Assembly (NCBI GenBank): GCA_037138755.1
Contig: JBAXHT010000001.1
Coordinates: 901,805-965,804, forward strand
Direction: 5' to 3'
From: Armatimonadota bacterium
GTDB taxonomy: Bacteria; Armatimonadota; Fimbriimonadia; Fimbriimonadales; Fimbriimonadaceae
Length of the DNA stretch: 64,000 nt
The translations under genes and the position numbers were made by a program. The first letter of the stretch is position 1; every line of letters starts with the position of its first letter. This document shows positions 1-64,000 of this stretch, in pieces. The notes under the pieces were generated by a model. The model searched no databases. It had not been told where the DNA came from and saw nothing but the letters and a program-made list of their open reading frames with translations.

Positions 1-2
1 GA

Positions 3-125
3 GCAACCGTGAAGCGAGGACAACGCATCGGATCAATCGGCTCCAGCGGCCTTTCAACGGGCCCCCATCTGCATTTTGAAATCCGGCAGAACGGTCGGCC
101 GGTGAATCCGGCGGCGTATTTATAG
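3..125 (+). CDS. M23 family metallopeptidase, C-terminal fragment
   Basis: The window opens inside this gene; only the last 40 residues are visible. They contain GPHLHFEIR, the HxH zinc/catalytic motif of LytM/M23 endopeptidases, preceded by a lysine/glycine-rich turn ([14 protein letters not shown]) and followed by the usual NPAAYL ending. M23 enzymes cut peptidoglycan cross-links in the periplasm, or act as catalytically dead activators. The HxH pair here suggests an active domain, but the first zinc ligands lie outside the window. The next gene has its own promoter, so the two are probably separate transcription units. Confidence 0.85.
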
Positions 126-134
126 GCCTAACCC

Positions 135-164
135 TTGTATCTGAGTGGCACAAACTGTGATAAT
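135..164 (+). promoter_or_regulatory. Sigma70-type promoter of the SLH porin gene
   Basis: TTGTAT (135-140), an 18-nt spacer and GATAAT (159-164), with TG at 156-157 giving an extended -10. It predicts a 5' UTR of about 130 nt before the porin ATG, unlike the leaderless pattern of many genes here. Confidence 0.55.
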
Positions 165-304
165 CAGCGTGTGGATTTCTGCCAACTTGATTCGTCAAGT
201 CCAAAACTCGGTGAGTAAGAAACTTAGGAAAGTGCTTGCAGGGTGAGGATGAAGCGCAGCAGGGAAGTTGAAGCCGCACTATTACAGGAGAATCTATTCT
301 TAGC

Positions 305-2140
305 ATGAAGCGAACTTACAAGATTGCCCTTTCCTTGGTTCTGAGCCTCGGGATCGTGGCACCTGCATTCGCCCAGGACTCGTTCCCGGACGTACAGGAC
401 ACCCATTGGGCTGCAGACGCGATTAAGCGACTGAAGCTCGAAAAATTCATCCAAGGTATGCCAAATGGCAATTTCGAGGGTAGTCGAGCGATTACTCGAT
501 ACGAAATGGCTTCATTGGTGTACGCCGTCTACGCAAAGCTCGTCTGCTTTGACGAAGAGGTCGCGGTCAAGATCAAGGATCTTGAGGCGAAGATCAACAA
601 GAAGTCGGGCGAAATCAGCACCCCTCCCGCTCCGGTTGACAACAGCAGCCTCAAGGCAGCTTTGGCTTCTCTCAAGAGCGACGTCGGAACTATGAAAGCA
701 TGGGGATCCGATATCTCAATGCTCAAGAAAATGACCGCTTCGTACTCGAAGGAGCTCACCTCCCTCGGCGCAGACGTGACGGGCATGAAGAAGCAGCTCA
801 ACGACCTCTCGATGCGCGTTTCGGCTCTCGAAAAGAAGACCGACAACGTCGTGATCAGCGGAGACGCTAACCTCTTGGCGTTTGCGTCCACCAAGGACAG
901 CAGCTCGGCAGTTGGCTACAACCAAGATGGTCGATTCACCACCGGTACTGCTACCGGAGCCGGTCTCGACAGCCTTGGCGTCCTACACGAACTCGGGCTA
1001 AAGCTCAACAGCGGAGCATCCGCTCAGCGAGCATGGGGTGCAGAGCTCGTGGTCGGAAACGTGGCAACCACCGGAATCGGTAACCAGTCCGACTGGGCCG
1101 GTCAAATCGGAACTGCATACGGAAAGAGCCCGGCATCTGAGGTCTACCTCAATACCGCTTGGGCATCACTTCCAGAAGTTTTGAACTCGACAGTGGGTCG
1201 CCAAAACCTCAACCTCGGTAGCTACATCTTGGCTCGACCGGACTTCACCAGCTTCTATAACCAGGAGCGATGGGACAACGGCGCGTACCTGATGGACGGT
1301 CTCAAGACCGGCACCTATGGTTTCGGTGGAATCACCGTGAATGCATTCGTCGGTCGCTTCGGCGCAACCACCAGTGCAGGCACTGCTCTTCAACCGGTCG
1401 TCAACGGTGTCAATCCATCTCGCTTGATGGGTGGTCAGATCGGATTCAACCTCGGCGACTTCGCCAAGTTGACCGGTACGTACCTCAACCTTGATGGTAA
1501 CAATGGTCCGATCAACCGAAACGAGATCTACGGCGTTGATGGAGACTTCAACATCGCAGGACTGGCGTTCAAGGGTGGTTACGGAAAGTCGATCCAGAAG
1601 TTCAATCAGGGAACAATCGTTGATACCGATAACGTTCGATACAACGCTTCAACCACGTTGTTCAAGGGTCTCAACATTGGCTACGATCACGTTGAGCAGA
1701 ACTACGTTGCTCCAGGCGACTGGGGACGAACTGGTGTGTTCCGCAACCTCGTTGACGTCAACCGACTCACGGCTGACGCTGGCTTCGATATCAACTCGAA
1801 GTGGCACCTCAACGGCGGCTACGCTAGCAACAAGTCGATCAACGGCGTTGGCGAAACCAAGGGTTGGAACGTTGGCCTCAAGACTGCTCTCACTCCGAAG
1901 TGGGGCATGATGCTCACCCACGAGAACACCCAATTCGACGGCGGCTTCCAAGGTTCCACACCAGGCGGCTTCGCTCGATTCTCCACCATCTGGCTGGACT
2001 ACGATGCCGGCAGCAACTCGCTGCTCAAGTTGTTCTACCAAATGGGCGACACCAGTGGCATCCTTGCCAACCCAGGCGGCGGCGGACTGGCTAACCAGAA
2101 AGGCGGCTTCTTCGGTATGCAATACGGCATCAGGTTCTAA
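305..2140 (+). CDS. SLH-domain outer-membrane porin (OmpM-like)
   Basis: 611 residues. Residues 1-23 are a signal peptide ending AFA before QDSFPD. Residues about 26-75 form one S-layer homology domain (FPDVQDTHWAADAI, then ITRYEMASLVY). Residues about 85-180 are a lysine- and leucine-rich segment that looks like a coiled coil. The rest is Gly/Asn/aromatic-rich with alternating strands, and the protein ends in a terminal phenylalanine (GMQYGIRF), typical of a beta-barrel insertion signal. SLH plus coiled coil plus barrel is the OmpM architecture, which tethers the outer membrane to peptidoglycan or its secondary polymer while forming a pore. An AGGAG lies 17 nt before the ATG, far for a Shine-Dalgarno site. 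The gene stands alone between its own promoter and terminator. The substrate cannot be told. Confidence 0.85.
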   Translation: MKRTYKIALSLVLSLGIVAPAFAQDSFPDVQDTHWAADAIKRLKLEKFIQGMPNGNFEGSRAITRYEMASLVYAVYAKLVCFDEEVAVKIKDLEAKINKKSGEISTPPAPVDNSSLKAALASLKSDVGTMKAWGSDISMLKKMTASYSKELTSLGADVTGMKKQLNDLSMRVSALEKKTDNVVISGDANLLAFASTKDSSSAVGYNQDGRFTTGTATGAGLDSLGVLHELGLKLNSGASAQRAWGAELVVGNVATTGIGNQSDWAGQIGTAYGKSPASEVYLNTAWASLPEVLNSTVGRQNLNLGSYILARPDFTSFYNQERWDNGAYLMDGLKTGTYGFGGITVNAFVGRFGATTSAGTALQPVVNGVNPSRLMGGQIGFNLGDFAKLTGTYLNLDGNNGPINRNEIYGVDGDFNIAGLAFKGGYGKSIQKFNQGTIVDTDNVRYNASTTLFKGLNIGYDHVEQNYVAPGDWGRTGVFRNLVDVNRLTADAGFDINSKWHLNGGYASNKSINGVGETKGWNVGLKTALTPKWGMMLTHENTQFDGGFQGSTPGGFARFSTIWLDYDAGSNSLLKLFYQMGDTSGILANPGGGGLANQKGGFFGMQYGIRF

Positions 2141-2162
2141 TTGAACTGAATTGCTTAAGGGC

Positions 2163-2198
2163 GGCTCCGCGACGAAAGTCTCGGAGCCACTTTTGTTT
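2163..2198 (+). terminator. Rho-independent terminator after the porin gene
   Basis: GGCTCCG pairs with CGGAGCC (2163-2169 with 2182-2188). An inner GAC/GTC stem is capped by a GAAA tetraloop, and T-rich sequence follows at 2191-2198. Confidence 0.85.
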
Positions 2199-2235
2199 GG
2201 GAACCTCGAATCTTGTGATTGAGTAGTGATTACCG

Positions 2236-3699
2236 ATGCTCTCTCTGCTCCTGACACAACTAGCGGCCAACCCTCCCACGGTGTATCTAGACGCCCGGTT
2301 CGAGCCGCTTGCAAACCTTGTGTATCAGTTGGATATGGTCAGTGGGTACCTGCCCTACTCGAAAAGCGAGGTAATTAGCAGTCTTTGGAAGGAACGCATT
2401 GCGACCAACTCCGATGACGCCAAGTTCCTCGATCAATGGAAGCAGACCATGCGAAAACTCGAGGCAAAGGGGCAAGGGGAATACAATCCGCGTCTCCTTT
2501 ACAGCGTTGCGACCATTCAAAGCGAAGCCGAGAGAACCAGGGAAATCGGGCTGACCTCATCTTCGCTATTAGAGTTCTCAAAGCGAGTCGCGAGGGAAGT
2601 TGAACCCCAAGCTGCCAAAGAACTCAGTTCGGTAATTGCTCGCTTCCAGCCGGCATTCCTGAGCTGGTGGAACCAGGAAGCCGAACCGAAAGGCATCGAT
2701 TTTAGGGTGAAAGCCGAAAAGCTCTTGAAATCCGAGAAGCTCAAGGGTCTCACAAAGGACCTCGTCCGCTTCTACCAACCAGACCTCCCCGACGGCTACA
2801 TCGTGCCCGTCCAGTTCATGTATAAACCCAAAGCCCGTGAAAGCTCGCATGGGGAGCAAGTCGGTACCGCAGCTGTGATGGAGTTCTTTGAAGGCGACTC
2901 TCCCGCAAACCGCATCGACGTGACAATGCACGAACTCTCCCATTTCTTCTTCCGAAAAGCCGGAGTCGCTAAACACGAAGCCTTGACCGCAAGGTTCCAA
3001 AAGGTCAAAGACCAGAGCGCAATGGCGGTCTTCGCGATCATGAACGAGGCCCTCGCCACCGCCCTGAACAACGGCATGGTTGCCGAAGCTCTCATGGACC
3101 CGAAGTCTTTCAAAGAGTATCGGGACGCTTCGCTCTCTTGGTACTTCAATGACTCGATTGACACCACGGCCAAGACAAGCTACGATTGGCTCACCGCCTA
3201 CGCCAAGCAAGGCGGAACCCTCCACGATCCCGCATTCGCAAAGACCTATGTCGAGACAATTCGAGCCGGCATGGGTCCAAAAGTTGACGCCCCAAGTGTC
3301 CAGCTCTTCGGTGTCAACTACGTGTGGGACGAGCAGTGGCCGAAGGAGATGGGATTCATGCCGCGCGAGTTCATCCAAAGCACGATCTCCAGCCGATACT
3401 CGGCTACCAAAGTCGAGGAAGCACTCCGCATGGCCCTTGCTGATAGCCCCATGTACAGCACTCTTCTGGTTCTCCGGCCAAACCAAATCGCTCAAGTTTC
3501 CAAACAGCAGCCCCTTCTAGCAAAACACGCCGACGAGCTCCGAGCCAAAGCCGCCAAGGACGGCTCCGCCCTGATGGGCACCCGCCGAAGCACCGGACTG
3601 GCGATCTACGTCGTTGTTGCCAACGACATTCCAGGAGTGCAAAAGGAACTCAAAAGACTGGCCGCTCTAAAGCAAGATTTGGCGGGAATCTTGCCGTAA
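2236..3699 (+). CDS. Secreted HExxH-containing protein, putative zinc metallopeptidase
   Basis: 487 residues with a short hydrophobic N-terminus (MLSLLLTQLAA) that may be a signal peptide. HELSH at residues 232-236 is an HExxH zinc-binding/catalytic motif preceded by a predicted helix (RIDVTMHELSHFFF). A NEALATALNNG segment about 40 residues later could supply the third glutamate ligand of a gluzincin. I do not recognise the family, and large parts carry no known motif. It follows the porin terminator and is directly followed by the GYF_2 gene, whose -10-like box overlaps this stop codon. Protease activity is inferred from HExxH alone. It could also be a non-proteolytic metal-binding protein. 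Confidence 0.7.
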   Translation: MLSLLLTQLAANPPTVYLDARFEPLANLVYQLDMVSGYLPYSKSEVISSLWKERIATNSDDAKFLDQWKQTMRKLEAKGQGEYNPRLLYSVATIQSEAERTREIGLTSSSLLEFSKRVAREVEPQAAKELSSVIARFQPAFLSWWNQEAEPKGIDFRVKAEKLLKSEKLKGLTKDLVRFYQPDLPDGYIVPVQFMYKPKARESSHGEQVGTAAVMEFFEGDSPANRIDVTMHELSHFFFRKAGVAKHEALTARFQKVKDQSAMAVFAIMNEALATALNNGMVAEALMDPKSFKEYRDASLSWYFNDSIDTTAKTSYDWLTAYAKQGGTLHDPAFAKTYVETIRAGMGPKVDAPSVQLFGVNYVWDEQWPKEMGFMPREFIQSTISSRYSATKVEEALRMALADSPMYSTLLVLRPNQIAQVSKQQPLLAKHADELRAKAAKDGSALMGTRRSTGLAIYVVVANDIPGVQKELKRLAALKQDLAGILP

Positions 3700-3702
3700 A
3701 AT
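3697..3702 (+). promoter_or_regulatory. TAAAAT -10-like box, leaderless pattern, for the GYF_2 gene
   Basis: TAAAAT overlaps the stop codon of the previous gene and ends exactly 6 nt before the ATG at 3709. There is no usable Shine-Dalgarno sequence, so transcription probably starts at or next to the ATG. Confidence 0.5.
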
Positions 3703-3708
3703 AGGCGG

Positions 3709-4176
3709 ATGAACTACTACGTTGTCGGGCCTGACGGGCAGAAGTACGGTCCCGGGGACGTCGTCATTCTTAATCAGTGGGCACAACAGGGTCGCGTCAC
3801 GCCGACAACCGTGCTCGAAGATTCTGCCACCGGAGCCCGATTCGCGGCGAGCCAACTACCAGGAATGGTCTTCGCGCCTGCGCCAAGCAACGATTTCAAC
3901 CAGCCGCCGAGCTACCAGCAGTACCCTCGCCAAGGCTATGGAGTCATGGATAACGGCGAAGGCGACTACCAGAAAGCCCTCATCTTCGGAATCATCGGAT
4001 TCATCTGTTGTCCGATCTTTATCAGCCCAATTGGCATCTACTTCGCTTCGCTCGCCCAGCGCAAAGGACATCCGAAGGGGCAAGGCATCATGATCTTTTG
4101 CATCGCGAGCCTGGTGGTCGGAATGGTTTTGGGAGCTATGGCAAACGTTGTCCTGTCAAACGCCTTCAAGCTGTAA
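3709..4176 (+). CDS. GYF_2 / DUF4190-type small membrane protein
   Basis: 155 residues. Residues 1-55 match the GYF_2 pattern (YYVVGPDGQKYGPGDVV, then WAQQGRVTPTT), a small domain thought to bind peptides. A proline/glutamine-rich linker leads to two hydrophobic segments at about 85-110 and 125-150, separated by a short basic loop (AQRKGHPKGQG), as in DUF4190. The protein should sit in the inner membrane with the GYF_2 domain on the cytoplasmic side. The role is unknown; proteins of this design are common and usually uncharacterised. Confidence 0.75.
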   Translation: MNYYVVGPDGQKYGPGDVVILNQWAQQGRVTPTTVLEDSATGARFAASQLPGMVFAPAPSNDFNQPPSYQQYPRQGYGVMDNGEGDYQKALIFGIIGFICCPIFISPIGIYFASLAQRKGHPKGQGIMIFCIASLVVGMVLGAMANVVLSNAFKL

Positions 4177-4197
4177 AGAATCGTCAGCCGGATTAAG

Positions 4198-4237
4198 CCT
4201 CCGTCAGCGATGCACAGCACCGCGCCGCCGACGGAGG
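4198..4237 (+). terminator. Possible terminator hairpin after the GYF_2 gene
   Basis: CCTCCGTC (4198-4205) pairs with GACGGAGG (4230-4237) around a GC-rich 24-nt loop. Only three T residues follow, so it is a weak intrinsic terminator or a leader structure of the next gene. Confidence 0.4.
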
Positions 4238-4252
4238 GTTTACTAAAGACTC

Positions 4253-5356
4253 ATGCTGTCGCTTGCTCTCTTCGCCGTCCTTGCCCGACCGGAAATCCAC
4301 TCCGACCACCGTTTTCTTCCCCACTATAACGCCGAAGCAGACCAACAGTTCAAGAGCATGGCCGAATGGCCCGACTCCCGAGCAGTCGCCAGCAACCCCG
4401 ACGAAAAGCATATCAGCAACGTCCGCCAGCTCACCTTTGGCGGGCAAAACGCCGAGGCCTATTGGAGTAAAGACGGCCAGTCCATCGTCTACCAATCCCT
4501 CCAGCCCGGCTTTCCCGACGAACAGATTTTCCTGATGAACGCCGACGGCTCGGGCAAGCATCTGATTTCCACCGGTAAAGGACGATGCACCTGCAGCTAC
4601 CTCTCGCCGGACAATAAGTACGTCTATTTCAGCTCAACCTTCGCCAAAAACGAAGGCGCCCAGAAGAAGCTCGACCGAAGCAAAGGCTACGTCTGGATGG
4701 TCAACCCCGAGTTCGCGCTCTACCGCAAAAACCTCAAGACGGGCGTCCTCGAAACCGTGTTGAGCAGCAACAGCTACATTGCCGAAACCACGGTTGACCC
4801 CAACGGCAAGTACATCACCTTCACCAGCGACAAAGACGGCGACCTCGAGGTCTACCGCGCCGACCTCAACGGAAAGAACATCAAGCGACTAACCAACGAG
4901 CAAGGCTACGACGGCGGACCCTTCGTAAGCTGGGACGGCAAAAAGATCGTCTGGCGGCGCGACCTCATCGAGAGCGAAGAAGAGCGCAAAGACTACACCG
5001 CTCTGCTCCAGGAACACATGGTCCGTCCATCTAAACTCGAAATCTGGATGATGGACGCCAACGGCAAAAACCAAAAGCAAATCACCACACTCAAAGCCGC
5101 CTCCTTCGCCCCGTTCCTTCACCCCAACGGGAAGCAGATTATCTTCTGCAGCAACTTCGGTGACCCCAAGGGCCGCGAATTCGACCTATTCCTCGTCAAC
5201 ACCGACGGCACCGGAATGGAGCGAGTCACCACTACCCCCGACTTCGACGGCTTCCCCATGTTCAGTCGAGACGGCAAGAAAATCGTCTTCGCCAGCAACC
5301 GCTACGGCTCTGTGCCTGGAGAGACGAACATATTTGTTGCGGACTGGAAGGATTAA
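4253..5356 (+). CDS. TolB-like PD40 beta-propeller protein
   Basis: 367 residues with a short hydrophobic N-terminus (MLSLALFAVLA), probably exported. At least four WD40-like PD40 repeats are visible, each with a D/N-G-K/Q core and strand pattern: AYWSKDGQSIVYQS, VDPNGKYITFTSDKDG, SWDGKKIVWRRD and MFSRDGKKIVFASNRYG. Such propellers are protein-binding scaffolds like the C-terminal half of TolB; the TolB N-terminal domain is missing. Its TAA overlaps the stop of the convergent minus-strand gene (shared bases 5353-5356). Function beyond binding cannot be assigned. Confidence 0.8.
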   Translation: MLSLALFAVLARPEIHSDHRFLPHYNAEADQQFKSMAEWPDSRAVASNPDEKHISNVRQLTFGGQNAEAYWSKDGQSIVYQSLQPGFPDEQIFLMNADGSGKHLISTGKGRCTCSYLSPDNKYVYFSSTFAKNEGAQKKLDRSKGYVWMVNPEFALYRKNLKTGVLETVLSSNSYIAETTVDPNGKYITFTSDKDGDLEVYRADLNGKNIKRLTNEQGYDGGPFVSWDGKKIVWRRDLIESEEERKDYTALLQEHMVRPSKLEIWMMDANGKNQKQITTLKAASFAPFLHPNGKQIIFCSNFGDPKGREFDLFLVNTDGTGMERVTTTPDFDGFPMFSRDGKKIVFASNRYGSVPGETNIFVADWKD

Positions 5357-7308
5357 CGTCCGTCGTCTTTTAGTAACTTGTTGCCGCGCTCCAGCAGTCT
5401 AGACTTAAACGCCTGAGGTAGCTGACGAAGCGCGGTGAACTTCGACGTAGGCCGAGGCACGCCCCAGTGGGAATCTTCGACCCTCGGTCCGGTAGCCGTC
5501 ACCTGCCGGAATGCAAGCTCAAGATTCAAAGTTGTCCGATTCGCGGTGGCAACTTCAACCTTTGGATCGAAATCACCCTCGGCAAAGTATTTTGCCAGCC
5601 CGTCGAAGTCCATGAAACAGAGCTGAGGAGCAATCCGGTTCGTAACTTCATCCGGGTAACGGAGGAAGTAGCCTGACTCAGTGCCGACCCTTCCCGTCAA
5701 CAACATTCCTTCGTCAACCGCTGGAAACGCGATAGGTGGAATTCGCTTGTCGAGCTCATAAAGGCCGCTCCCCAAGTACACAATTTCTCGAAAGGCGCGA
5801 CGGGTTTCCGCTGACTGTCGATCAATTCTAAGGACTTGTCCAGCGAGCAGTGAACGCCGAAGCCCCGCATCTAGCGAAGCGTAAAGGTCGCCGAGTTTGC
5901 CCATCGATGTCAGGCTGACAAATGCATCAGCAACGTTATCGAGCGCTGGGCACCACCTCAAATTGGTGGTGAACCGCAAATGCCCGAGTTCCAATTCCTT
6001 CTCTATATTCGCCAAGTCTCCATTCAAAACTTCCGTATGCACCGCCAGACGAGCCATCAACTTCGCCAGCTGTGGTCTCGGAACCCGATGGCTCCGAACA
6101 TAAAGTGGATCACGTTGCATTCCGAAGATCCAGCCTTCAGCATCCGCCCGATAAAGCCCGGACGGCAACTTTGGATGGCTCTTCATCACCACCAAGTTGT
6201 CGATTCCGTCCGCCAAAAAGGCAATCATCGGCTTGCTCTGCTCCTCCGAAAACAGCCTCCATTCGTCCCCCGACAAGTAGCGCAGCGGGTCCTCGACCTC
6301 AGATTTAGCGAATTCCACACAGAGCTCCTGAACGAGCTTCTTGGCTTTGTCCTGAGCAGCGAGGTCTTCCTTGGTTACCTCCGTGTCGTACTCGCCAAGC
6401 TTGTCATTAGTCGCACTGAACCGTTCGGATGCGAACTCCGATAGCTTTGATTTCCCGCGCAGTCCCTCATAGTGCGAAGGGTCGGTGTAGTCCCCAAACT
6501 CGGCAACGCTGTCCGTGTAAATCCCTTGGCTATCGAGGAAATCGATGGAGACCGACAGCTTGCCATCCATCTCCTCAAGAAAATTGAGCTTCCAGTGAGC
6601 TGAATCCTTGTACCAGTTAGTTGGAGCTTTGACAGTTGTTGATTGATCCTTTGTAAGTTCGTAACGTTCACGCTCATCCTTGTAGGTCTGGAGCATCTTC
6701 CGAGTGTCTAAGCTGATCGTGTGGTGAAGCGCCATTGGCACATCCGAATAGGGCCGGTTGTACCACTCCGTCCCATTCTGAATGAACATCTCCGGTGTCG
6801 CTGAGTGGAAGAATCGAGCAATGAACCGACCATTTGGATCAGACCGCCGTCGCCAAACGATCTCCGGAAGCCGGGCCATTCCCTTCGTCTCAGGGTCAAA
6901 CTTCTTGTTCTTCCTTGCGAACCAAGTCGCAAACTCTCGATCTGTCCATTCATTAGCGGAATAATAGGGCTCAAAATCATCCTTCAACTTCTGAATCTTG
7001 GCCGTCATGCACTCGTACCGAGTCGCCAAATCTGCCGCCTGCTGCTCCAGGGTCTGAGCAAGGATCAGCCGCCCGTCTTTCTCTTCCCAAGTCGCATTCA
7101 AAACCTTCGCAAGGTTGGCCTTCACCTCTCCCCAGGGCCGTCCCATGGTTCGAATCGCGACCACATCATTCTCCAAATAGGGCACAACGCTCAGCGTCAA
7201 CCGAGACTCCGAAGCCAGCTTCGGAATCAAATTCACCAACCGAATCCCCGGACTCTCCACATTGATCGGAGTCGACTGAATCACCAGTCCCAGGGTTAAC
7301 GCGAGCAT
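5353..7308 (-). CDS. Secreted protein of unknown function, tandem paralogue 1
   Basis: 651 residues, last of three tandem paralogues transcribed leftwards (11255 to 5353). The N-terminus has a short hydrophobic stretch (MLALTLGLVIQS), then about 70 residues (IRLVNLIPKLASESRL, VVAIRTMGRPWGEVKANLAKVL) with the beta-alpha-beta spacing of secretin/TonB short N-terminal (STN) domains. That likeness is pattern-based only. The remaining 560 residues match no family I know. The first 84 residues differ from the third copy at only about five positions, while the rest is roughly half identical. A gap of 85 nt and its own TATGAT box separate it from copy 2, so it may be transcribed independently as well. 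Confidence 0.75.
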   Translation of the reverse strand: MLALTLGLVIQSTPINVESPGIRLVNLIPKLASESRLTLSVVPYLENDVVAIRTMGRPWGEVKANLAKVLNATWEEKDGRLILAQTLEQQAADLATRYECMTAKIQKLKDDFEPYYSANEWTDREFATWFARKNKKFDPETKGMARLPEIVWRRRSDPNGRFIARFFHSATPEMFIQNGTEWYNRPYSDVPMALHHTISLDTRKMLQTYKDERERYELTKDQSTTVKAPTNWYKDSAHWKLNFLEEMDGKLSVSIDFLDSQGIYTDSVAEFGDYTDPSHYEGLRGKSKLSEFASERFSATNDKLGEYDTEVTKEDLAAQDKAKKLVQELCVEFAKSEVEDPLRYLSGDEWRLFSEEQSKPMIAFLADGIDNLVVMKSHPKLPSGLYRADAEGWIFGMQRDPLYVRSHRVPRPQLAKLMARLAVHTEVLNGDLANIEKELELGHLRFTTNLRWCPALDNVADAFVSLTSMGKLGDLYASLDAGLRRSLLAGQVLRIDRQSAETRRAFREIVYLGSGLYELDKRIPPIAFPAVDEGMLLTGRVGTESGYFLRYPDEVTNRIAPQLCFMDFDGLAKYFAEGDFDPKVEVATANRTTLNLELAFRQVTATGPRVEDSHWGVPRPTSKFTALRQLPQAFKSRLLERGNKLLKDDGR

Positions 7309-7314
7309 GACTTA

Positions 7315-7320
7315 ATCATA
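7315..7320 (-). promoter_or_regulatory. TATGAT -10-like box, leaderless pattern, for paralogue 1
   Basis: On the minus strand TATGAT ends 6 nt before the ATG (spacer TAAGTC). The box, spacer and start are identical to those of paralogue 3. Confidence 0.55.
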
Positions 7321-7393
7321 CAAGAGAACCGACTTTGGGTTCAGATGCTTTACTCTAGCGATTGGACATTTAGACATCGTCAAGAATAATGAG

Positions 7394-9280
7394 TTATCTC
7401 CCATCGTCATGTCCCAGGCGTATTCGCTTTAACTCTGCAGCACGGATTCTAAGGCGTTTGAGCAGGTTCGAAGGAAGCTGCGATAACTTCATCGATTTTG
7501 AAGCTCCCGCTAGCCGAGAGCTGATGGAAGTTTCGTTCAAAACTTGTGAAGTGGTAAGAGTAACACCGAGCTCAAGAGCTTCCCCTACTGCAACCGAGAT
7601 GAGCGATTCTGTATCTGAGTCTGGAGTGTCCGCTAAACAGGACGCCAGTCCTTCAAAATCCGTCCTGGCGCGAACAAAAAACGGCTTAGAACCACCAGTT
7701 GTCTTTCGTGGGATATGAACGTCGTACAGCGGCATTCGCTCAATTCGCAGTGTCATCGAGATACCCTTGGCTTTTGGAATCCCGGTTATTCCCCAGTTTT
7801 CAAACTGCGACGAATGCCACATCGATCGGATGAAAAAGTCAAAGACGGCCGGGCTCAGGCGATCCATCTGAATGGGCTTTCCAGATCGGAGCAGAGCAAG
7901 GTCTGATGGTGTGCAAGCACCGATTAAATCGTAGGGCATCGGCTTTGGGTAATGTGGCGTCCCGAGAAGTGGAGGATAAAGCGATTCAAGGTGCGCTAAT
8001 TTTGTGCGAATCAGCCATTGCCTGAATTCAAGCTGGTCGAGAACGTCCCGAAACAGGTCATTATTAGGCTCACTCACACGTTTGAGCAAGCGCAAAAATC
8101 TTTGAAATTCAGCTGAGCTTATTCTTTGACGCCGGATGCGCCAAAGATCTCGATGTGAAACTAGCATCCATCCGTTGTGGTCCAGTCGATAAGGACCATC
8201 AGTCGCAAATCCAGCGTCCGACTTAACAGGGTCGGTCTTGTAGCATTGTGCGAGCAATGCAATTACAGGCTTCTTGTTCTGTTTTGCGATAGTCAGCCAG
8301 TCTTGCCCTCCGCCAGCGTACGCCGTCACGTCAGGCGATTCAGGTGTGAGAAGGGAGTCAACGAGAGCAAGAAACTTCGGGGAATGTTTCTCGCGGTCGC
8401 CGTAGCCAAAGTCCACGAGTTCGTCACCAAGGCTTTTCCAGGGGTTAGGAGCGGCGGAATTCACTGGTTCCAATGCAGGTTTTGTTTCTGGTCCCTCAGC
8501 AATGGTCAGATAAAATGGCTCGGCTAGGTCGGAACGGAGGACATGGAGGTTGCTGTGCAGATATTGCACACCGTATTCTCCAAACTGTAATGAGATTGCC
8601 GGGACTTGGAGCTGGTCAGTTGATTGCGCATCTTCGGACATAAGCTTTTTCAGAATCTCAAGTTCCTGCTTCGTCTCTGAGATGAGGGTCCCTGTCTTGG
8701 TTGAAAATTGACTCACGTTCGGGATTTCCCCGATTGAGAAGCGATGATCGAACAGGAACGGTTCGAGAACGATGAATTCCTCAATTGGTACGGCGCTAAA
8801 GACTCGGCGATACAATCGACCGAGCGGTCCCGAGTCGTTAACCGACATTCGGCCACCAGGGGTGTAGAGCTGCTCATCGTTCTCCGATGCAAGCCACAAC
8901 TTTGCGTGCTCAGGAGACCAGACGGGCATAGGGTCCTTGGAAGCGTATCGGGCTCTCAGTCTCTCCAGTTTCGAGCGAAGATTCTTGACCCGGTTTGACG
9001 TCTCGATGTTTTGCTGTTGCTCGGTCTGAAATAGTCTGAAGTGCCTGCCGTCTTGCTTCCATGTGCCGTTGACAACCTCTGCAAGCCCCTCTGCGACTTC
9101 ACTCCAAGGTTGTCCAGAAACGCAAATCGCAACTGCATCCTCTGCCAACCTGGGGTCAATCTCAACGTCCAATCCAGCTTGCTGACTCAACTTGACTGCG
9201 AGAACATTCAGCCGAATCCCCGGACTCTCCACATTAATCGGCGTCGATTGGATCAGCAAACTTAGGGCGAGGAAGACCAT
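7394..9280 (-). CDS. Secreted protein of unknown function, tandem paralogue 2
   Basis: 628 residues, the most divergent of the three paralogues. It keeps the hydrophobic start (MVFLALSLLIQS), the TPINVESPGIRL block and the STN-like pattern (VAICVSGQPWSEVAEGLAEVV). It also keeps a C-terminus with the same LPSNLLKRLRIRAAEL helix and basic tail. Its ATG lies 1 nt after the stop of paralogue 3, which suggests translational coupling. Its base composition looks lower in GC than its neighbours (about 47% in one 60-nt line counted by hand). Function is not assigned. It is probably periplasmic or outer-membrane associated if the N-terminal signal is real. Confidence 0.75.
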   Translation of the reverse strand: MVFLALSLLIQSTPINVESPGIRLNVLAVKLSQQAGLDVEIDPRLAEDAVAICVSGQPWSEVAEGLAEVVNGTWKQDGRHFRLFQTEQQQNIETSNRVKNLRSKLERLRARYASKDPMPVWSPEHAKLWLASENDEQLYTPGGRMSVNDSGPLGRLYRRVFSAVPIEEFIVLEPFLFDHRFSIGEIPNVSQFSTKTGTLISETKQELEILKKLMSEDAQSTDQLQVPAISLQFGEYGVQYLHSNLHVLRSDLAEPFYLTIAEGPETKPALEPVNSAAPNPWKSLGDELVDFGYGDREKHSPKFLALVDSLLTPESPDVTAYAGGGQDWLTIAKQNKKPVIALLAQCYKTDPVKSDAGFATDGPYRLDHNGWMLVSHRDLWRIRRQRISSAEFQRFLRLLKRVSEPNNDLFRDVLDQLEFRQWLIRTKLAHLESLYPPLLGTPHYPKPMPYDLIGACTPSDLALLRSGKPIQMDRLSPAVFDFFIRSMWHSSQFENWGITGIPKAKGISMTLRIERMPLYDVHIPRKTTGGSKPFFVRARTDFEGLASCLADTPDSDTESLISVAVGEALELGVTLTTSQVLNETSISSRLAGASKSMKLSQLPSNLLKRLRIRAAELKRIRLGHDDGR

Positions 9281-9281
9281 A

Positions 9282-11255
9282 TCAATTACCGTCCGGCTTA
9301 GCCCGCAGCAACTCTTGGCCGCGAGCGACCAAGCGACGGCGAAGTTCCGAAGGGAGCGCTTCGACTTTCATCATCGCCGACTTGAGCACTGGCTTCCCTA
9401 CATATGTCTCCGTCATTCTTGCCCCACCGTTCTTACTTGATTGATGATACAAGAAGAGATTCAGGTTCTCCTGGGTCGCCTCCGCGACCTCGGTAGCTGG
9501 TTCTAATCTTCCCCAAGCCATCCAACGTGCCAATTCGTCAAAGGTCAGAAAGTTTCGGCGAAGCCCAGGTTCGAATCCCAGTCTCGGCGGATAAACCACT
9601 TCAAAGCCGGATGTTCTCGTCACATTCCCGGAGAGGATCATGCCCTCGTCCACCTTCGGGAAGGCGACGGCCGCGATGCGAGGATCTAGTTCTTGGAGTC
9701 CGTCAGAGAAAAAGAAACTCTCGAGAAAGGTTCGTCGAGTTTCTTCAGGTTGTCGAGCAACCAGCAGGGTTTGCCCGCGAACTAAAGAATCTTGAGACGA
9801 TCGCGGGAGCGTTGCGAACAATACTCCCAGCCCGCGGATTCCTACGTTCTCGGTCAGCATCGAAACTAAGGTGAGCACAGGTTGCATTCGGTCGAGACGG
9901 AGCCTCCTTACCCCCGCTCCGATCTCAATTCGCCTAATCGTACTGTCGACACCGAACCGATCAGTTCTCCACTCTGTCGCTAATGTGTTAAACAGTTTCC
10001 CCATTTCGCGACGGTCCACTCGATTTTGACGAACCCATAATGGATCGCGGTGCATACCGATGATCCACCCATCGCTATCAGCACGAAAACTTCCCGTACT
10101 CAATCGAGGGGAGCTTATAGCAACTGCTCCGCCCGCACCATCGTCTGTCAAAAGAGCAATCATTGGCTTGGCACTCTCCTCAGAATAAAGTCTCCAATCG
10201 TCGCCTCCCAAATAGCCCAACGGGTCCTCCAGTTCGGCCTTCGACCACCGGGAACATAATTCACCGACCAACCCAATCGCTTTTAACCGTTCTTTGTTTC
10301 CCGATTCGATTTCGGCCGCAGTCGCACCATCATTGTAGGAAGAATCAAGGTCATGTGAGGCTCGTAGTCTGGATGTTGCAAACTCGCGGAGCCTAGATTT
10401 ACCCCGTAATGGTTCGAACTCGGGATACTTGGCAACGTTCGAGAACTCACGTACCGTTGTCAGCACCCTGCCGGACGTATCCAACATGGATACCTCTGCA
10501 AAGAGAGAATGCTCACCCAATTCTTTCAGTTTCAGCCTCCAGTGGGTTGCATCACGAAGGCTTGAGGCGGGCTTACCGTTTTTCCATTCGAACCCGAACA
10601 CAGAGCGAACTAACTCGGTCTCTGAGCGCAAGTTTGTCAATATCTGATCTGTGGGTGCTTCCAGCTTGGCGTGAAGAGCAAGGCTCTGATCGGAGAATGG
10701 ATGATGTTCAAGACTGGTTCCAACTTTCGTTAAGATGGATGGTTCGATTCCGTTGAACAACCGGGCGAGAAACCGGCCTGAAGGCTCCGATCGGCGTTGC
10801 CACACCATTTCTGGCACTCGCTCCTTAAAATCTTGTTCGTCAGTAAATGGTTTGGTCACCCGCGCAAGCCAAGTTCCAAACTCTCGATCTGACCAGGCCT
10901 CCGGAGAGTAGTGTGGTGCAAGGTCGGCCTTCAACCGATTAATCTTTGCCTTCATGCAGGCATATCTAGCGTCCAAATCCGCCTTCTGCTGCTTGCTCGT
11001 CTGAGTCAGGATATACCGCCCATCATTCTCCTCCCAGGTCGCGTTCAAAACCTTCGCCAGGTTCGCCTTAACCTCACTCCAAGGCCGCCCCATCGTCCGA
11101 ATCGCCACCACATCATTCTCTAGGTATGGCACCACGCTCAAGCCCAGACGTGATTCCGAAGCTAGCTTCGGAATCAGATTCACCAACCGAATCCCCGGAC
11201 TCTCCACATTGATCGGAGTCGACTGAATCACCAGTCCCAGAGTCAAGGCGAGCAT
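9282..11255 (-). CDS. Secreted protein of unknown function, tandem paralogue 3 (first in operon)
   Basis: 657 residues, promoter-proximal member of the triplet. The hydrophobic start and STN-like block (residues about 15-84) are almost the same as in paralogue 1. From about residue 85 the sequences diverge but stay alignable (RYACMKAKI/RYECMTAKI; PEMVWQRRSEPSGRFLARLF/PEIVWRRRSDPNGRFIARFF; DDWRLYSEESAKPMIALL/DEWRLFSEEQSKPMIAFL). The DPLGYLGGDDWRLYSEE block is shared by copies 1 and 3. It has its own TATGAT box 6 nt before the ATG and is divergent from the ATP-grasp triad. No catalytic motif is evident. Confidence 0.75.
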   Translation of the reverse strand: MLALTLGLVIQSTPINVESPGIRLVNLIPKLASESRLGLSVVPYLENDVVAIRTMGRPWSEVKANLAKVLNATWEENDGRYILTQTSKQQKADLDARYACMKAKINRLKADLAPHYSPEAWSDREFGTWLARVTKPFTDEQDFKERVPEMVWQRRSEPSGRFLARLFNGIEPSILTKVGTSLEHHPFSDQSLALHAKLEAPTDQILTNLRSETELVRSVFGFEWKNGKPASSLRDATHWRLKLKELGEHSLFAEVSMLDTSGRVLTTVREFSNVAKYPEFEPLRGKSRLREFATSRLRASHDLDSSYNDGATAAEIESGNKERLKAIGLVGELCSRWSKAELEDPLGYLGGDDWRLYSEESAKPMIALLTDDGAGGAVAISSPRLSTGSFRADSDGWIIGMHRDPLWVRQNRVDRREMGKLFNTLATEWRTDRFGVDSTIRRIEIGAGVRRLRLDRMQPVLTLVSMLTENVGIRGLGVLFATLPRSSQDSLVRGQTLLVARQPEETRRTFLESFFFSDGLQELDPRIAAVAFPKVDEGMILSGNVTRTSGFEVVYPPRLGFEPGLRRNFLTFDELARWMAWGRLEPATEVAEATQENLNLFLYHQSSKNGGARMTETYVGKPVLKSAMMKVEALPSELRRRLVARGQELLRAKPDGN

Positions 11256-11261
11256 GACTTA

Positions 11262-11267
11262 ATCATA
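11262..11267 (-). promoter_or_regulatory. TATGAT -10-like box, leaderless pattern, for paralogue 3
   Basis: TATGAT on the minus strand, a 6-nt spacer TAAGTC, then the ATG. The arrangement is duplicated exactly in front of paralogue 1. Confidence 0.55.
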
Positions 11268-11351
11268 CGATATGCAGTGAGCTGGAAGATCAATGGATAG
11301 CGACCAAAAGTGAGCCGCGAAAAGCGAATCACCCAAAGCGAAGCGCCCAAC

Positions 11352-11380
11352 TTGCACTAATCCGCCAAACCATCTATCAT
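11352..11380 (+). promoter_or_regulatory. Promoter of the ATP-grasp/alpha-E/transglutaminase operon
   Basis: TTGCAC (11352-11357), a 17-nt spacer and TATCAT (11375-11380). The expected start site near 11387 leaves only about 10 nt before the ATG at 11397, with no Shine-Dalgarno sequence. Confidence 0.5.
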
Positions 11381-11396
11381 AATCACCACTTGTACA

Positions 11397-12857
11397 ATGC
11401 GGTCCAAGGTGGAGAGTCAAGTGGAGTGGAACGCAAGCGAGCAGGGATTCGATGAGATCTGGCTAAAGCCGGGCAAGCCGCGCAAGCACTACGAGCAATT
11501 GCTCAAGTCCTTCGGCAATATGTCGCCCGAAGAGGTAGCCCGAAGGGAGAACCTACAGTACCTCTCACTCCTCAACCAAGGGATCACGTTCAACGTGTAC
11601 GGCGAGGCCGAAGGCCGAGAACGAGTCTTCCCGTTTGACTTCGTCCCGCGCATCATCACCGCCGCCGAGTGGGATCACCTCAAGCGGGGCCTGACCCAGC
11701 GCATCACCGCGATCAACCGCTTTCTGCTTGACATCTACGGCGAGCAAGACATCCTCCACAAAGGCGTCGTTCCCTGGGAGCTGATCCTCTCTCGCAAGGA
11801 GTACCGAAGGGAACTCAGAGGCATCATCCCGCCTCGGAAGGTCTTCACTCACGTCTGCGGAACCGACCTCATCCGCGATGACCGAGGCGACTTCCTTGTC
11901 CTGGAAGACAACTGCCGCTGCCCAAGCGGAGTTTCCTACGTCGTCGAAAACCGAAACCTGCTGGCACGGACGTTCCCCGAGCTCTTTAACCGCTATCCGG
12001 TTCGGCCCGTGCGCGACTACCCGCAGATGCTCCTCGACACCTTGACTTTTGTTGCTCCTCATTACGGCGAAAGCTCCCTCGCGGTTGTTCTCACCCCAGG
12101 CAGCTACAACTCCGCGTTCTTTGAGCACTCCTTCCTCGCCCGAGAAATGGGAATCCCGTTGGTGGAAGGCCGAGATCTCATCGTCGAAGACAACCAAGTC
12201 TTCGCCCGAACCACCGAAGGTCGCCAGCGCGTCAGCGTCATCTACCGCCGCATCGACGACGACTTCATCGACCCCGTCGCCTTCAACCACGACAGCACCC
12301 TCGGCGTCCCAGGCCTGCTCAACGCCTACCGCGCCGGAACCGTTGCCCTCGCCAACGCCCCCGGCGCCGGCGTCGCCGACGACAAAGCCGTCTACGCCTT
12401 CATACCCGAGATCATCCGGCACTACCTCTCCGAAGAGCCCATCCTGAAGCAGGTCACCACTTTCACTGGCTACAAGCCCGACGACTTCAAGTACATGGTC
12501 GACCACGCCAGCGAGCTCGTCATCAAAACTACCGGCGACGCTGGCGGCTACGGAATGCTGATGGGCCCGATGGCGAGCAAGAAGGAAGTCAAAGAGTACG
12601 TTGCAAAGATGCACGAAAACCCCGGCAACTACGTCGGCCAACCGCTCATTGAGTTGAGCAGTCATTCGACATTCCTGAACGGCGAGTTCGTCCCCCGCCG
12701 AATCGACCTCAGACCCTACATCCTTTACGGCGACCGAGTAAGGATCCTCCCCGGCGGCCTCACACGGGTCGCCCTCAAAGAAGGCTCCTACGTCGTCAAC
12801 TCCAGTCAAGGCGGCGGAAGCAAAGACACCTGGGTCCTGGAGGACAGAAGGGCATGA
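11397..12857 (+). CDS. Circularly permuted ATP-grasp protein
   Basis: 486 residues, the usual length of CP_ATPgrasp_1 (DUF404/DUF407) proteins. Family blocks are visible in order: FDEIWLKPGKPRKHY, LNQGITFNVYGE, FPFDFVPRIITAAEW, TDLIRDDRGDFLVLEDNCRCPSGVSYV, GGYGMLMG and RRIDLRPYILYG. The family is predicted to form amide bonds with ATP and co-occurs with alpha-E and transglutaminase proteins in a proposed peptide-making or peptide-modifying system; its true substrate is unknown. It starts the three-gene operon. Its TGA overlaps the next ATG (12854-12857). The 11397 start is favoured because the family N-terminus begins just upstream of FDE and a promoter sits at the right distance. Confidence 0.9.
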   Translation: MRSKVESQVEWNASEQGFDEIWLKPGKPRKHYEQLLKSFGNMSPEEVARRENLQYLSLLNQGITFNVYGEAEGRERVFPFDFVPRIITAAEWDHLKRGLTQRITAINRFLLDIYGEQDILHKGVVPWELILSRKEYRRELRGIIPPRKVFTHVCGTDLIRDDRGDFLVLEDNCRCPSGVSYVVENRNLLARTFPELFNRYPVRPVRDYPQMLLDTLTFVAPHYGESSLAVVLTPGSYNSAFFEHSFLAREMGIPLVEGRDLIVEDNQVFARTTEGRQRVSVIYRRIDDDFIDPVAFNHDSTLGVPGLLNAYRAGTVALANAPGAGVADDKAVYAFIPEIIRHYLSEEPILKQVTTFTGYKPDDFKYMVDHASELVIKTTGDAGGYGMLMGPMASKKEVKEYVAKMHENPGNYVGQPLIELSSHSTFLNGEFVPRRIDLRPYILYGDRVRILPGGLTRVALKEGSYVVNSSQGGGSKDTWVLEDRRA

Positions 12858-13798
12858 TGCTCTCGCGAATCGCCGATTCGCTCTACTGGATGGGTCGCTA
12901 CATTGAGCGCGCCGAAAACACATGCCGCCTGCTCAAGGCAACGCACGAGTTTACCGTCGAGCTGTCCGGACTAAACGACGAACTCGCTGCCCAAGAGTGG
13001 CACCTGCTCTTTGGCAAACCGCCGGCCAACGTAGGACTGACCCTCAACGCGCAGTATATCGACTCGTTCATGTACGACGCCTCCAACCCGCTCTCGGTAA
13101 TCTCCTGCATCGAGCAAGCGAGGAGCAACGCGCGAAGCATTGGCGAAGTTCTGACCCGAGAGGTGATCCAGCAGCTCAACGAGATGTATCACGCAATGGT
13201 CTCAGCCCGCCAAGCCGTGGCTCTGAATCCGGCTCGGCTGACCGACTTCACAGAGGCAACGCACAAAGACATCCTCACCCTCCTTGGTGCCATTGAGCAC
13301 ACCCTGACGAGGGATCAAGGCTGGACTTACATGAAGCTTGGCGAGGCCATGGAGCGCACGCAGCGAACCCTCAAAGTTCTCGAACTCAAACTCCCTAACC
13401 TGCGAGCGGCGCACAAATCAAACGACCTTTCAATGTCCTTCGCCTTCGGACGAATCTTACTCCTCGACCTAGCATCCCTGGAGAACTATCGAAGAGTCTA
13501 TGGGGCCCGCCTCGAACCCGATCAAGTCCTAAAATTTCTCCTTTTCAACGACCAAACTCCGCGCTCGGTCCACAGCGGCCTCAAGCGGATGAAGGCGTAC
13601 GTCGACTTGCTTCCGTCAGCTCATGCCGGAATGCCGACCATGCGCCGAATCCTCGGGCGCAAGCTCGCCGAAGCCCAGTATGACGAGGCCCGAATCATGG
13701 CAATGTCCGACCTAGCCGAATACACTCAGCGCACCTCAATCGCCCTCATGAACGCCCACGAAGCTCTCGTCAAACCGCAACACGAGGTGGAAGCATGA
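12854..13798 (+). CDS. Alpha-E domain protein
   Basis: 314 residues, nearly all alpha-helical by composition, matching the alpha-E family. The signature start LSRIADSLYWMGRYIERAEN is conserved. Two ATGs in a row (12854, 12857) could serve; the first overlaps the stop of the ATP-grasp gene by 4 nt. Alpha-E proteins are always found beside circularly permuted ATP-grasps and transglutaminases and have no known catalytic residues, so a scaffold or partner role is inferred. The stop again overlaps the next start (13795-13798), so all three genes should be translated in a coupled manner. Confidence 0.9.
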   Translation: MMLSRIADSLYWMGRYIERAENTCRLLKATHEFTVELSGLNDELAAQEWHLLFGKPPANVGLTLNAQYIDSFMYDASNPLSVISCIEQARSNARSIGEVLTREVIQQLNEMYHAMVSARQAVALNPARLTDFTEATHKDILTLLGAIEHTLTRDQGWTYMKLGEAMERTQRTLKVLELKLPNLRAAHKSNDLSMSFAFGRILLLDLASLENYRRVYGARLEPDQVLKFLLFNDQTPRSVHSGLKRMKAYVDLLPSAHAGMPTMRRILGRKLAEAQYDEARIMAMSDLAEYTQRTSIALMNAHEALVKPQHEVEA

Positions 13799-14745
13799 TC
13801 CTGGACGTTGAGCATCGGCTCAACTTCAACTACTCAGGCTTCATTAGCGAGTCGTCGATGGAGCTCCGCGTTGAGCCAACGAGCAACAACCACCAAACCG
13901 TCCGCTCGTTCTACATCGCGGTTGGGCCAGTGACCAAGGTGTTCCGCTATATCAACTGGCTTGGGGCACCCACACATCACTTCTCTATCACCGATTATCA
14001 CAAAGAGATCCAAGTGATCTCCCGCTCGGTAGTCGAAACTCACCCCAAACATCCCGATCTTGAGGTCATTTTGGACTCCGTCGAGGACATCCCCACCGAT
14101 GGCCCCATCCTCGACTCGCTGATGTTTACTGATTTGGTGGTGGATTCGCCACGCCTTCGGGAGTTTTGCAATGGTGTCGATCTCTCGACGCCGCTCGGCG
14201 GAGTGATTCAGCAAGTGGTTGACCTTGTGAGCCATCACATGACGTATGCGAGCGAGGTCACTACTGTCGCAACCACCAGCGATGAAGTTCTCGATCAACC
14301 AGGCGGTGTATGCCAAGACTTTGCCCACCTTTCATTAGCAGTGCTGCGTTCGCTCGGCGTGCCGGCCCGCTACGTTAGCGGATACTTCCATGTCGCAGAG
14401 CCCACAAAGCCAAGCGAGAGTCACGCCTGGATTGAGTTCTATTCTCCCACCTTTGGCTGGTGCGGCTACGATCCAACTCACTCGTGCCTTCCGGACGAAC
14501 GCCATGTTGTGATCGCTCATGGCCGCGATTACAACGACGCCGCTCCAAACCGGGGGGTCTATGTTGGCAATGCTTCGGAGTCACTCAAGGTCGAAGTTAA
14601 AACCACCGAAACCGAGCCAACCAGCCCGCTCGACCTTCGAGACGATATCGGTCGAATCGAAGTCCCGGTCTACGCCGAATTTCCTCAGATCACGAAGACC
14701 ACAAAACCAGCCGACCAAATGGTCGCTCAACAACAGCAGCAGTAG
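13795..14745 (+). CDS. Transglutaminase-like cysteine protease-fold protein
   Basis: 316 residues. Residues 1-90 match the bacterial transglutaminase N-terminal beta domain (LNFNYSGFISESSMELRVEP). The core carries the full catalytic triad: C173 (GGVCQDFAH), H210 (SHAWIEFY) and D226 (GYDPTHSC). It has no signal peptide, so it should be cytoplasmic with its two operon partners. The family may hydrolyse or transfer amide bonds made by the ATP-grasp partner; that is the published hypothesis for the triad, not something visible here. The gene ends 2 nt from the convergent serine-hydrolase gene, leaving no room for a terminator. Confidence 0.9.
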   Translation: MILDVEHRLNFNYSGFISESSMELRVEPTSNNHQTVRSFYIAVGPVTKVFRYINWLGAPTHHFSITDYHKEIQVISRSVVETHPKHPDLEVILDSVEDIPTDGPILDSLMFTDLVVDSPRLREFCNGVDLSTPLGGVIQQVVDLVSHHMTYASEVTTVATTSDEVLDQPGGVCQDFAHLSLAVLRSLGVPARYVSGYFHVAEPTKPSESHAWIEFYSPTFGWCGYDPTHSCLPDERHVVIAHGRDYNDAAPNRGVYVGNASESLKVEVKTTETEPTSPLDLRDDIGRIEVPVYAEFPQITKTTKPADQMVAQQQQQ

Positions 14746-14747
14746 AC

Positions 14748-15701
14748 CTATTTGGACGACTTGGTGATCAGTTCGAGAAATTCGCGATCACTCCAACCAC
14801 GCATCGCTCCAGAAACCTTGCCCATCCTCAAAGCCACCATTTTGAGTTTCGGAATGATGTAGAGACGCTGTTTGCCCGCACCCGCCGCCATTCGGAAACC
14901 GTCGGCGCTGGGATCAGCTTTGGCGGTCATCATGCTCGCTTCGTCGGCGTCCGAAAGCCACCAGCTCATGCCATAGCCGGGATTCGCCTTGGACGGTAGG
15001 TAGAGCTCCTTCATCAACTTGGCGTCAATCAACTGTTTGCCTTTCCACTTCCCATCCGCCATGACGAACTGACCGAAAGTGATCCAGTCTCGGGGCTTGA
15101 TCCATCCGCCTCCGGCTAGCTGAGGCTTCCCGTCCGCACACTTGCCCCGATAGAACATCGAGATTCCAAGCGGCTTCATGATCCGCCGATCGAGATACTG
15201 TTCCCAACTCTCGTTCTTGAGCTTGGCTTCGATGAGCGAACCGAAAATGTTGAAGCTATTCGGGCCGTAAGCGAATTGCTCGCCGGGTTCAAATACAGCG
15301 GTGGCTGCTTTAGCGGTCTCCCAGCCTTCGCGTTCGCCAGCGTCTCGACCCCGAACCCCGACGGGCAATCCGCTGGAAAGCGAGAGCAGGTGGCGAACCG
15401 TTATCTTGGACTTCTTCGGATCGTTCTTCCACTCCACAAATGTGTCCGCAACATTCTCATCGTAGGTCAGAAGTTTGTCGGTCGCTGCCGCCGCGGCAAC
15501 GACGCCGCAAAAGCTTTTTGACCCGCTCGCCATGGCCTGGGAAGTGCCTTCTCCGCCGCCGTTGGCGTACTTTTCAAACACGAGTTTGCCGTTGATCGAA
15601 ACCAACATCGCCTGAGAGTTAAACTTCTCCGCGTACTTCCAACCCTCATCAAAAGGAGCCTGGCGCGCGAGGGTGAGCGAAAGAACAAAAGCCGAAATCA
15701 T
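14748..15701 (-). CDS. Serine hydrolase, beta-lactamase/class C PBP family
   Basis: 317 residues. A hydrophobic N-terminus (MISAFVLSLTLA) suggests export. Motifs of class C beta-lactamase-type esterases/peptidases are present: S59-G-S-K62 as SxxK (ASGSKSF), a Tyr-containing second motif (FAYGPNSFNIFG; YxxN rather than the usual YxN), and a glycine-rich third motif near GAGKQRLYI. Such enzymes act on D-amino-acid peptides, esters or beta-lactams; the sequence does not distinguish these. GAAGGA directly touches the ATG, too close for a standard ribosome site. It is convergent with the transglutaminase gene. Confidence 0.8.
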   Translation of the reverse strand: MISAFVLSLTLARQAPFDEGWKYAEKFNSQAMLVSINGKLVFEKYANGGGEGTSQAMASGSKSFCGVVAAAAATDKLLTYDENVADTFVEWKNDPKKSKITVRHLLSLSSGLPVGVRGRDAGEREGWETAKAATAVFEPGEQFAYGPNSFNIFGSLIEAKLKNESWEQYLDRRIMKPLGISMFYRGKCADGKPQLAGGGWIKPRDWITFGQFVMADGKWKGKQLIDAKLMKELYLPSKANPGYGMSWWLSDADEASMMTAKADPSADGFRMAAGAGKQRLYIIPKLKMVALRMGKVSGAMRGWSDREFLELITKSSK

Positions 15702-15765
15702 TCCTTCGTGGTTAACGTTTTTGTCATAGCGCAGTTCGGCAAACAGGGCTTTCTTCCTAGATCGG

Positions 15766-15771
15766 TAAACT
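15766..15771 (+). promoter_or_regulatory. TAAACT -10-like box before the isomerase gene
   Basis: TAAACT ends 7 nt before the ATG at 15779; no Shine-Dalgarno sequence is present. It fits the leaderless pattern with one extra spacer base. Confidence 0.4.
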
Positions 15772-15778
15772 AGCCTCG

Positions 15779-16831
15779 ATGTCCATCGATCTGAACTCCC
15801 GCGACGCCGTCACTGCGCTTGATCCCAAAGGAATGTGGCACTTCACCGAGGAATATCCAAATCAGTGCCGTACCGCCCTTGGCCTGGTGGATGGTGTTGA
15901 TTTCCCGACTGGCGAGTTCAATTTGGCGATGCTGACCGGCTTGGGTGGGTCGGCGGTTGGTGGCGACTACGTGCGAGCAATGTTTGAGGCGTTCGGTTCG
16001 ATTCCGTTCATCGTCAACCGCGACTATCATTTGCCTTCTTATGTCGGATCCAAAACACTGGTTTTTGCAACAAGCTACAGCGGCAACACCGAAGAAACAC
16101 TGTCGGCGTATGCGGAAGCAAAAGCCGCCGGAGCGACGATCGTTTGCGTGACGAGCGGAGGAAAACTCGCCGAGATGGCTAAGGCTGACGGCTTCACCGT
16201 CGTTACCGTTCCCGGCGGCCAACCACCCCGAACCGCCCTCGGTTTCATGCTGATCCCCGTCCTCGCCGCTGCCATCAAAATGGGTCTTCTCCCCGAGCAA
16301 GACTTTGCCAACGCCTTTGACCTCCTCGAAAAGCTCTGCGCTGAGTGGACTATCGAAGGCGCAAACCCCATTGCCAAAGACATGGCAAAGGACCTCCACG
16401 GAAATCTGGGGATTATCTATGGCCTCGGCCCCTGGCAAGCCATTACCGCCAACCGCTGGAAGGGACAGATCAACGAGAACTCTAAGAACCATATCTTCGT
16501 CAACCAGTTCCCTGAGCTGAACCACAACGAGATTCTTGCTTGGGTGAAAGCTGGCGAGCAGGGAGTAGGGAAGTACGTCGGGATCATCCTTGAGGATGGC
16601 AACGAGAGCGCAAAAATGAAAAAGCGCGCCGAAGTTACCGAGGGGCTGGTGAAGGATCTTTGCTCGTTCCAACACGTCGCGGCGATTGGAGATAATCTTC
16701 TCGAAAAACTCCTAACACTAACCTATCTCGGAGACTTCGTTTCCTTGTATCTCGCGGCGCTCAACCAAGTCGACCCTGAAAACATTGATTCCATCAACGT
16801 TTTGAAGACCGAACTTGGCAAGGTGAACTAA
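15779..16831 (+). CDS. Bifunctional phosphoglucose/phosphomannose isomerase (SIS domain)
   Basis: 350 residues, the standard length of this archaeal/bacterial family. The SIS fold motifs are clear: LTGLGGSAVGGDYVRAM for the phosphosugar loop, ATSYSGNTEETLSAY for the Ser/Thr phosphate-binding motif, and GGQPPRTALGFML, the conserved family segment. ELNHNEILAW carries the catalytic histidine region. It interconverts glucose-6-phosphate, mannose-6-phosphate and fructose-6-phosphate in the cytoplasm. It is a single-gene unit flanked by minus-strand genes on both sides. The assignment is firm at family level; which sugar dominates cannot be read from sequence. Confidence 0.88.
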   Translation: MSIDLNSRDAVTALDPKGMWHFTEEYPNQCRTALGLVDGVDFPTGEFNLAMLTGLGGSAVGGDYVRAMFEAFGSIPFIVNRDYHLPSYVGSKTLVFATSYSGNTEETLSAYAEAKAAGATIVCVTSGGKLAEMAKADGFTVVTVPGGQPPRTALGFMLIPVLAAAIKMGLLPEQDFANAFDLLEKLCAEWTIEGANPIAKDMAKDLHGNLGIIYGLGPWQAITANRWKGQINENSKNHIFVNQFPELNHNEILAWVKAGEQGVGKYVGIILEDGNESAKMKKRAEVTEGLVKDLCSFQHVAAIGDNLLEKLLTLTYLGDFVSLYLAALNQVDPENIDSINVLKTELGKVN

Positions 16832-16838
16832 AAAAGGT

Positions 16839-17411
16839 CTAGGGTGCCAGCTCAACCGAATAGGAAACCGCGCTTGCGAGCGCTTCCGCATCCTTTTTGG
16901 CCGCCGCGTTGCCATGCGGCCAAGAGATCATCATGGAATAGCTGAACTTCGGACTCCCGAGGTAATACATGCGATCTCGCCGAGGCGCATTCGGGTGATC
17001 CCTCTCTTCATATGCGCCCTTAAACCCTTCGCTGGTCCGAACGGGCTGCGTCTTGCTATTTGCAAATCGACTCACAACTCCTTGTCCCGCAGCCCCAGTC
17101 CCCTCGCAGATGACTGAAACAATGGCATCGTTCAGGCTGTATGCAAAGCCTTCGTCCTTCGAAGTCGTCCCCTTAGGCAGGAGGCACCTGACCCCTTTCC
17201 CGCCATCACGGCCCTCGAACTCAACTCGTTCGGTGCCAGGGGTTGATGGCGCCGGTATCTCTACCTCCGGACCGATATACTTTGTAAACTCCGGATCGGA
17301 TTCTGATAGCTTCTCATTCTTGATTAGTCCGATAAAATTCATCATCGGAACCACCAGCAGGAGAGCGGCGACCGCCATCATCCCGAGCGCAACTTTAGCG
17401 GACTTCGTCAT
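16839..17411 (-). CDS. Membrane-anchored hypothetical protein
   Basis: 190 residues. Residues about 7-28 form a hydrophobic anchor (VALGMMAVAALLLVVPMM); the rest is predicted to lie outside the membrane. The C-terminal part (YYLGSPKFSYSMMISWPHG) looks like a small beta-rich domain. I do not recognise a family. It lies convergent to the isomerase gene with 7 nt between them, and has a TACGCT box 6 nt before its ATG. Confidence 0.65.
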   Translation of the reverse strand: MTKSAKVALGMMAVAALLLVVPMMNFIGLIKNEKLSESDPEFTKYIGPEVEIPAPSTPGTERVEFEGRDGGKGVRCLLPKGTTSKDEGFAYSLNDAIVSVICEGTGAAGQGVVSRFANSKTQPVRTSEGFKGAYEERDHPNAPRRDRMYYLGSPKFSYSMMISWPHGNAAAKKDAEALASAVSYSVELAP

Positions 17412-17417
17412 GAAGCA

Positions 17418-17423
17418 AGCGTA
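17418..17423 (-). promoter_or_regulatory. TACGCT -10-like box, leaderless pattern
   Basis: On the minus strand TACGCT ends 6 nt before the ATG at 17411 (spacer TGCTTC). It is weaker than the other boxes but has the exact spacing. Confidence 0.35.
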
Positions 17424-17516
17424 CCAGCCGGTTTGCGTCGGTCAATCTCACCACAATCCGACATCTGCTACCGTAACGAGCACCCGCCTCGTAGGGTTAA
17501 ATAGAGGGGAGAGGAA

Positions 17517-19421
17517 ATGAAGAGCAGAGAGTCAGATTTCAATGTTTTCAGAAACTTCATGACATCTCCGGATTATGCCGGGGAGGTAATCCCGGCAAAT
17601 TCCGGCTTTGCAACCTTCTCTTGGATCGTCCTCGTCTACAACCTTCTCGTTGTAGGCTTCGGAGTTTTCCTCCGCGCCGCCGGACTCGGTGACGGATGTG
17701 GCGAAAACTGGCCGCTCTGTACAGGCGAAAAGTACCCCGTGAAAGGTTCTTTCGCGACTTTGATTGAATCGACTCATCGAATTTCGACCACTCTGGTCGG
17801 GCTCTTAGCGATTATCATGGTGGTCTGGGCTTTCCGTTACTTTGCAAAGGGGCATCCTGCAAAGAAGATGGCGATCGGCTTCCTAGTGATGACTCTGTTT
17901 GAGGGGTTTGTCGGACGACACCTGGTCGTCAAAGGCCTGGTCACCGACAAAGACACCGTCGAGCGGGCGATGTGGATGATGGCCCACGTGCTCAGTATTT
18001 TCCTTCTACTCGGGTTCAACGTTTGCGCCGCACTTAGCACGTCGGGCATGCGGCCACTTCAGTTCAGGAATCAAGGAGTTGTGGGTTGGCTCCTCGGTTT
18101 AGGTTTCGTTGGAACGTTTCTCCTGGGAATAAGCGGCGCAATCTCCGCCTTCGGACACCAAGTTCGGCCGGATGTTGAAGGTCTCAGTGAGAGACTCCAA
18201 GCCGGAGCGTTCTGGGCGAGCAAGCTTGCAGTCGCTCATCCTATCGGCTCCGCAAGCATCGGGCTGTTCATGTTCCTCATGTGCGGCCTGATCCAGCACC
18301 TGAGGCCAGACCCGTTCGTCAAGAACGCGTGCAGAACCGTCATCGGACTCTTGGCCCTTCAAATGGGTGTCGGGCTTCTGAATATCTTCCTCAGTGCGCC
18401 GATCGTCATGCAGATGATCCATCTGGTGGTGGCTGATCTCAACTGGATTTCACTCGTGGTTCTCGCTGTTGCCGCGCTTGGCGTCGGGATCGAGCCTGTC
18501 GAAGCAAGGCCAGCGCCGGAAGAAGCGGAGCACAGCGCGGAGCCGCTGAAGGGTCGTGAGCTAATCAAAGCGTATGTCGCGCTCACCAAGCCGAGAGTAA
18601 TCAGCCTTCTACTCTTCACCACAATGACGAGCATGATTGCTGCCCAGGGTTCTTGGCCTGGAATCACGCTCTTTACCGTCGTCAGCATTGCCGGCTACAT
18701 GATCGCCGGTGCCGCCAACGCGATCAACATGGTGATCGACCGCGATATCGACATCTCGATGAAGCGAACAGCGAAGCGGCCGACGGTCACTCAAAACATT
18801 TCGAGCGTCAACGCTCTCATCTTCGCGTTCTCACTTGCGACTATCAGTTTCACCTCTCTTTGGGTCGTTGCGACGCCGCTCAGTGCGGTCATGGCGCTCA
18901 GCGGCCTGGTCTTCTATGTCGTGATCTACACGATGCTCCTCAAGCGCAGAACTTGGCAGAACATCGTTATCGGCGGTGCCGCCGGAGCTTTCCCGCCGCT
19001 TGTTGGCTGGGCGGCGATCACGGGTGAGTTACCGCCTCTCGCGCTGTACCTTTTCGCAATCATCTTTGTCTGGACTCCGGTCCACTTCTGGGCGCTGGCG
19101 ATCCTTATCAAGGATGACTACGCCGCCGCCGGGGTTCCAATGCTTCCGGTAGTGAAAGGCAACCGTGTCACCGTGATCCAGATCGGTGTCTACACCGTAG
19201 CAACTATCATCATCACGATGATTCCCATGTGGCTCCCGCAGGTCGGTTGGATCTACGGCGTCTCCGCAGCAATCCTTAACATTCTCTTAGTGAGAGCGGT
19301 CTGGAGGCTCTGGCAGAACTGGGAAGAGCGGCCCCGCGCAAGCTGGCTCTTCCACTACAGCATGCTGTACCTTGCAATTTTGTTCCTCATGTTCGCCGTC
19401 GATCGGGTGGTTGTCCTATGA
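17517..19421 (+). CDS. Fused heme A synthase (CtaA/COX15) - heme O synthase (CtaB/COX10)
   Basis: 634 residues made of two enzymes that are usually separate. Residues about 25-310 are CtaA-like with eight hydrophobic helices and the heme-ligand histidine region (IESTHRISTTLVGLL; EGFVGRHLVV). Residues about 340-634 are a UbiA-type protoheme IX farnesyltransferase with VALTKPRVISLLLF and the Asp-rich prenyl-diphosphate motif NMVIDRDIDI, then KRTAKRP. Together they turn heme B into heme O and then heme A for the downstream caa3 oxidase, in the inner membrane. A strong Shine-Dalgarno sequence (GGGGAGAGG) precedes the ATG, unlike the leaderless genes. A PEEAEHSAEPLKG linker joins the halves. No frameshift is seen, so the fusion looks genuine. 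Confidence 0.9.
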   Translation: MKSRESDFNVFRNFMTSPDYAGEVIPANSGFATFSWIVLVYNLLVVGFGVFLRAAGLGDGCGENWPLCTGEKYPVKGSFATLIESTHRISTTLVGLLAIIMVVWAFRYFAKGHPAKKMAIGFLVMTLFEGFVGRHLVVKGLVTDKDTVERAMWMMAHVLSIFLLLGFNVCAALSTSGMRPLQFRNQGVVGWLLGLGFVGTFLLGISGAISAFGHQVRPDVEGLSERLQAGAFWASKLAVAHPIGSASIGLFMFLMCGLIQHLRPDPFVKNACRTVIGLLALQMGVGLLNIFLSAPIVMQMIHLVVADLNWISLVVLAVAALGVGIEPVEARPAPEEAEHSAEPLKGRELIKAYVALTKPRVISLLLFTTMTSMIAAQGSWPGITLFTVVSIAGYMIAGAANAINMVIDRDIDISMKRTAKRPTVTQNISSVNALIFAFSLATISFTSLWVVATPLSAVMALSGLVFYVVIYTMLLKRRTWQNIVIGGAAGAFPPLVGWAAITGELPPLALYLFAIIFVWTPVHFWALAILIKDDYAAAGVPMLPVVKGNRVTVIQIGVYTVATIIITMIPMWLPQVGWIYGVSAAILNILLVRAVWRLWQNWEERPRASWLFHYSMLYLAILFLMFAVDRVVVL

Positions 19422-19564
19422 AATCACTGCAAACCGCAGGAACCCCTAGGCAATACATCCCAGGTTCCCGGTATCATCATTTCTCGTATATCGCCGTCAA
19501 AATCGATAGACAACGCCGACCTGCACGGATGCGCTGGTCAGCACCAACGGAGTCTCTGTAAAGT

Positions 19565-20335
19565 ATGGGTTCACAGGTTTTCAAACCAAGTGCCAATTCT
19601 GTGGCACAAGTCGCAATCGCGTGTATTGCAGGAGGTCCGCTACTTGTCGGTCTCTCCCTTGCTGCGCTCTCGCGCTCTCCAGCGAACACTAAGGTAAACG
19701 TTCCAAAGAACCAACCAGTTCCATTTTCTCACCAGCACCATAACTGGGAGCTAGGCATTGACTGTCGATACTGCCATACCAGCGTCGAAAAGTCAGCATT
19801 CGCAGGCATTCCTTCCACTGAAACCTGTATGAGTTGCCACTCGCAAATCTGGACCAACTCGCCACTGCTTGAGCCAGTTCGGCAAAGCATGGAGACCGGT
19901 ACGCCGATCGTTTGGAACAAGGTCAACAAGGTTCCCGATTTCGTGTACTTCAACCACTCGATTCACATCAACCGCGGACTTAACTGTAACACTTGCCACG
20001 GCCCGGTCAACGATATGCACATCACGGCCAAAGGAAACTCCTTCCAGATGGCTTGGTGTCTGTCCTGTCACCGCAACCCGGAGAAGTTCCTCGGGTGGAA
20101 CAAAGAGCTTCAAAAGGAGCACCCGGGCGACACTCCTCGCCAGCTTGCATTCAAGCTTTACTGGAAGCTGCAGACGAAAGGAAAGAACAATCTTTCGCCA
20201 GCGGAAACCATTCTTGTGAATGGTGATTTCAATGGCCTCAACGATAAGGAAACCGTCGATGCCGGAAAGGACATCGTAGCGAAGTACGGCATCAAGACTC
20301 AGCAACTATCGGACTGCGGAGTGTGCCACCGGTAA
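19565..20335 (+). CDS. actA: Alternative complex III subunit ActA, pentaheme cytochrome c
   Basis: 256 residues with an N-terminal transmembrane helix (about 13-38). Five CxxCH heme-attachment motifs are visible: CRYCH, CMSCH, CNTCH, CLSCH and CGVCH, the last almost at the C-terminus. Five hemes is the number expected for ActA. It carries electrons in the periplasm from the complex to the terminal oxidase or a carrier. It starts the act operon. The 143 nt before it contain no obvious intrinsic terminator, so read-through from the heme A/O synthase gene is possible. The start codon has no clear Shine-Dalgarno sequence (CGGAG is 12 nt away). Confidence 0.92.
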   Translation: MGSQVFKPSANSVAQVAIACIAGGPLLVGLSLAALSRSPANTKVNVPKNQPVPFSHQHHNWELGIDCRYCHTSVEKSAFAGIPSTETCMSCHSQIWTNSPLLEPVRQSMETGTPIVWNKVNKVPDFVYFNHSIHINRGLNCNTCHGPVNDMHITAKGNSFQMAWCLSCHRNPEKFLGWNKELQKEHPGDTPRQLAFKLYWKLQTKGKNNLSPAETILVNGDFNGLNDKETVDAGKDIVAKYGIKTQQLSDCGVCHR

Positions 20336-20349
20336 GGGGATTTTCACTG

Positions 20350-23300
20350 ATGGAGACAATCGAACAGATTCAACAAGACAAAAAGGAAATCGCCTTGGAA
20401 AAGATGCGCGCGGAGCTGGAAGGCAAGCGCGGTCAGCAATATTGGCGCACCCTCGAAGAGGTCATGCAGACCAAGGAATTCGAGGCGTGGTTTGAAGATG
20501 AATTTCCGAACCGTAAAGAGATTTTTGAGATCGACCGTCGGTCGCTTCTAAAGTACGCAGGTGCAGGATTGGCCCTCGCTGGCCTAACCGGTTGCCGCGG
20601 CGTCTTCCTTCCGGAAGAAAAACTGGTTCCTTATGTCAAGGCTCCTGAGGAGTACGTATCGGGCAAGCCTCTTTTCTATGCTTCGGCGGTCACCCTGGCT
20701 GGATACGCAACTGGCGTCCTGGTCGAGCAATACGAAGGTCGACCGATCAAGCTCGAAGGTAACCCTGATCACCCCGCATCTGGCGGCGCTCTTGACTCGA
20801 TCTCGCAAGCCGAAATCCTAAACTTTTACGATCCTGACCGCTCGCAGAACGTGATGACCGGTGGAGATATCTCCACGTGGGAGTCGTTCAACAAGACCGC
20901 AAGTGCAAAGGTTGCCGAAGGCGGAGTCGGAATCTTGGTCGGTGCGTTGACCTCTCCAACCGCCGCAAGGCTGCTTGCTCGCTTGCAGTCGAAAGGTGCG
21001 AAGCTCTACTCTCACGAGCCTTCCGGCCGAGGAAACGTTATCAAGGCTGTGGCTGCCGTCACTGGCAAAGCCGGAGTTCCAGTTTACGATTTCAGCAAGG
21101 CGAAGGTAGTAGTCTCGCTCGATGGCGATTTCCTGAGCACCACGGATAACCCGGGTGCGCTGGTTTACTCTCGACAGTTCGCAAAAGCTCGACGGGTCCT
21201 TGGTAACAAGGGTGAAATGAGCCGGTTGTACGCTTTCGAAGCCGCCCCTGGAACCGTTGGGGCGATGGCTGATCACCGTTATGCGGTTAAGCCCAGTGAA
21301 GTCTACGGCGCAGGGTGCGCGTTGGCAAATGCCCTCGGCATTGCGGAACCAGCGGGAATCGCTCCCTCAAATGTGGCCGCTGATTTGGGCGCCATTGCTG
21401 CTGATCTTCAGAAGAATCGCAGCGCGAGCATCGTGGTCGCCGGTGAGCACCAGCCCGCCGAAGTTCACCAACTCGCCTTCCAGCTCAACCAATTCCTCGG
21501 AAACGTGGGGCAGACCGTCAAGTTCGTCGAAGCTCCCGAATTCACCAGTGGTTACGGAACGGTAGCCGAGTTGCTTGCGGACATCAAGGTTGCGAAGATC
21601 AAGACATTGATCATCAGCAACACGAACCCGGTCTACGCTTCGCCCGCAGATATGAAGGTCGGTGAAACTCTGGCCGCCGCAACCTCGGTCGCCAAAATCC
21701 ATCACGGACTCTATTTCGACGAAACTGCCGAAGTCTGCGATTGGCACATCCCGATGACCCACTCACTCGAAGCATGGGGAGATGCGCGATCCTACGAAGG
21801 AACTGCGGGTGTCGTCCAGCCTCTCATCGCACCGCTCTATGATGGCCGAAGCGATATCGAGGTCTTCTCTGGACTCCTTGGTGAGCCAAAAGGTGGTTAC
21901 GACCTCGTTCGCGAAACTCTTCAGGCTAAGGGCTTCGGTGGAGCCGCTTTTGAGAAATCCTGGCGAGAAGCGATTCATAACGGGACGATTCCAAATTCCG
22001 CCTCGGCCACGCTCGCGATGGCGGGTGGAGCCGCTCCATTGCCCGCGCCAGTGAAGAGCGCAGGAATGGAAGTTGGATTTGCACCTGACCCAACGATTTT
22101 CGACGGTCGGTTTGCCAACAATGGCTGGCTCCAAGAAACGCCAAAACCTCTGAGCAAGCTGGTTTGGGACAACGTTGTTTACATGTCGCCGACAGACGCG
22201 CAGGCAAGCAAGATTTCCGTTGACGATGTCGTGCTGGTAAAGACTTCGGCTGGGGAAATCGAAGGCACTGTCTTCATCCTTCCTGGGCACGCAGTTGGTT
22301 CGATTACGATCCATCTCGGCTACGGGCGAACTGCTGGCGGAACTCTGGCGACCCTAAGTGGCGTCGACGGTGGCGGATTCAGCGCGTACAAGCTGATGTC
22401 TTCCAAGAACACCAGTTACTCCAGCGTCACGATCACACCAACGGGTAAGACGCAGCACCTTTCTACGACTCAAGGCCACAGCCCGCTGGGTGGCGACAAG
22501 ATTCCTGACCACCGCGACGTCATTCGGGAAGCGACTCTTGAGAAGTTCAATGCGGCCGAGGACAAGCGACACGCATTGATGGTTGGTCACTCTATGGAAA
22601 TTGAGGAGATCAAGGAAAACAACCTCATGCCCGAGGAAGTTTTCGCTTGGAATGGCGAAAAGTGGGGCATGACCATCGACATGAACGCATGTACCGGTTG
22701 CGGTGCATGTATCACGGCATGTCAGGCGGAAAACAATATCTCTGTCGTCGGTAAAGAGCAAGTTTCGCGAGGCCGTGAAATGCACTGGATCCGAATCGAC
22801 CGCTATTACAGCGGTTCTGACGAGAATCCAAGTGTCACCTGGCAACCCGTCGCTTGCGTCCACTGCGAAACCGCTCCTTGCGAGCCAGTCTGTCCAGTTG
22901 CAGCAACAGTTCACAGCCACGAAGGCATCAACCAGATGGTCTATAACCGCTGCGTTGGAACCCGTTACTGCTCCAACAACTGCCCATACAAGGTTCGACG
23001 GTTTAACTATCTCAACTGGACCGACAACCAGGCTCAGTTCAGCGAGAAGAACAAGACGATCTCAACGCGACGGATCCCCGGCGCGATCAATACACCGAAG
23101 GATAACGGACTACAGCTGCTCAAGATGTTGAACAACCCCGACGTTTCGGTCCGAGGTCGTGGTGTGATGGAGAAGTGCACTTACTGCACCCAGCGCATCA
23201 GCGAAGCAAGAATCGAAGCCAAGAAGGCTGGGCGTCAAATAGCAGAAGGTGACATCGTTACCGCGTGCCAGCAAGCTTGCCCCAGCGAAGCAATCGTCTT

Positions 23301-23469
23301 CGGAAACATCGCTGACAAGAACAGTCAAGTCGCAAAGCTCAGAAATGACCCACGCAGCTACCTGCTCTTGGAAGAACTTCAAACACGGCCAAGAACTTCT
23401 CATCTTGCGAAGCTTCGTAACCCTAACCCAGAAATCAAGTCTGCCAAGGCAGAGGAGGCGCACCACTAA
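20350..23469 (+). CDS. actB: Alternative complex III subunit ActB, molybdopterin-like/iron-sulfur protein
   Basis: 1039 residues. The ATG at 20350 is preferred over an upstream in-frame start inside actA because of AAGGGGA upstream and the family N-terminus METIEQIQ. A twin-arginine signal (DRRSLLKYAGAG) followed by a lipobox-like LTGC lies near residues 60-85. Residues about 100-740 resemble a molybdopterin-oxidoreductase fold without cofactor, as known for ActB. From about residue 781 comes a four-cluster ferredoxin domain: CTGCGACITAC, CVHCETAPCEPVCP, CVGTRYCSNNCP and CTYCTQRI with CQQACP. It transfers electrons from quinol oxidation to the heme subunits. The ActA stop is 14 nt upstream. 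Confidence 0.92.
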   Translation: METIEQIQQDKKEIALEKMRAELEGKRGQQYWRTLEEVMQTKEFEAWFEDEFPNRKEIFEIDRRSLLKYAGAGLALAGLTGCRGVFLPEEKLVPYVKAPEEYVSGKPLFYASAVTLAGYATGVLVEQYEGRPIKLEGNPDHPASGGALDSISQAEILNFYDPDRSQNVMTGGDISTWESFNKTASAKVAEGGVGILVGALTSPTAARLLARLQSKGAKLYSHEPSGRGNVIKAVAAVTGKAGVPVYDFSKAKVVVSLDGDFLSTTDNPGALVYSRQFAKARRVLGNKGEMSRLYAFEAAPGTVGAMADHRYAVKPSEVYGAGCALANALGIAEPAGIAPSNVAADLGAIAADLQKNRSASIVVAGEHQPAEVHQLAFQLNQFLGNVGQTVKFVEAPEFTSGYGTVAELLADIKVAKIKTLIISNTNPVYASPADMKVGETLAAATSVAKIHHGLYFDETAEVCDWHIPMTHSLEAWGDARSYEGTAGVVQPLIAPLYDGRSDIEVFSGLLGEPKGGYDLVRETLQAKGFGGAAFEKSWREAIHNGTIPNSASATLAMAGGAAPLPAPVKSAGMEVGFAPDPTIFDGRFANNGWLQETPKPLSKLVWDNVVYMSPTDAQASKISVDDVVLVKTSAGEIEGTVFILPGHAVGSITIHLGYGRTAGGTLATLSGVDGGGFSAYKLMSSKNTSYSSVTITPTGKTQHLSTTQGHSPLGGDKIPDHRDVIREATLEKFNAAEDKRHALMVGHSMEIEEIKENNLMPEEVFAWNGEKWGMTIDMNACTGCGACITACQAENNISVVGKEQVSRGREMHWIRIDRYYSGSDENPSVTWQPVACVHCETAPCEPVCPVAATVHSHEGINQMVYNRCVGTRYCSNNCPYKVRRFNYLNWTDNQAQFSEKNKTISTRRIPGAINTPKDNGLQLLKMLNNPDVSVRGRGVMEKCTYCTQRISEARIEAKKAGRQIAEGDIVTACQQACPSEAIVFGNIADKNSQVAKLRNDPRSYLLLEELQTRPRTSHLAKLRNPNPEIKSAKAEEAHH

Positions 23470-24869
23470 TGGCCAAAGTTCAAGAGAGAAAACTGAACGA
23501 TCTGCTGATCACAGGCGATCAGACGTACTCATCCATCGACTCCTCTGTCGATAGGCTGATTCTCAACCAGAAGCTTCACGGCAAGGGCTGGAACATGCTC
23601 TTCGCGATCGGAATCATGTTGACAGGCCTTCTGGGCCTCTCGATCTTCTGGCTCCTTTATCAAGGAATCGGAATCTGGGGCAATAACGTTCCATCTGCAT
23701 GGGGCTTCGACATCATCAACTTTGTTTGGTGGATCGGTATCGGCCACGCTGGAACGCTGATTTCAGCAATTCTGCTTCTCATGCGCCAACAATGGCGAAA
23801 CTCGATCAACCGCTTCGCTGAAGCAATGACGATTTTCGCGGTTATGTGCGCTGGTTTGTATCCAATTCTGCACACCGGGCGACCCTGGAACGCCTACTGG
23901 CTCTTCCCGTATCCAAACATCCTCGCGATGTGGCCGCAGTTCCGCTCGCCGCTGATGTGGGACGTTGCTGCGGTTTCAACCTACTTCTCGGTCTCAGCCG
24001 TTTTCTGGTTCGTCGGACTCATCCCCGACTTCGCTACCTTGCGCGACAAGAGCACCAATAAGTACGGAAAAGTCATCTTCGCCACCCTTGCAATGGGATG
24101 GCGCGGAAGCAACCAGCACTGGCACCGATACGAGCAGATGTACCTACTTCTAGCCGGACTCTCGACTCCGCTAGTTCTTTCGGTACACAGTATCGTTAGC
24201 TTCGACTTTGCGATCTCGATCGTCCCGGGCTGGAACGTCACGGTCTTCCCGCCATACTTCGTTGCGGGTGCGGTCTTCGCTGGCTTCGCGATGGTTATGA
24301 CCTGGGGAATTCCGCTGCGCAAGTGGTACAACCTCAAGCATCTCATCACGGATCGTCACATCGACTGGATGTGCAAGATCACGCTAGCCACCGGACTCAT
24401 CGTCTTCTACGGCTACCTTCTCGAGATCTTCTACTCCTGGTACAGCGGCAACTTCTATGAGTTCAAACTTCTCATGAAGACCCGATTTACTGGCCCGTAC
24501 GCTCCGATGTACTGGTTGCTGATCTTCTGCAACGGAATCGCGCCGCAGGTCTTCTGGAGTCAAAAGGCTCGCCGAAACGAGACGCTGATCATGGTGGTCT
24601 GCTTCCTTATCTCGGTTGGAATGTGGCTTGAGCGATTCGTCATCATCCCGATGTCGCTCACTAACAACTATCTCCCGTCGAGCGACAAGATGTATTATCC
24701 GTCGTTCTGGGATGTGGCAATGTTTGCCGGAACCATGGGTCTTTTCATCACCCTCATGATGCTCTTCATCCGCTTCCTGCCGGTGATCAACATCTTCGAG
24801 GTCAAGGACCTGTTCTACAAGATGGGTGGCAAAAAGGAAATCGTCGAAGAAGTGGGGGCAAGTAAGTAA
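23469..24869 (+). CDS. actC: Alternative complex III subunit ActC (NrfD-like quinol-binding)
   Basis: 466 residues, polytopic with about ten hydrophobic helices. It is an NrfD/PsrC-type protein: the FVWWIGIGHAGTLISAILL and RSPLMWDVAAVSTYF stretches match the helices that form the quinol site and proton path in ActC. Its ATG shares a base with the actB stop (TAATG), and its stop overlaps the next ATG in the same way. It acts in the inner membrane as a main quinol-oxidising subunit of alternative complex III. Confidence 0.92.
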   Translation: MAKVQERKLNDLLITGDQTYSSIDSSVDRLILNQKLHGKGWNMLFAIGIMLTGLLGLSIFWLLYQGIGIWGNNVPSAWGFDIINFVWWIGIGHAGTLISAILLLMRQQWRNSINRFAEAMTIFAVMCAGLYPILHTGRPWNAYWLFPYPNILAMWPQFRSPLMWDVAAVSTYFSVSAVFWFVGLIPDFATLRDKSTNKYGKVIFATLAMGWRGSNQHWHRYEQMYLLLAGLSTPLVLSVHSIVSFDFAISIVPGWNVTVFPPYFVAGAVFAGFAMVMTWGIPLRKWYNLKHLITDRHIDWMCKITLATGLIVFYGYLLEIFYSWYSGNFYEFKLLMKTRFTGPYAPMYWLLIFCNGIAPQVFWSQKARRNETLIMVVCFLISVGMWLERFVIIPMSLTNNYLPSSDKMYYPSFWDVAMFAGTMGLFITLMMLFIRFLPVINIFEVKDLFYKMGGKKEIVEEVGASK

Positions 24870-25420
24870 TGGCACACGATTGGTCAGATCCGTCCGGTCT
24901 TTGGGGACTCGTTGGAGAGTTCGAAAAGCCCGAAGACTTGATGAAAGCGGCAGAAGCGGCAAAGCACAAAGGCTTCCGCAAAATGGACGCCTACTCGCCT
25001 TTCCCGATCCACGGGCTCAGCGAAGCCATCGGCTTCCGCGACAACCGGGTGCCCTGGACGGTCTTCATCTTCGGAATCCTCGGTGTAACCTGTGGCTACT
25101 CGCTTGAGTACTACACGGCAGTCATCGACTACCCAATGAACATCGGTGGACGTCCGCTGAACTCGGTTCCGGCATTCATCCCGGTCGCCTACGAAGCAAC
25201 CATTCTCTGCGCTGCCTTCAGCGCCGCAATCGGAATGTTTGTGTACAACAAGCTGCCAAAGCCGTACCACCCGATCTTCAACACCAAAAACTTCGAGCGA
25301 TGCACCCAGGATCGCTTCTTCCTTGCCGTCGAAGCCGAAGACCCGGCCTACGACGCAAAGGTGATCGAAAAAGTCATGAAAGAAAACGGAGCCGTGGAGG
25401 TGTCTGAATGCGACTACTAA
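24869..25420 (+). CDS. actD: Alternative complex III subunit ActD (DUF3341)
   Basis: 183 residues. It starts with a cytoplasmic region matching DUF3341 (LWGLVGEFEKPEDLMKAA, YSPFPIHGLSEAIG), then two transmembrane helices at about 58-78 and 102-125, and a short C-terminal tail (RFFLAVEAEDPAYD). The start shares one base with the actC stop. ActD is a structural membrane subunit of the complex. Its 3' end overlaps actE by 13 nt. Confidence 0.9.
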   Translation: MAHDWSDPSGLWGLVGEFEKPEDLMKAAEAAKHKGFRKMDAYSPFPIHGLSEAIGFRDNRVPWTVFIFGILGVTCGYSLEYYTAVIDYPMNIGGRPLNSVPAFIPVAYEATILCAAFSAAIGMFVYNKLPKPYHPIFNTKNFERCTQDRFFLAVEAEDPAYDAKVIEKVMKENGAVEVSECDY

Positions 25421-26022
25421 GACTTAGCCTTGGTTGCACAGCAGTTGGACTAGCGCTTGCCGGATGTAACACCGACATGTGGGTCCAGCAGAAGTCTCAC
25501 CCGCTCGACAAAAGTGAGTTCTTCGCCGACGGCCAAGCATCGCGACCTCTCCTGCAGGGAACCGTCTCTCGCGGAAACCTCCGCCAAGACGCAGTGTTCT
25601 TCACCGGAATAGATAACGGAAAATGGGTCGATACGATCCCAACCGACATCAATATGGAACTCCTCAAGCGCGGTCAAGAGCGCTACCAGATCTTCTGCAC
25701 CCCATGTCATGGCCAAGCCGGAGATGGTGAGGGCATGATCGCCAAGCGCGGATTCAAACTGAAGCGACCGGTTGGCAACATGCACACCGACCGCCTACGA
25801 AAAATGCCCGTCGGGCACTTCTACGATGTCATCACTAATGGCTACGGAGCGATGTATAGCTACGCAAGTCGTATCGAACCGAAGGATCGATGGGCTATCG
25901 TTGCTTATATCAGGGCATTGCAGCTCAGCCAGAACGTGAAGGCAACGGACCTCACCCCGGAGCAACAAGCAAAGTTGAATGAGAAACCAAAAGCTGAATC
26001 GCACGAAGGAGGAGCCCACTAA
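25408..26022 (+). CDS. actE: Alternative complex III subunit ActE, monoheme cytochrome c lipoprotein
   Basis: 204 residues. A lipoprotein signal ends in LAGC at about residue 20. One CTPCH heme motif (YQIFCTPCHGQAGDGEG) and a distal methionine region (MYSYASRI) define a class I cytochrome c. It passes electrons on the periplasmic face between ActA and the oxidase. It overlaps actD by 13 nt and its TAA shares a base with the actF ATG. Confidence 0.92.
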   Translation: MRLLRLSLGCTAVGLALAGCNTDMWVQQKSHPLDKSEFFADGQASRPLLQGTVSRGNLRQDAVFFTGIDNGKWVDTIPTDINMELLKRGQERYQIFCTPCHGQAGDGEGMIAKRGFKLKRPVGNMHTDRLRKMPVGHFYDVITNGYGAMYSYASRIEPKDRWAIVAYIRALQLSQNVKATDLTPEQQAKLNEKPKAESHEGGAH

Positions 26023-27254
26023 TGAGTGAAGCCGTCCTGACAACCGCTCCGGTTGATACCGACAAGCCAAGGTTCCACAATTTCAAAGGGATCGCCACCA
26101 TCGGCGGTGTTGTATTCTTGGCCTTCGTAGCGTTCCTCGCCGTCGGCAGCGGGGACACGCACAAGTTCATGCTGAACTCGTACATGTACGGCTACGTGTT
26201 TTGGCTGATGGTCACCTGTGGTTGCCTCGCGCTCACACTCCTCCACAACTCAATCAAGAGTAGCTGGACCCTTCCTGTTCTTCGAATCTTTGAGGCTGGT
26301 TCAAGTTGGCAGACCTGGGCGATGCTCGCCATCGGTCTCGTACCCATGCTCCTCAAGACCGACGTGATCTACGAGTGGGCAAGACCAGAAGCCGCAAGCG
26401 ACTTCATTCTTGCAAAAAAAGCTGTCTTCCTCAACAAGCCTGTCTTTGGTGGTGTCATCCTCGGCGGCTACGCGCTGTTCGCCTTCATGGCAAATACGCT
26501 GCGCAAATCGACGAACCGACACGACAAGAGTCTCGACGAGAACGAGTACCAGTTCCGAACCAACTTCGCAACGCCGATGATGGTCATCTTCGTCTCGGTC
26601 CTCACCTTCGTTCTCACGTTGCTCGCGATGTCGCTGACGCCGAAGTGGTACAGCACGATCTACACCCTCTGGCTTCTCATCGGAGGCTGCCAAGCAGCTC
26701 TCTCGATGGCGATCTTCCTCGTCGCACGAAACGCAGGCAAACAGCCTTACGCAAACGTCATGGCACCAGGCCTCACCAAGGACCTCGGCAACATGATGTT
26801 CGTTCTGACCATGCTTTGGGGCTACACCTCGGTGTCCCAGCTCATCATTCTCTGGAACGGAAACCTGCCGGAAACCACCGTCTTCTACGCCCACCGTGGC
26901 GCAGACGCAATGCTCGGTTGGAACCTCATCGGGGCCTCGACGATCCTGGGTTGCTTCGTCATCCCGTTCGTCACATTGCTCTCGCCGAGAGTGAAGCGGT
27001 ACGCAGACCGACTCGCGATGATCGCGTTGTTCATCTTCTGCTTCCGCATCCTCGACGTGTATTGGATCATCGGAGCTTCGATCCCGAATCGAATGAGTCC
27101 ACAAGCCTTCGGTCCAAGCACGATCTTTGATGCCGCCGGATGGGTTGTCATGGCATTCGCCTGGTTCGCAGTTATGCTGAACAACGTGGAAAAGGCCCCG
27201 CTCCTTCCGCTCTACGACAAACGACTTGAGGAGGCAAAGAAGAATGCACACTAA
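26022..27254 (+). CDS. actF: Alternative complex III subunit ActF
   Basis: 410 residues, polytopic with about ten hydrophobic helices. It is the second large NrfD-related membrane subunit of alternative complex III. Recognisable stretches are YMYGYVFWLMVTCGCLALTL, NEYQFRTNFATPMM, and a late PFVTLLSPRVKRYADRLA loop. ActF is thought to help form the proton path and the contact with the oxidase. Its last bases overlap the next gene's start by 11 nt. Confidence 0.9.
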   Translation: MSEAVLTTAPVDTDKPRFHNFKGIATIGGVVFLAFVAFLAVGSGDTHKFMLNSYMYGYVFWLMVTCGCLALTLLHNSIKSSWTLPVLRIFEAGSSWQTWAMLAIGLVPMLLKTDVIYEWARPEAASDFILAKKAVFLNKPVFGGVILGGYALFAFMANTLRKSTNRHDKSLDENEYQFRTNFATPMMVIFVSVLTFVLTLLAMSLTPKWYSTIYTLWLLIGGCQAALSMAIFLVARNAGKQPYANVMAPGLTKDLGNMMFVLTMLWGYTSVSQLIILWNGNLPETTVFYAHRGADAMLGWNLIGASTILGCFVIPFVTLLSPRVKRYADRLAMIALFIFCFRILDVYWIIGASIPNRMSPQAFGPSTIFDAAGWVVMAFAWFAVMLNNVEKAPLLPLYDKRLEEAKKNAH

Positions 27255-27705
27255 GCCAGAACCAACAGATCCAGATGTCTTGGACAAAATGGGTTACGAC
27301 CGTCGTGACCTAGATGTCCCGGCAGTTCGCAAAGCGACGATCTACACGACAGTGGGATGTATCGCCTGTTACTTCATAGCGGTGTTCATCTACAACCTGT
27401 TTATCGACGGCTCATTGATGCACGTTCCCAAAGACGTGGTTCCATCGCGAAACGCCGGACTCAAGGGTCAGCCAGAGCTTCAGGACAACATCACTACCAA
27501 GATCGACATCTCCAGAATGCGCGCCGACGAGGACCAGAAACTCAACCACTACAGTTGGGCAGATCAATCCGCCGGAACCGCACGAATGCCAATTGACGAA
27601 GCGATGCGGTCCGTTGCCAAAAACGGAGTCTCCACTGGAAACGTTGTGCCGGCAAAGACGACCGGAAACACGATTAAGCTCAACACTAACGCCCCGACAC
27701 CGTAG
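27244..27705 (+). CDS. Conserved membrane-anchored protein of the ACIII-caa3 operon
   Basis: 153 residues, starting at 27244 behind GGAGG (27229-27233); it overlaps the actF end by 11 nt. One transmembrane helix (about residues 31-55) is followed by a periplasmic region with the block ELQDNITTKIDISRMRADED and QKLNHYSWADQSAGTARMPI. From memory of similar operons in other phyla, an EDQxLNxYxWxDxxAGxxRIPI motif recurs in small proteins placed between ActF and SCO. I know of no assigned function. Its place suggests assembly or contact of complex III with the oxidase. Confidence 0.75.
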   Translation: MHTKPEPTDPDVLDKMGYDRRDLDVPAVRKATIYTTVGCIACYFIAVFIYNLFIDGSLMHVPKDVVPSRNAGLKGQPELQDNITTKIDISRMRADEDQKLNHYSWADQSAGTARMPIDEAMRSVAKNGVSTGNVVPAKTTGNTIKLNTNAPTP

Positions 27706-27713
27706 AAGTAAAT

Positions 27714-28625
27714 ATGCATCGAACTCGAGGAGCAAGCGCAATATGGATTCCACTCTTGGCAATCGCCATCGTGGTGTCCTTCGTTGCCATAACTCGCCCT
27801 CGCGGCAAGGGAATCTTCGCGGACAAGTTTGATCTCAAACCTCGCATCGGTGCCCAGATGCCGCTGAAGCTCCCGCTAACAGATGACAACGGCGAAACCA
27901 AGACCCTTGGCCAGTACCTACAAGTCGGCCGCCCCGTCATGTTTCTTCCTATCTTCTATAAGTGCAATGGAGTCTGCTTCACAGAACTCGATTCTCTGAC
28001 GAAGATGCTCATCAAAGAAGTCGCGGTCAGCACAAAGAAGACCGTCGAGTCGGTTGTCCCCGGCCGGGACTTCGATCTGGTCGTCGTCAGTATTCACCCA
28101 AAGGAAACCGTCGAACTCGCCAGGGCGAAGAAGGCCGAAATTCTTGGCATCATGAACGAAGGCTGGAATAAGCTGAGCCCCGAAGAGCGGGATGCAGCCT
28201 ACAAGGTTGTTGAGAAGGGGATCCACTTCACCATCGGCTCGGAAGCCGATGTACGTGAGCTAACGGCAACGATGGGCTTCCAATACACCTACGATGAAAA
28301 GCGAGATTGGGTTAACCATCCTGCAGCAGCGGCTTATCTAGCCGGTAGCGGAAAGATCATTGGATACAACACTGGTGGTCAATTCGCAACGGTTACAGTG
28401 CGAAACGGAGTCCGCGATGCCGCCAAAGGTGTCGTTGAGCCCCTGGGAGATGTCTTCTTCCTCGGATGTTTCAAGATGGAAGCCTCTAGCCCAAGAACCA
28501 GGAACATCATCCAAATCCTCAACTTTTCTGCCGTTCTCACCGTCCTCGGCCTCGGAGTCGGTATGTACCGAATGTTCAAGAAATATCCAAGCAACACACT
28601 TTCTTCCGGAGGACCGACGGTTTAA
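27714..28625 (+). CDS. SCO1/SenC-type copper chaperone
   Basis: 303 residues. An N-terminal anchor (about 9-27) is followed by a thioredoxin-fold SCO domain with the copper-binding CxxxC (FYKCNGVCFTEL) and a downstream conserved histidine candidate (DWVNHPAAAAYL). A second hydrophobic helix lies at about 255-280, near the C-terminus. SCO proteins deliver copper to the CuA site of subunit II, whose gene follows 22 nt later. The protein is longer than typical SCO (about 200 residues) because of an insertion of about 40 residues before the histidine and the C-terminal helix. Confidence 0.85.
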   Translation: MHRTRGASAIWIPLLAIAIVVSFVAITRPRGKGIFADKFDLKPRIGAQMPLKLPLTDDNGETKTLGQYLQVGRPVMFLPIFYKCNGVCFTELDSLTKMLIKEVAVSTKKTVESVVPGRDFDLVVVSIHPKETVELARAKKAEILGIMNEGWNKLSPEERDAAYKVVEKGIHFTIGSEADVRELTATMGFQYTYDEKRDWVNHPAAAAYLAGSGKIIGYNTGGQFATVTVRNGVRDAAKGVVEPLGDVFFLGCFKMEASSPRTRNIIQILNFSAVLTVLGLGVGMYRMFKKYPSNTLSSGGPTV

Positions 28626-28647
28626 ATCGGCCCAAATCTAAAGAACC

Positions 28648-29784
28648 ATGAACTGGAATCTGTTTAACTATCCGATGAATCCGCCATCCGCGTCTAACTT
28701 CGCGGCGGAACACGATGCGCTCTTCTACGCCATCGTAGGTCAGGCGCTGTTCTTTGGGTTGCTTACCTTTGCACTCATCCTCTGGTTCGCGGTCAAATTC
28801 AAAAAAGGATCCAAGGCCGACCGATCCAGCCCGCAGTACGAAAACGCGAGGATGGAGTTCTGGTGGGTTCTGATTCCGACCCTTCTGGGACTTGCAACAT
28901 TCTTCTGGAGCACCAAACTGTTCGTCGACATGCGGACCCCGCCGAAGAATGCCAAGGAAATCTTCGTTGTAGGCAAGCAGTGGATGTGGCACGTCCAACA
29001 TCCAGACGGTGTCCGAGAGAACAACACCCTCCACGTCCCCGTAGACACCGACATCAAGATCACGATGATCTCGCAAGACGTCATCCACGCCTTCTACATC
29101 CCCGCCTTCCGGGTTCAGTTTATGACCGTCCCTGGCCGATACACGCAGATGTGGTTCCGACCAACTCGAGTCGGCAAGTACCACCTGTTCTGCAACATGT
29201 ATTGCGGAACCCAGCACTCCGAGATGGGTGGTTCCGTGATCGTCATGTCGAAGCGCGACTACGCCGACTGGCTTGCTCAGCATGGTCAGGTCCGAGAAAA
29301 TCTGACGGCGGCTCAGACTGGCGAGAAGCTGTTTAACAAAATCGGATGCGGCAACTGCCACGGAGCCCAAGACCTTATCCCGCGAGGTCCAAGCCTTCGA
29401 GGTCTGTTCGGTACGACTCGCGAAACCGGCGATGGCCGCCGATGGGTCGCCGATGAGTCCTACATCCGAGAATCAATCATGCGACCTGCCGAAAAGGTAA
29501 CGAAAGGCTATGGCGTCACCATGCCGTCTTACGACAAGACGTTTTCAGAAGAAGACATCATGAACCTCATCGCCTACATCAAGGCAGGTGCTGGGCAAAG
29601 CATCCCAACAAGCACAATCGCTGCCGCAATGCCTGGCATCGAAGTGCGAGATGCGACCGGAAAGGCCGGACTCAATAGTAACGAAATGCAATTCAAGTCA
29701 GAACGAGCAGACGCAACCCCAACCCGACGAGGCAAAGCTCCGGCGGTCGGGGCATTGGCCGTCGAAAAAGGAGATCAACAATGA
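28648..29784 (+). CDS. ctaC: Cytochrome c oxidase subunit II with fused cytochrome c (caa3 type)
   Basis: 378 residues. Two N-terminal transmembrane helices (about 31-55 and 73-93) precede a cupredoxin domain with a complete CuA site: an early His ([12 protein letters not shown]), then C182, C186, H190 and M193 ([12 protein letters not shown]). A class I cytochrome c follows with CGNCH at residues 234-238 and a distal Met near GVTMPSYD. The fused heme domain defines a caa3-type oxidase that can take electrons directly from alternative complex III. Its stop overlaps the ctaD start by 4 nt. Confidence 0.95.
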
Positions 29785-31463
29785 GTACGACAGTTAAGAC
29801 CGAAGTCGGGGGAATGGAGCATTTCCACACCAATCCCGAACTGAACTACCTCACAAACGGGCATTCGCTCCGTTCGTGGCTTCTGACCGAAGACCATAAG
29901 CGCATCGCGATGCTCTACTTAATGTCGGTCACCTTCTTCTTCTTCATCGGTGGTCTCGCCGCCGCCGGAGTTCGATATGAGCTCATGTCGCCTGCTGGCA
30001 ACATGATGGAATCGGAAACGTACAACAAGCTCTTCACCGCCCATGGCACGGTCATGGTCTTTCTCTTCCTGCTCGTCGCGATTCCCGCCGTACTGGGTAA
30101 CTTCCTATTGCCGTTGATGATTGGGGCCAGGGACCTTGCGTTCCCCAGGTTAAACCTCCTCAGTTGGTACCTGTACATGGCTGCCGGAACTTGTATCACG
30201 CTTGCGATGCTCGGCGGTGGCGCTGATACGGGTTGGACGTTCTACACCCCTTACTCCAGCATGTACTCTAACAGTAACGTCTCGCTGACGCTACTCGGAG
30301 TCTTCTTAGGTGGATTCAGTTCGATCACGACGGGTATGAACTTTGTCGTCACGACACACAAGATGCGCGCACCAGGAATGACCTGGTTCCGACTTCCGCT
30401 CTTCGTTTGGGGCCACTACGCCACTGGCGTCATCATGCTCCTCGGAACTCCGGTCGTTGCCATCACGCTCCTCTGCGTCATCTTCGAGCGAACCTTCCAA
30501 CTTCCAATCTATAGCCCCGAACTTGGTGGAGACCCCGTTCTCTTCCAGCACATGTTCTGGTTCTACAGCCACCCAGCTGTCTACATCATGATCCTCCCGG
30601 CGTTCGGCGTCATCAGCGAGATCATGACGGCGTTCAGCCGCAAGCGAGTCTTTGGCTATCACATGATCGCCTTCAGCTCCCTTGCCATCGCCTTCCTTGG
30701 CTTCCTCGTCTGGGGCCACCACATGTTCGTCAGTAGTCAGTCGATGTACCAATCGGTCATTTTCTCGCTCATCACGTTCCTTCTCGCGGTTCCATCCGCG
30801 ATCAAGGTCTGGAACTGGACGGCAACCATGTACAAAGGCAACGTCGTTCTCTCTGGCCCAATGATCTACGGAATCGGCTTCCAAGGCCTCTTCCTTGTCG
30901 GAGGTCTCACCGGACCGTTCCTCGCCAGCTACGGAAACGACGTTCACCTTTCGGCGACCTACTTCGTCGTTGCTCACTTCCACTACGTCATGGTCGGAGG
31001 CTCTATCATGGGCTTCCTCGCCGGTCTACACTTCTGGTGGCCAAAGATGACGGGTCGGCTGTACAACGATACAATCGCAAAGTGGAACGCAATGCTCGTC
31101 TTCGTCGGCTTCAACCTCACCTTCTTCCCGCAGTTCATCGTGGGTTGGATGGGAATGCCGCGACGCTACCATTACTACTACTTCGCACCGGAGTTCACGC
31201 CCTATCACATCCTTTCCACAATGGGTTCATCCATCCTCGGAATCGGATTCGCTGTCCCTGCGTTCTATCTCATCCACTCACTCTTCAAAGGTGAAAAGGC
31301 CGGAGACAACCCATGGAACGCCCACGGCCTCGAATGGAACACGAGTTCACCCCCTCCGACCGAGAACTTCCGGTACAAGGTCATCGTCACTGATGATGTC
31401 TACGACTACGACCCCGTTGCTGAGCACGAGAACGACATGCTAGCGGCAGGAGGTAAGGCTTAA
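29781..31463 (+). CDS. ctaD: Cytochrome c oxidase subunit I (A2-type)
   Basis: 560 residues with twelve hydrophobic helices. Low-spin heme and active-site ligands are visible: [10 protein letters not shown]262-S263-H264-P-A-V-Y268 (CuB histidine and cross-linked tyrosine), GHHMFVSSQ and [11 protein letters not shown]. The glutamate usual in the HPEVY motif is replaced, with Tyr-Ser just before the histidine. This is the YS signature of A2-type oxidases such as those of Rhodothermus marinus and Thermus thermophilus caa3. The enzyme reduces oxygen to water and pumps protons. The gene lies between ctaC and ctaE with a 4-nt overlap and a 2-nt gap. Confidence 0.96.
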
Positions 31464-31465
31464 CC

Positions 31466-32170
31466 ATGGCACACGCAGCCCACGGAGACGAATTCGAAGT
31501 CCTCAAGTTCCAGTACGAGGACATGGACCAGCAAAACGATTCCTACATCGTAGGAATGTGGTGCTTCCTTGTTACCGAGATCATGTTCTTCGGCATGCTC
31601 TTCCTCACCTACTCGTTCTATCGTATGAACTACCAGAACGACTGGTTCAAGGCTCACGAGCAGCTCGACTGGAAGCTCGGAGGAATCAACACAGCCAACC
31701 TCCTGTTCAGCTCATTCCTGATGGCGACGGCCGTTCGACAGGCACAGCTAAAGGATCGGATGGGAGTCTTACTTCGACTGGGTGGAGTTCTTGTCTGTGC
31801 CTTCGTCTTCCTCGGCATCAAGTACATCGAATACAGTGGCAAATACGAGCACCACTTGTTCCCTGGGCCAGGTTTCGCTCCTGAAGTCAGTCACTTCCAC
31901 GGAGCTAACCTGAACCACGTTCAGTTGTTTTTTGGCCTTTACTTCGCGATGACAGGACTTCACGGTGTCCACGTTCTTGTCGGAATCCTAGTCATCGGTG
32001 CCCTAGCCATGATGTGGGTCAAAGGCAAAAAGATCGTCACCGAAGACTACATCCCAACCGAACTCGTCGGTCTCTACTGGCACTTCGTTGACATCGTCTG
32101 GATCTTCCTCTACCCCCTCTTCTACCTAATGCCGAACCCCAGCGGCCCTAACAGCGGAGGCTCACACTAA
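31466..32170 (+). CDS. ctaE: Cytochrome c oxidase subunit III
   Basis: 234 residues with five to seven hydrophobic helices. Family motifs include MWCFLVTEIMFFGMLFLTY, NTANLLFSSFLM, MTGLHGVHVLVG and YWHFVDIVWIFLYPLFYL. It stabilises subunit I and its proton uptake. The stop shares a base with the next ATG. Confidence 0.93.
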   Translation: MAHAAHGDEFEVLKFQYEDMDQQNDSYIVGMWCFLVTEIMFFGMLFLTYSFYRMNYQNDWFKAHEQLDWKLGGINTANLLFSSFLMATAVRQAQLKDRMGVLLRLGGVLVCAFVFLGIKYIEYSGKYEHHLFPGPGFAPEVSHFHGANLNHVQLFFGLYFAMTGLHGVHVLVGILVIGALAMMWVKGKKIVTEDYIPTELVGLYWHFVDIVWIFLYPLFYLMPNPSGPNSGGSH

Positions 32171-32664
32171 TGGCAAAGTCACCACTCGCAGCAGTCCACG
32201 ACGACCACGGCGGTCACCACATCCACGATAACTCGATGTATGTGAAAACTGCGGGTGCTCTCGCCCTTCTCATGATCTTGACCATCGGAGCAGCAAGAGT
32301 CGACATCGGACACATCATCGGTTCGAGAATCGGTCTCAGCTCGCACTTCAGCTACTACATCAACAACTTTATCGCGCTCGCAATCGCCGCAGTGAAAACC
32401 TACATCGTCGTCATGTACTTCATGCACGTTAAGTGGATCAGTAGTCTCGGAAAGCTTTTCGCTCTCATGGGCTTCTTCTTCATCCCCGTGCTCTTCTCGG
32501 TCTGGACGGACTTCTACTTCCGCCAGCACGAGCCGGTCGCGCACTGGTACAATAACGACTACTCCGAGTCAGCCACCCCAAGAATCATTGGATCAACCGA
32601 CGGAGCCAAGATCAACTCAGGCGAAGAAAACACCCAAAACCGAATCCCCAAGTCGATCTGGTAA
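32170..32664 (+). CDS. Cytochrome c oxidase subunit IV-like protein
   Basis: 164 residues. A His/Asp-rich N-terminus (HDDHGGHHIHDNSMY) is followed by three hydrophobic helices. It includes AAVKTYIVVMYFMHVKW, the core of prokaryotic cytochrome oxidase subunit IV (COX4_pro), in the FMHLK-like form. It is the last gene of the respiratory operon, directly followed by a strong terminator. The role is structural support of the oxidase. Confidence 0.88.
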   Translation: MAKSPLAAVHDDHGGHHIHDNSMYVKTAGALALLMILTIGAARVDIGHIIGSRIGLSSHFSYYINNFIALAIAAVKTYIVVMYFMHVKWISSLGKLFALMGFFFIPVLFSVWTDFYFRQHEPVAHWYNNDYSESATPRIIGSTDGAKINSGEENTQNRIPKSIW

Positions 32665-32692
32665 TTCAAGGTAATCCCGCCTTCCAGGCGGT

Positions 32693-32723
32693 AAGGGAGT
32701 CCTGATGTAATTCAGGACTCCCT
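32693..32723 (+). terminator. Strong terminator of the respiratory operon
   Basis: A perfect 13-bp stem (AAGGGAGTCCTGA with TCAGGACTCCCTT) around a 5-nt loop, followed by TCTCATT. It may also serve the convergent plsC transcript, because the stem starts with AA and ends with TT. Confidence 0.9.
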
Positions 32724-32766
32724 TCTCATTAACAGCCAAAAGCGAACAACGAAAAGCGAAGAGCCT

Positions 32767-33408
32767 TCAGAGCTCCTCCGGAATCAACCGCCGCAACTCC
32801 GACTCCATCCAAGCCGCAATCTCCTCATTCGTCGAGTCCTTCGAAAACGTACGAGCCTCACCCCAAGTCGCAGTCACCCGAGCAAAAGCCGGACGCGGAA
32901 TCACCGACCCATACGGAATCATCCGATTCGTGTTCCGCAACCCGCAGACAATCACCGGAACCTCCGCCATCCGTACAATCAAGGCCGCCCCTTCCCGAAT
33001 CTCCTGCAACTTGCCGTCCTCCGAGAGCTGCCCCTCGGGAAAAATTCCCACCGCTCGACCCGAGCGCGCCAACTCCGCCGCAATCCGCAACGACCGGCGA
33101 TCCGGCGCTCCCCGCTTCACCGGAAAAGCCCCCCAAAACCACAGCCAAGCCCCGACGACCTTCATCGAAAAAAGCTCGCTCTTACTCATAAAAAAGATCG
33201 GTCGAGGACAGCACCCCTGCAACACCACCGGATCGCAATCCGAAAGGTGATTCGCGATCACAATCAGCCCGCCCGACCGGGGCACCCGAGCGGCACCAGA
33301 ATACGAAGTGGGCCCAAGCAAAGTAATCAACGGCCACCCAACCAGCTTCACCAGCCAAAGCCACCGATGCCCCCGCCCAACCGGCAACTCAATTTCCTGC
33401 GCCATCAA
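32767..33408 (-). CDS. 1-acyl-sn-glycerol-3-phosphate acyltransferase (PlsC family)
   Basis: 213 residues. The HxxxxD catalytic motif is present (IANHLSDCDPVVL), as is the substrate-binding FPEG motif (GIFPEGQLSEDG). One hydrophobic stretch near residues 15-35 anchors it to the inner membrane. It makes phosphatidic acid or a related acylated lipid in phospholipid synthesis. Its start lies inside the end of purN (20-nt overlap), so the two are co-transcribed leftwards. LacZ-like regulation or special signals are not seen. Confidence 0.88.
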   Translation of the reverse strand: MMAQEIELPVGRGHRWLWLVKLVGWPLITLLGPTSYSGAARVPRSGGLIVIANHLSDCDPVVLQGCCPRPIFFMSKSELFSMKVVGAWLWFWGAFPVKRGAPDRRSLRIAAELARSGRAVGIFPEGQLSEDGKLQEIREGAALIVRMAEVPVIVCGLRNTNRMIPYGSVIPRPAFARVTATWGEARTFSKDSTNEEIAAWMESELRRLIPEEL

Positions 33409-33979
33409 CCACCTTCTTCAAAGCTCGATAGTAAGTCTCATGCTCCAACCGCAAAACCCGCGCCGCAAGCTCTTCCGGCGAATCGTCAATCTCTACCCGG
33501 CACCGCGCCTGCAAAATGATCTCCCCCTCGTCGTACTCCTCGGTAACAAAGTGAACTGTACATCCACTCTCCGTCTCCCCCGCCGCCAAAACCGCCTCGT
33601 GAACCCGAATCCCGTACATCCCCTGACCCCCAAACTTGGGCAACAATGCTGGATGAATGTTCAATATCCGACCCGAATGTGCCGCCAAAACGGAAGAAGG
33701 CAGCAGCTTCATGTACCCTGCCAAACAAACCCAATCGCAATCCGCCAACTCTGCCGCCAGCCGCTGTTCATAAGGAACCGGATCCAGGTAGGGAACCGTC
33801 TCCACACGCAAACCCTCCGCAAGCGCGGCCAACGCCCCTGGCGCATCCGACCGAGGAGTGACCACCTTCTGCACCACCATCGAGTCGTCCAACTTGATCC
33901 GCGCCGCCAGAGCCAACATATTCGAACCCCGCCCTTTTGGCCCAATGAGTATTCCAATGCGATGCACGATGCGAAGCAT
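33389..33979 (-). CDS. purN: Phosphoribosylglycinamide formyltransferase
   Basis: 196 residues from the ATG at 33979, chosen because GGGGGAG lies about 8 nt upstream and because purN proteins begin directly before the RIGILIG strand. A GTG at 33967 is an alternative. Motifs: GPKGRGSNMLAL for phosphoribosyl binding, ILNIHPALLPKF with the catalytic Asn and His, and HFVTEEYDEGEIIL with the catalytic Asp. It formylates glycinamide ribonucleotide using 10-formyl-THF in purine synthesis. It is first of a two-gene unit with plsC. Confidence 0.93.
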   Translation of the reverse strand: MLRIVHRIGILIGPKGRGSNMLALAARIKLDDSMVVQKVVTPRSDAPGALAALAEGLRVETVPYLDPVPYEQRLAAELADCDWVCLAGYMKLLPSSVLAAHSGRILNIHPALLPKFGGQGMYGIRVHEAVLAAGETESGCTVHFVTEEYDEGEIILQARCRVEIDDSPEELAARVLRLEHETYYRALKKVVDGAGN

Positions 33980-33989
33980 ACTCCGAGCT

Positions 33990-34033
33990 CCCCCTCTCCA
34001 TTGATGTAGAGGGGGTTGGGGGGTGAGGACGCC
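33990..34033. repeat. REP-like palindrome, copy 1
   Basis: A CCCCCTCT...AGAGGGGG stem (33990-34015) with one inner mismatch, followed by the conserved tail TTGGGGGGTGAGGACGCC (34016-34033). Copy 2 lies at 35501-35544. It sits in the divergent gap between purN and the sulfatase gene. Confidence 0.75.
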
Positions 34034-34047
34034 AACCGACCGAAGTG

Positions 34048-34053
34048 TAGAAT
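34048..34053 (+). promoter_or_regulatory. TAGAAT -10-like box before the sulfatase gene
   Basis: TAGAAT ends 8 nt before the ATG at 34062. No Shine-Dalgarno sequence is visible, so a leaderless or very short-leader transcript is likely. Confidence 0.4.
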
Positions 34054-34061
34054 GACACCAA

Positions 34062-35492
34062 ATGCTCGCAGCCCTCGCCCTGAACCTGATCGCGCCCAAA
34101 CTCAATGTCATCTACATCATGGCCGACGACCTCGGATACGGCGAACTCGGCTGCTACGGACAAAAGCTCATCCCAACTCCCAACATCGACCGCCTTGCCA
34201 ACGAAGGCACAAAGTTCACCCGCTTCTACGCCGCTAGCACCGTCTGCGCCCCCACCCGCTGCTCGCTGATGACCGGCCTCCACCAAGGCCACGCCCCAAT
34301 CAGGGGCAACAAGGAGAAAGGGGGCTTCGGTCCCAACGACCCCGAGGGCCAAATGCCCCTTCCGCAAAGCACAACCACCATCGCCGAGAACCTAAAAACC
34401 GCCGGCTACCAGACCGCAATCTTCGGCAAATGGGGCCTCGGCGGACCCCAGTCCGGAGAAACCCCGATGGACCACGGCTTCGACACCTTCTACGGCTACC
34501 TCTGCCAGCGCCGAGCCCACAACCACTACCCCGCCTACCTCTGGAACAACCACCAACCCGACCTACTCGATAACCCCCCAAGAAACGCCCACCAAAAAGT
34601 CGAGTCCGTGCCAACTAACCTAAACGAGTGGAACGTCAAGTACAACGGCAACGACTACGCCCACGCCAAAATCCTCGACCACGCCCAATCCTTCATCAAA
34701 CAAAACAAAGCCAAGCCCTTCTTCATCTATTACGCAACCACCATCCCCCACGCCGCGCTCCAAGCTCCACCGGAGTGGATCGAAAAATTCCCCAAGGAGT
34801 GGGACCCCAAACCCTACCTCGGCGCAAACGGCTACCTCCCGACCCCAAGGCCAAGAGCAACCTACGCAGCCATGATCGCCTACCTCGACTGGTCAGTCGG
34901 CGAACTCAGAAAGACCCTTGAACAAGAAGGCCTCGCCGATAGAACCCTCATAGTTTTCACGTCAGACAACGGAGCGACCTTTAACGGCGGAGTCGATACC
35001 GAATTCTTCAACTCCAACGGCGGCCTCAGAGGCAAAAAGATGTCCCTCTACGAGGGCGGAATCCGCGAACCCTTCATCGCCTGGCTACCCGGAGTTGTCC
35101 CGGCCGGAAAAACCGTCACTGAACCCTTCGTCGCCTACGACACCTTCACATCCCTCACCGAACTCTGCGGCGCAAAGCCCCAAAAAACCGACGGCGTCAG
35201 CTACGCCAGCGCCCTCCTCGGAAAACAACCCAACAAGCGAGACTACATCTACGTCGAATACCCCGAAGCCAGCGCGATGCAAGCCGTCTGGTTTGGCAAC
35301 CTCAAAGTGATCCGACCAGACCTCAAAAAGAACCCCGAAAAGATCGAAGTCTACGACCTCGAAAAAGACCCCGCCGAAAAGAACAACCTCGCTACCACCC
35401 GACCCGACCTCATCGAACGAGCCAAAAAAGTCTGGACCAAAGAACACATCCCCAACAAAGACTTCCCGCTCGGCTTGGTCGACAAAAAGTAA
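34062..35492 (+). CDS. Arylsulfatase-family sulfatase
   Basis: 476 residues with a short hydrophobic N-terminus (MLAALALNLIA). The formylglycine motif C62-A-P-T-R66 is intact, so a formylglycine-generating maturase is needed; none is encoded in the window. Calcium-site residues D22-D23 (IMADDLGYGELGCYG) and the FTSDNGATFNG segment are also family hallmarks. It should hydrolyse sulfate esters, probably on polysaccharides, in the periplasm or outside. The gene stands alone between two REP-like palindromes; the second can act as its terminator. Confidence 0.9.
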   Translation: MLAALALNLIAPKLNVIYIMADDLGYGELGCYGQKLIPTPNIDRLANEGTKFTRFYAASTVCAPTRCSLMTGLHQGHAPIRGNKEKGGFGPNDPEGQMPLPQSTTTIAENLKTAGYQTAIFGKWGLGGPQSGETPMDHGFDTFYGYLCQRRAHNHYPAYLWNNHQPDLLDNPPRNAHQKVESVPTNLNEWNVKYNGNDYAHAKILDHAQSFIKQNKAKPFFIYYATTIPHAALQAPPEWIEKFPKEWDPKPYLGANGYLPTPRPRATYAAMIAYLDWSVGELRKTLEQEGLADRTLIVFTSDNGATFNGGVDTEFFNSNGGLRGKKMSLYEGGIREPFIAWLPGVVPAGKTVTEPFVAYDTFTSLTELCGAKPQKTDGVSYASALLGKQPNKRDYIYVEYPEASAMQAVWFGNLKVIRPDLKKNPEKIEVYDLEKDPAEKNNLATTRPDLIERAKKVWTKEHIPNKDFPLGLVDKK

Positions 35493-35500
35493 TCCGAAAG

Positions 35501-35544
35501 CCCCCTCTCCATTTATGGAGAGGGGGTTTGGGGGTGAGGACGCC
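35501..35544. repeat. REP-like palindrome, copy 2 (also a likely terminator)
   Basis: A perfect 12-bp stem CCCCCTCTCCAT / ATGGAGAGGGGG (35501-35526) with a 2-nt centre, followed by the tail TTTGGGGGTGAGGACGCC, which differs from copy 1 by one base. It lies 9 nt after the sulfatase stop. Confidence 0.8.
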
Positions 35545-35602
35545 TAGCCACCAGCCCGTAACAAAGCCGACCAGTCAGGAGCAAATCTAACAAGCCCCCA
35601 AT

Positions 35603-36325
35603 CTACCAAAACCAAAACGGAAAGTGGCTCAACAACTCGAGCAAACAGCACCCCACCTCCCCGCCAACATCTCCGGCCGGATCAGAGATCGAACCCCGCT
35701 CAATCCGCCATCCACGAATCCAAACCACTCCCAACAACAACGCCACGAGCAACCCGCCGCCAATCATCCACCCAGAAGCCGGAGACCGCCCCAAAAGCCC
35801 GACTCCCGCCCCGCAAACCACAGAGGAAACCACCGGCAACACCCACATGAAGAATTGCGCGCATCCATCCCCCGAGTCCTCCGAAAGCCCCCACGTCCCC
35901 ACCGGAGCCTTGCCCGGCTCAATCACCACAATGTGCGAGACGTGCTTCCCAATCGCCCAAAGATGCACCAAATCCCCCTTAGAACACAGGCCAAGCTCAT
36001 CCAAATCAAGAATGAAGTTCTGCCGCCGCCCGTCCGAAAACTCCATCTCCACCCGCTGATGCCCCGGCAAATCCGACTCACCCCGATACTTCCCAACCAC
36101 CCGCGCCTCCGGATAGAACCGTCGCAACCAAAACGGCTCCCATCCATGATAAATCCGCCACTCCACCACCCCGATCAACAGTAACAACGGAGCCGAAAAC
36201 CCCACAAAGACGATTCCCATCCCCACCAACTGCCTCGCCCCAAACCACCAAATCCCAATCCCCACGCCGAAAACACAGGCGAGCAGGTAAGTCAAAGGAA
36301 ACAAAGGCGAACGAACGCGAATCAT
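35603..36325 (-). CDS. Hypothetical membrane protein
   Basis: 240 residues. Four hydrophobic segments at about 10-28, 34-52, 157-175 and 184-203 flank a soluble middle domain with a small beta-rich pattern (RVVGKYRGESDLPGHQRVEMEFSD). The C-terminus is rich in Cys, Trp and Phe (LLSHFPFWFW). I recognise no family. The start at 36325 has TGAAAT 6 nt upstream, a weak match to the leaderless box. The opposite strand carries a 186-residue open frame rich in Pro/Arg/His that I treat as a shadow. Confidence 0.55.
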   Translation of the reverse strand: MIRVRSPLFPLTYLLACVFGVGIGIWWFGARQLVGMGIVFVGFSAPLLLLIGVVEWRIYHGWEPFWLRRFYPEARVVGKYRGESDLPGHQRVEMEFSDGRRQNFILDLDELGLCSKGDLVHLWAIGKHVSHIVVIEPGKAPVGTWGLSEDSGDGCAQFFMWVLPVVSSVVCGAGVGLLGRSPASGWMIGGGLLVALLLGVVWIRGWRIERGSISDPAGDVGGEVGCCLLELLSHFPFWFW

Positions 36326-36464
36326 GTAAGGATTTCAGCCATATACGCAATCAAACTCAATTGCGCTTCAAAAACTAATGCATTCTCGGCACCTCGCCTC
36401 CGGTACTGCGAAACCACGCAACTACGAAACTGTGAAACTTTTTCCAAAGGTTAACAAAAACCTC

Positions 36465-36493
36465 TTCACAATCCCGTAAAACTGCTGTATATC
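36465..36493 (+). promoter_or_regulatory. Candidate promoter of the G-tract gene
   Basis: TTCACA (36465-36470), a 17-nt spacer and TATATC (36488-36493), 10 nt before the ATG at 36504. The spacing is ideal and the hexamers moderate. Confidence 0.45.
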
Positions 36494-36503
36494 TATCAGT
36501 ACG

Positions 36504-38038
36504 ATGATCAAGTTCGATCAAATCGCCAGAGCCACCAAGAAGCTCTTGGCAATCGCCGGGGGGGGGGGGTAACACTCCTATCGTCAGCATTTGCTGGTCA
36601 TTACGTTGCTCAGGAAACTAGCGGCGTAACGTGCACCATGTCTCCCGGAGGTGTTGTCGGGCCATCCTTCGGCTATGGCACGTGCCTTATCTCTTCCGCT
36701 GGAGGTGGTGGCGGTTCCGGGACCATCGAAGGAACGGCCACTACCGTTTTCAACTGGGTTGGAGACTACGAGGGGGAACCGGCTCCAGAAAGTGTGGTCG
36801 TCGACGAGGTCAGTCTCGTCTACGCCAACGCCTCGGCTTTTCCGGGTTCCGTTTCCGCATCAGCCGATAATGGGCTTAACCCTTCGTTCTGCTACAACGA
36901 CCAAGGTTCAGGATCGACAACGAACCCTCCCGGTAACGGTGCCTGGGCGATCTCTTCTGGGGTCGCACCCCGAGTGGTAAGTGGGGGAGATCAAATCACC
37001 ATCACTTGCCCAGTTTCGGCTACTTGCGCTAGCAACAATGGGCCGTACAGTGTTTACCTAGCCTATCAAGTCCAGGTTTACCCTGTATCCGTGACCGTAA
37101 CCGGAACAAAGGTGGTAGACAACGAGCACAAAATACTCCCTGGACAATTGTGTAGTGCGGCGCTGAGTGTTGGGGGAGCAGACGTCTACGCAGAGGCTTG
37201 GAACTGGTCGGTGGCTGGCAAGAAATTCAAGGATTATGTTGCAACCGAAGATGTGGGGCAAGTCTGGAACGTGCCGCACGACGAATGGGAGCAACCGAAC
37301 GCTTCATGGCGTTGGAAAGTTGACGACGGGATCATGCCCGTGGAGTGCTCATCCGAGCTGCTCTTCAACGGTTATTCCATCGGCACGGCGACCGCAAGGC
37401 AAAATGTTAATCTTCTTAAAGTTTATTCTTCGCTTGTCCTAACCGAAGGAGACGGCCAAGCCGAGCTTGATGCGTCAACCGGTGACCTGACCCTCTACCC
37501 TTCCTCGTACTCGACTGCAAACTCCCGCTACGAACCTGCCATGTACATTGTGTTTGGAGCGATAACGCCAGCAGAGTTCGTCGAGAATGGTCAGGGGGGC
37601 AAGGTGAGCTATATTCAGCTTGCCAATATGCTCTACTCTAAGACGATTGGCGGGACGACAACGCCAATCATGACGACCAATTCAACTTGGATGCTAGATC
37701 AGAGGTTTCCATACGAAGGTCCGTATAATGCTGGTTCACAGCCTTACCAGACAAACGATCGCCCACGAGTCACTCTGGCGGGCAATATCGCCACGACTGC
37801 CCCCGTTGGCTCCAGCTTCGGTGCTAACTATCTGGACATCAAAGGCTGTACTTTGTTCCTAGCCCCGGGGAACGCTCGATACACACCGCTCCTAACTGCA
37901 CCTTGGCATTGGAATGCCAAAGCTACTCGTCAGTTATCAGACTGGTTTGTCGACAGCGGTGCCAGCATCACTAAGGGCGGCACAACTTCACTGATCAACC
38001 ACCCAGTGTGGTCAGCCTGCATAAAAGGAATCAACTAA
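36504..38038 (+). CDS. Secreted protein of unknown function, out of frame at a 12-G tract (phase-off as read)
   Basis: Reading from the ATG at 36504 gives MIKFDQIARATKKLLAIA, then four Gly codons from the G tract (36558-36569), then TAA. With 10 or 13 G residues the frame joins the long downstream frame and gives a convincing signal peptide (TLLSSAFA, then GHYVAQETS), then about 480 exported residues. The mature part is rich in Ser/Thr/Gly, has scattered cysteines, an Ig-like stretch (VYPVSVTVTGTKVV) and a C-terminal LSDWFVDSGASI segment. No family is recognised. A shorter reading could start at 36638 but would lack the signal. It is followed 1 nt later by a second exported protein. Alternative explanations are a dead gene or a sequencing error in the tract. 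Confidence 0.65.
36558..36569 (+). repeat. Homopolymeric G12 tract within the signal-peptide coding region
   Basis: Twelve consecutive G residues followed by TAA in the frame of the ATG at 36504. Mononucleotide tracts of this length are hot spots for slipped-strand length change. Adding one G or losing two restores the long frame. Confidence 0.9.
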
Positions 38039-38039
38039 A

Positions 38040-38774
38040 ATGAACGCTCCAAAAATATCATCAATTGCCACGACCCTGGCCCTTGGCGTCTGCCTCATCG
38101 CTGGAGCGATGGCAGTTCCTTATGCGACTCAACGGCACTTGACCGATCAAGAGCAACAGGAGAGAGCGAGGGAACTAGAAAAAGTCGGTGTCCTGATCCG
38201 CGACGGTGAATTGGATAAGGCTGAGCTTCTCCTCAACGGCTTTCCCGAACAATCCTTTTGGGGTGTAGCGGAACTTCGAGCCAACATCTGCATCCGCAGA
38301 GACGACCACTCGGGTGCGCTGGAGGCTCTTCGAACGATATTTGAACCTCATGAGAAGAAGAGTATCGGAGGTGCGGAAGAGCTTCGGACCTGGTACTACT
38401 TGCTCCTGTTGGAGCGGCGCGACACCAAAGATGCCCGCCGTGTTAGAGCTGATTTGTTGAGTTCGCCTCGTAGGAAACCTGGCGGCTCTGACGAATTCTT
38501 TGAGTTTGAGGGCCTCTCTCAAAACCCACTTGTAGCGGTGTACCTCTACATGGCATCCTTAGAGTTTGCAGCCGGTTACACCTATCGTGCCCGAGCCTAC
38601 ATCTCGACTGCGAAGAAATTAGACTCCGGTGTAAAGGTTGACGAAGTCTTAATCAGCCAGTTAAAGCGAGTCAGAACCACCCCGGAGGCCGAGCTACGTT
38701 ATGAAAAGAAGAGTTTGGGTTTCCCCATGCTCCCAAACTATGACCAACTTGTGAAAATGGTCTCGTTAAAGTAA
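38040..38774 (+). CDS. Membrane-anchored TPR-like protein, partner of the G-tract gene
   Basis: 244 residues. Residues about 8-28 form a signal anchor (ATTLALGVCLIAGAMAV). The rest is helical with repeat-like pairs (GELDKAELLLNGFPEQSFW; DDHSGALEALRTIFEP; YLYMASLEFAAGYTYRAR), suggesting tetratricopeptide repeats. The ATG lies 1 nt after the upstream stop, so the two are one operon. Function unknown. It may assist export or assembly of the upstream secreted protein, which is inference from position only. Confidence 0.65.
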   Translation: MNAPKISSIATTLALGVCLIAGAMAVPYATQRHLTDQEQQERARELEKVGVLIRDGELDKAELLLNGFPEQSFWGVAELRANICIRRDDHSGALEALRTIFEPHEKKSIGGAEELRTWYYLLLLERRDTKDARRVRADLLSSPRRKPGGSDEFFEFEGLSQNPLVAVYLYMASLEFAAGYTYRARAYISTAKKLDSGVKVDEVLISQLKRVRTTPEAELRYEKKSLGFPMLPNYDQLVKMVSLK

Positions 38775-38951
38775 CAGTCTATTGTTCCCTCGGGATTGTC
38801 ATGTCACTTGACATCTATCCCAAGGGTTCTTACGCCTTGATGCCTTCACGATCGCATATTGGAAGCTAAGCCAACCAGCCCTCTGCCGCGCCAAAACAAC
38901 CCCACTCCCCCACGAAAGACGAGAAACGAACAGCCAACAGTGAAAACCAGG

Positions 38952-38981
38952 TTGACAATCCCCGCCTGAACTGCCTATAAG
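38952..38981 (+). promoter_or_regulatory. Near-consensus sigma70 promoter
   Basis: TTGACA (38952-38957), an 18-nt spacer and TATAAG (38976-38981). It is among the best promoter matches in the window, yet no established gene follows directly. Confidence 0.55.
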
Positions 38982-38985
38982 ATGA

Positions 38986-39090
38986 ATGCGATTCATCAAC
39001 GACAACAACGACCCCGACTTCTGGACCCGTGACCGCGACGTGGTCTACCCACCCCTACCCACATTTCCGGCTCTCAACGCCAAAATTTGA
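38986..39090 (+). CDS. Possible 34-residue small protein or gene remnant
   Basis: ATG at 38986, four nt after the TATAAG box, opens a frame of 34 codons ending with TGA at 39088-39090. The product begins MRFINDNNDPDFWTRD and ends in PALNAKI. It is acidic/aromatic with no hydrophobic stretch. It may be a real small protein, the tail of a decayed gene, or chance. A transcript from the promoter here could instead be a small RNA. Confidence 0.25.
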   Translation: MRFINDNNDPDFWTRDRDVVYPPLPTFPALNAKI

Positions 39091-39159
39091 ACCTGACTAC
39101 CCCACAAAATGCGTCGCAGTTCTTCCGAAAACCGAGAACCGAAAACCCAGAACCCTTCA

Positions 39160-39165
39160 TAATCT
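39160..39165 (+). promoter_or_regulatory. TAATCT -10-like box, leaderless pattern, for the ThuA gene
   Basis: TAATCT ends 6 nt before the ATG at 39172 (spacer AATCCG). No Shine-Dalgarno sequence is present. Confidence 0.45.
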
Positions 39166-39171
39166 AATCCG

Positions 39172-39918
39172 ATGTCCAACAAACTCCGAGTCCTGATCTG
39201 GGACGAAAACCCCCAGCACCGATCTTTCGAAATCTATCCCGACAGCCTCAACGGTGCCATCAAAGCCGGAGTCGACGCCCTCGATAACAGCAAAGAACTC
39301 GAGATCAAAGTCGCCAACCTCGACGAAGAGAACCAAGGCGTCACCCAAGAAGTCCTCGATAACACCGACGTTCTAGTCTGGTGGGGCCACGCCCGCCACG
39401 GCGAAGTCAAAGACGAAATCGCCGAAATGGTGAAAACTCAGGTCCATGAGAAGGGAATGGGCTTCGTCTGCCTCCACAGCGGCCACTACAGCAAGACCTT
39501 CAAAGCTGTGCTTGGCTGCACCGGACACCTCAAAGGCGGCTGGAGAGAAGCCGACGACAGCGAAACCATTCGCGTCTGCGCCCCGTGGCACCCAATTGCG
39601 AAGGGCATCGAAGACTTCGTCATCGAAGCTGAAGAGATGTACGGCTCGCCTTTCGATGTTCCTCCGGCCGAGCAGATGATCTTCCAATCGCTGTTCAGCG
39701 TCGGAAGCGAAACCTTCCCCTGCGGACTCGTCTGGACCGTCGGTAAAGGAATCGACCCCGAATTCACCTCCGGCCCCGGGAAAGGCGTCGGCCAAGGCGA
39801 AGGCATTGGCCGAGTCTTCTACTTCCGCCCCGGCCACGAGACGTATCCGACCTACAAACTGGACAACGTCCTCAAAGTCATCCACAACGGAATCCGCTGG
39901 GCAGGCAAGCTCAGCTAA
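39172..39918 (+). CDS. ThuA domain protein
   Basis: 248 residues, all one ThuA (trehalose utilisation A) domain of the class I glutamine amidotransferase-like fold. Visible blocks are LRVLIWDENPQHR, NTDVLVWWGHARHGEV, GMGFVCLHSGHYSKTFKAVLG, PWHPIAKGIEDF and GRVFYFRPGHETYPTY near the end. It lacks a signal peptide. ThuA proteins take part in sugar catabolism, possibly keto-sugar formation; their exact chemistry is not well settled. It is a single-gene unit with a terminator after it. Confidence 0.88.
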   Translation: MSNKLRVLIWDENPQHRSFEIYPDSLNGAIKAGVDALDNSKELEIKVANLDEENQGVTQEVLDNTDVLVWWGHARHGEVKDEIAEMVKTQVHEKGMGFVCLHSGHYSKTFKAVLGCTGHLKGGWREADDSETIRVCAPWHPIAKGIEDFVIEAEEMYGSPFDVPPAEQMIFQSLFSVGSETFPCGLVWTVGKGIDPEFTSGPGKGVGQGEGIGRVFYFRPGHETYPTYKLDNVLKVIHNGIRWAGKLS

Positions 39919-39925
39919 ACGCAAA

Positions 39926-39958
39926 AATCCCCTCTCGACTTCACGTCGAGAGGGGATT
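39926..39958. terminator. Bidirectional terminator between the ThuA gene and the convergent lipoprotein gene
   Basis: A perfect 14-bp stem AATCCCCTCTCGAC / GTCGAGAGGGGATT around TTCAC, with an A-run on the left (39923-39927). It can end transcripts from both sides. The CCCCTCT arm recalls the REP-like palindromes at 33990 and 35501. Confidence 0.85.
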
Positions 39959-39969
39959 CAACCAGGTTC

Positions 39970-41262
39970 TTACTTACCCTGAAGGTTGTTCAAGAACTCA
40001 GCCATCAAATCAAGCCGATTCTTCGATCCGCTCAAGGTCACGGTCTTGTATCGTACGCCAGTGGTGAACAGTCCCCCGAACTTGTCATCAAAGCTGCCAC
40101 TGATTGGAGTAAACGTAAAGTTGCCGCCTGCCGAAGTGACCGTGAAGCTAGGCAAGTACCCTCGCAGAGCCGTAGGACTCGTCAAGAAATTGCCGACGCT
40201 GACGCCCGTCGACGTCCCTCCAATCGTGACGTTCGTCGTCGTGGTCAGGTAGTTGCTCACTTCCGTTGAGACACTTGAGAAGTCGCTTGCACTGAGTTTC
40301 AACGACTCCGCGAACCATCGTGGCGATCCCGTCGAAGCTCCTCGCGCTGTGATGTTCGTCGCAGCGGCTCCCAGATCGGCGCTCGCTGCGGATAGATTCG
40401 CTTTTGCTGCAGTGATGCTCGCAACTCCGTTGCTAGCAAGACCAAGGAATGGCGCAGGAGGAAGAAGTCGTGATGCCGGAACCGTCGCCCCCGACGTCAC
40501 ATCTGCTGCGAATTCAGTGGCCAGCGTTCGGTTCGAATCGAAATTCGAAGAGCTAAAAGTGATGTCGTATCCAAGGGCAAAGTTGAGATAGGAGCAAACT
40601 AGCTCGGCGTTTGCCCGAAGGATCAAAAGGTCGGCCTTGCCAACCTTAACCCGCGCACCTCCCGTTCCGTTCGGATCAACAATCGTGAAGTTCGCCGCAT
40701 CAATCGCATCGATGTTGGCATCCGTCAAAATAGTGACGATCCGAGCAAGGTCGTTTCGAGTGGCCTCAAGCGCAGTCTTGACCTGTACCGGAGTCGGATC
40801 ATCTGGATAAGCTCTTGAAGTCTCCACGGGCTTAGAGATCGAGTCGGTGAGGATCGAAACCGGGCTAAACGACGCCAACAGTTCATCTTCACGCTTCCAA
40901 GGAGCCAGTAGACCAACAATTCTGCGAACCGTTGGGTTAGAAATCGTCTTTCCGCTTCGAGAAATTTCTGTCCCAAAAAGCGTAGCAAGGTCGTTCGCCA
41001 ACTTTGCGGTTGAAGCAACGGCAAAGCCCGCCGCTCGAACCGGCGTTGGCTCTTGGCTGTAAGCCGTGTTCAACTTGTAAACGGCATCACTCAGTTGCTG
41101 AGTCGGATCACCAGACGCCGGCAAAGCCAACGCCGCATCCAACGCTGCCTGCCCCTGAAGGGCATTCGTAACCGGGTCGGTAAAGCCAGAAAGCGTAGCC
41201 GAGCCAGCACAACCCGCCATGAAAAGCGCGGCCAGGCCAAGAATGAAAGGCGATTTGTTCAT
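39970..41262 (-). CDS. Lipoprotein of unknown function
   Basis: 430 residues from the ATG at 41262. A longer frame to 41379 exists, but the 41262 start gives a clean lipoprotein signal (MNKSPFILGLAALFMAGC, lipid cysteine at 18) and has GGGAAT upstream. The body is Ala/Ser/Thr-rich and helical, with an AGFAVASTAKLANDLATLFG segment and a C-terminal beta-rich part (GGNFTFTPISGSFDDKFGG). No family is recognised; it is about the length of a periplasmic binding protein but lacks its motifs. It is divergent from the metallophosphatase operon. Confidence 0.7.
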   Translation of the reverse strand: MNKSPFILGLAALFMAGCAGSATLSGFTDPVTNALQGQAALDAALALPASGDPTQQLSDAVYKLNTAYSQEPTPVRAAGFAVASTAKLANDLATLFGTEISRSGKTISNPTVRRIVGLLAPWKREDELLASFSPVSILTDSISKPVETSRAYPDDPTPVQVKTALEATRNDLARIVTILTDANIDAIDAANFTIVDPNGTGGARVKVGKADLLILRANAELVCSYLNFALGYDITFSSSNFDSNRTLATEFAADVTSGATVPASRLLPPAPFLGLASNGVASITAAKANLSAASADLGAAATNITARGASTGSPRWFAESLKLSASDFSSVSTEVSNYLTTTTNVTIGGTSTGVSVGNFLTSPTALRGYLPSFTVTSAGGNFTFTPISGSFDDKFGGLFTTGVRYKTVTLSGSKNRLDLMAEFLNNLQGK

Positions 41263-41421
41263 AGAATTCCCATTCCCCAAAAAGAGGTTCTTGCAGTAGT
41301 TATCGGTGGCTGAATCGCAAAACTTCGCATAATCGCGAGTAAATCCGGCCGGTAGAAAATCCAAACGAAAATCAAACAACTTCGTCTAAACCGATCCGAT
41401 TCCGAATCGTTTGACATCCTA

Positions 41422-42936
41422 ATGAACTGGAAACCGAGGTTAGTCGTAGTGGGACTTACTGCACTGGTGGTCGCCGCATCCTTTGCGCTCATTCCTCGTC
41501 AAGGGCAAGGCGGAGGGGGCCAAAGGAAGGGACAAGGGCAGGGCCAAGGGGGCCGAAAGAAGGGTTCCGGTGGAGACAAGCAGGGTCAAGGACGCCTCTA
41601 CCCTCCAGCCAAATCCGCTTGGTCCGTCGCCAGCATCATCCTCGGAAACGGCGAAGACAAGCAGATTTCGATGGCGATCCATCCCGGCGTCGACTTCGAT
41701 GGCTACATCGAATACGGACCAGAAGGGAAGTCCCCAAGCGGCAAAACCCCAACTCAGTCATTCAAAAAGGGCGTTCCAACTCAGCTGACACTCACTGGAC
41801 TCAAACCCAACACAGCCTATTCCTACTCGCTCAACTACACCGAAACAGGTGAGTCCAAGACCGGTCCAAAGTATCGATTCCAAACCGCTCGTCCGGCGGG
41901 ATCGACTTACACAATGTTCGTTCAGGGGGATTCGCACCCAGAACGGATCGGAAAAATGAACGACCCTGAGCTGTATGAGAAAACTTACCAAACCGCAGCA
42001 AGCTACAATCCCGACTTCTTCATCATGCTTGGCGACGATTTCAGTGTCGATACTCTACAAAACCGGACGCTCCAGGCGGTCGAATACTGCTACACAAAGC
42101 AGGTCCCTTACATGGGCTTGATCGGAAAGCAGGCTCCCATCTATCTAGTCAATGGAAACCACGAGCAAGCCGCAAAAGCAAACCTCGACGGTACCCCCAA
42201 CAGCCTCGGCGTCCTCGCCCAAAACGCGCGAAACCGCAACTTTGTCAACCCTGCTCCCGATAGCTTCTTCACCGGAAACCCCGAGCCAGTTGAGCATATC
42301 GGACTCCTCCGAAACTACTTCGCCTGGACATGGGGTGATGCCCTCTACGTCACCATCGACCCCTATTGGCACTCAGACGAAGCCGTCGACAACCGAGCCG
42401 ACGGTGGTTCTAAGCGAAAAGACTTGTGGGGGATCACACTCGGAGACACCCAATACAAGTGGCTCAAAAAGACTCTCGAAACAAGTAAAGCAAAGTACAA
42501 GTTCGTATTCGCTCACCACGTCATGGGAACCGGCAGGGGCGCGGTTGAGCGAGCTACTTCTTTTGAATGGGGCGATGCGAAGAGCCTCTCCACCAAGCGG
42601 CCAGGTTGGGAATTGCCCATCCACCAGTTGTTTGTCAAAACAGGAGTGAGCATCTTCTTCCAAGGTCACGACCACATCTTCTGCAAACAAGAGCTCGATG
42701 GAGTGGTGTATCAATCTTGCCCTTGCCCGTCCGACACAACCGAAAAGCTCATCAACGGCGACGCCTACACCGTTGGGGATAAGATCGTCGGTTCTGGACT
42801 TGTCAAAGTCACAGTTGGCCCCGACAAGGCGCATATCGAGTTTCTCCGCTCATGGCTCCCCGCTGCCGAAACGGACGGCAAGAAGCATGGCGAGGTCGCC
42901 TACAGCTACGACGTTAAACCCAAGGTGAACAAATGA
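41422..42936 (+). CDS. Secreted metallophosphatase with N-terminal fibronectin-like domain
   Basis: 504 residues. A signal segment (LVVVGLTALVVAASFALI) is followed by a Gly/Gln/Lys-rich low-complexity linker (residues about 31-60). A purple-acid-phosphatase-type beta domain comes next (LTLTGLKPNTAYSYSLNY), then a calcineurin-like core: FVQGDSHPERIG, IMLGDDFSVD, VNGNHEQ, FAHHVMGTG and FFQGHDHIF. These are the metal ligands of the binuclear phosphoesterase centre. Substrate unknown. Its stop overlaps the next ATG by 4 nt. It is a paralogue of the gene two places downstream (WLKKTLETSKAKYKFVF occurs almost unchanged in both). Confidence 0.85.
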   Translation: MNWKPRLVVVGLTALVVAASFALIPRQGQGGGGQRKGQGQGQGGRKKGSGGDKQGQGRLYPPAKSAWSVASIILGNGEDKQISMAIHPGVDFDGYIEYGPEGKSPSGKTPTQSFKKGVPTQLTLTGLKPNTAYSYSLNYTETGESKTGPKYRFQTARPAGSTYTMFVQGDSHPERIGKMNDPELYEKTYQTAASYNPDFFIMLGDDFSVDTLQNRTLQAVEYCYTKQVPYMGLIGKQAPIYLVNGNHEQAAKANLDGTPNSLGVLAQNARNRNFVNPAPDSFFTGNPEPVEHIGLLRNYFAWTWGDALYVTIDPYWHSDEAVDNRADGGSKRKDLWGITLGDTQYKWLKKTLETSKAKYKFVFAHHVMGTGRGAVERATSFEWGDAKSLSTKRPGWELPIHQLFVKTGVSIFFQGHDHIFCKQELDGVVYQSCPCPSDTTEKLINGDAYTVGDKIVGSGLVKVTVGPDKAHIEFLRSWLPAAETDGKKHGEVAYSYDVKPKVNK

Positions 42937-44246
42937 AAACCCTCCCTCTCATCGGCATTTCTGCATTGGCCGTCGCCGGTGCCGCCTGTATTTCGCAGAG
43001 TGAAGCGACGAAGAAGGCAGCAGAGATCACCAAGAGCTTCGCTCCGTTCGCGCCCGGTGTCAAAACTCACTCCGACGACACAAAGTTCTACATCGAGTCT
43101 GACGGAATGCCGGAGCACGATCTCATGGCGGGTATCGTCGCCTGGCAACAGCAGGTCGCCCTACCGCAAAAGTACACCGGATCGAACGCGTGGAGCTTCC
43201 CCCTCTTCCCCAAGCCAGCTGCAAATCCCCTCTCGGCAAAGACCGGGTTCTTCCGAGGAGCAATCGCGATTGCGGCAAACGGAGTTCCCATCTTTAACCC
43301 CATCAAGAACGACGGTCGCACCGACACTCTTGTCGCCGGGGAACTCGACAACTTCGGCGGACACAGCGGCCGCGGGGATGACTACCACTATCACATCGCT
43401 CCCCTTCACCTTCAATCGAAGATCGGAAAGGACTTGCCAGTCGCATATGCCTTAGACGGCTACGCAATCTTTGGATATACCTGTAGCAAGGGCGCGACAC
43501 CAACGGACCTCGATCAGTTCAATGGTCACACAACAAAAGACCGTGGCTACCACTACCATGCCACCAAAAACTATCCATACCTCAACGGCGGTTTCCATGG
43601 TGAAGTTGTTGAAGCCGGTGGGCAGGTCGATCCTCAACCGTTTGCCCAGCCTGTCCGACCAGCATTGCCCCCACTGCGCGGAGCAAAGGTCACAAAGTAC
43701 AAGAAGCTTGGAGAAAAGAGCTGGTCCATCGGCTACGAGTTGAACGGACAAACTCACTACGTTAACTACTCAATCCAATCTGATGGCAACTACCGATTTG
43801 AATTTGTCGCTCCAGATGGCAGCAAGGTTGTAGAAACCTACAAGCCGGGCCAGCGTCGGCCGGGCGGCGGTCCCGGAGGTCCTGGCGGTGGTCCAGGTGG
43901 CCCTGGGGGTCAAGGCAGAGGCGGTCAAGGTGGCGGACGTAGAGGCGGCGGCGGTGGTGGGGATGAGCGAAGCTTCTTCTCCGACTACTCCGCGTCGGTC
44001 GACCTCAATAATGATCACGACATCACCCTCCACGAAGTTGACGAAAAGATTCGTTCGATGTTTGCAACGAGTGGCAACCTCGCCGGTGGTTTCAAAACCT
44101 TCGCCGAAGCTCACCTGTCAGACTTCGATTTCAACGGAAACGGATCGGTAGACCTTGAAGAAGCGCTCGATGGTTTCACTGCGGCGTTGCATCGTGCAGA
44201 TACTAACCACGATCATTGCCTCTCGGAGGTCGAATGGAAATCCTAA
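42933..44246 (+). CDS. YHYH-domain protein with EF-hand calcium motifs
   Basis: 437 residues with an N-terminal signal segment (LPLIGISALAVAGAAC, possibly lipoprotein). The YHYH domain signatures occur twice: GRGDDYHYHIAPLHL and DRGYHYHATKNYPYLNGGFHG. A Gly/Arg/Pro-rich run (residues about 308-345) separates this from a C-terminal calcium region with three EF-hand-like loops: DLNNDHDITLHEV, DFNGNGSVDLEEA and DTNHDHCLSEVE. YHYH proteins are widespread but of unknown function, often near phosphatases or oxidases. It is sandwiched between two related metallophosphatase genes and overlaps both. Confidence 0.85.
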   Translation: MKTLPLIGISALAVAGAACISQSEATKKAAEITKSFAPFAPGVKTHSDDTKFYIESDGMPEHDLMAGIVAWQQQVALPQKYTGSNAWSFPLFPKPAANPLSAKTGFFRGAIAIAANGVPIFNPIKNDGRTDTLVAGELDNFGGHSGRGDDYHYHIAPLHLQSKIGKDLPVAYALDGYAIFGYTCSKGATPTDLDQFNGHTTKDRGYHYHATKNYPYLNGGFHGEVVEAGGQVDPQPFAQPVRPALPPLRGAKVTKYKKLGEKSWSIGYELNGQTHYVNYSIQSDGNYRFEFVAPDGSKVVETYKPGQRRPGGGPGGPGGGPGGPGGQGRGGQGGGRRGGGGGGDERSFFSDYSASVDLNNDHDITLHEVDEKIRSMFATSGNLAGGFKTFAEAHLSDFDFNGNGSVDLEEALDGFTAALHRADTNHDHCLSEVEWKS

Positions 44247-45631
44247 AGATGAGCGGCATTGTCGCTGCCGTGCTCCTGGTAGTCGGCTTTGCCGCCCAAC
44301 AAGGGCAGGGCGGCGGTCAACGTCGTGGTCAGGGAGGACAAGGTGGTCAAGGTGGGCAAAATGGACAACAAAGGGGCGGTCCCCCGGGTGTCTTCATTTC
44401 AACGACCCCCGACTACGACGTCTCGGCAATCGAATGTGCGCCAACACCGACCACGGCGACCCTAAGCGTGATGTCCACCAAGGACAGAGAAGTCACCCTC
44501 TCAATTGGCGGAAAATCAGCGACTGAAAAAAAGTCACTTACCGCTTTCGAACCGCAGTCATTTGAACTCAAACAGCTCAAGCCAGGTTCGACGTATAGCT
44601 ATACCCTAGCCTATGAGGGAGGAGAGAAGAAAGGGGAGCTCAAGACTCCAAAGACCAAGTCAGAAGATTTCAAGTTCGTCATCCAAGCCGATTCGCATCT
44701 CGACGAAAACTCCTCCGCCGATGTCTACGCCCGAACCCTGAACCAGATGGTCGCCGATAAGCCCGACTTCCTAGTCGATCTCGGCGACACCTTCATGACC
44801 GACAAACACAAGGATTTCCACGACGCCATCAAGCAGTACCGCGCACAGCGCTACTTCTTCGGAATCTTTGGCGCAAGCGCGCCGGTGTATCTTGCCCTCG
44901 GAAATCACGATGGTGAAGCGGCTGATGAGCGCAACAAACCCGGAATGGCCGCATGGTCCATGGCCCAGCGCAAACTCCACTACCCGCCTCCAACCACCGG
45001 CAACTTTTACACCGGAAACACCGAGACGGGCGATTTTTTCGACATCAAATGGGGCGATGCCCAATGCTTCATTCTGGATCCGTTCAACTTCACCAAAAGC
45101 AAGCCTGGTCGCGAGGCAAACAACTGGAACTGGACTCTTGGTAACGCTCAATATCAGTGGCTCAAGAAGTCGCTCGAGACCAGCAAAGCCAAGTACAAGT
45201 TCGTCTTCATTCACCACCTCGTTGGCGGCCAAGGCAAGGACGCGAGAGGCGGAGCCGAAGCCTCACACTTCTTCGAGTGGGGTGGCAAGAACTGGGACGG
45301 CACCGATGGATTCTCAACCAATCGTCCGGACTGGGAATCCCCTCTCCACGAGCTCTTCAAAAAGCACGGGGTCCAAGTCGTCTTCCGTGGTCACGATCAC
45401 CTCTACGTCCGCCAGGAGAGAGATGGAATCTTCTACCAACTCGTTCCCCAACCCAGCCAGAGACGCGGTGACAACACACGCAGTGCCGAAGAATACGGCT
45501 ACAAATCAGGCACCATTCTCGGAGCCTCGGGCTACGTGCGAGTCTCAGTATCTGCCGGTGAAGCGAAGGTCGAGTACGTCTACACCCAGGGCGGAGATCC
45601 CCAAGTGAAGGACGCGTACTACATACGATAA
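44234..45631 (+). CDS. Secreted metallophosphatase, paralogue of the operon's first gene
   Basis: 465 residues from the ATG at 44234, chosen because GGAGG lies 6 nt upstream and the signal peptide (MSGIVAAVLLVVGFAAQ) follows; it overlaps the YHYH gene by 13 nt. A Gly/Gln/Arg-rich linker (GQGGQGGQGGQNGQQRGG) follows, then a fibronectin-like domain (LKPGSTYSYTLAYEGGE). The metallophosphatase core shows FVIQADSHLDE, LVDLGDTFMTD, LALGNHDGE, FIHHLVGGQ and FRGHDHLYVRQE. All metal ligands appear intact. Substrate unknown. It is convergent with the dGTPase gene. Confidence 0.85.
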   Translation: MEILKMSGIVAAVLLVVGFAAQQGQGGGQRRGQGGQGGQGGQNGQQRGGPPGVFISTTPDYDVSAIECAPTPTTATLSVMSTKDREVTLSIGGKSATEKKSLTAFEPQSFELKQLKPGSTYSYTLAYEGGEKKGELKTPKTKSEDFKFVIQADSHLDENSSADVYARTLNQMVADKPDFLVDLGDTFMTDKHKDFHDAIKQYRAQRYFFGIFGASAPVYLALGNHDGEAADERNKPGMAAWSMAQRKLHYPPPTTGNFYTGNTETGDFFDIKWGDAQCFILDPFNFTKSKPGREANNWNWTLGNAQYQWLKKSLETSKAKYKFVFIHHLVGGQGKDARGGAEASHFFEWGGKNWDGTDGFSTNRPDWESPLHELFKKHGVQVVFRGHDHLYVRQERDGIFYQLVPQPSQRRGDNTRSAEEYGYKSGTILGASGYVRVSVSAGEAKVEYVYTQGGDPQVKDAYYIR

Positions 45632-45637
45632 GGCTGG

Positions 45638-47029
45638 TTAACCCAATAGGTGCGAGGAATCGACGCCAGTCAGCCGCCGGTGGAGAGTTAGCACCTCGGA
45701 CTCGGATCGTGAGCTAATGTAATCAACGACCGAGCGTGCAGCTGGACTCAGCTTTGAATTCTCATGAATCTTGCCGGCTCTTTGCAGTTTTGAGCAATGG
45801 GATTCCAGGGCAGTGTGGTTTTCTAAGACGTATTTGGGGAGGAGCTTGCCCTTGGCCTTTAAGTCTTGAAGCAGAATGCGGTACACATCCCAAAGAATTT
45901 TCTGCTGACCATACTGCATTTCACTAAGTGCGGAAGAGTCGATTACATAGTTGCGAGTGATCGCCTTGAGCCACGAGACGATGCTTAGTGTTAGCGGTGG
46001 GACTTCCAGGTGCTTGTTCGTCATGGTGACACTTACCTCCGCCAACAGGTCCCCTGTAAGATCTCTTGCGAATCGAGTTAAGGTACTGATTGCCTCAGAA
46101 CTGTGGTCAAACCCTCCCTTAAGCAGATGCTGCAGGTGGTTACGAGTCGCGTGACCACCTTCGACATCTCTTGACCAGTGGTCGTCTTCGACCTCAGGAT
46201 ACTTCTCCTGTACAAGTTTTGCAAAATCTTCCCAGCCAGACTCGGATCTGAGTTGGTCGACAGGGATGAGTCCAATTCTAAAGAAGTCTTGCACGTCATG
46301 AATGCAGTATGCGATGTCGTCACAAAAGTCCATTATCTCCGCTTCGAGGCTTCGGCGTTCATCCTGTGCCGCGCTGAAACCCGATCTCGCAAAGTTAAAT
46401 GCTTCGACATCAACCGAGTAGTAGCCATATTTTCGTCGCCCAGCCGTCTTGCCCCATGGGTATTTGAGACTGGCATTCAGAGTTGCCCTTGAAAGACCGA
46501 GTCCGTGATCTCTGGCCTTGTTCCGTTCTAGAGCGGTGACAATCCTAAAAGACTGGGCATTACCTTCAAACCCGTCGTCATCAATGTCATCTTCCTGCGC
46601 CCAGGGACCAAATCGTTCCTTAAGCGAAATCGAGTTAGGCGCTGGGCGCTGTGTCAATAGCTCATCAAGCGTGTACTCACCGATATGACCAAAAGGTGGA
46701 TGTCCTAGGTCGTGGATGTAGCTCGCAGCACGGCACACAGCGGGGTCGAGAAAATCTGCCAGCTCCTCTTTGTGTTGCGCCAACAATCGCTGAGCTAGTC
46801 TTCCTGCAAGTTGAGCTACTTTGAGAGAGTGGGTCAAACGGTTATGTGTTTGTCGGCCAACTTTCGTTTTGGCGACTTGGGTCACCTCGTCTAGCCGCAA
46901 AAAAGCCTGGGAGTACAGCAATCTATCTTCGTCTCGCTCGAATGTAGAGCGGGTGTCACGGGAGTCTCCACGAGCCGTTGATGAAGATTGAACGTATCGA
47001 TCGTGCCTGAAAAATTCTGAATTGCTCAA
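45638..47029 (-). CDS. dgt: Deoxyguanosinetriphosphate triphosphohydrolase (HD domain)
   Basis: 463 residues. HD phosphohydrolase motifs are intact: H67 (NRLTHSLKVAQLAGRLA), H106-D107 (YIHDLGHPPFGHIGE) and a later Asp (FCDDIAYCIHD). The size and the TRLTHS-type start fit the dGTPase family, which cuts dNTPs to nucleoside and triphosphate. Its ATG overlaps the upstream small gene by 4 nt. Hand counts of two lines give 45-48% GC, below most neighbours. It could serve dNTP balance or phage restriction by dNTP depletion; only the enzyme family is certain. Confidence 0.88.
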   Translation of the reverse strand: MSNSEFFRHDRYVQSSSTARGDSRDTRSTFERDEDRLLYSQAFLRLDEVTQVAKTKVGRQTHNRLTHSLKVAQLAGRLAQRLLAQHKEELADFLDPAVCRAASYIHDLGHPPFGHIGEYTLDELLTQRPAPNSISLKERFGPWAQEDDIDDDGFEGNAQSFRIVTALERNKARDHGLGLSRATLNASLKYPWGKTAGRRKYGYYSVDVEAFNFARSGFSAAQDERRSLEAEIMDFCDDIAYCIHDVQDFFRIGLIPVDQLRSESGWEDFAKLVQEKYPEVEDDHWSRDVEGGHATRNHLQHLLKGGFDHSSEAISTLTRFARDLTGDLLAEVSVTMTNKHLEVPPLTLSIVSWLKAITRNYVIDSSALSEMQYGQQKILWDVYRILLQDLKAKGKLLPKYVLENHTALESHCSKLQRAGKIHENSKLSPAARSVVDYISSRSESEVLTLHRRLTGVDSSHLLG

Positions 47030-47307
47030 GGTTGAGAATTTGCGTGGACTAGTCCCTTGATGTCTACAGAAAGAGATCCGCTGTCGATCATTGTGCCAAT
47101 TGCTGGAAAAACTCTTCTACGGAGCCTGCGAAACTTACGTTGTGGACGATTCTCACGGGGTTCCGTAAGTTTAACGAAGACAAGTTCAACTAGACCGTCG
47201 ATCGTCAGCTCTTTGTTTGGGCACTCTCGAATTATTTCGAGAATTCTTTCCGAGACGTGGGCAAACGGATCGGAAACTTGTTTTGTCGTGCTATCAAGGT
47301 TGGTCAT
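47026..47307 (-). CDS. Small basic protein coupled to dGTPase
   Basis: 93 residues, helical, with a very basic central stretch (ENRPQRKFRRLRRRVF) and a winged-helix-like pattern (LTIDGLVELVFVKLTE, then IGTMIDSGSLSVDIKGLVH). It may bind DNA or RNA, perhaps regulating the dGTPase gene that overlaps it by 4 nt. I do not recognise a named family. It has a TAAATT box 6 nt before its ATG. Confidence 0.65.
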   Translation of the reverse strand: MTNLDSTTKQVSDPFAHVSERILEIIRECPNKELTIDGLVELVFVKLTEPRENRPQRKFRRLRRRVFPAIGTMIDSGSLSVDIKGLVHANSQP

Positions 47308-47313
47308 GACGTG

Positions 47314-47319
47314 AATTTA
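47314..47319 (-). promoter_or_regulatory. TAAATT -10-like box, leaderless pattern, for the dGTPase operon
   Basis: On the minus strand TAAATT, a 6-nt spacer CACGTC, then the ATG at 47307. Confidence 0.5.
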
Positions 47320-47446
47320 TCTATCGGTCAGATTTGTACGTGCGAGAAGGGAGAGTAACACGGCTACGCTCCTGCTTACACAGAATATCACGCTCCGATT
47401 GGGTTGTGTGCGCTCTTGGCGGGAATTCCGCGCAAAAAGGTGCTAA

Positions 47447-47474
47447 CTGTCCGGGGTCTCCGCGAGCCGGACAG
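47447..47474. promoter_or_regulatory. Inverted repeat between the dGTPase operon and a lipoprotein gene
   Basis: CTGTCCGG (47447-47454) and CCGGACAG (47467-47474) form a perfect 8-bp inverted repeat with a 12-nt centre, about 32 nt upstream of the lipoprotein -10 box. No T-run follows, so an operator or RNA stem is more likely than a terminator. Confidence 0.35.
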
Positions 47475-47505
47475 ACTCCTTTCAATGAGGTGGACAAAGG
47501 TGAGG

Positions 47506-47511
47506 TAACGT
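47506..47511 (+). promoter_or_regulatory. TAACGT -10-like box, leaderless pattern
   Basis: TAACGT, a 6-nt spacer AGCGAC, then the ATG at 47518. Confidence 0.45.
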
Positions 47512-47517
47512 AGCGAC

Positions 47518-47829
47518 ATGAAGAATCTCCTCCTCGCATCTCTCGCCGTCTTTGCCCTCGCCGGCTGCAAACCCCCTGAGCCAGAAGTTAACGCCCCCCC
47601 CTCTCCCGACGCCAACACCCCCGCACCCACCGCCCAAGCTGGCGGTGGCGGAGTCGCCCCGATGGCCTCCGGAGCGGCCGGAGGAATGACGCCGATATCT
47701 GGTACCGATTCGGTTCAAGGCGCAGGTGGCGGTAGCACGAGCATGGCAGCCAAAGGCTGGGCAAAGGACAAGATCAACAACACTCCGAGCAGTAGCGCAG
47801 GTCAGATGCCCGCCGACGAAGGCAATTAA
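47518..47829 (+). CDS. Small Pro/Gly-rich lipoprotein
   Basis: 103 residues. The signal MKNLLLASLAVFALAGC gives a lipid cysteine at residue 17. The mature part is low-complexity, rich in Pro, Ala and Gly (PPSPDANTPAPTAQAGGGG), with a short charged KGWAKDKINNTP segment. No domain is recognised. It probably lies at the outer membrane or cell surface. It is separated by 34 nt from the transporter gene, which has its own box. Confidence 0.75.
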   Translation: MKNLLLASLAVFALAGCKPPEPEVNAPPSPDANTPAPTAQAGGGGVAPMASGAAGGMTPISGTDSVQGAGGGSTSMAAKGWAKDKINNTPSSSAGQMPADEGN

Positions 47830-47851
47830 CCAAATCTTAGCAATCGTCGAC

Positions 47852-47857
47852 TAACCT
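47852..47857 (+). promoter_or_regulatory. TAACCT -10-like box, leaderless pattern, for the MFS transporter gene
   Basis: TAACCT, a 6-nt spacer TCGGCG, then the ATG at 47864. Confidence 0.45.
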
Positions 47858-47863
47858 TCGGCG

Positions 47864-49102
47864 ATGACCAAAGAGGCTCGCTGGCAGGCCCTTACTGCGA
47901 CCTTACTCGTCGTTGGCTACTCCGGCTACTACGCTTGCAGGAGCAATCTGAGTGTCTGCCGTCCCCAGATCCTTGAAGAATTTGCCTCTCAAGGAATCGA
48001 CAAAGCCGCAATCGGCACCATCACCTTCTGGGGAACCCTGGCGTACGCCTGCGGAAAGCTGATCTGGGGGCCAATCACCGATGCAGTTGGAGGCCGATCG
48101 ATGTTCCTGAGCGGAATGATTGGCGCGATCCTGTTCACCCTGATGTTCGCGTTCGGTCCCGCCCCAGGCATCTTCCTCGTTGCGTGGGTCGGCAATCGGT
48201 TGGTGCAAAGCATGGGTTGGGGTGGAATGGTTAATCTCGCCAGTAAGTGGTACCTGCCCAAGCAGTACGGCACGATCATGGGCATCATCAGCCTCAGTTA
48301 CCTGTTTGGCGACTGGGCGTCTCGGCTCATCCTTGGAAAGCTGATTGAAGCTGGCTGGGGCTGGCGCCACGTCTATGTCGCCGGTGCTGGCTTCCTTGCC
48401 GTAATCTTTGTTTGCTGCCTTGCACTCCTCAAACAGCGACCTAGTAAAGTCGGTCTGGCCGAGATCGTCGCCGACGAAACTGAACAGGAACCGCTCAAAA
48501 GTGCGCTCCGAAGCCTCACCTGCTCACCCGCGTTTTGGGTGACCTGCGCCCTGAGCTTCGTGTTCACATTCGTTCGTGAGACGTTCAATGATTGGACTCC
48601 GACGTTCCTTGTCGAGGTCGCAAAACTCGCGAAGGATCGCGCAGCCATTGTTAGCTCCAGTTTTCCTCTTTTTGGAGGGTTCTCAGTGCTGCTCGTCGGC
48701 TACTTGGCCGACCGAGTTCCGAAGGGTGGCAAGAGTCTTCTCATCGGCTTCGGTCTCGCGGTTGCGATCCCGATGTTCTTCCTATTGGGGTCGGTTTCTT
48801 CATCCTCCGGGGAGACCTACCTGATCGGACTCCTAGGCGCAACTGCGGTTCTGATCCTGGGTCCCTACTCCTTGTTTGCTGGAGCGATGGCCCTTCACTA
48901 CGGGAACAAAAGAACCGCCGCCGCCGCTGCTGGCTTGATTGATGGAATTGGATACTTCGGCGGAATGATTAGCGCAAAACTGGTCGGCGATGTTGCGACA
49001 AAAAGTGGCTGGACCTCGGCGTGGCACATCCTCGGCTGGCTCGCCGCGTTGGGAGTCTGCGTTGCTATCCCGGCTTGGATCCTTGAGCGGCGAGCACGTT
49101 AA
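47864..49102 (+). CDS. MFS transporter, organophosphate:phosphate antiporter-like
   Basis: 412 residues with about twelve hydrophobic helices. The N-terminal GYSGYYACRSNLSVCRPQIL matches GlpT/UhpT/PgtP-type transporters, which import phosphorylated small molecules in exchange for phosphate. The middle loop (EIVADETEQEPLKSALRSL) is short. Its 3' end overlaps the convergent HAD gene by 38 nt. With a PhnX-like hydrolase and an FAD oxidoreductase beside it, a phosphonate is a reasonable substrate. That is inference from context. Confidence 0.8.
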   Translation: MTKEARWQALTATLLVVGYSGYYACRSNLSVCRPQILEEFASQGIDKAAIGTITFWGTLAYACGKLIWGPITDAVGGRSMFLSGMIGAILFTLMFAFGPAPGIFLVAWVGNRLVQSMGWGGMVNLASKWYLPKQYGTIMGIISLSYLFGDWASRLILGKLIEAGWGWRHVYVAGAGFLAVIFVCCLALLKQRPSKVGLAEIVADETEQEPLKSALRSLTCSPAFWVTCALSFVFTFVRETFNDWTPTFLVEVAKLAKDRAAIVSSSFPLFGGFSVLLVGYLADRVPKGGKSLLIGFGLAVAIPMFFLLGSVSSSSGETYLIGLLGATAVLILGPYSLFAGAMALHYGNKRTAAAAAGLIDGIGYFGGMISAKLVGDVATKSGWTSAWHILGWLAALGVCVAIPAWILERRAR

Positions 49103-49763
49103 AGTCTAGATCCAGCATCTCGATGACCGAGTTCAGGATCAAGTCTGGATTTTCGCCTTCTAGAGCCAGCTCATTATCCGTTCCGCTCAGGACGCCGATC
49201 ACCAACCCACACCCGGCGCTGCGGCCCTCACCTATATCGCTGACAGTATCGCCAATTTTCATGACTCGGCGCGTGCTTGGAATCCGCAACTCCGCCATCA
49301 AAGCGTGGATCATGTCCGGATGAGGCCGCCCTTGCTTCACCTCGTCCGAGGTGATTGAAGCGTCGATGACTGTAGAATCCCAACCAAGGCGCCCCAAAAT
49401 CAAGTCAGTAATCTCTCGGTCAAATCCGGTGTCCAACGCAACCTTCACACTATTTTCTTGCAAGAACCGAAACACATTTTCAGCTCCTGGAATCGGTTCG
49501 ACCCTATCATCTTCTCTGTAAAAGCGAACCATTTCCTCTCGAAACGTCTCGAAGACGGCCAAAACTTCGTCTGACTCCGGATCAAGATCAAGAACGATTC
49601 CAATAGCAACCGGCTTCGCTAAACCCATGACCGCGTCCAGTCGATCCATTTCTACGTCATGGTCATGCTTAGCTAGGGCGGTCTGAAAGGCCAAGGCGAC
49701 AAATCGCTCATCGCGAACAGTTGTGCCAGCGATGTCAAAAACCGCAAGATCAAATGGAAGCAT
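49065..49763 (-). CDS. HAD hydrolase, phosphonatase (PhnX)-like
   Basis: 232 residues. D10 is the catalytic nucleophile in DIAGTTV, the phosphonatase form of HAD motif I. Residues 46-50 read MGLAK; K50 aligns by spacing with the Schiff-base lysine of phosphonoacetaldehyde hydrolase (PhnX). Motif III/IV follows as KIGDTVSDIGEGRSAGCGLVIGVLSG. The likely reaction cuts the C-P bond of phosphonoacetaldehyde or a related compound. A phosphonatase-like subfamily is known to sit beside the FAD oxidoreductase type encoded divergently here. It overlaps the transporter gene by 38 nt at its 3' end. Confidence 0.82.
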   Translation of the reverse strand: MLPFDLAVFDIAGTTVRDERFVALAFQTALAKHDHDVEMDRLDAVMGLAKPVAIGIVLDLDPESDEVLAVFETFREEMVRFYREDDRVEPIPGAENVFRFLQENSVKVALDTGFDREITDLILGRLGWDSTVIDASITSDEVKQGRPHPDMIHALMAELRIPSTRRVMKIGDTVSDIGEGRSAGCGLVIGVLSGTDNELALEGENPDLILNSVIEMLDLDFNVLAAQGSKPG

Positions 49764-49769
49764 TGCAAC

Positions 49770-49775
49770 AATTTA
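49770..49775 (-). promoter_or_regulatory. TAAATT -10-like box, leaderless pattern, for the HAD gene
   Basis: On the minus strand TAAATT, a 6-nt spacer GTTGCA, then the ATG at 49763. It shares a 36-nt divergent gap with the oxidoreductase promoter. Confidence 0.5.
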
Positions 49776-49787
49776 ACAGCCAAGGGT

Positions 49788-49793
49788 TAAGAT
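49788..49793 (+). promoter_or_regulatory. TAAGAT -10-like box, leaderless pattern, for the FAD oxidoreductase gene
   Basis: TAAGAT, a 6-nt spacer TTCGCT, then the ATG at 49800. Confidence 0.5.
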
Positions 49794-49799
49794 TTCGCT

Positions 49800-50918
49800 A
49801 TGAAACGGTTCGACGTTGCAATTATTGGGGCAGGAGTACTCGGGCTGGCCCATGCTTATACGGCGGCAAAGCGCGGACTAAAAGTTGCAGTGTTCGAGAG
49901 GTCTCCGATGGCCGAAGGTGCTTCAGTCCGAAACTTTGGAATGATCTGGACTGTCGGTCAATGGGGTACTCCGCTCGCTGAGGTTGCTCAAAACAGCAAC
50001 CGCCTGTGGCGCGAGTTACTCGCCGATTCCGAAATCTGGCACGATCCCTGCGGCAGTTTAACTCTCACCTACCATGACGATGAGCTTCAAGTTGCGAAGG
50101 AGTTTGTCGCGATGGCGGACGATCCTACGGTTCGCCTCGTCCAGCCCGCAGAAGTCGCTAGCCTGGCCCCTTCGGTTCTGCAACAGCGGCTCCTTGGTGG
50201 AATCTTCAGTGAGCGTGAAGTTCATGTTGATCCGCGCGATGCGATTGCAAAACTGCCTACTTATCTGGCACAGAAGTTTGGAGTTGAGTTTTTCTGGAGC
50301 TCCTGTGTCACCCAAGTTGAATCGGGTTCAATCGTGGCGGGGGGCCAGAACTGGCAAGCTGACCAGATTGTTGTCTGTTCGGGTCACGACTACGAAACGC
50401 TGTTTCCAGAGCATTTCTCGAACAGCAATCTCGGGCGGTGCAAGCTACAAATGCTTCGCGCGATCCCTAAGGGAAATTGGCGAATCGGACCGATGCTCTG
50501 CGCCGGACTCACGTTGCTTCATTACAAGAACTTTGCGTCTTGCCCATCCCTTGATCTGGTTAGACAACGCTACGAAGAAACGCATCCTCAGCATATGGCT
50601 TGGGGCGTCCACCTGCTGGTATCTCAGCATGAAACAGGCGAGCTAGTGATCGGCGATAGCCATGAATACGGCCCTGCGATCTCGCCATTCAACCTGGACT
50701 CGGTTGATCAACTCATCCTGAACTACCTGAACACCTTCTTGCCTGTAACCGATATTGATGTCACTTTGCGCTGGCATGGCGTTTACTCCACCTTCGACGA
50801 GCAAGTTTATGAAGCCGAAGTTCTTCCTTCGGTCCATATCGTCACCGGAGTTGGAGGGGCAGGAATGACCATGAGCATGGGATTAGGCGAACGAACCCTA
50901 GCCAAAATCGCTCGCTAG
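49800..50918 (+). CDS. FAD-dependent oxidoreductase of phosphonate clusters (TIGR03364-like)
   Basis: 372 residues, DAO-type flavoprotein. The N-terminal dinucleotide motif is FDVAIIGAGVLGLAHAYTAAKRG, followed by EGASVRNFGMIWTVGQ, a signature of the TIGR03364 group that occurs beside PhnX-like hydrolases. The C-terminus has a second FAD-binding block (TGVGGAGMTMSMGLGERT). Enzymes of this kind oxidise 2-aminoethylphosphonate or its N-methyl form to phosphonoacetaldehyde, which would feed the divergent hydrolase. The pairing supports that role, but the substrate is not proven by sequence. Confidence 0.82.
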   Translation: MKRFDVAIIGAGVLGLAHAYTAAKRGLKVAVFERSPMAEGASVRNFGMIWTVGQWGTPLAEVAQNSNRLWRELLADSEIWHDPCGSLTLTYHDDELQVAKEFVAMADDPTVRLVQPAEVASLAPSVLQQRLLGGIFSEREVHVDPRDAIAKLPTYLAQKFGVEFFWSSCVTQVESGSIVAGGQNWQADQIVVCSGHDYETLFPEHFSNSNLGRCKLQMLRAIPKGNWRIGPMLCAGLTLLHYKNFASCPSLDLVRQRYEETHPQHMAWGVHLLVSQHETGELVIGDSHEYGPAISPFNLDSVDQLILNYLNTFLPVTDIDVTLRWHGVYSTFDEQVYEAEVLPSVHIVTGVGGAGMTMSMGLGERTLAKIAR

Positions 50919-50973
50919 ACTAAGAATCTTAGTTCGCTTGATTCAAATAATCAGGCCAAAGTTGGAAAAGTCG

Positions 50974-50979
50974 TACAAT
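50974..50979 (+). promoter_or_regulatory. TACAAT -10-like box that fixes the start of the PLP enzyme
   Basis: TACAAT, a 6-nt spacer GCTTGG, then the ATG at 50986. It lies inside a longer open frame that begins at 50938, which makes that upstream start unlikely. Confidence 0.6.
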
Positions 50980-50985
50980 GCTTGG

Positions 50986-52149
50986 ATGCATTTCGCAACC
51001 AAAGCTCTGCGCGTCGGTCAGGACCCCGATCCTAAATACAAAGCGGTTGTTCCACCAATCTATCAGTCATCTACGTTCGCTTGGGACAATCTTGACAATA
51101 TTCCAAAGATTGACTACTCCCGCTGTCAAAATCCGAACCGCGAGATGCTCGAGCAGGTTATCGCCGCGCTAGAAAACGGCGAGTTCTGTACGTTATTCAG
51201 CTCCGGAATGGCGGCCGTTGCCGCATGTTTCGCGCTGCTCAAGCAGGGCGATCATCTTCTGGTTGCCAACGATATCTACGGCGGCACATTCCGCCTGGCC
51301 GAGAAGTACCTTCCCAAGCAAGGGATCAGTTACACCAGCTTCGATGCCCAGGACCCGGCATCGATCGAGACAGTGGTTCAGCCGAACACGAAGATGCTGA
51401 TTTTCGAAGGTCCGACGAATCCGACGATGCGAGTTCCAGATATCCAGAAGGTTGCCAAAGCGGCGAAAGAGTTGGGATTAATCGTCGTCTTTGACAATAC
51501 ATTCGCTTCACCCGCTCTCCAAAATCCTCTCGATATCGGCGTGGATATCGTTCTCCACTCCACCACCAAATACATCTCGGGCCACAGTGATGTCGTTGGT
51601 GGTGCAACGATCACCAACAGCCAAGAGCTTGCCTTCGAAATCTATGAGTGGAACAAAGCCTTCGGCTGCAATCCTTCACCCTTCGATAACTGGCTTTCCC
51701 TCCGCGGAGCGAGGACTCTAAGTGTCCGAATGGAAAGGCACTGCAAGAACGCTCAAATTATCGCCAAAGCACTGGAAGCGAATCCCAAAGTCACCAAGGT
51801 CCATTATCCAGGACTCCCGAGTCACCCGGATCACGAGACTGCCAAGAAGCAGATGTCCGATTTCGGCGGCATGGTTTCCATCGAGTTCGCCACTGTTGAC
51901 GAAGCCCGCTGGGTTGCCGAGCACGCGCGGGTCTTTTTGCTCGCTGAGTCACTGGGTGGGGTCGAGAGCCTCATTGCCTACCCACCGCTGATGTCCCACG
52001 CAACGATGACCGAAGAGCAGCGCTTGGAACGTGGTATTCCGCCAACAATGTTGCGTCTGAGTATCGGAATTGAGGATGCCAGAGATCTCCTTGAAGACAT
52101 CGAACAAGCAATCGCATCTTTCCCTGCAAAAGTCGAAGCATTGAAATAA
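50986..52149 (+). CDS. Cystathionine gamma-synthase/lyase family PLP enzyme
   Basis: 387 residues. The start at 50986 gives MHFATKALRVGQDPDPKYKA, the usual family N-terminus; an upstream start would add 16 atypical residues. The PLP lysine lies in STTKYISGHSDVVGG. Other family blocks are VVPPIYQSSTF, YSRCQNPNREMLEQ, FSSGMAAVAACFAL, FDNTFASPALQNP, and SLGGVESLIAYPPLMSHATM near the end. It makes or breaks cystathionine in methionine/cysteine metabolism; synthase and lyase cannot be told apart here. It lies 67 nt after the oxidoreductase gene. Confidence 0.9.
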   Translation: MHFATKALRVGQDPDPKYKAVVPPIYQSSTFAWDNLDNIPKIDYSRCQNPNREMLEQVIAALENGEFCTLFSSGMAAVAACFALLKQGDHLLVANDIYGGTFRLAEKYLPKQGISYTSFDAQDPASIETVVQPNTKMLIFEGPTNPTMRVPDIQKVAKAAKELGLIVVFDNTFASPALQNPLDIGVDIVLHSTTKYISGHSDVVGGATITNSQELAFEIYEWNKAFGCNPSPFDNWLSLRGARTLSVRMERHCKNAQIIAKALEANPKVTKVHYPGLPSHPDHETAKKQMSDFGGMVSIEFATVDEARWVAEHARVFLLAESLGGVESLIAYPPLMSHATMTEEQRLERGIPPTMLRLSIGIEDARDLLEDIEQAIASFPAKVEALK

Positions 52150-52199
52150 CGATCTCATAACCTACGGATTTCGCGGTTTTGATCCGAAGTCTATTAGAT

Positions 52200-53588
52200 A
52201 TGCCGTGCTTTGACCGATCAGTTCCGATGGGCGAGCGACTTCATGATGCTCCTGAAATGAAGCAGATCATGGACACGTTGCCTCATGGTGTGTTTGTGGC
52301 ACGAACGGACGGATCGATTCACTACGCCAATGATCTTTGGAATCGAAAAACTGGAAAGGACCATTCACAATTCGACGACGTTCCATGGTACGAATGTGTT
52401 GAAGAGCAACATCTGCCTGCAGTCCTGAAAGCATGGAACCAACTGGTCAAGACTGGCGAAACCATTCAGCTCGAGGCAATGGTACGTCGAGACGACGATT
52501 CTCGTCGAATCATTCACTTCAAAATGATTCGATTCAATCCGGAAGAAGGGGTAGATGTCTTCCTGGCTCATGCCGACGATATCACAGTCACGAAGCAATT
52601 GGCTCAAGTCGCCGAAAAAAATGAGCGACGACTTGCGATCATGCTTGAAGTCATGAGTGAAGGTGTTGTCCTCCAAGACTCTGACGGACAGATTATGCTA
52701 TCGAACCCTGCTGCGGAGGAGATCCTCGGATTATCTAACGATCAACTGAGCGGACGCACCTCACTTGACCCTTGTTGGCGCTCAATCTACGAAGACGGCT
52801 CCGATTACCCAGGTTCCGAGCATCCCGCAATGCAAGCTCTTGCCTCTGGTGCGAGCTTCCACGATCAGCTGATGGGAATCCATAAGCCTGACGGAACCTT
52901 GACATGGATTTCAATCAACGCTGTTCCCATCATCAACCCAGCCACTGGTAAGCCGGATTCGGCCGTCGCTAGCTTTTCCGACGTTACCGAACTCAAGAAA
53001 TCCCGGGATGAAACCCGGAAACAGCTGGACGCCCTGCATATGGTTCAGATTGAACTCGAAATGCGTCAGCGCGAACTCGAGGTCATCAATTCTCAGCTCA
53101 AAGGTATGGCCGATACAGACGTTCTCACTGGACTCAAAAACCGCCGCTGCCTCTTTGAGCGCCTCCGCGCTGAGATTTCGCTCGTCGAGCGAAATGGAAA
53201 TCCGTTTGGTTTTGCCCTGTTCGACGTCGACTTCTTTAAGTCGATCAATGACACTTTCGGCCACATGGCCGGAGATGAGGTTTTGAAGCGCGTTGCAGAT
53301 GCGCTGACTTCCTGTGCCCGAATCTCCGACTTCGTCGCCCGATACGGAGGTGAAGAATTTGCGGTCGTGATGCCTCACACATCCCGCGCCCAAGCCGAAG
53401 TCGCGGTCGAACGGATGCTCGCTGAAATTCGTCGCATCCATTGGGAAGGGAGGCAAGTCACCGCTTCCGCAGGAGTGTCGTTGTTCTCCGGGCTGGGTGC
53501 TTCTATTGACATCCTCATCGACGAAGCCGATAAGGCCCTCTACGCCGCCAAGGGCGCAGGAAGAAACCAAGTTGTCATGGCTGGCTAG
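52200..53588 (+). CDS. PAS-PAS-GGDEF diguanylate cyclase
   Basis: About 462 residues from the ATG at 52200; a TTG at 52179 and an ATG at 52227 are alternatives, and none has a clear ribosome site. Two PAS domains can be seen (VFVARTDGSIHYANDLWNRK; VVLQDSDGQIMLSNPAAEEILG), then a short coiled coil and a GGDEF domain. Its active-site GGEEF lies at nucleotides 53346-53360. An RxxD inhibitory site (RISD) lies five residues before GGEEF, so product inhibition is likely. It makes cyclic di-GMP in response to a signal sensed by the PAS domains; no membrane segment is present. It overlaps the convergent gene by 4 nt. Confidence 0.9.
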   Translation: MPCFDRSVPMGERLHDAPEMKQIMDTLPHGVFVARTDGSIHYANDLWNRKTGKDHSQFDDVPWYECVEEQHLPAVLKAWNQLVKTGETIQLEAMVRRDDDSRRIIHFKMIRFNPEEGVDVFLAHADDITVTKQLAQVAEKNERRLAIMLEVMSEGVVLQDSDGQIMLSNPAAEEILGLSNDQLSGRTSLDPCWRSIYEDGSDYPGSEHPAMQALASGASFHDQLMGIHKPDGTLTWISINAVPIINPATGKPDSAVASFSDVTELKKSRDETRKQLDALHMVQIELEMRQRELEVINSQLKGMADTDVLTGLKNRRCLFERLRAEISLVERNGNPFGFALFDVDFFKSINDTFGHMAGDEVLKRVADALTSCARISDFVARYGGEEFAVVMPHTSRAQAEVAVERMLAEIRRIHWEGRQVTASAGVSLFSGLGASIDILIDEADKALYAAKGAGRNQVVMAG

Positions 53589-54085
53589 GCGGCCCAGAGC
53601 TGGCGGCTGATCTGCTGCAATCCAAACTGATAGGCTACAAAATTCTCACTGAGTTCGCGAAACATTGGCGCTTCTGACTCATGTGGAGGAAGGTCGAACA
53701 GAGAGACGATTTCGTAGCTGGCTTTCCCTTGTTCAACAGGAGCTATGAGCCGATCTGAACCGACCTGGATCAGCCTGTGACCACCGGGGAACATCCCGGT
53801 CCAGAACAATAGGTGATCCCCTATGTGTTGGTGAACTTCTCTCTCCCGGGCAAAGGAGTCTGCCCGCACCGAGACGTCACCCTCTTCAAGCATTTCTGAG
53901 AGGTGCAACACGGGTTGGCCGAAGCGGTTCTTAGGTGCAATCACCTCTTCGCTCGCCATGAACTTGACGAGCAGCTCGGTCACATAGTTCTTTACCTGCT
54001 CCTGCCCGTTCAGCCCAAAGTCGTGGTTGAACACCCGCTCAACCGCGCTGCCGAAGAACTCCTTGATGGGGTCGTGAGTTTCCAT
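53585..54085 (-). CDS. Conserved-looking hypothetical protein
   Basis: 166 residues, soluble, without signal or membrane segment. Visible stretches are IKEFFGSAVERVFNHDFGL, VTELLVKFMASEEVIAP and HIGDHLLFWTGMFPGG. The balance of residues and the good GGAGG ribosome site 6 nt before the ATG support a real gene. I do not recognise the family. It is convergent with the cyclase gene (4-nt overlap) and divergent from the zinc-ribbon gene. Confidence 0.65.
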   Translation of the reverse strand: METHDPIKEFFGSAVERVFNHDFGLNGQEQVKNYVTELLVKFMASEEVIAPKNRFGQPVLHLSEMLEEGDVSVRADSFAREREVHQHIGDHLLFWTGMFPGGHRLIQVGSDRLIAPVEQGKASYEIVSLFDLPPHESEAPMFRELSENFVAYQFGLQQISRQLWAA

Positions 54086-54253
54086 TTGCCGCCTCCGTGT
54101 CCTAGTTTTCTCCTTCCATGTTCAGACGCTTCAGTTACGATTTCCATTTGAAGATCGAACGAAAATCTAACTTGCGACCTAGAAAACTGTGACTCCTGGC
54201 ACTCAACTCTCAACTCAAAAGCAAAATCCCGGCTAACATGTAAAGAGGTCGAA

Positions 54254-55258
54254 ATGAACTGTCCGCGTTGCCGAGGAGTTGTGCCCCAAGGGGCGTTTTT
54301 CTGCCCGAACTGTGGCAACGATCTTCGAGCATATCTCGGTGTCCCGCAGCCTCATCCACAGCCTCAGCAACCAAACACTCCATACCAAGCTCCTGCCCCG
54401 CAACCGGTGAACGTGAAGGAGCAAATGAAGCAAGCCCGGAAGGTGGCTCCGGTCGGCTACTACCAAGGCGCAAATGGACCAATTGAGCAACGTAAGTCTC
54501 CCTTAGGTTGGATTTTTGGAATTGTCTGCCTTGCCGCGCTCGCGATCCTGGGCTTTTTCCTGATGAATTTGCTCCAGAAAACCGGTCAGGAGTCGCCAGG
54601 GAATTTCCTTGCGAAACAGGGTCAAGCGCCGCCCGCCGTGCTCCAGAAAACGGGCGAGCCACCGCCACCCGTGTTGGCGGATCACGCCCAGGCCGCTAAG
54701 ACCATGCCGCCGGATATCCTGCGTTGGCTGGAACATTTGGAGCGGATTGAGCGCAAGCGTGGCACTCTCGCCCAGCAAGGTCTGGCAAGTTTTATGGTCA
54801 TGGCACAGTCCGCACAATTTGGAACGAGCATCGAAGGGCTACAAGGCCTTGCTTCCGGCGACCCGGAGGCGAACATGCCGGAGACGTCCGCCGACAAACT
54901 CGGCAAGTCCAGCGCCGACACTAAACAAGAATGGGCAAAGTTGAGGGTTGAGTTCGACAGCCTCAAACCACCCCAAGAGTGTCAAACTATCGCAGATTCT
55001 TACACCCACGCTTTGGAGGAAACTGGCTCAATGATTACCGATGTCATGGACGCCCTAAATGCTTCGAAGGACGACCCGCAAAAGGCGCTTCAAAGCTTGT
55101 ACGGAATGAAGAATCAATCCGGCGCGATTGACCAATACGGCAACGAAACCGATAAGAAGGTCGGCACGATCTGCGACAAATACGACACCCGAAAGTGGTT
55201 TTCAATTAGCAGCGACTTCGGCAACAGCAGTATCCTAGGCTCTCTCGGCGCGCGATGA
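54254..55258 (+). CDS. Zinc-ribbon membrane protein
   Basis: 334 residues. The N-terminus is a zinc ribbon with two CPxC pairs (NCPRCRGVVPQ, FCPNCGNDLR). A Pro/Gln-rich linker leads to one transmembrane helix (about 83-105, WIFGIVCLAALAILGFFL). The C-terminal half is helical and probably periplasmic (ILRWLEHLERIERKRGTLAQ, YTHALEETGSMITDVMDAL). It opens a co-directional gene run; its stop overlaps the SprT-like gene by 4 nt. Function unknown beyond metal binding at the N-terminus. Confidence 0.75.
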   Translation: MNCPRCRGVVPQGAFFCPNCGNDLRAYLGVPQPHPQPQQPNTPYQAPAPQPVNVKEQMKQARKVAPVGYYQGANGPIEQRKSPLGWIFGIVCLAALAILGFFLMNLLQKTGQESPGNFLAKQGQAPPAVLQKTGEPPPPVLADHAQAAKTMPPDILRWLEHLERIERKRGTLAQQGLASFMVMAQSAQFGTSIEGLQGLASGDPEANMPETSADKLGKSSADTKQEWAKLRVEFDSLKPPQECQTIADSYTHALEETGSMITDVMDALNASKDDPQKALQSLYGMKNQSGAIDQYGNETDKKVGTICDKYDTRKWFSISSDFGNSSILGSLGAR

Positions 55259-55737
55259 AGTCGCCTGCTCCCGAAATCAGAGCCGTTGCTGAAAGCCTGC
55301 TCGCGGAAACTTGCAGGACTCATCCGATGGGATATGTGCCGCATCTTGAATGGCGCAGAATGCCCGTCACCGCAGGACTAGCCGTCTATAACAAGCGAAC
55401 GATCGCCCTAAGCTACATCTTAATGACCGAGCCCGAACGGGTCAGAGTGACGCTGCTTCACGAATACGCCCATCTGTTGGCGTTCCACCGAGCGGGCCGC
55501 AAAGGAGCGGGTCACGGACCCGCTTGGCGAAAAGCCATGCAAGACCTCGGGCTGGACCCCAAAGTGCATCACAACTACGAAGTCAAGCGCAACAAACTGC
55601 GGCAAGAAGTTGTCTACAAATGCAGGAAATGTGGGACAGAAATCGTTCGTCGAAGGCGACTCTCCGTACGCCGTCGGTACTACCACGTTAATTGTGGTGG
55701 TCAGATTTCATTCCTGGTGATTCGATCCGTGACATAA
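55255..55737 (+). CDS. SprT-like zinc metalloprotein
   Basis: 160 residues. The SprT core has H69-E70-Y-A-H73 and the third ligand H87 (GAGHGPAWRKAM). A zinc ribbon follows (C123 and C126 in YKCRKCG, then C147 in VNCGG, with H144 as a possible fourth ligand). This is the usual bacterial SprT layout and length. Related proteins (Spartan) degrade DNA-protein crosslinks; the bacterial role is less clear. It overlaps the zinc-ribbon gene by 4 nt and precedes nnr by 33 nt. Confidence 0.85.
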   Translation: MKSPAPEIRAVAESLLAETCRTHPMGYVPHLEWRRMPVTAGLAVYNKRTIALSYILMTEPERVRVTLLHEYAHLLAFHRAGRKGAGHGPAWRKAMQDLGLDPKVHHNYEVKRNKLRQEVVYKCRKCGTEIVRRRRLSVRRRYYHVNCGGQISFLVIRSVT

Positions 55738-55770
55738 CGACCACAGAGCGCGTAGAGATGTTCAGACTTC

Positions 55771-57312
55771 ATGTGGATCGCTAACGCCGAAAGGACAAGA
55801 TTGCTGGAACATCGCACAGCGAGCGAGTACGGCATTCCTGCGTCTGTCCTTATCGAACGCGCTGGAATGGCGATCTTTGATGCACTTCGGCAACTGATGC
55901 CGGACACGGGGCGCGTCGCAGTATTCTGCGGCAAGGGCCTAAATGGTTGCGACGGCCTCGTCGCCGCACGAATCGCTCACGAGCGAGGCTACAAGGTCGA
56001 GGTCATCATGGGGTGCGCCGAGTCCGAGATGGCAGATCTGACCAGGTTGCAGTTCGAGAGGAGCCGTGCGGCCGGTCTAGGAATCACGTTTCCCGAAGAA
56101 GGATGTTGGTGCCGCCGCCTGGAGCTGGCGAGCCAGAAAGACGTCATCATCGACGCTCTCCTTGGAATTGGAGCTCAGCGAGAAGTCCATGGGGCTGTCA
56201 AGATCGCCATCCAGACCATCAACCGCAGCGGCGTTCCGGTGATCTCTGTTGATGTTCCCAGCGGCATCTGCTGCGACACAGGCGAGGAACTTGGAGAATC
56301 CATCTGGGCCCTCCGTACGATCACGTTTGGGATGGCGAAGCCGTATCTGTTTCAAGGCATCGGCCTGGAACACGCCGGCTTCTGGTCGGTCAGCGAAATC
56401 GGTTTCCCTCAGCCGCTTCTTACGGAGCCAACAGAGGCGAGAATGCTCGACAGCGAGTGGGTTGCGTCGCTTCTACCTGAACGTTTGAAGGCAAGTCACA
56501 AGGGCGATAATGGTCATGTTCTCATCGTTGCCGGAAGCAAGTGGATGCGCGGCGCGGCGACTCTAGCCGCTAAAGCCGCGTTTGCTGCCGGAGCAGGAAT
56601 GGTCACGGTGGCGAGTGTCGGAGCAGTTTGTGATGCAGTCTCTGCGAATCTTCCGGAAGCACTCCTCCTGCCTCTGCCGGAAGAAAACGGAGTGGTGACC
56701 GAGGATGCCGCTGAAGAGATACTCAAGTACCAGCACAAGTTCACCAGTGCCCTGATCGGCCCCGGACTGAGTATTGAGCCACCCGTTCACAAGTTCCTTG
56801 GACGGCTTTTCAAGGCTTTGACGATTCCGGCAGTCATCGATGCCGATGCTCTCACATGCGTAGCAGGTGGAGTTGAGCTTCCAGCTACGGACTGTGTCCT
56901 CACCCCGCATCCTGGCGAAATGAGTCGGCTCCTTCACGCTTCCATTGCAGAGGTTCAGGCTGACCGCTTCCGAACCGTTGATCATGCCGTTGGCGAATAC
57001 AAGCAGTGCGTCTTGTTGAAGGGTCCTTACAGCATTGTCGGAGAGTCGGGCCAGCCGAAACTGGTCAATAGCACCGGAAATCCGGGCCAAGCAAGCGCGG
57101 GCATGGGTGATGTTCTCAGCGGAATCATCGCTACGCTCATGGCCCAAGACATCCCCGGTTACTATGCAGCAGGCTGCGGAATGTTCTGGCACGGAGCAGC
57201 AGCCGATATCTGCGCCGAACTAATTGGCCCAATTGGCTATAAAGCAAGCGATGTTGCGGGTGCTTTGCCCCAAGCACGGGCTAGAATTGTCTCATCTTGC
57301 AACGAGTTCTAG
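55771..57312 (+). CDS. nnr: Bifunctional NAD(P)H-hydrate repair enzyme (epimerase/dehydratase)
   Basis: 513 residues, the fused form of NnrE and NnrD. Residues 1-215 are the YjeF N-terminal epimerase (NGCDGLVAARIAHERGYKVEV; ISVDVPSGICCDTGE). Residues about 225-510 are the ribokinase-like ADP/ATP-dependent dehydratase (GDNGHVLIVAGS, ALIGPGLSIEP, VLTPHPGEMSRLL, and GMGDVLSGIIATLMAQ). It repairs damaged NADHX and NADPHX in the cytoplasm. The last 16 nt overlap the FHA gene. Confidence 0.92.
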   Translation: MWIANAERTRLLEHRTASEYGIPASVLIERAGMAIFDALRQLMPDTGRVAVFCGKGLNGCDGLVAARIAHERGYKVEVIMGCAESEMADLTRLQFERSRAAGLGITFPEEGCWCRRLELASQKDVIIDALLGIGAQREVHGAVKIAIQTINRSGVPVISVDVPSGICCDTGEELGESIWALRTITFGMAKPYLFQGIGLEHAGFWSVSEIGFPQPLLTEPTEARMLDSEWVASLLPERLKASHKGDNGHVLIVAGSKWMRGAATLAAKAAFAAGAGMVTVASVGAVCDAVSANLPEALLLPLPEENGVVTEDAAEEILKYQHKFTSALIGPGLSIEPPVHKFLGRLFKALTIPAVIDADALTCVAGGVELPATDCVLTPHPGEMSRLLHASIAEVQADRFRTVDHAVGEYKQCVLLKGPYSIVGESGQPKLVNSTGNPGQASAGMGDVLSGIIATLMAQDIPGYYAAGCGMFWHGAAADICAELIGPIGYKASDVAGALPQARARIVSSCNEF

Positions 57313-58532
57313 CTTTTGTCGGTCTCCTTGCCTGCGCTGCCGTCGGCTTTGCGCAAGGCACAGTCAATATCTCCCTCGGTAGCCTGCACCAGTTCCACTC
57401 GTTTGAAGCGCTAGATTGGCCAACGAAGCCGGTCACAGATGTTCAAAAGATCAGCGGCGATAAGGTCACCATCAAACTGACTTCCAAAGACGCTAAGCCG
57501 AAACTCTTTGTTGTCGATACCGAGACCGGCAACGTTGCCATGCGCGGAGAGGAGTTCATCCGCGATGGATCGTGGGCGATCACCAAGAGCGCCTTCTTGG
57601 CTGTTCAACAAGTTGACATCCAAGTATCTGCGCCCGGCGGTCCGGTCGATTCCGCCACCGTTGAGCTCCAAGATTCGCTTCGCAAGCGCGAAGAGTTGAT
57701 CGACTCCAAATCTGCAGGGAAGGCCACGTTCTACTTTGTGCAACTTGGCGAGGTTAAGGTGACGGTAAAGTACCGAGGCAAAACCGGTATGGCCGACCCC
57801 GTGAAGCAGACCTTTACAATCCAACTTGAACGAGATCAGGTGACTCCAACTCTCAAAATAGCGCTTCCTGACGGGAATTCAGTTGCAGGCACGGCGGCTC
57901 CGAAGACCGACGAAAAGTCCGCTGAGAAGCCTGAAGTCAAGGATGAAAAAATCCCTACAGCTCCCGAGGGTTCCAAAACTGGACCAGTTGGAAACGTCCT
58001 GACGACCCTGATCGGGATGGGCGTCGTCGCTGGCGTTGCTTGGTACATCCTCAAGTACATGCGTGAGAATGGGGACAAGGTTCAGGACACACTCAAGAAG
58101 CTTGGCGCAGAGCTTCCCCAGCCCCCAAGCGCTGACCCCGATCCAGGCCCACTCGCTCCGATCAAGCCCGAGCCAATGCAGCAGATCATCCTTGATTCGG
58201 CCCCGGTCGCCCCAGTGGCTCCAATGCCTTCAATACCATCGCCATCCTTGACCGGCACCCCTCGAATCATTGCCTCCGATGGATCGTCTTTCGAATTACC
58301 TGATGGGGAAACCACCGTTGGTCGTGAGTTCGGAAACGGCCTTGTCGTCCCAAGTGACACGGTCTCACGACGCCATGCGAGCATTCAGAAATCTGGTGGA
58401 TCGGTAATGGTAATGGACCACGGCAGCACCAACGGAACCTGGGTCAACGGGATGAAGGTTGGCGGAACGGTCACCCTAAACTACGGCGATCAGCTTCGCT
58501 TTGGCTCGATCGAATACAGATACGAGGGCTAA
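57297..58532 (+). CDS. Exported/membrane protein with C-terminal FHA domain
   Basis: 411 residues from a TTG start at 57297, which begins a clear signal peptide (LQRVLAFVGLLACAAVGFAQ). TAGAAT lies 9 nt before it. Residues 20-180 form a beta-rich outer domain. One transmembrane helix lies at about 228-250 (GNVLTTLIGMGVVAGVAWYIL). The C-terminal FHA domain (about 325-411) has GREFGNGLVVPSDTVSRRHASI and GSTNGTWVNG. FHA domains bind phosphothreonine, so the protein may pass signals between outside and cytoplasm. It is first of an FHA-FHA-vWA group. Confidence 0.8.
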   Translation: MQRVLAFVGLLACAAVGFAQGTVNISLGSLHQFHSFEALDWPTKPVTDVQKISGDKVTIKLTSKDAKPKLFVVDTETGNVAMRGEEFIRDGSWAITKSAFLAVQQVDIQVSAPGGPVDSATVELQDSLRKREELIDSKSAGKATFYFVQLGEVKVTVKYRGKTGMADPVKQTFTIQLERDQVTPTLKIALPDGNSVAGTAAPKTDEKSAEKPEVKDEKIPTAPEGSKTGPVGNVLTTLIGMGVVAGVAWYILKYMRENGDKVQDTLKKLGAELPQPPSADPDPGPLAPIKPEPMQQIILDSAPVAPVAPMPSIPSPSLTGTPRIIASDGSSFELPDGETTVGREFGNGLVVPSDTVSRRHASIQKSGGSVMVMDHGSTNGTWVNGMKVGGTVTLNYGDQLRFGSIEYRYEG

Positions 58533-59897
58533 ATGGGCAGCATCATCTTCAAGACCATCGTCGGAATCATTGCCGGAGTCGCGGTGTGGGCGGTCGTCGA
58601 ACCTTTCAAGCCCGGCTTTGCAACGCCGCAGTGGGGCATGTTCGAGCTTGTTCTCATGTGGGGATGGGCGATTGCCCTGGGAGCGTCAGTGGGATTCATG
58701 AATGGCCTTCAGCGCGGTAGCCGCGCCCACGCATTGCGCGAGATGGGGTTCGGAGTCCTGTTCGCTGTGATCGGCGTAAGCGTTGGTCGTGGTCTCTCTA
58801 CCCCATTCGCCGCACTGATCAATTCGCCGCTGACCGTCATTGGTCGGACTGGAGCACTTGCCCTGATCGGAATGGGGATGGGAGCGGGTATCGGCTACTG
58901 TACTCTCGTTGTGAGACGAGGCATCCAAGGTGCAATCGGTGGGTTGATCGGTGGAGGAATCGCAGGTTTTGTCTTCGATATTGTTGGTTCGATGCTTCAA
59001 GGCATCACTCTTCCGATGCAGGGTGCGGTCAACGGAGCTGTTGGCGAAGTCGGCGCACCAAGCCGGGCCATTACTGCCGCACTCATGTGCGGTGCGATCG
59101 CCCTGATGATCGGAATTGTCGAAGCTCTCTCCAAGTCTGCGTGGCTCCGCCTCGAACTCGGGCGGAACGAAGGGAAGGAGTGGGTGATCGACAAGCCGAT
59201 GATGACCCTCGGCCGTCACGAACGGGCTGACATTCCACTTTTTGGCGACGCAAATGTTGCACCGAACCACGCCGTGATTCAGAAACAAGGCGGCCAGTAC
59301 ATCGTAGTCGACCAAGGCTCGCCGGTTGGTATTGGCGTCAACGGTCAGCGTGTAAGCCAGCACACACTTCAGCCGAATGATGTCATCCAGCTAGGCAGTG
59401 TCAACCTTCGGTTCATCACAAAAAACGTCAAGGCCCCCGCTCGCGGCCCCGAGCCTGGTCGCGCCCAAGCCTTTCCCATCGGCGGCCAAATGCCCGCACA
59501 ACCCCAGATGGGCCAGCCCCTTACCCAGTTCCCCAACTCCCCACTTCTAACTCCAAACTCCCAACCAGTTTTCGACCCAACCGTCGCCATCCAACCCCAA
59601 ACTCCCCACTCTCAAACCCCTACTCTTGTTGCCCTCGACGGCCCCCTAACTGGTCAGCGATTCCCTCTCAGCCAGACCCTCGAACTTGGCCGGGAAAGTC
59701 AACAGGTACCGCTCGCTTTCGACAGTAGCGCGAGCCGCCGTCACACCCGAATCGACCCTCAAGGCACCCAAGTCAGCGTCTCTGACCTAGGAAGTACCAA
59801 CGGAACTTTCATTAACGGACAAAGAGTGACTAACGGAATTGCCAAAACGGGCGATATTATCAAGGTAGGAGCGACCAGTTTTCGCATAGAATCCTAG
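58533..59897 (+). CDS. Membrane protein with two FHA domains
   Basis: 454 residues. The N-terminal 195 residues are a small polytopic membrane part with Gly-rich helices (IGMGMGAGIGYCTLVV; GAIGGLIGGGIAGFVFDIVG). FHA domain 1 (about 205-285) shows TLGRHERADIPLFG and NHAVIQKQGG. Its SPVGIGVNG replaces the usual STNGTxVN, so phosphopeptide binding may be weakened. A Pro/Gln-rich linker leads to FHA domain 2 (about 365-454) with ASRRHTRI and GSTNGTFINGQ intact. It starts 0 nt after the previous stop. Its partners are the neighbouring FHA and vWA proteins. Confidence 0.82.
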   Translation: MGSIIFKTIVGIIAGVAVWAVVEPFKPGFATPQWGMFELVLMWGWAIALGASVGFMNGLQRGSRAHALREMGFGVLFAVIGVSVGRGLSTPFAALINSPLTVIGRTGALALIGMGMGAGIGYCTLVVRRGIQGAIGGLIGGGIAGFVFDIVGSMLQGITLPMQGAVNGAVGEVGAPSRAITAALMCGAIALMIGIVEALSKSAWLRLELGRNEGKEWVIDKPMMTLGRHERADIPLFGDANVAPNHAVIQKQGGQYIVVDQGSPVGIGVNGQRVSQHTLQPNDVIQLGSVNLRFITKNVKAPARGPEPGRAQAFPIGGQMPAQPQMGQPLTQFPNSPLLTPNSQPVFDPTVAIQPQTPHSQTPTLVALDGPLTGQRFPLSQTLELGRESQQVPLAFDSSASRRHTRIDPQGTQVSVSDLGSTNGTFINGQRVTNGIAKTGDIIKVGATSFRIES

Positions 59898-59905
59898 TAA
59901 GAATC

Positions 59906-61276
59906 ATGGACCTCACGCAGCGCATCGACCCGAACCGAACGATCATGACTCCGCAAGGCGGTGGCAACGCCACGGTCGCGATGCCAGCCCAGTCGTTCTC
60001 CCCTGGAGGAGGCAATCGGACCACGGTGATGGCACCCATGACCGCACTCACTGTTGAAGTCATTCCTGGTCGAACTGTGACGATGGCAAACGGCCCCGCC
60101 CGCGAGCAGTTCCTGCTAGAACTCCGCGCTGGCGGAGGCGAGACGTTTGGAGGCGTGGTCGGCGGCGGTCGAACTCCCATGAACCTCTGTCTAGTGATTG
60201 ATCGATCCGGTTCAATGGAAGGTCAACCACTCGAATACGTTAAGCAAGCCTGCACCCACGTCGTCGACCTCCTCATGCCCACCGACGTCCTGAGTATCGT
60301 CACCTTTGAGGAAGTCGTCGAAGTCCTCATGCCACCCCAACAGGTGACCAACAAAGACATGGTTAAGGCCGGAATCGCGCGTCTCGCGGCTGGGAATACG
60401 ACAAATCTTTATGACGGCATCTCGCTTGCGATGCAGCAAGTGTCGCAATTCATTGAGACGAACCGCGCTACCCGAATGATCGTCCTCACGGACGGTGATC
60501 CGACCGCCGGAATCAAGGACTACACCGCACTAACCACCCATGCCGGTGAACTCCAAAAGAAGGGAATCAGCGTCACTTTCCTCGGCTTCGGCCCCGACTA
60601 CAACGAGGAACTCCTCGCTGGTATGGCGAAGAAGGCGGGCGGAACCTACCACTACATCCCGCAGCCTCAAATGATTCCGGACATCTTCCGGGACGAGCTC
60701 AACAAGCTGATGACCACCGTCACCCGTAACATGAGCCTCGAACTTAAACTCGCCCGCTGGGTGCAAATGAACGCCCCGCAGCAGGTGATGGAGGGAACTC
60801 TGAACATCTCACTCGCCGACATGGAGCGCGGAAGTTCAATTCAGCAGGTGATCGACCTCGAATTCCCGAACCACCCTCTCGGGCACTACCGAGTCCTCGG
60901 TGGCAAGCTCACTTATGATGATCTTCTTTCGGGAGACACCAAAACCGTTAACCTCGACTTCGAAATGGAGTTCTCTGCGGATGCCGCCCGTTACTCTCAA
61001 TCAGTCAACCCCCGCGTGGGCCAGGCCGCCTCGATTGTTGCAAGTAGCAAAGCTATCGAGAAGACCGTTATGGGCCTCAAGACCGGAATGATTACCCAAA
61101 TGGGTGCGATCACCGACCTCCAAAAAACCCAAGCGTTGCTTCTCGGACAGGGTCGCACTGCTGAGGCGCAGGAAGTCACCATGGCCCTTCGGGCACTGCA
61201 AAGCGGTGACAAAGGCGGAGCCGAAAAGACCCTCATGGGCACCTTCGTCAACTTGGATCAGGGTAAATCTTCCTAA
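59906..61276 (+). CDS. von Willebrand factor A domain protein
   Basis: 456 residues. The vWA domain (about 90-270) carries a complete MIDAS: D99-R-S101-G-S103, a later Thr (AGNTTNLYDG) and Asp (VLTDGDPTAG). It has no signal peptide. Residues 270-456 form a beta domain (MEGTLNISLADMERGSS) and a helical C-terminus (AIEKTVMGLKTGMITQMGAI). It should bind a metal-dependent protein partner in the cytoplasm. The two FHA neighbours suggest a phosphorylation-linked complex. The stop shares a base with the next ATG. Confidence 0.85.
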   Translation: MDLTQRIDPNRTIMTPQGGGNATVAMPAQSFSPGGGNRTTVMAPMTALTVEVIPGRTVTMANGPAREQFLLELRAGGGETFGGVVGGGRTPMNLCLVIDRSGSMEGQPLEYVKQACTHVVDLLMPTDVLSIVTFEEVVEVLMPPQQVTNKDMVKAGIARLAAGNTTNLYDGISLAMQQVSQFIETNRATRMIVLTDGDPTAGIKDYTALTTHAGELQKKGISVTFLGFGPDYNEELLAGMAKKAGGTYHYIPQPQMIPDIFRDELNKLMTTVTRNMSLELKLARWVQMNAPQQVMEGTLNISLADMERGSSIQQVIDLEFPNHPLGHYRVLGGKLTYDDLLSGDTKTVNLDFEMEFSADAARYSQSVNPRVGQAASIVASSKAIEKTVMGLKTGMITQMGAITDLQKTQALLLGQGRTAEAQEVTMALRALQSGDKGGAEKTLMGTFVNLDQGKSS

Positions 61277-62439
61277 TGCTCGTCGCCGCTGCCTTCCTTG
61301 CTCAAACTGCTCTACAACCTCTGTCAACGAAAGGACAAGATCTAGTCGACCCGAGCGGAAAGAAGGTCATTCTTCGCGGCGTTAACTTCGGGAGCTGGTT
61401 GGTCGAAGAGATCTGGATGACGCCGTGGGTCAACAAGGAAACTCCGACCGGCGCGGAAACCGTGAAGGATCACGACTCGCTTTGGAGCACGATCGAGAAA
61501 CGCCTGGGTCGAGACTCAATGCTCAAGGTTCGCAATACGTGGCGAGACAACTGGATTACCGAGGACGACTTCAAGCGAGTGAAGGACATGGGCTGGAACC
61601 ACGTGCGCATCCCTTTCCTACACACTCTTCTCGATGAAAAAGGCGGAATGGAGCGGCTTGTCTGGGCAGTTTCTGCCGCCAAGCGAAACGGCCTCTACGT
61701 CGTCCTCGACATGCACGGAGCCCCCGGCGGGCAGAGCAACGAGCACCACACTGGCAAGGAGAATCGCAACCGCCTTTGGTTCGACGTCCAAAACATCGAC
61801 GAAATGGAGCGGAAGTGGACGACCCTCGCCACTCAGTTCCGCTCCGAGCCAACCGTCGCGGTCTACGACATCATGAATGAGCCAATGGGAGCACCGAACC
61901 CCGCGATGCTTCACCTCGTTTACGACCGAGTGATCCGAGCTATCCGTAAAGTTGACCCCAGAAAGGTTGTGCTGGTTGACGACGGCTACAAAGGCTTCGA
62001 AACCACGCCGCACCCAAATCTTGCCAACTGGACCAACGTAGCGTTCTCGCTACACTTTTACAACTTCGACGCCAAAGCTCCCGAGGATCACGTCAAGGGA
62101 CTCGATGCCAAAGTACCCAAGGTCAAAGAGCTACAGGGCTACCGAAATGCGCCGGTCTACATCGGAGAATTCCAGCTCGAGCCCCAATTCTCTCCGGCAG
62201 GACTCAAGGCATTTACCGAAACCCTGACGAAGCAAGGCTGGAGTTGGGCTCTATGGGCTTGGAAGGCATGCGGAGCCAGCGGGCCGGTAGGTCATTGGGG
62301 CCTTTATCGACCTGCCAAGTTCGAAGCCTGCGATCCGTTCCACGACTCTGCCGAGCAACTTATCACCAAGATCAAGTCGTACCAGACAACAAACTGGTTC
62401 GCACCTAAAGAGAGTGTTGATGCCCTCAAAGGGTTATGA
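61276..62439 (+). CDS. Glycoside hydrolase family 5-like protein
   Basis: 387 residues with a short N-terminal signal (MLVAAAFLAQTA). The GH5 TIM-barrel pattern is clear: ILRGVNFGSWLVEE, WNHVRIPFLHTLL and YVVLDMHGAPGGQ. The acid/base is E202 (DIMNEPMG) and the nucleophile E298 (VYIGEFQLEP). It probably cleaves beta-linked glucans or mannans outside the cytoplasm; the exact sugar cannot be read. A LacI-type regulator gene follows 11 nt later and may control it. Confidence 0.87.
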   Translation: MLVAAAFLAQTALQPLSTKGQDLVDPSGKKVILRGVNFGSWLVEEIWMTPWVNKETPTGAETVKDHDSLWSTIEKRLGRDSMLKVRNTWRDNWITEDDFKRVKDMGWNHVRIPFLHTLLDEKGGMERLVWAVSAAKRNGLYVVLDMHGAPGGQSNEHHTGKENRNRLWFDVQNIDEMERKWTTLATQFRSEPTVAVYDIMNEPMGAPNPAMLHLVYDRVIRAIRKVDPRKVVLVDDGYKGFETTPHPNLANWTNVAFSLHFYNFDAKAPEDHVKGLDAKVPKVKELQGYRNAPVYIGEFQLEPQFSPAGLKAFTETLTKQGWSWALWAWKACGASGPVGHWGLYRPAKFEACDPFHDSAEQLITKIKSYQTTNWFAPKESVDALKGL

Positions 62440-62450
62440 TATACAAGTAA

Positions 62451-63491
62451 ATGGGAGTCACGATCCGCGACGTCGCCAAAGCGGCTGGTTGCTCGCCAAT
62501 GGCGGTCAGCAAAGTTCTGCATGGTTGCGGTGTGACGGTACGGGTCGGAGAGGAACGCGCAAGGGAAATACGGCGGGTTGCTGAAGAACTCAACTACATT
62601 CCCAACCAAAACGCCCGCAACTTGAGGGGCGAACGTCGATACAACATCGGGCTAGTCATGGACTCACTCGGCCCGATGGCCATCGGCTCGCGCTACCTAG
62701 CTCACCTCTACGATGGCCTCCAATCCGCATGCTTCGAAAAGGGATACTCGCTCACCATATGCCCCAAACTTCACGCGGATCATAAGCGATTTATCGCCGA
62801 TGGCCGATTCGACGGTATCGTCTGGGCAAAGTACCACCTCGACCCAGAAACGAGCCGTATCGCCGAGCGTGTTGGGCTCAAAATCGTCCACCTCCACGTC
62901 CCACCAAGCCTGGCACCGGATGACACCCAGGATTACTTCTGCGCAGATAACAAGCAGGCGATGATGCTCGGCGTCAAACACCTTTTTGACTTAGGGCATA
63001 CCAAGATCGACTTTGGAATGGATGCTGACAATATCGGATCGGCTGAGGATGCTGACCGCTGGGAGGCTTTTCAAGCCGCCTGCGCTCAATTGGGCATAAC
63101 GCCAGGGAAGCGAGTCGAGATGTACTACACAACTGAGGATGCCGAAAAATGGCTCTGCGAGCCCGATCGCGGAACTGGAATCGTCCTCAGGACCGAAAAT
63201 CTCGCGAGCCACATCTATTCTGCGGCTCAAAGACTCCAACTCAATGTTCCGAGAGATCTTAGTGTCGTTGGTTTTGACTCCACCGAGTTTTGCGAAACGC
63301 TAACCCCAAGGCTTACCGCAATCCACCAACCAATTCGCGACTTGGTCTACGAAGCAGTCAGCCTGCTGATCCGGCGTATCGAAGGTGATGACACCGGAAC
63401 CAGAACCCACCTCTTCCCGTGCGGCTTCGACATCCGAGAGTCCACGGCCCCCCCCGCTCGCCTGACGACGCTTGGTTCAAGCTCGGGCTAG
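62451..63491 (+). CDS. LacI-family transcriptional regulator
   Basis: 346 residues. The N-terminal HTH is canonical (VTIRDVAKAAGCSPMAVSKVL) with the hinge helix region after it (YIPNQNARNLRGERRYNIG). The rest is a periplasmic-binding-protein-like sensor domain (YDGLQSACFEKGYSL; GIVLRTENLASHIYSAAQRL; DLSVVGFDSTEF). It binds a sugar or sugar derivative and represses nearby carbohydrate genes. TATGAT lies 10 nt before the ATG. No clear operator palindrome was found in the 11-nt gap to the GH5 gene. Confidence 0.9.
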   Translation: MGVTIRDVAKAAGCSPMAVSKVLHGCGVTVRVGEERAREIRRVAEELNYIPNQNARNLRGERRYNIGLVMDSLGPMAIGSRYLAHLYDGLQSACFEKGYSLTICPKLHADHKRFIADGRFDGIVWAKYHLDPETSRIAERVGLKIVHLHVPPSLAPDDTQDYFCADNKQAMMLGVKHLFDLGHTKIDFGMDADNIGSAEDADRWEAFQAACAQLGITPGKRVEMYYTTEDAEKWLCEPDRGTGIVLRTENLASHIYSAAQRLQLNVPRDLSVVGFDSTEFCETLTPRLTAIHQPIRDLVYEAVSLLIRRIEGDDTGTRTHLFPCGFDIRESTAPPARLTTLGSSSG

Positions 63492-63536
63492 CCATACAGG
63501 TAAACTTTGTGGGTCTGTGTGACGGGGAGATTTTTT

Positions 63537-64000
63537 GTGCCGATAAGCGAGAATGTTGTTTTGGGGGATGGAGTTCTCATTTTTCACCCCAGCCTAGTGA
63601 ATCTCTACGGCTGCTCCGTCGGCGAAGGAACCAAGATTGGAACCTTTGTGGAGATCCAGAAGAACGCCTCCATCGGCAAGAACTGCAAAGTCTCCTCCCA
63701 TACGTTTATCTGTGAAGGTGTCAACATCGGCGACGGTGTGTTCATTGGACACGGTGTCGTCTTCATTAACGACAAATTTCCACGTGCGGTAACGGAGTCC
63801 GGAGAGCTTCAGTCCGAGGCAGACTGGGTCGTCGTTCCCACAACTGTCGAAGATGGAGCTTCCATCGGAAGCGGGGCCATCATCATGTGTGGAGTCACGA
63901 TTGGTAAAAATGCCCTGATCGCGGCGGGCGCAGTCGTTACTAAGGATGTTCCTCCCGGTGCGGTCGTGGTGGGAACTCCCGCTCGGCTTCAGGCGATGGG
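63537..64000 (+). CDS. Hexapeptide-repeat acyltransferase (5' part; runs off the window)
   Basis: At least 154 residues. The GTG at 63537 is favoured by GGGGAG 7 nt upstream; a GTG at 63519 is the other option. The left-handed beta-helix pattern of I/V/L-G-x(4) repeats is clear (VVLGDGVLIFHPSLVN, IGTFVEIQKNASIGKN, VNIGDGVFIGHGV, ASIGSGAIIMCGVTIGKNALIAAGAVV). It ends in the family's VVVGTPARL. Such enzymes transfer acetyl or other acyl groups to sugars, often nucleotide-linked ones in surface polysaccharide synthesis. The end is cut by the window border. Confidence 0.85.
   Translation, partial: MPISENVVLGDGVLIFHPSLVNLYGCSVGEGTKIGTFVEIQKNASIGKNCKVSSHTFICEGVNIGDGVFIGHGVVFINDKFPRAVTESGELQSEADWVVVPTTVEDGASIGSGAIIMCGVTIGKNALIAAGAVVTKDVPPGAVVVGTPARLQAM

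Follow-up and report, generated by a model that had tools for sequence, protein, structure and literature searches.

Repeat-based contingency genes have been studied mostly in host-associated pathogens and commensals. Neisseria surface proteins undergo translational phase variation through poly-G/C tracts and pentamers, such as the poly-G of pilC and the CTTCT of opa, and porA and fetA vary through poly-G/C tracts in their promoter spacers (PMC5320596). Poly-G contingency genes are also described in Campylobacter and Helicobacter (PMC6321876, PMC2823697); there, G/C homopolymers lie within or close to coding regions, often those of surface-related genes, with many tracts per genome and 29 repeat-associated coding regions in H. 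canadensis. The locus described here resembles pilC and opa in that the reading frame of a predicted exported protein would be shifted ON or OFF by a simple repeat among its codons, and in that paralogs each carry a repeat of their own, with tract lengths that differ among copies. It differs from them in that the protein family and phylum are unrelated, the bacteria are environmental rather than host-adapted, and the repeat unit changes from genus to genus among the homologs; switching is here deduced from sequence comparison.

The window (the whole stretch of 64,000 nt analysed, from a Fimbriimonadaceae genome of the phylum Armatimonadota) contains the following features at this locus:

36465 to 36493, + strand: candidate promoter, with TTCACA (36465-36470), a 17-nt spacer and TATATC (36488-36493), identified by consensus match only.
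36504 to 36572, + strand: start codon and first part of the signal peptide, stopped by TAA with 12 G (OFF), from reading of the sequence.
36558 to 36569, + strand: GGGGGGGGGGGG, the G12 tract read from the window sequence and proposed slippage switch, with 3n+1 G (10, 13) as ON, from sequence and dinucleotide shuffling.
36569 to 36595, + strand: remainder of the signal peptide, VTLLSSAFA, read in the +1 frame, from homolog comparison.
36596 to 38038, + strand: predicted mature secreted beta-sandwich protein, 480 codons and a stop; the 466-codon ATG frame begins inside it at 36638.
38040 to 38774, + strand: partner gene of 244 aa with an N-terminal signal or anchor and a weak TPR match, probably co-transcribed.

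The frame from ATG 36504, which lies 10 nt behind TATATC, reads MIKFDQIARATKKLLAIAGGGG and is terminated by TAA at 36570-36572, right after the G12 tract. Immediately 3' of the tract, the +1 frame relative to this ATG reads V-TLLSSAFA followed by GHYVAQETSG, and is open to 38038. The open frame across the tract comprises 527 aa, is stop-free inside, and contains the 466-codon ATG frame (36638-38038); the two frames are joined only by 3n+1 G. The fused halves would form a signal peptide that combines KK with a hydrophobic segment and a cleavage site at AFA, with the tract among the codons of its predicted hydrophobic core, in the 5' coding region, and with a repeat unit that is not a multiple of 3. 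The homologous frame downstream retains 488 open codons 3' of the tract (chance ~2e-9 for random sequence of the same composition). The initial annotation had read this ATG through 12 G into a stop, with 10 or 13 G restoring a frame that supplies a signal peptide ending AFA ahead of the 466-codon frame. All of this was confirmed, the signal peptide by TLLSSAFA-GHY and by homologs with the same mature start; the promoter it had proposed is indeed plausible, and the ORF at 38040 beside the secreted-protein gene is present.

The tract is the sole simple repeat above threshold in the window, where 0.01 G12 runs were expected by dinucleotide shuffling. It is also the longest of the G/C runs of at least 9 in the whole genome (3.27 Mb, 20 contigs), which number seven (9, 9, 9, 11, 11, 11 and 12). 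In contrast to the many tracts per genome of Campylobacter and Helicobacter, there are thus few such runs here, and MutS1 is present in the genus. A lack of mismatch repair as the cause of the long tract was rejected on this ground; since MutS1 is present, the tract need not be very mutable and the slippage rate may be modest. Two further G11 runs in this genome (L007:4001-4011 and L008:4001-4011), one intergenic behind a divergent gene and the other between converging gene ends, have no clear role.

The true frame was established by comparison with homologs. A single-protein search of genome contigs found no relative, and none was found on plasmids. Profile searches identified homologs in 22 of 85 genomes of the family and, with more sequences, in 27 of 113 genomes of the order, covering 17 genera. 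Four homologs of ~30% identity, three of them from the same genus, have one unbroken frame in which a signal peptide is followed by GHY, GHF, QY or GYY, corresponding to AFA-GHY in the window. Because these homologs keep an unbroken signal peptide before the GHY-like start, the assembled window copy is OFF, broken exactly at the tract. None of the four has a G run at the signal-peptide position.

The nearest parallel to the window gene is in another genus (G046), where two paralogs read MKNILI-[G9]-IFALFLLPLSAFAQHY. The G9 interrupts the core of the signal peptide, neither paralog is in frame, and each needs 3n+1 G. Their homology to the window protein has an hhalign probability of 97.4 and an E of 1.4e-11.

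For 25 homologs we examined a window of 260 nt spanning the start of the mature protein (6.5 kb in total), with one genome per species and mostly draft assemblies, in which homopolymer lengths may be wrong. A repeat was present in 13 of these 25 N-terminal windows, and the remaining 97.5 kb of the same loci contained 4 repeats, all homopolymers of 9. The corresponding Poisson probability (~4e-18) is overstated, because some homologs are paralogs, so that their windows are not fully independent, and because the window gene is among the 13. The repeat units are of 1, 2, 7 or 8 nt, none divisible by 3, and differ among lineages, comprising G9-G12, C10-C12, (CT)12, heptamers and an octamer. Homolog N-termini carry C10 in G040 and twice in G045, C12 in G120 and G030, and (CT)12 in G118. 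Heptamers occur there as CGCAGGT x6 in G102, CTCGCGG x3 with ACGGCTC x3 in G043, TGGCGGT x3 in G029 and GGTATGC x3 in G017, and the octamer TTGTCGGG x4 occurs in G120. A G9 lies in the mature part of the G037 homolog, and in G031 a C12 stands behind TTGACA, upstream of the gene. A locus of G118 is the same DNA as locus L139 of Armatimonadetes bacterium Uphvl-Ar1 (CP021423), which has been assigned to Fimbriimonadaceae (PMC5629041).

Fifteen coding repeats were read in detail; 12 were out of frame and 3 in frame. This is close to the two thirds OFF expected from random lengths and is uninformative on selection for ON. Open codons 3' of the repeat (423-736) are retained in 11 of the 12 out-of-frame copies, which would not be expected of long-dead genes. 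In G030, one homolog is cut by the C12 into two frames that match separate parts of the profile. The tract position had been called typical of contingency genes, and this is supported by the frame-shifting repeats of the homologs, most of them out of frame and otherwise intact. These repeats were found in other genera; the same-genus homologs in G003, G008 and G013 have no repeat at the N-terminal position, so the switch is not universal.

Some further observations concern split or repeat-bearing genes. Three homologs (L297, L302 and L327) are split over two frames with no repeat above threshold, for which decay, sequencing error or a shorter slippery site are possible explanations. Searching for ATGAAR with a G run behind it brought few additional coding tracts. 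A G13 (L047:3001-3013, G016:C15) lies early in a different, Gly-rich secreted-protein gene that is also out of frame, and is a candidate for the same kind of switch on a different protein.

We consider it highly likely, from the reading frames and the homologs, that this gene is phase-variable (a contingency gene) and that G12 is its slippage switch. G residues would be gained or lost by slipped-strand mispairing at replication. Lengths of 3n+1 G (10, 13) would join the signal-peptide halves and yield the full-length secreted beta-sandwich protein (ON), and other lengths, including the assembled 12, would end translation after 22 residues (OFF) and may also reduce expression of the adjoining partner gene. 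The window gene belongs to a group of Fimbriimonadaceae two-gene modules in which frame-shifting repeats of different kinds have arisen time and again at this position. Slippage in cells and how fast it occurs, together with the export and surface location of the protein and the joint control of the partner, are inferred; escape from phages, predators or neighbours is a guess at why such switching would be selected.

Sequencing or assembly error, in which case the true tract would be invariant at 10 or 13 G and the gene permanently on, is an unlikely explanation, though the least weak of the alternatives. Homopolymer length is a classic error type, and some G runs in related draft genomes sit at contig ends and look like read artefacts. 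However, error leaves unexplained both the frame-shifting heptamers, octamer and (CT)12 that homologs have at this position and the association of G runs with TTGACA described below. Uphvl-Ar1, which has both (CT)12 and a promoter spacer containing G12, was sequenced by long single-molecule reads (PMC5629041). Even at 10 or 13 G, the signal peptide would contain a tract prone to slippage.

It is very improbable that programmed or transcriptional slippage on G12 instead supplies a steady full-length fraction from the same DNA, with no genetic switching. RNA polymerase slippage is possible on long homopolymers, and slippage by polymerase or ribosome would account for out-of-frame copies remaining intact. 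However, the heptamer and octamer repeats of the homologs are poor sites for transcriptional slippage, and both in-frame and out-of-frame copies exist. Transcriptional slippage may nonetheless coexist with genetic switching. Less probable still is a decaying pseudogene, its frame broken once and on the way to loss. The assembled copy is out of frame, and one paralog (G045:C13) has an additional stop besides the frame break; against decay stand the long open frame after the tract, the intact partner gene and the similarly intact state of nearly all the out-of-frame homologs. Homopolymer error or gene decay thus explain the repeat pattern seen in the homolog sequences poorly. The reading of the tract as a non-coding promoter spacer (TTGGCA-N6-G12-TAACAC) whose length controls transcription was rejected as practically untenable, because G12 lies downstream of the start codon required by homology: poly-G-spacer promoters exist in the same family and the window flanks are similar (TTGGCA, 5/6, and TA directly after the run), but no start codon lies at the usual 6-11 nt behind G12, the first in-frame start, at 36638, would leave out the signal peptide as well as some of the mature end shared with homologs, and the -10 match is poor.

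The product of the switched gene was examined by family and structure searches. Neither the 466-aa frame nor seven homologs matched a family above the curated cut-off in Pfam or NCBIfam. AlphaFold with 25 homologs gave a confident all-beta multi-domain model (pLDDT 88.9, pTM 0.81), and was used in place of an earlier, poor model from 5 sequences. Fold searches with this model returned generic Ig/FnIII-like domain matches only (best Z ~7), including the adhesins or matrix proteins PrgB and RbmA. This resemblance fits a predicted extracellular protein and gives no function. Evidence for export consists of the signal peptide and conserved mature start in the sequence and the all-beta predicted structure, from which we infer a secreted or surface protein.

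A second gene lies directly 3' of nearly every homolog, with a product predicted to be secreted or anchored and often weakly TPR-like. These partners are alike in position, size and weak TPR matches, and are highly diverged and not one detectable sequence family; the window partner has a sequence match only to the partner in G003. Because nearly every homolog is directly followed by such a gene, co-regulation of the partner (38040-38774) with the secreted-protein gene is plausible from gene order.

A second arrangement of G runs was detected in the same family. Among 514 runs of at least 9 family-wide, 19 G runs lie 2-8 nt behind TTGACA, where 0.88 were expected. The reversed pattern gave 0 and the poly-C version gave 5, three of them one repeat. 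Most tabulated cases have a -10-like box starting at or just after the G run and an ATG 6-11 nt further on, with spacers of 15-23 nt in total, and the genes behind these promoters usually encode a protein with a signal peptide. Promoters of the form TTGACA-N-poly(G)-TANNNT-N6-ATG were observed before secreted-protein genes at L056-L085, L183, L192 and L204, and apparently give near-leaderless mRNAs, judging from the position of the ATG. As in porA and fetA, a homopolymer between -35 and -10 sets the spacing at these other secreted-protein loci of the family and at one in this genome. They differ from porA and fetA in that the family's poly-G promoters seem near-leaderless, and the window G12 is itself not a promoter spacer.

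The case in this genome is a G11 (G000:C1:400661-400671, minus strand) in an 18-nt spacer between TTGACA and TATGAT. This promoter (L006:3960-4045, minus strand; G000:C1:400661-400682) precedes a 536-aa protein with a signal peptide, and is a candidate second switch in this genome, of the promoter type. It sits just behind a gene resembling methionine aminopeptidase.

Together, the homolog repeats and the promoter spacers make it fairly probable that Fimbriimonadaceae run a repeat-based phase-variation programme on secreted proteins, in which a two-gene module has evolved its switch anew many times, through different repeats in the signal-peptide region, and a second gene set stands under poly-G spacers on near-leaderless mRNAs. 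The G12 in the signal peptide is very probably a random on/off switch in environmental bacteria, as far as its sequence context indicates. Mechanisms of this kind are already known; neither the phylum Armatimonadota nor this protein family seems to have been associated with one before. Our search of the open-access literature for Armatimonadetes or Armatimonadota with phase variation or contingency loci found no paper joining Armatimonadetes and phase variation, and nothing relevant among the papers listed for the wider terms (subscription papers and preprints were outside its scope), consistent with the initial annotation, which knew of no description in such organisms. If true, the presence of such genes across a whole family of soil and freshwater bacteria would mean that selection for randomly switched secreted proteins is not confined to life in animal hosts, and would offer a testable case for the selecting agent, whether phages, predators or neighbours. 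Since the assemblies show the majority of these genes in the OFF frame, they are likely to be annotated with truncated or wrong starts, of which annotators should be warned.

The TTGACA-poly-G pattern was also detected in other families of the phylum, and a stricter version in many phyla. A scan of genome contigs for the strict poly-G-spacer leaderless promoter pattern gave 90 loci (L086-L165), including Treponema, Phycisphaerales, Saccharibacteria, Lachnospiraceae and Omnitrophota, where a rough calculation assuming uniform random sequence predicts ~5. Many G runs of at least 9 in related genomes are intergenic or in repeats, with no obvious role. One G13 (L048:3001-3013, G016:C34) lies directly 5' of an apparent tRNA 3' end, with T arm, acceptor stem and CCA, and may be an assembly artefact. 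In G004:C40 (L052:358-369 and 4136-4146), the element ccggagccgctttgc-G11/12-actgcg is present in two copies, and the number of G residues differs between them within one genome.
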